Origin: Acidobacteriaceae bacterium
Lineage (GTDB): Bacteria > Acidobacteriota > Terriglobia > Terriglobales > SbA1
Assembly: GCA_003156615.1 (NCBI GenBank)
Contig: PMHI01000303.1
Span: 6,715 to 14,295 of the forward strand
DNA length: 7,581 nucleotides
Reading direction: 5' to 3'
Under the pieces are notes generated by a model. It ran no database searches. It worked only from the letters and a program-made list of their open reading frames with translations, and had not been told where the DNA came from. A program made the translations under genes and the position numbers. The stretch's first letter is position 1. Each line of letters starts with the position of its first letter. Positions 1 to 7,581 of this stretch are shown here, piece by piece.

Positions 1-266
1 AAGCCGTAGACGGCGTTGTCGTAACCGATGGCGCCGACGGTACCGCGGACTACGTTTTGGAAATCGACGTAGGCTTTGGTGGTGATTTCTCCGGCGATGA
101 CCACGAGGCCCGTGGCGGTAAGGGTTTCGCAAGCTACGCGGCTGGCGGGATCTTCGGAGAGACAGGCGTCGAGGATGGCGTCGGAAATCTGGTCGGCGAT
201 CTTATCGGGATGGCCTTCAGTTACGGATTCGGAAGTAAACAAAGCGCGGTTCTTTGCTGCTGGCAA
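1..266 (-). CDS. metK: S-adenosylmethionine synthetase MetK, N-terminal part (runs off left edge)
   Basis: MetK makes S-adenosylmethionine from ATP and methionine in the cytosol. Only the first 88 residues are in the window, against about 385-400 for the family. They match the family N-terminus closely: [21 protein letters not shown] at residues 10-30, then [10 protein letters not shown] and [10 protein letters not shown]. By alignment to the E. coli enzyme from memory, His19 (ATP/phosphate contact), Asp21 (Mg2+) and Glu47 (K+ site) are all present. The chosen start is TTG at 264-266. It gives the usual short lead before FTSES and has a GAGGAG Shine-Dalgarno 8 nt upstream, while no ATG or GTG in frame fits better. 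The SD lies in a small hairpin and is preceded by a leader of about 110 nt (separate entries). Nothing suggests damage. The family call is very secure. Confidence 0.96.
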
Positions 267-273
267 GATTTGT

Positions 274-286
274 TCTCCTCAGGAGA
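274..286 (-). promoter_or_regulatory. Hairpin holding the metK ribosome binding site
   Basis: Read on the minus strand this is TCTCCTGAGGAGA, a perfect 5-bp inverted repeat with a 3-nt loop. Its 3' arm is the GGAG of the metK Shine-Dalgarno, about 8 nt before the TTG start. When folded it would hide the SD. The stem is short, so this may be a chance result of an SD next to its complement. I infer possible translational control, but no known riboswitch core is visible around it. Confidence 0.4.
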
Positions 287-381
287 CTGCTTCGGATTTT
301 TAGCTTCTGGCGATGCCGGGGGGTACTGCAGGCGGCCGCAAGGATCACATAACCGAACGGTCACTACTTAATTCCATCAAA

Positions 382-410
382 ATGCTACCAGACCCCTGGC
401 GGTGGCGCAA
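382..410 (-). promoter_or_regulatory. Predicted sigma-70 type promoter for metK
   Basis: On the minus strand, TTGCGC (405-410) and TAGCAT (382-387) are separated by 17 bp, and a TGG precedes the -10 (extended -10 form). Transcription would start near 375, giving a leader of about 110 nt before the metK TTG codon. The -35 matches the consensus in its first three bases only, so this is a reasonable but unproven call. Confidence 0.4.
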
Positions 411-530
411 GATGTTTTAATCCAAATGTTTGGGGGTGAATTCAATAGCGGAATTGGCATGGTGGATGGATAAATTCGGGTGGCGAACGGCATGGGCCGG
501 ATTTCGGGAATCAGAGATCCCGGGATGGAG

Positions 531-580
531 ACGACGGTGGAATCCCACCCTTCAGAAAGCGCCGGGCTAGCCCCGGCCCT
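531..580. repeat. GC-rich double-hairpin element, REP-like
   Basis: Two inverted repeats lie back to back: GGTGG-AATC-CCACC (536-549) and GCCGGG-CTAGC-CCCGGC (561-577). The second contains the perfect palindrome GGGCTAGCCC. The element starts 14 bp after the rodZ stop, so the second hairpin could also act as a rodZ terminator, though only a weak T-rich stretch (GCTTTCTG) follows it on the minus strand. The wording resembles interspersed intergenic repeats I associate with Acidobacteriota genomes. There is only one copy here, so repetitiveness is inferred. Confidence 0.4.
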
Positions 581-593
581 CAGGAAACTATCC

Positions 594-1931
594 CTAGCGA
601 TTGGCGGCGGGGAGTTGCGTCGGCGGCACTGGGTGACCTCCGGGGGCATCGAAAACGTAGGTTTTGACCTCGCCTCCGTTTCCTTGAGCTGGGACTTCTT
701 TGCCGTTCAGCAGGAAGCTGAGGCCGGCGGCGTTTCCCGTTTTTACGATGATCTCGTGGCGGGCGCGGACAGAGGTATGTGCGGGCGCGATGAGGGTTTC
801 ACGGGCGACGGGTTTGCCGTCCGCCATGAGAGAGACCCAGGTGGTTTGCTCGGCACGGATCTGCACGGTGAAAGTAGGGGGCGGCTTCGGAGCAGCCACG
901 TGCACAATGGCCCGGGCCGGCTTAGCGCCTGGTTGGGGCGGTTGGGCGGCAGGTTTGCGCGCGGAACCGGTGGCGGCTGCCATCGGGGATGCCGGGTTTG
1001 CTGAAGGAGCGGGTGCGGCCGACGCAGACAGGCTTCGCGCCGCGGAGTTTGGGAGCGGCGTAGTGGCGACGGAGTTTGTTGCCGGAGTTCCAGCGGGCGA
1101 CGCCGGTCCTCCCCTTGGCGAACTGGCGGGACCCGCGGTCCGGGTTGCTGCTGACGCCGGAGACGAAGTTGGCGCCGGGCCAGAGGACGGAGCCGGAGTT
1201 TGATTGGAAGAGGCTACGGTGTTGGACGCTGGCGTGGGCTCGGCCTGGCGGCGAAAATTCCAGAAGGCTAGAGCCAATGTTACCAGCAGTAACGCCAAGG
1301 CCAGCTTGCCCCACGGAATCGGCGTGGAAGACTGAACGGCGGGTTCGCCGGGATTTCCTGCGGGATATTTTTGGCGGAAGCGCTGGGCGGGAAGATGGGC
1401 CGCGGAGGCACGAGTCGCGGAAGCCGGCCGCGCGGAAAAATCTTTGCTCTGATTCTGAGGATGAAGGTCTTGATCGCGAGGGTCTTCGTTGCGATTGCGT
1501 CGATCTTCATTGCGCCGATCTTCATTGCGACGACCCAGTTTGCGGCGGCTTTCTGTGCGCAGTTCGTGGTTGTGATTATGGCCGTCATCGTTGGGGTTGG
1601 CAGGAAGCTTGTAGCGGGAAGGAGCGTTGGCGACGGGCGGGAGTTTACCGGCCTGGGCGCGGAAATCCGGGAGGATAGACTGCTGCAGGAACTGACTCTC
1701 ACGCAAGGCGGTTAGATAATCGGCTACGACTTCTTCTTCGTCGAGTCCGACCTGGCGGGCGTAGGCGCGGACAAAGCCTTTATTGAAGACGCCGCCGGGA
1801 AGCTGGTCAAAGTGTTCGTCTTCGAGAGCGCGCAACATGCGGGTGCTGATTTTTGTGGTGTTAGAGATGGCATCGAGCTCAAGACCGCGCTGCTCGCGCT
1901 GTTTGCGAAGTTTTTCTCCGAAGGCTCCCAC
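594..1931 (-). CDS. rodZ: RodZ-like cytoskeletal/morphogenesis protein (HTH_25 + TM + DUF4115)
   Basis: RodZ is a bitopic inner-membrane protein that links the MreB cytoskeleton to the elongation machinery and helps set cell shape. The 445-residue protein has the full layout. A Cro/XRE-like helix-turn-helix at about 1-75 carries the family signature (LRALEDEHFDQLPGGVFNKG, 33-52; FVRAYARQVGLDEEEV, 53-68). A hydrophilic linker (about 80-205) is rich in Asn, Arg and Asp, and one membrane helix spans 208-225. A low-complexity Ala/Pro/Ser periplasmic spacer (230-352) leads to a C-terminal beta domain of the DUF4115 type (about 354-430, FTVQIRAEQTTWVSLMADGKPV). The start is GTG at 1929-1931 with AGGAG 6 nt upstream. 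It is longer than E. coli RodZ (337 aa), mainly because of the spacers. The linker holds a 15-bp tandem DNA repeat encoding RRNED-like units. It appears to be transcribed alone. Confidence 0.9.
   Translation of the reverse strand: MGAFGEKLRKQREQRGLELDAISNTTKISTRMLRALEDEHFDQLPGGVFNKGFVRAYARQVGLDEEEVVADYLTALRESQFLQQSILPDFRAQAGKLPPVANAPSRYKLPANPNDDGHNHNHELRTESRRKLGRRNEDRRNEDRRNRNEDPRDQDLHPQNQSKDFSARPASATRASAAHLPAQRFRQKYPAGNPGEPAVQSSTPIPWGKLALALLLVTLALAFWNFRRQAEPTPASNTVASSNQTPAPSSGPAPTSSPASAATRTAGPASSPRGGPASPAGTPATNSVATTPLPNSAARSLSASAAPAPSANPASPMAAATGSARKPAAQPPQPGAKPARAIVHVAAPKPPPTFTVQIRAEQTTWVSLMADGKPVARETLIAPAHTSVRARHEIIVKTGNAAGLSFLLNGKEVPAQGNGGEVKTYVFDAPGGHPVPPTQLPAANR
1501..1530. repeat. 15-bp tandem repeat inside rodZ
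   Basis: Two copies of CGATCTTCATTGCGM (M = C or A), at 1501-1515 and 1516-1530, differ only in the last base. Degenerate copies flank them on both sides (about 1481-1500 and 1531-1545). The unit is in frame and encodes repeated RRNED-like pentapeptides (residues about 134-150) in the charged cytoplasmic linker of RodZ, so copy number can change without a frameshift. Confidence 0.75.
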
Positions 1932-1973
1932 GTACAGCTCCTGTTAAGTTGCGCCCGCTAGTGAGATGCAATC

Positions 1974-1979
1974 ATCATA
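1974..1979 (-). promoter_or_regulatory. Possible -10 element for rodZ
   Basis: TATGAT on the minus strand, 42 bp before the rodZ GTG, is a good -10 hexamer match. No convincing -35 lies 16-18 bp upstream. It would give a leader of about 35 nt containing the rodZ SD. The rest of the 212-bp gap 1932-2143 shows nothing I can name. Confidence 0.3.
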
Positions 1980-2143
1980 GGCGAAGGCGGGAGCAGACGC
2001 CAGAATTGGTTGGGGGAAAAGGTTACTTGGAGTGTGCAGCACCTCGAGGGTAAAGCCCGCCTCATGACGAAGCCTTTATCGCCGCGCTGCAGCCGCCTTG
2101 CGCCACCCAAGAACACGAGGACCACTCCATTCTCCCGAGCGGC

Positions 2144-2566
2144 TTACTGGGATTTTTTATCGAGCACGATGGTGAGGTCCGCCTTGCAGGTCTTGGCAGG
2201 GTCGTCGAAGGCTGAGCCCTCGCGGTCGCCTTGGGAGGCGCGGAAGAATAGTCCCTGTTTGGTCCTGTCGGGGAGTCCAGTGAAGCGAGCCTTGCCAGCG
2301 GCGTTGCTGCCGACTTCAAGGTCAAGCTTGTGGAGGTTCATGAATCGGTACGGAATGTGGACGCGGATTTTGGCGTCATACACCGGCGCACCGTTGGAAT
2401 CATTGACCGTGAAATCCGCCGAGCATGGGCCGATGCCGCCGTCGATGACGGCAACGGTTTTGGGGTCTACCGGAGGGGTATTTTGGGCTTCGAGGATGGG
2501 CACGGAAGCGAACGCCAGCAGGAACGCGCTCGACAGCGTAATTTGGCGCCGAGTGATCATTCGCAT
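2144..2566 (-). CDS. Small secreted protein, carboxypeptidase-regulatory-like / Ig-like fold
   Basis: This 140-residue protein starts with a clear signal peptide: a basic start (MRMITRRQ), a hydrophobic core at about 10-25, and a likely cut after LEA at residue 27. The mature part is one small beta-rich domain: CSADFTVNDSNGAPVYDAKIRVHIPYRF (48-75), then LDLEVGSNAAGKARFTGLP (81-99). The 'V.D..G.PV.DA.I.V......G....T....G.A.F.GLP' pattern is typical of transthyretin/carboxypeptidase-regulatory-like beta sandwiches. Cys48 and Cys127 are the only cysteines and could form a disulfide after export. No catalytic motif is visible, and the role is unknown, perhaps a surface or periplasmic binding domain. 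There is no SD before the ATG, and a second in-frame ATG lies two codons in. It is transcribed away from the GGDEF gene. I am confident it is a real exported protein; the fold call is an inference. Confidence 0.75.
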   Translation of the reverse strand: MRMITRRQITLSSAFLLAFASVPILEAQNTPPVDPKTVAVIDGGIGPCSADFTVNDSNGAPVYDAKIRVHIPYRFMNLHKLDLEVGSNAAGKARFTGLPDRTKQGLFFRASQGDREGSAFDDPAKTCKADLTIVLDKKSQ

Positions 2567-2572
2567 ACTATA

Positions 2573-2600
2573 AGAATACGCCCCGCAGGTTAGCTTGCAA
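2573..2600 (-). promoter_or_regulatory. Promoter abutting the start of the small secreted protein gene
   Basis: On the minus strand, TTGCAA (2595-2600) and TATTCT (2573-2578) are 16 bp apart. The -10 ends only 6 bp before the ATG at 2564-2566, so transcription would begin at or next to the start codon. TATAGT lies directly after TATTCT and is an alternative -10. No SD exists between promoter and ATG, which fits a leaderless mRNA. Confidence 0.5.
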
Positions 2601-2689
2601 AGAAAGCTCGCAGCTGCTAGCTACGGACTTCACCTCGGCCGTATGCAATAGGTCGCATTGGCTTTAGGGGTTCGGGTTACCAAGGTTCA

Positions 2690-2718
2690 TTGCTCCAGTG
2701 GCGGTGCACCCATATACT
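2690..2718 (+). promoter_or_regulatory. Predicted sigma-70 promoter for the GAF-GGDEF gene
   Basis: TTGCTC (2690-2695) and TATACT (2713-2718) are separated by exactly 17 bp. Transcription would start near 2725, leaving a leader of about 37 nt with an AAGGA SD at the right distance from the ATG at 2762. The -35 overlaps the upstream in-frame TTG at 2690, which argues against that codon as the real start. Confidence 0.55.
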
Positions 2719-2761
2719 TTTGGGACTGTCACTCCGTCCTCGAGAGATCAAGGAATCAGCT

Positions 2762-3826
2762 ATGTCCGAGGCCACCGGCACGCGACTCACCCGCCAGAGC
2801 CAGGAGCTGATCATCTTCCACGACGTGGCCAAAGCGCTGACGTCGTCGCTGGACCTTGACTCCATTCTGCAGACCATCATGGAAAAGATGGCGGAGTATT
2901 TTCGTCCCGACACCTGGTCGTTGCTGATAGTGGATGAGGAGCTGAGTGAACTCTACTTTGCCATTGCGGTGGGCGAAGCGGCGGAAGCTTTGAAGAATGT
3001 CCGGTTGAAGATGGGCGAGGGTATCGCTGGGTGGGTGGCGATGCACGGCGAGCAGGTGATTTCGACCGATGTGGAACACGATCCGCGCTATGCCAAGCGC
3101 ATCGACGAGACCACGCGGTGGGAGACGCACTCGGTGATTTGCGTACCGCTGCGATCGAGGCTGCGGGTGCTCGGCGTGATCGAACTGGTGAATGTGGACA
3201 TGGCGCATTTCAGCGAGCAGGAACTTTTCTTCCTGCGGGCGCTTTGCGACTACGCCGCCATCGCCATCGAGAACGCGCGCTGGGTGAAAAAGATCCAGGA
3301 ACTGACCATCACCGACGACTGCACCGGCCTTTATAACGCGCGCCACTTGTACAAGACGCTCGAGACCGAAGTCTACCGCTCGGCCCGTTTCGGCTACCAG
3401 TTCAGCGTGCTGTTCATCGACATCGACCACTTCAAGGCCGTCAACGACACGCGCGGCCACCTGGTGGGCAGCAAGCTGCTGGCAGAAATTGGGAACCTGA
3501 TCAAAGCGCAACTGCGTTTGATTGACATTGCCTTCCGTTACGGGGGCGACGAATTCGTGGTGTTGTTGCCGCAGACCGGCAAGGATTCCGCGCTGGTGGT
3601 CGCCAAACGGCTGCGCGATGCGCTCCGCGCCAGCAGTTTCTGCCGCGAAGAGGGTCTGAATTTGAATGTGAGAGCTTCCATCGGACTGGCGACCTATCCC
3701 AACGATGCCCGCGACGCGCGCGACATCATCCGGCAGGCCGACGAGATGATGTATCTGGTGAAGAACTCGACCCGGGACAATATCGGGATTGCGCAGCGGG
3801 GAGTGATGAAGGGTGAAATTGAATAA
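2762..3826 (+). CDS. GAF-GGDEF dinucleotide cyclase, candidate Hypr type (c-di-GMP / 3',3'-cGAMP)
   Basis: This 354-residue soluble signalling enzyme has no membrane segment. A GAF sensor domain covers about 25-172 (GEGIAGWVAMHGEQVISTDVEHDPRY, 85-110; SVICVPLR and VLGVIELVN follow), and a short linker leads into a GGDEF cyclase domain at about 180-345. The catalytic parts are intact: FIDIDHFKAVND at 218-229 (metal-binding Asp220, base-contacting Asn228), the GGDEF loop at 261-265, and Lys334/Arg338 matching PleD K442/R446. The inhibitory I-site RLID (252-255) sits five residues before GGDEF, as in PleD. The odd residue is Ser237 in GHLVGSKLL, where canonical enzymes have Asp (PleD D344) to bind guanine. 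Asp-to-Ser here defines Hypr GGDEFs, which can use ATP plus GTP to make cyclic AMP-GMP. Activity is inferred, not shown. The start at 2762 has AAGGA 7 nt upstream. The gene stands alone, divergent from one secreted protein gene and convergent with another. The GAF ligand is unknown. Confidence 0.92.
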   Translation: MSEATGTRLTRQSQELIIFHDVAKALTSSLDLDSILQTIMEKMAEYFRPDTWSLLIVDEELSELYFAIAVGEAAEALKNVRLKMGEGIAGWVAMHGEQVISTDVEHDPRYAKRIDETTRWETHSVICVPLRSRLRVLGVIELVNVDMAHFSEQELFFLRALCDYAAIAIENARWVKKIQELTITDDCTGLYNARHLYKTLETEVYRSARFGYQFSVLFIDIDHFKAVNDTRGHLVGSKLLAEIGNLIKAQLRLIDIAFRYGGDEFVVLLPQTGKDSALVVAKRLRDALRASSFCREEGLNLNVRASIGLATYPNDARDARDIIRQADEMMYLVKNSTRDNIGIAQRGVMKGEIE

Positions 3827-3911
3827 TACTGTAGTCGTGTAATTAGCGATTTAGAACCTGCGAAGTAACTGCCGATTTTCCTTACGTTTTCCAAATTACC
3901 CCATCAAGAAA

Positions 3912-4979
3912 TTACAAGTTCTCCTTGGGCTTCTGCGGCTCGGCCGCGTCCTTATCTTTCACTTCCGGATCTTTCACTTCCGGCTTCCAGGGGTTTGCGT
4001 TGGCGGGAGCATTGGGGTTTACGCCGAAGTCCCAGAGGTAGAGGTTCATGCCTTCGTTCCCCTGGATTTCAATCAGGGCGTATTCGCCGGGTTCAAGATT
4101 GTGGGTGGGGGTCAGCTTGTACCATCCGCCGCTTATGCGGTCGATGGTGGCGTTTACGAAATCCTGGTCCTGGCTGAGCTTGCCGGCGGCGTTGCGCTTG
4201 AGGGCACTCACGATGCGCTTGCCACCTTTTACTTTTACGCGCACGATGTGGAAGCGATCAAAAGGGACGATTGCTTGCGCGGGTTTCTCCTGGGGGCGTT
4301 GCGCCTCGGCGCGTGGAGCGTCGAGGCTGGGCTGGGACAGTTGGGGGGATGCGGTTTCGCCCTTCGGCGGCAGCCTGGGGTCTTGCTCGTCGACATTGAT
4401 ATAGATAGAAGGCACGGCGACGTGAACGTGCACGGATGCGTGTTCGCCCTCGAGTTCCACGGTCGGCTTGGCGCCAGCCATGGGAATGCCGCTAAAGATG
4501 TTGGCCTTGGTGTTGCGGTTGAGGTCACCCTCGGTTTGCTGCATTTCGACGAGTTGCGGCTGGCCCTGAAAGTTGTCGAGCAGGAAGATGCCGGAATCTT
4601 CCGGGAGGCGCAGTCCGGGGGCGACTTGTGGGAGCTGGGACGCTTGGGCTTCCGTCTCCTTGTCTTTCTCCTTGTCCAGGGCAGCGGCCTCGGGGATGGG
4701 GGAGGTGGCGCGGTCTTTCTCGTACTTTTCGGTGGCCGGCCAATCCACTAGGGAGGAGGGAAGTTCTTCCCATTCGTTGCGCTCGGCACTTTTGTAGCGT
4801 ACGCGGTCGCCTTTGACTTCATACTCGGTAACCATTTGGTAGGACCCGTCTTTAAGGATGAGACGACGAGCCAGGTCCTGGGCGGGGGAGTGCAGAGCGA
4901 GACTGAACCCAAACAGGGCGATGGCCATGAACAGTAACGTGCGACGGGGATTTGTTGATGCTGTGGTTGTGCGGGTCAT
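3912..4979 (-). CDS. Secreted protein of unknown function, 355 aa
   Basis: I do not recognise a named family. The N-terminus is an export signal: basic (NPRR, 10-13), hydrophobic core (LLFMAIALFGFSLAL, 15-29), likely cut after SPA at 33. The mature protein begins with a short beta-rich segment (RLILKDGSYQMVTEYEVKGDRVRYKSAERNEWEELP, 39-74), like small domains in other exported proteins of this type. A Lys/Glu-rich linker (84-112) follows, then a central region (120-200) with IFLLDNFQGQPQLVEM and VHVHVAVPSIYINVDEQDP. After a Pro-rich spacer comes a C-terminal beta-rich part (240-320) ending in EYALIEIQGNEGMNLYLWDFGVN. The tail carries a duplicated EVKD unit. No catalytic motif or lipobox is visible. 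The ATG at 4977-4979 has no clear SD, but later in-frame ATGs would cut into the signal peptide. Its stop lies 85 bp from the convergent GGDEF gene. A periplasmic or outer-surface location is inferred. Confidence 0.75.
   Translation of the reverse strand: MTRTTTASTNPRRTLLFMAIALFGFSLALHSPAQDLARRLILKDGSYQMVTEYEVKGDRVRYKSAERNEWEELPSSLVDWPATEKYEKDRATSPIPEAAALDKEKDKETEAQASQLPQVAPGLRLPEDSGIFLLDNFQGQPQLVEMQQTEGDLNRNTKANIFSGIPMAGAKPTVELEGEHASVHVHVAVPSIYINVDEQDPRLPPKGETASPQLSQPSLDAPRAEAQRPQEKPAQAIVPFDRFHIVRVKVKGGKRIVSALKRNAAGKLSQDQDFVNATIDRISGGWYKLTPTHNLEPGEYALIEIQGNEGMNLYLWDFGVNPNAPANANPWKPEVKDPEVKDKDAAEPQKPKENL
3954..3983. repeat. 15-bp perfect tandem repeat at the 3' end of the 355-aa gene
   Basis: ATCTTTCACTTCCGG occurs twice without a gap (3954-3968 and 3969-3983). 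Read on the minus strand it encodes the duplicated EVKDP/EVKDK units at residues about 334-343 of the secreted protein, in frame, in its charged C-terminal tail. Confidence 0.85.
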
Positions 4980-5157
4980 GCGTCTAATTGGATGCGTCGG
5001 TTTTGATGGTCTTGAACTATTATCGTCCTAGGTGGGGTCTATCCGCTAACTGGCAGACGGAACGCGATTATCTGGGCGAGAATGTTGTGTGGGCGGGCGG
5101 TGTCAATGAGTTCGATAAAAAGGCACCTCGAAGAACCCACGGAAAGAATGCGTCGGA

Positions 5158-5186
5158 TTGTAGTATCCTCGGCTTGTCGATATTCT
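5158..5186 (+). promoter_or_regulatory. Predicted promoter for the 259-aa secreted protein gene
   Basis: TTGTAG (5158-5163) and TATTCT (5181-5186) are separated by 17 bp. Transcription would start near 5193, about 27 nt before the ATG at 5220. That leader has no recognisable SD. The site lies in the 240-bp divergent gap (4980-5219) shared with the 355-aa gene, for which I found no good promoter. It also argues against the earlier in-frame starts at 5082 and 5148. Confidence 0.45.
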
Positions 5187-5219
5187 GTTGCACGCACGAC
5201 GCCACCGACTCCAGACTCA

Positions 5220-5999
5220 ATGAACCCTAGACTTTTCTCCTGTTCTTTCGTGCTGTCTACGCTGCTCTGGATTGCGATTCCCTTTGGGCAGAGTGCCGCG
5301 GCGCTGGCTGCGGCGGCCACGGGTCGTTCGACGCAGGGAAGCGTTGCTTCCGCGGCGCCGCCACCGCAGGGCGCGGCGGTTTCTTATACGTCGATGACGC
5401 AACTGAACGAGTTGCTGGCGCAACTGGAGGCCACATCGAAGAGCACAGCGGCTGACCTCACGAAACTGCGAATTGAACACTGGAAGACCGACGCCGGCTC
5501 GAAGAAGCAGGCGCTGGGCAACGTGGATTCTCTCCAGCGCAATCTGCAGAATGCGTTGCCGGGGATCATTGAGCAATTGCGCAATGCGCCGGAAGACCTC
5601 TCCGTCACCTTCAGGCTCTATCGCAACCTCGACACCCTCGACTACGTGCTCGGCAGTGTAGTCGAATCAACCGGCGCATTTGGAGCCAAGGACGATTTGC
5701 AGGCTCTCTCGAACGATCTGGATGGTCTCGACAAGAACCTGAAAGCATTGGCGGAACGCATGCAGACCCTGGCCGCCTCGAAGGAGCAGGAGATTGTGCG
5801 TTTGCGTACGGACTTGAAGACGGCGCAGGCGGCGATTCCGGCCGAACCTCCGAAGAAAATTGTGGTGGATGACAACGAGCCGCCGAAGAAGCCGGCGGCG
5901 AAAAAGAAGCCTGTAGCGAAGAAGCCGGCGACAACGCCGGGCACGACTCCGGCGACTGCGCCGCCGCAAACTCCACCGGCGCAATCCAAACCGCAGTGA
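5220..5999 (+). CDS. Exported helical protein with Lys/Pro/Ala-rich tail, 259 aa, unknown function
   Basis: The family is not recognised. Residues 1-27 form a signal peptide (MNPRLFS, hydrophobic SFVLSTLLWIAIPF, likely cut near QSAA). A short Ala/Pro/Gly segment follows. From about 58 to 205 the sequence is predicted to be almost all helix with heptad-like leucines (MTQLNELLAQLEATSKSTAADL; DDLQALSNDLDGLDKNLKALAERMQTL; EQEIVRLRTDLKTAQ), so it probably makes a helical bundle or coiled coil. The tail (209-259) is low-complexity PPKKPAAKKKPVAKKPATTPG, positively charged and likely disordered, perhaps to bind peptidoglycan, LPS or another anionic partner; that is a guess. The start at 5220 puts the signal peptide at the N-terminus. 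An in-frame extension to 5082 adds residues with no export signal and passes through the predicted promoter. The channel gene follows 124 bp later on the same strand; co-transcription is possible. Confidence 0.75.
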   Translation: MNPRLFSCSFVLSTLLWIAIPFGQSAAALAAAATGRSTQGSVASAAPPPQGAAVSYTSMTQLNELLAQLEATSKSTAADLTKLRIEHWKTDAGSKKQALGNVDSLQRNLQNALPGIIEQLRNAPEDLSVTFRLYRNLDTLDYVLGSVVESTGAFGAKDDLQALSNDLDGLDKNLKALAERMQTLAASKEQEIVRLRTDLKTAQAAIPAEPPKKIVVDDNEPPKKPAAKKKPVAKKPATTPGTTPATAPPQTPPAQSKPQ

Positions 6000-6017
6000 G
6001 AGAATGCGGCGTCCGGC

Positions 6018-6034
6018 TTTCCGGCGTCCGGAAA
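6018..6034 (+). terminator. Hairpin after the 259-aa gene, possible weak terminator
   Basis: TTTCCGG-CGT-CCGGAAA is a perfect 7-bp stem with a 3-nt loop, 19 bp after the TGA stop. The sequence downstream (AATCGCAAGC) lacks a U-tract, so it is not a classic intrinsic terminator and could instead be an mRNA 3' stabiliser. A direct repeat GGCGTCCGG overlaps it (6008-6016 and 6023-6031). Confidence 0.35.
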
Positions 6035-6123
6035 ATCGCAAGCGAGTTGCCTCGGGCTCGGAAGCCGGGCATGGAATCTGTTACCCTTCCTTCCGCATCA
6101 AGATTGCAATCTGAGAATCCGGC

Positions 6124-7311
6124 ATGAGCCCTCACGGCAGCATTCCCGCGGCTATCTTCGGCATCGTCATCATCTGTGTGGTGCTTCTGGACGCGTTTGA
6201 GACGGTGGTGCTGCCGCGGCGGGTGACGCGGCACTTCCGGCTGACGGCATGGTTCTACCGGCGCACCTGGATTCCGTGGAAGAAGATTGCCGGCCGCATC
6301 CGGACTCCTTCGCGGCAGCAAAGTTTTCTGGGATACTTCGGACCGCTGTCACTGATTTTGCTGATGGAGTTTTGGGCCGTGAGTCTGATTTTCGGCTTCG
6401 GCCTGTTGCAATACGGCATTGGCGGGCACGAACAACTGGGCAAAGAGCCGCTCACGTTTGGCCGGATCATCTATCACAGCGGGGAGACGTTCTTCACCCT
6501 GGGCTACGGCGACATTGTGCCCACGTCGAGTCTGGCGCGCGCACTTTCGGTGATCGAAGCCGGGATGGGCTTCGCGTTTCTTGGGGTGGTCATCGGATAC
6601 CTGCCGGTGGTGTACGCTTCGTTTTCGCGGCGAGAGATTCAGATCTCCATGCTCGACGCCCGCGCGGGATCGCCACCGACGGCGGTGGAACTGCTGGTGC
6701 GGCTGGCGGGGGCCTCGGAGAATCCGATGATCGATCAAAAGGTTCTCGATACAGTTCTGCGCGACTGGGAACGCTGGGCGGGGGAATTGCTGGAGAGCGG
6801 TATTTCTTATCCGGTGTTGAGCTTTTTTCGTTCGCAGCATAGCAACCAGTCGTGGCTGGGAGCGCTGATGACGATGCTGGACGTCACCTCGCTTTTGCTG
6901 GTCGGCATCGAAGGGATTCAGCCCGGGCAGGCGAAGCTGACTTTCGCCATGGCTCGGCATGCGGCCGTGGATCTGGCGCAGGTGGTGAATGCGCGTTACG
7001 ATTCGCAGGCGGCGGAACGGCTCCCGGACGCCGGGTTCGACGCAGTGCGAGAGACGCTGGCGGCGGCGGGATTGAAATTGCGTAGTACTGACGAAGCGCG
7101 ACAGAAGCTGACCAGGTTGCGGGCGATGTATGAACCCTACGTGCATTCGATGGCGAGAAATCTAATGGTGTCACTGCCTCCATGGCAACATCCGGCGATG
7201 GCGCGGGACAACTGGCAGGCGGGGCCCTGGGACCGGATCATCCAGGCCAAGGGATTGGCGGTGCTGGGTCAGAAACCCCTGCTGCCCCGGGGCAGTGAGG
7301 ATCATTTCTAG
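6124..7311 (+). CDS. Potassium channel-like membrane protein (Ion_trans_2) with long C-terminal cytosolic domain
   Basis: This 395-residue inner-membrane protein probably conducts K+. A first hydrophobic helix (about 8-30, IPAAIFGIVIICVVLLDAFETVVLP) is followed by a basic amphipathic stretch (31-66). Then come a membrane helix (73-97), a re-entrant pore helix, and the selectivity filter TLGYGD (125-130) in ETFFTLGYGDIVPTSSLARAL. The last membrane helix is 138-167 (ALSVIEAGMGFAFLGVVIGYLPVVY), with the usual glycines. The TM-P-TM core is that of two-TM bacterial K+ channels with one extra N-terminal helix. The 225-residue C-terminal part is mostly helical (ELLVRLAGASENP, DTVLRDWERWAGELLESG, ARHAAVDLAQVV) and shows no GxGxxG nucleotide-binding (RCK/TrkA-N) motif and no cNMP-binding motif, so the gating signal is unknown. 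The ATG at 6124 has only a weak GAGAA upstream. A tetramer is expected from the family. Ion selectivity beyond K+ cannot be judged. Confidence 0.85.
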   Translation: MSPHGSIPAAIFGIVIICVVLLDAFETVVLPRRVTRHFRLTAWFYRRTWIPWKKIAGRIRTPSRQQSFLGYFGPLSLILLMEFWAVSLIFGFGLLQYGIGGHEQLGKEPLTFGRIIYHSGETFFTLGYGDIVPTSSLARALSVIEAGMGFAFLGVVIGYLPVVYASFSRREIQISMLDARAGSPPTAVELLVRLAGASENPMIDQKVLDTVLRDWERWAGELLESGISYPVLSFFRSQHSNQSWLGALMTMLDVTSLLLVGIEGIQPGQAKLTFAMARHAAVDLAQVVNARYDSQAAERLPDAGFDAVRETLAAAGLKLRSTDEARQKLTRLRAMYEPYVHSMARNLMVSLPPWQHPAMARDNWQAGPWDRIIQAKGLAVLGQKPLLPRGSEDHF

Positions 7312-7317
7312 GCAATT

Positions 7318-7359
7318 GAGCGATCGGCGTGATAGTGCGACGGAAATCGCCGGCCGCTC
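7318..7359 (+). terminator. Imperfect inverted repeat after the channel gene
   Basis: GAGCGATCGGCG (7318-7329) can pair with CGCCGGCCGCTC (7348-7359): 5 bp, two mismatches, 5 bp, with an 18-nt loop. It begins 6 bp after the channel stop. There is no T-run after it, so termination is only suggested. Confidence 0.25.
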
Positions 7360-7397
7360 GAAATGGGCCTGCCGCGCGAGGCGGACGCCAAACCTCT

Positions 7398-7405
7398 GGT
7401 AGGAT
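7398..7405 (+). promoter_or_regulatory. Possible extended -10 just before kdsD
   Basis: TGGTAGGAT carries a TGn extension and a -10-like TAGGAT (7400-7405), ending 9 bp before the ATG at 7415. It would start transcription about 3 nt before the codon. No clear -35 is seen. The same bases contain AGGA, which could instead be an SD at a rather long 10-nt spacing. Confidence 0.3.
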
Positions 7406-7414
7406 CGCGTTTTC

Positions 7415-7581
7415 ATGAAAAACATTGGCGAGAACGTGGTGCGCATTGAGGCGGAGGCGCTACGCGCGCTGGCCGATCGCATTGGCGGGCCGATGGCGGC
7501 CGCGTTTCAGCGGGCCGTGGACTTGCTGTTTTCCTGCGCGGGACGCGTCGTGGTCACGGGGATGGGGAAGAGCGGGCTGAT
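7415..7581 (+). CDS. kdsD: Arabinose-5-phosphate isomerase KdsD/KpsF family, N-terminal part (runs off right edge)
   Basis: KdsD converts D-ribulose 5-phosphate to D-arabinose 5-phosphate, the first step toward KDO for the lipopolysaccharide core. The first 55 residues are present, against about 320-330 for the family. A helical lead (MKNIGENVVRIEAEALRALADRIGGPMAAAFQRAVDLLFSC, 1-41) is followed by the opening of a SIS sugar-phosphate domain, GRVVVTGMGKSGL (43-55), the family signature. The CBS pair expected downstream is outside the window, so a plain SIS-domain isomerase cannot be fully excluded. The start is ATG at 7415 with AGGA 10 nt upstream. It lies 103 bp after the channel gene on the same strand. 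Its presence supports a Gram-negative, LPS-bearing host. Confidence 0.88.
   Translation, partial: MKNIGENVVRIEAEALRALADRIGGPMAAAFQRAVDLLFSCAGRVVVTGMGKSGL

What the first reader, a model, noticed from the sequence alone, without database searches (positions are those of the whole stretch)
2762..3826. GGDEF enzyme with Asp-to-Ser in the base-reading position: candidate 3',3'-cGAMP synthase (Hypr)
Counting back from the I-site Arg (Arg252), the residue 15 positions earlier is Ser237. In PleD the same count from R359 lands on D344, the Asp that hydrogen-bonds guanine. All other catalytic residues (Asp220, Asn228, GGDEF 261-265, Lys334, Arg338) are kept, so the enzyme should be active but with altered base choice. 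Asp-to-Ser at this position is the hallmark of Hypr GGDEFs, described in Geobacter, Myxococcus and Bdellovibrio as making cyclic AMP-GMP. If the host is an acidobacterium, this suggests cAG signalling in soil members of that phylum, here wired to a GAF sensor.
Basis: partly seen in the sequence, partly recalled or inferred. Interest (0 to 1): 0.8.

Follow-up and report, generated by a model that had tools for sequence, protein, structure and literature searches.

The report
Soil acidobacterial cyclic GMP-AMP synthase candidate
The gene most likely encodes a sensor enzyme that makes the uncommon signal molecule cyclic GMP-AMP rather than cyclic di-GMP, and close relatives occur in most sampled genomes of its soil-acidobacterial order, so this signal may be much more widespread than thought; this is predicted from sequence and has not been shown by experiment.

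Summary
Confirmed: window 2762-3826 (+) encodes a 354-aa GAF-GGDEF protein with Ser237 where PleD has Asp344. The nearest solved GGDEF domain by sequence is the Geobacter Hypr enzyme 6d9m. In a tree without the three marker columns, Ser/Thr versus Asp needs one change; the Hypr clade (98/79) holds the window protein, Geobacter GacA and the only two Ser-bearing GGDEF loci of Myxococcus xanthus. Relatives are common: 131 of 150 genomes of a close relative's order match strongly (residue read in 71), as do 92 of 396 acidobacterial genomes (all read; 86 Ser/Thr). The expected riboswitch output is mostly missing: of 94 acidobacterial genomes with a close family member, 7 have a GEMM-I match over cut-off, five of them c-di-GMP type by sequence. 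So the receptor is mostly unknown. The GAF resembles the cAMP-binding GAF of Lcd1; cAMP gating is only a lead. Best reading: a Hypr cGAMP synthase, a new member of a known kind. No activity is measured; the window's genome is not held.

The parts
2762..3826 (+). GAF-GGDEF protein (354 aa), candidate Hypr 3',3'-cGAMP synthase
   Evidence: AAGGA at 2750-2754
2852..3268 (+). GAF domain (residues 31-169), sensor; closest solved GAF by sequence is the cAMP-bound GAF of Lcd1 (5w10)
3308..3778 (+). GGDEF domain (residues 183-339), catalytic; closest solved relative by sequence is the Geobacter Hypr domain 6d9m
3338..3340 (+). Ala193 codon (GCG) at the cross-dimer position where canonical enzymes have Arg and GmGacA has Tyr304
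3470..3472 (+). Ser237 codon (AGC), base-reading residue, = PleD D344 / GmGacA S348
3515..3526 (+). I-site RxxD (R252-D255)
3542..3556 (+). GGDEF motif (261-265) with Asp263, required by the 'Goldilocks' model for Ser-bearing enzymes
594..1931 (-). RodZ-like gene (HTH_25 + RodZ_C), divergent to the Hypr gene; divergent within 4.5 kb in 28 of 71 relatives with room upstream
2144..2566 (-). 140-aa protein, no Pfam or NCBIfam match, between the RodZ-like and Hypr genes in the window and its nearest relatives
3912..4979 (-). 355-aa convergent neighbour without a family above cut-off; a homologue lies near the Hypr gene in 18 of the 80 loci by gene clustering

Best explanation
The gene encodes a cytosolic, homodimeric GAF-GGDEF enzyme of the Hypr group. 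Each GGDEF domain binds one purine NTP. Ser237, shorter than the usual Asp, accepts guanine or adenine; Asp263 of GGDEF lets the Mg-phosphate shift to match; and Ala193 removes the Arg that would favour guanine across the dimer. At cell ATP:GTP ratios the main product should be 3',3'-cGAMP, with c-di-GMP and c-di-AMP as side products. The GAF domain (dimer helix, ligand pocket) should switch activity on binding a small molecule, possibly a cyclic mononucleotide, and the intact I-site (R252, D255, R283) should give product inhibition. Shown here: residues, domain relatives, placement in one clade with proven Hypr enzymes, near-core distribution in the order. Inferred from tested relatives: product and mechanism. 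Unknown: GAF ligand, receptor, physiological role.
Against: No product has been measured. One D-to-S mutant of a canonical GGDEF enzyme stayed a pure c-di-GMP synthase (GSU3350), so Ser alone does not prove cGAMP production. The known cGAMP output, GEMM-Ib riboswitches, is mostly missing: 7 of 94 acidobacterial genomes with a close family member have a GEMM-I match over cut-off, five with the c-di-GMP-type base. The coupling sample was collected mainly by similarity to this protein, holds duplicates, and lacks the two Ser-bearing Arg enzymes known from the literature. Clade support 98/79 is just below the tool's star threshold, the bootstrap had not settled, and if the seven rows with Gly, Ala or Asn are counted the Ser/Thr label needs five changes.
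Confidence: 0.82

Rival explanations
1. An active enzyme that in the cell makes mainly c-di-GMP, the Ser being tolerated rather than specificity-changing.
For: GSU3350 with the same D-to-S change stayed a diguanylate cyclase; Cabther_A1065 and Ddes1475, Hypr enzymes with Arg at the cross-dimer site, make more c-di-GMP. The GEMM-I aptamers found in nearest relatives are mostly of c-di-GMP type.
Against: Ala193 is of the group (Tyr, Ser, Ala, Gln) reported to give predominantly cGAMP; Ser plus non-basic 193 plus GGD is kept across the family as read.
Confidence: 0.1
2. A promiscuous or differently specific cyclase whose main product is another dinucleotide (for example c-di-AMP) or a mixture set by the ATP:GTP ratio.
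For: Hypr enzymes can make all three products; some family members have Gly, Ala or Asn at 237, so the site is evolvable.
Against: Geobacter GacA and Bdellovibrio Bd0367 are described as mainly cGAMP producers in vivo; the window keeps Ser.
Confidence: 0.06
3. A catalytically dead GGDEF that only binds nucleotides as a receptor.
For: Degenerate GGDEF receptors exist (for example SgmT); the product here is untested.
Against: All catalytic residues are present, including the general-base Glu264, and R252/D255/R283 of the I-site; catalytic columns are invariant in a 29-sequence alignment.
Confidence: 0.02

Closest known systems
GacA of Geobacter (Gmet_1914 / GSU1658), Hypr GGDEF, PDB 6d9m
   Same: Ser at the base-reading site, GGDEF motif, non-Arg cross-dimer residue, I-site; 70 of 154 GGDEF-domain residues identical without gaps; one tree clade.
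   Different: Cross-dimer residue is Ala not Tyr; GacA is named as a response-receiver enzyme (also 'GAF domain-containing') with a Rec domain and feeds GEMM-Ib riboswitches; here a single GAF domain and few GEMM-I aptamers in close relatives.
Myxococcus xanthus GacA and GacB (described cGAMP synthases; the two Ser-bearing loci recovered here are L303 and L305, the latter the same gene as in L064)
   Same: L064/L305 is a GAF-GGDEF protein 48% identical over nearly full length with S237/A193/GGDEF.
   Different: Which of the two loci is GacA or GacB was not established here; different gene neighbours.
Bd0367 of Bdellovibrio (Hypr, S214)
   Same: Ser at the PleD D344 position, I-site kept; S214D turns it into mainly a c-di-GMP synthase (passages).
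   Different: Not included in the tree here; controls gliding exit from prey.
Cabther_A1065 (Hypr; recalled as Chloracidobacterium thermophilum, an acidobacterium)
   Same: A tested Hypr enzyme from the same phylum (phylum recalled).
   Different: Arg at the cross-dimer site and more c-di-GMP; the window has Ala.
Lcd1 of Leptospira (LIC_13137), cAMP-activated GAF-GGDEF diguanylate cyclase, PDB 5w10
   Different: Lcd1 makes c-di-GMP; of the NKFDE motif the window GAF keeps only N144 and F150, read by eye.
Dcsbis (PA2771) of Pseudomonas aeruginosa, diguanylate cyclase, PDB 4zmu
   Same: Foldseek's first match over nearly the whole model.
   Different: 22% identity over 339 columns; described in the listing as a diguanylate cyclase; its residue at the base-reading site was not read here.

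Membership tests
Hypr GGDEF enzymes | Ser/Thr in place of the base-reading Asp (PleD D344, GmGacA S348) | tested here: met
   S237
Hypr GGDEF enzymes | GGDE[F/Y], not GGEEF, with Ser/Thr at that site (eLife 2019) | tested here: met
   GGDEF 261-265
Hypr GGDEF enzymes | Cross-dimer Arg replaced (Tyr/Ser/Ala/Gln go with predominant cGAMP); a tendency, not strictly defining | tested here: met
   A193
Hypr GGDEF enzymes | Intact catalytic residues of an active GGDEF | tested here: met
   D220, N228, D263, E264, K334, R338
Hypr GGDEF enzymes | Groups with proven Hypr enzymes rather than with canonical cyclases when marker columns are removed | tested here: met
   One change Ser/Thr vs Asp; 64-row clade 98/79 incl. 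Gmet1914 and the two M. xanthus loci; support just under the star threshold
Hypr GGDEF enzymes | Makes 3',3'-cGAMP from ATP and GTP | not testable with these tools
   needs an enzyme assay
Geobacter-type cGAMP-GEMM-Ib riboswitch pathway | cGAMP-sensing GEMM-Ib riboswitches in the genome | tested here: inconclusive
   Own genome not held; none in the window at gathering score. In 94 acidobacterial genomes with a close family member, searched with deeper scoring, 10 have a match at E <= 1e-3 and 7 one over cut-off: five with the c-di-GMP-type G (L082, L421-L424), two diverged ones with A there (L083, L425) (base numbering recalled)
Lcd1-type cAMP-gated cyclases | Cyclic-nucleotide-binding GAF with the NKFDE motif | tested here: inconclusive
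   Closest solved GAF by sequence is Lcd1-cAMP (also found by structure), but only N and F of NKFDE are kept, against N, F and D in Lcd1 (read by eye; motif from passages). The DExTxWxT stretch shared with Lcd1 is largely kept in the 25 nearest order-level loci but varies in the wider family

The most novel reading that the evidence does not exclude
3',3'-cGAMP is an ancient, near-core second messenger of dominant soil acidobacteria. A single-origin family of GAF-coupled Hypr synthases spans Acidobacteriota, Myxococcota and Desulfobacterota, and in most acidobacterial hosts the signal is read not by GEMM-I riboswitches but by still unknown receptors.
Probability: 0.46. Interest if true: 0.78.

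Novelty: new member of a known kind. Interest (0 to 1): 0.57.

Why it matters
Hypr GGDEFs were reported as rare (0.17% of GGDEF domains; passage of PMC9140294), and the eLife authors supposed that they arose in ancestral deltaproteobacteria. Here a Hypr-type GAF-GGDEF gives a strong match in 131 of 150 genomes of an acidobacterial order (residue read in 71). Among the 120 nearest database proteins listed, those with a source name are called diguanylate cyclases. If these enzymes make cGAMP, annotation has been assigning the wrong messenger, and there is a cGAMP receptor to be found in isolates such as Granulicella, Terriglobus or Silvibacterium. That makes a concrete question testable: what reads cGAMP where there is no riboswitch?

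Tried and rejected
Own-genome search for GGDEF proteins and riboswitches: no genome is held for the window, so relatives were used. GEMM-I as output: searched in 35 genomes behind 35 of the first 80 loci and in 396 acidobacterial genomes (stricter filters, only about 10 candidates per genome scored). Because one search was shallow I repeated the search with deeper scoring in 66 more genomes, which changed my first statement that close relatives have none. A rough pattern read of the deciding base (A instead of G at position 20; numbering recalled) could read only about half of the 70 acidobacterial aptamers fetched after and saw A in two (L187 in G204, which has a distant-clade Hypr gene, and L246). 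cAMP gating: class III cyclases (PF00211 only) were found in 2 of 6 close relatives (G001, G005), in neither G004 nor Silvibacterium (G019), against 14 matches in M. xanthus, so a conserved cAMP source is not evident; kept as a lead. Gene neighbourhood as a clue to function: neighbours look like housekeeping genes (RodZ-like by Pfam; MetK- and MoaA-like by eye only), no dedicated operon. Chance substitution or misalignment: rejected by conservation. Single-sequence structure prediction failed (pLDDT 34); the aligned one gave 87. An AU test of the tree was not run. Papers: Hallberg 2016 (PMC4763787) and Wright 2020 (PMC7209772) are not held, so what they tested in acidobacteria beyond Cabther_A1065 is unknown to me. 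Searches: cGAMP with Acidobacteri- and GGDEF found one paper, on CpdB, not opened; Hypr with Acidobacteri- found four, none on this by title and abstract start, not opened; Acidobacteri- with cyclic dinucleotide and diguanylate cyclase found none; Hypr GGDEF or Chloracidobacterium found 225, 12 listed, none of the 12 holding both; one search used a whole-word term that could hardly match and counts for nothing.

Full report
What is there. Window 2762-3826 (+) encodes a 354-aa protein with a GAF domain (31-169) and a GGDEF domain (183-339). HMMER alignments to PleD and to the Geobacter Hypr structure 6d9m place Ser237 on PleD Asp344 and on the Hypr Ser. Relative to GmGacA the numbering offset is 111 throughout: S348->S237, N339->N228, D374->D263, E375->E264, R363/D366->R252/D255, R394->R283.

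The Hypr structure paper (PMC6456294; I read sections 4, 12, 13 and 14 and some passages) gives two further determinants. Ser/Thr works only with GGDEF, not GGEEF, and the window has GGDEF. A cross-dimer Arg, present in 94% of predicted diguanylate cyclases, is replaced in Hypr enzymes; Tyr, Ser, Ala or Gln there goes with predominantly cGAMP, whereas Arg (Cabther_A1065, Ddes1475) goes with more c-di-GMP. The window has Ala193 at that position.

Relatives. At position 237 these read 77 Ser, 1 Thr, 1 Asp (spirochaete L079, with Arg at 193) and 1 fragment that does not reach it. In 396 genomes of the acidobacterial phylum (phylum of G019, Silvibacterium), 92 have a match at E <= 1e-60. I fetched and read all 92: 84 Ser, 2 Thr, 4 Gly, 1 Ala, 1 Asp; all have Asp in the middle of GGDEF, and only the Asp-bearing one has Arg at 193. 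In the phylum of G030 (a Syntrophobacteraceae genome), 55 of 198 genomes match at E <= 1e-45; the 30 loci fetched automatically are 29 Ser and 1 Asn, and 20 weaker places that I chose are 3 Ser and 17 Asp. In the phylum of M. xanthus, 56 of 97 genomes match at E <= 1e-60; the 30 loci fetched are all Ser, the rest were not read. In the order of G004, the genome of Candidatus Sulfotelmatobacter RYN_10 (locus L004, 87% identity), 131 of 150 genomes match at E <= 1e-70. Residue 237 was read in 71 of these 131 (70 Ser, 1 Thr); the 25 new loci all have S237/A193/D263/R252/D255. The protein database search scored only the 8000 candidates sharing most words; the 120 best listed are all GAF-GGDEF by Pfam, and those with a source name are called diguanylate cyclases.

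Coupling. I pooled the sequences read (the last with the G004, M. xanthus, PleD and Gmet rows); duplicates are included and two fragments with a gap at one of the three positions (L031, L077) dropped. All 229 Ser/Thr sequences have GGD and none has R/K/H at 193. Of 35 Asp sequences 34 have R/K/H, and 25 have GGE. Eight with another residue at 237 all lack R/K/H and have GGD. The one Asp sequence without a basic residue is L285. Most of the pool was gathered by similarity to the window protein, so this describes the family, not all GGDEFs; the literature has Hypr enzymes with Arg.

Genome-level control. Among 18 GGDEF matches of a M. xanthus genome exactly two carry Ser: L305, a GAF-GGDEF protein, and L303. 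The literature describes two Hypr cGAMP synthases there, GacA and GacB (passages of PMC8844925); I did not establish which locus is which. In G004, two places carry Ser: L284, the orthologue, and L283, a second copy at a contig end. Of the other 16 PF00990 places 13 were shown as distinct (some are halves of one domain): 9 Asp, 1 Asn (L282), 2 degenerate (L291, L294) and 1 that does not reach the position (L290).

Phylogeny. A GGDEF-domain tree of 81 rows, marker columns left in, separates 20 canonical rows from 61 Hypr rows, support 99/96. I added 20 rows, 17 of them Asp-bearing, and removed columns 193, 237 and 263. In the 101-row tree Ser/Thr versus Asp then needs one change, and the 64-row clade holding all 59 Ser/Thr rows plus five with Gly, Ala or Asn has support 98/79. 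The bootstrap had not fully settled, and with the seven Gly, Ala and Asn rows counted the Ser/Thr label needs five changes. Gmet_1914, both M. xanthus proteins and the window protein are inside. Bd0367, Ddes1475 and Cabther_A1065 were not included, and no AU test was run.

Output. In the shallow phylum-wide search 52 of 396 acidobacterial genomes have a GEMM-I match: 0 of the 45 whose best family member is at least 45% identical, against 10 of 47 with a more distant member; Fisher p 0.0018 for the close group against the rest (genomes are related, so p is indicative only). With deeper scoring (about 80-110 candidates per genome), the same 45 genomes give 0 matches over cut-off and 2 weak ones (G084, G422). 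But 49 further acidobacterial genomes with close members, most of them nearer to the window, give 7 over cut-off and 1 weak, so the total is 7 of 94 over cut-off. Five of the seven (L082, L421-L424) have G at the deciding base, the c-di-GMP type, and stand upstream of long open frames, mostly with a secretion-signal-like start. Two (L083, L425) are diverged aptamers with A at that base and a swapped neighbouring pair; they might sense cGAMP. Base numbering is recalled. The same tool found GEMM-I in 89 of 198 genomes of the other phylum, so it works, although none of its 14 control genomes rings. For the 87 other genomes no known cGAMP receptor was seen.

Context. The Hypr gene lies divergent to a RodZ-like gene within 4.5 kb in 28 of 71 relatives whose match starts at least 1.5 kb into the locus, including lineages only 40-60% identical. 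In another acidobacterial branch it follows a gene that looks MoaA-like by eye (cluster C2, 21 loci). No dedicated operon was seen.

Verdict. A well-supported candidate Hypr cGAMP synthase: a new member of a known kind. The larger point is its near-core conservation in a soil-acidobacterial order, mostly without the known riboswitch output. No paper found in this library links Hypr enzymes to acidobacteria (listings only), but the two key earlier papers are not held.

Noticed in passing
L083:1502-1603, L425:1500-1596 (complement): Two acidobacterial genomes with a window-type Hypr gene (75% and 83% identical) hold a diverged GEMM-I aptamer with A at the base that distinguishes cGAMP from c-di-GMP riboswitches (numbering recalled) and a swapped neighbouring pair; candidate cGAMP riboswitches. 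L085 and L419 are weaker look-alikes.
   Followed up: partly
L082, L421-L424: A single G-type (c-di-GMP-type) GEMM-I aptamer in five close relatives, upstream of long open frames, mostly with a secretion-signal-like start.
   Followed up: partly
L135, L136, L143, L177 (Gly), L154 (Ala), L330 (Asn) at the position of window residue 237: Family members carry Gly, Ala or Asn at the base-reading site together with GGDEF and a non-basic cross-dimer residue; their base choice is not predictable from known enzymes (five of the six are in the Hypr clade, L136 was not in that tree).
   Followed up: partly
for example L038, L040, L041, L044-L047, L097-L116 (Granulicella, Edaphobacter, Terriglobus-type branch): In many members of this branch the I-site RxxD is lost (for example SLGPNNAAFRYGGDEF), so product inhibition should be gone, while the window protein keeps it.
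   Followed up: no
window 594-1931 (-) and 2762-3826 (+): The divergent RodZ-like / Hypr gene pair is old: 28 of 71 relatives with room upstream, including sequences 40-60% identical; a possible shared regulatory region.
   Followed up: partly
L283 (G004:C150) and G767:C4:2047412-2048341: A second Hypr-family copy in two acidobacterial genomes (G004 at a contig end; may be strain mixture in the MAG; the G767 one was not read).
   Followed up: no
L024, L052, L063: Records titled Betaproteobacteria, Verrucomicrobia and Comamonas carry genes that group with, or read like, acidobacterial or myxobacterial members; the 9.0-Mb 'Comamonas' genome was drawn with the phylum of M. xanthus; probable mislabelling.
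   Followed up: no
window 1-270 (-) and 7415-7581 (+): By eye, the start of an S-adenosylmethionine synthetase gene at the left end (as in cluster C5 of relatives) and the start of a KpsF/KdsD-like sugar isomerase at the right end.
   Followed up: no
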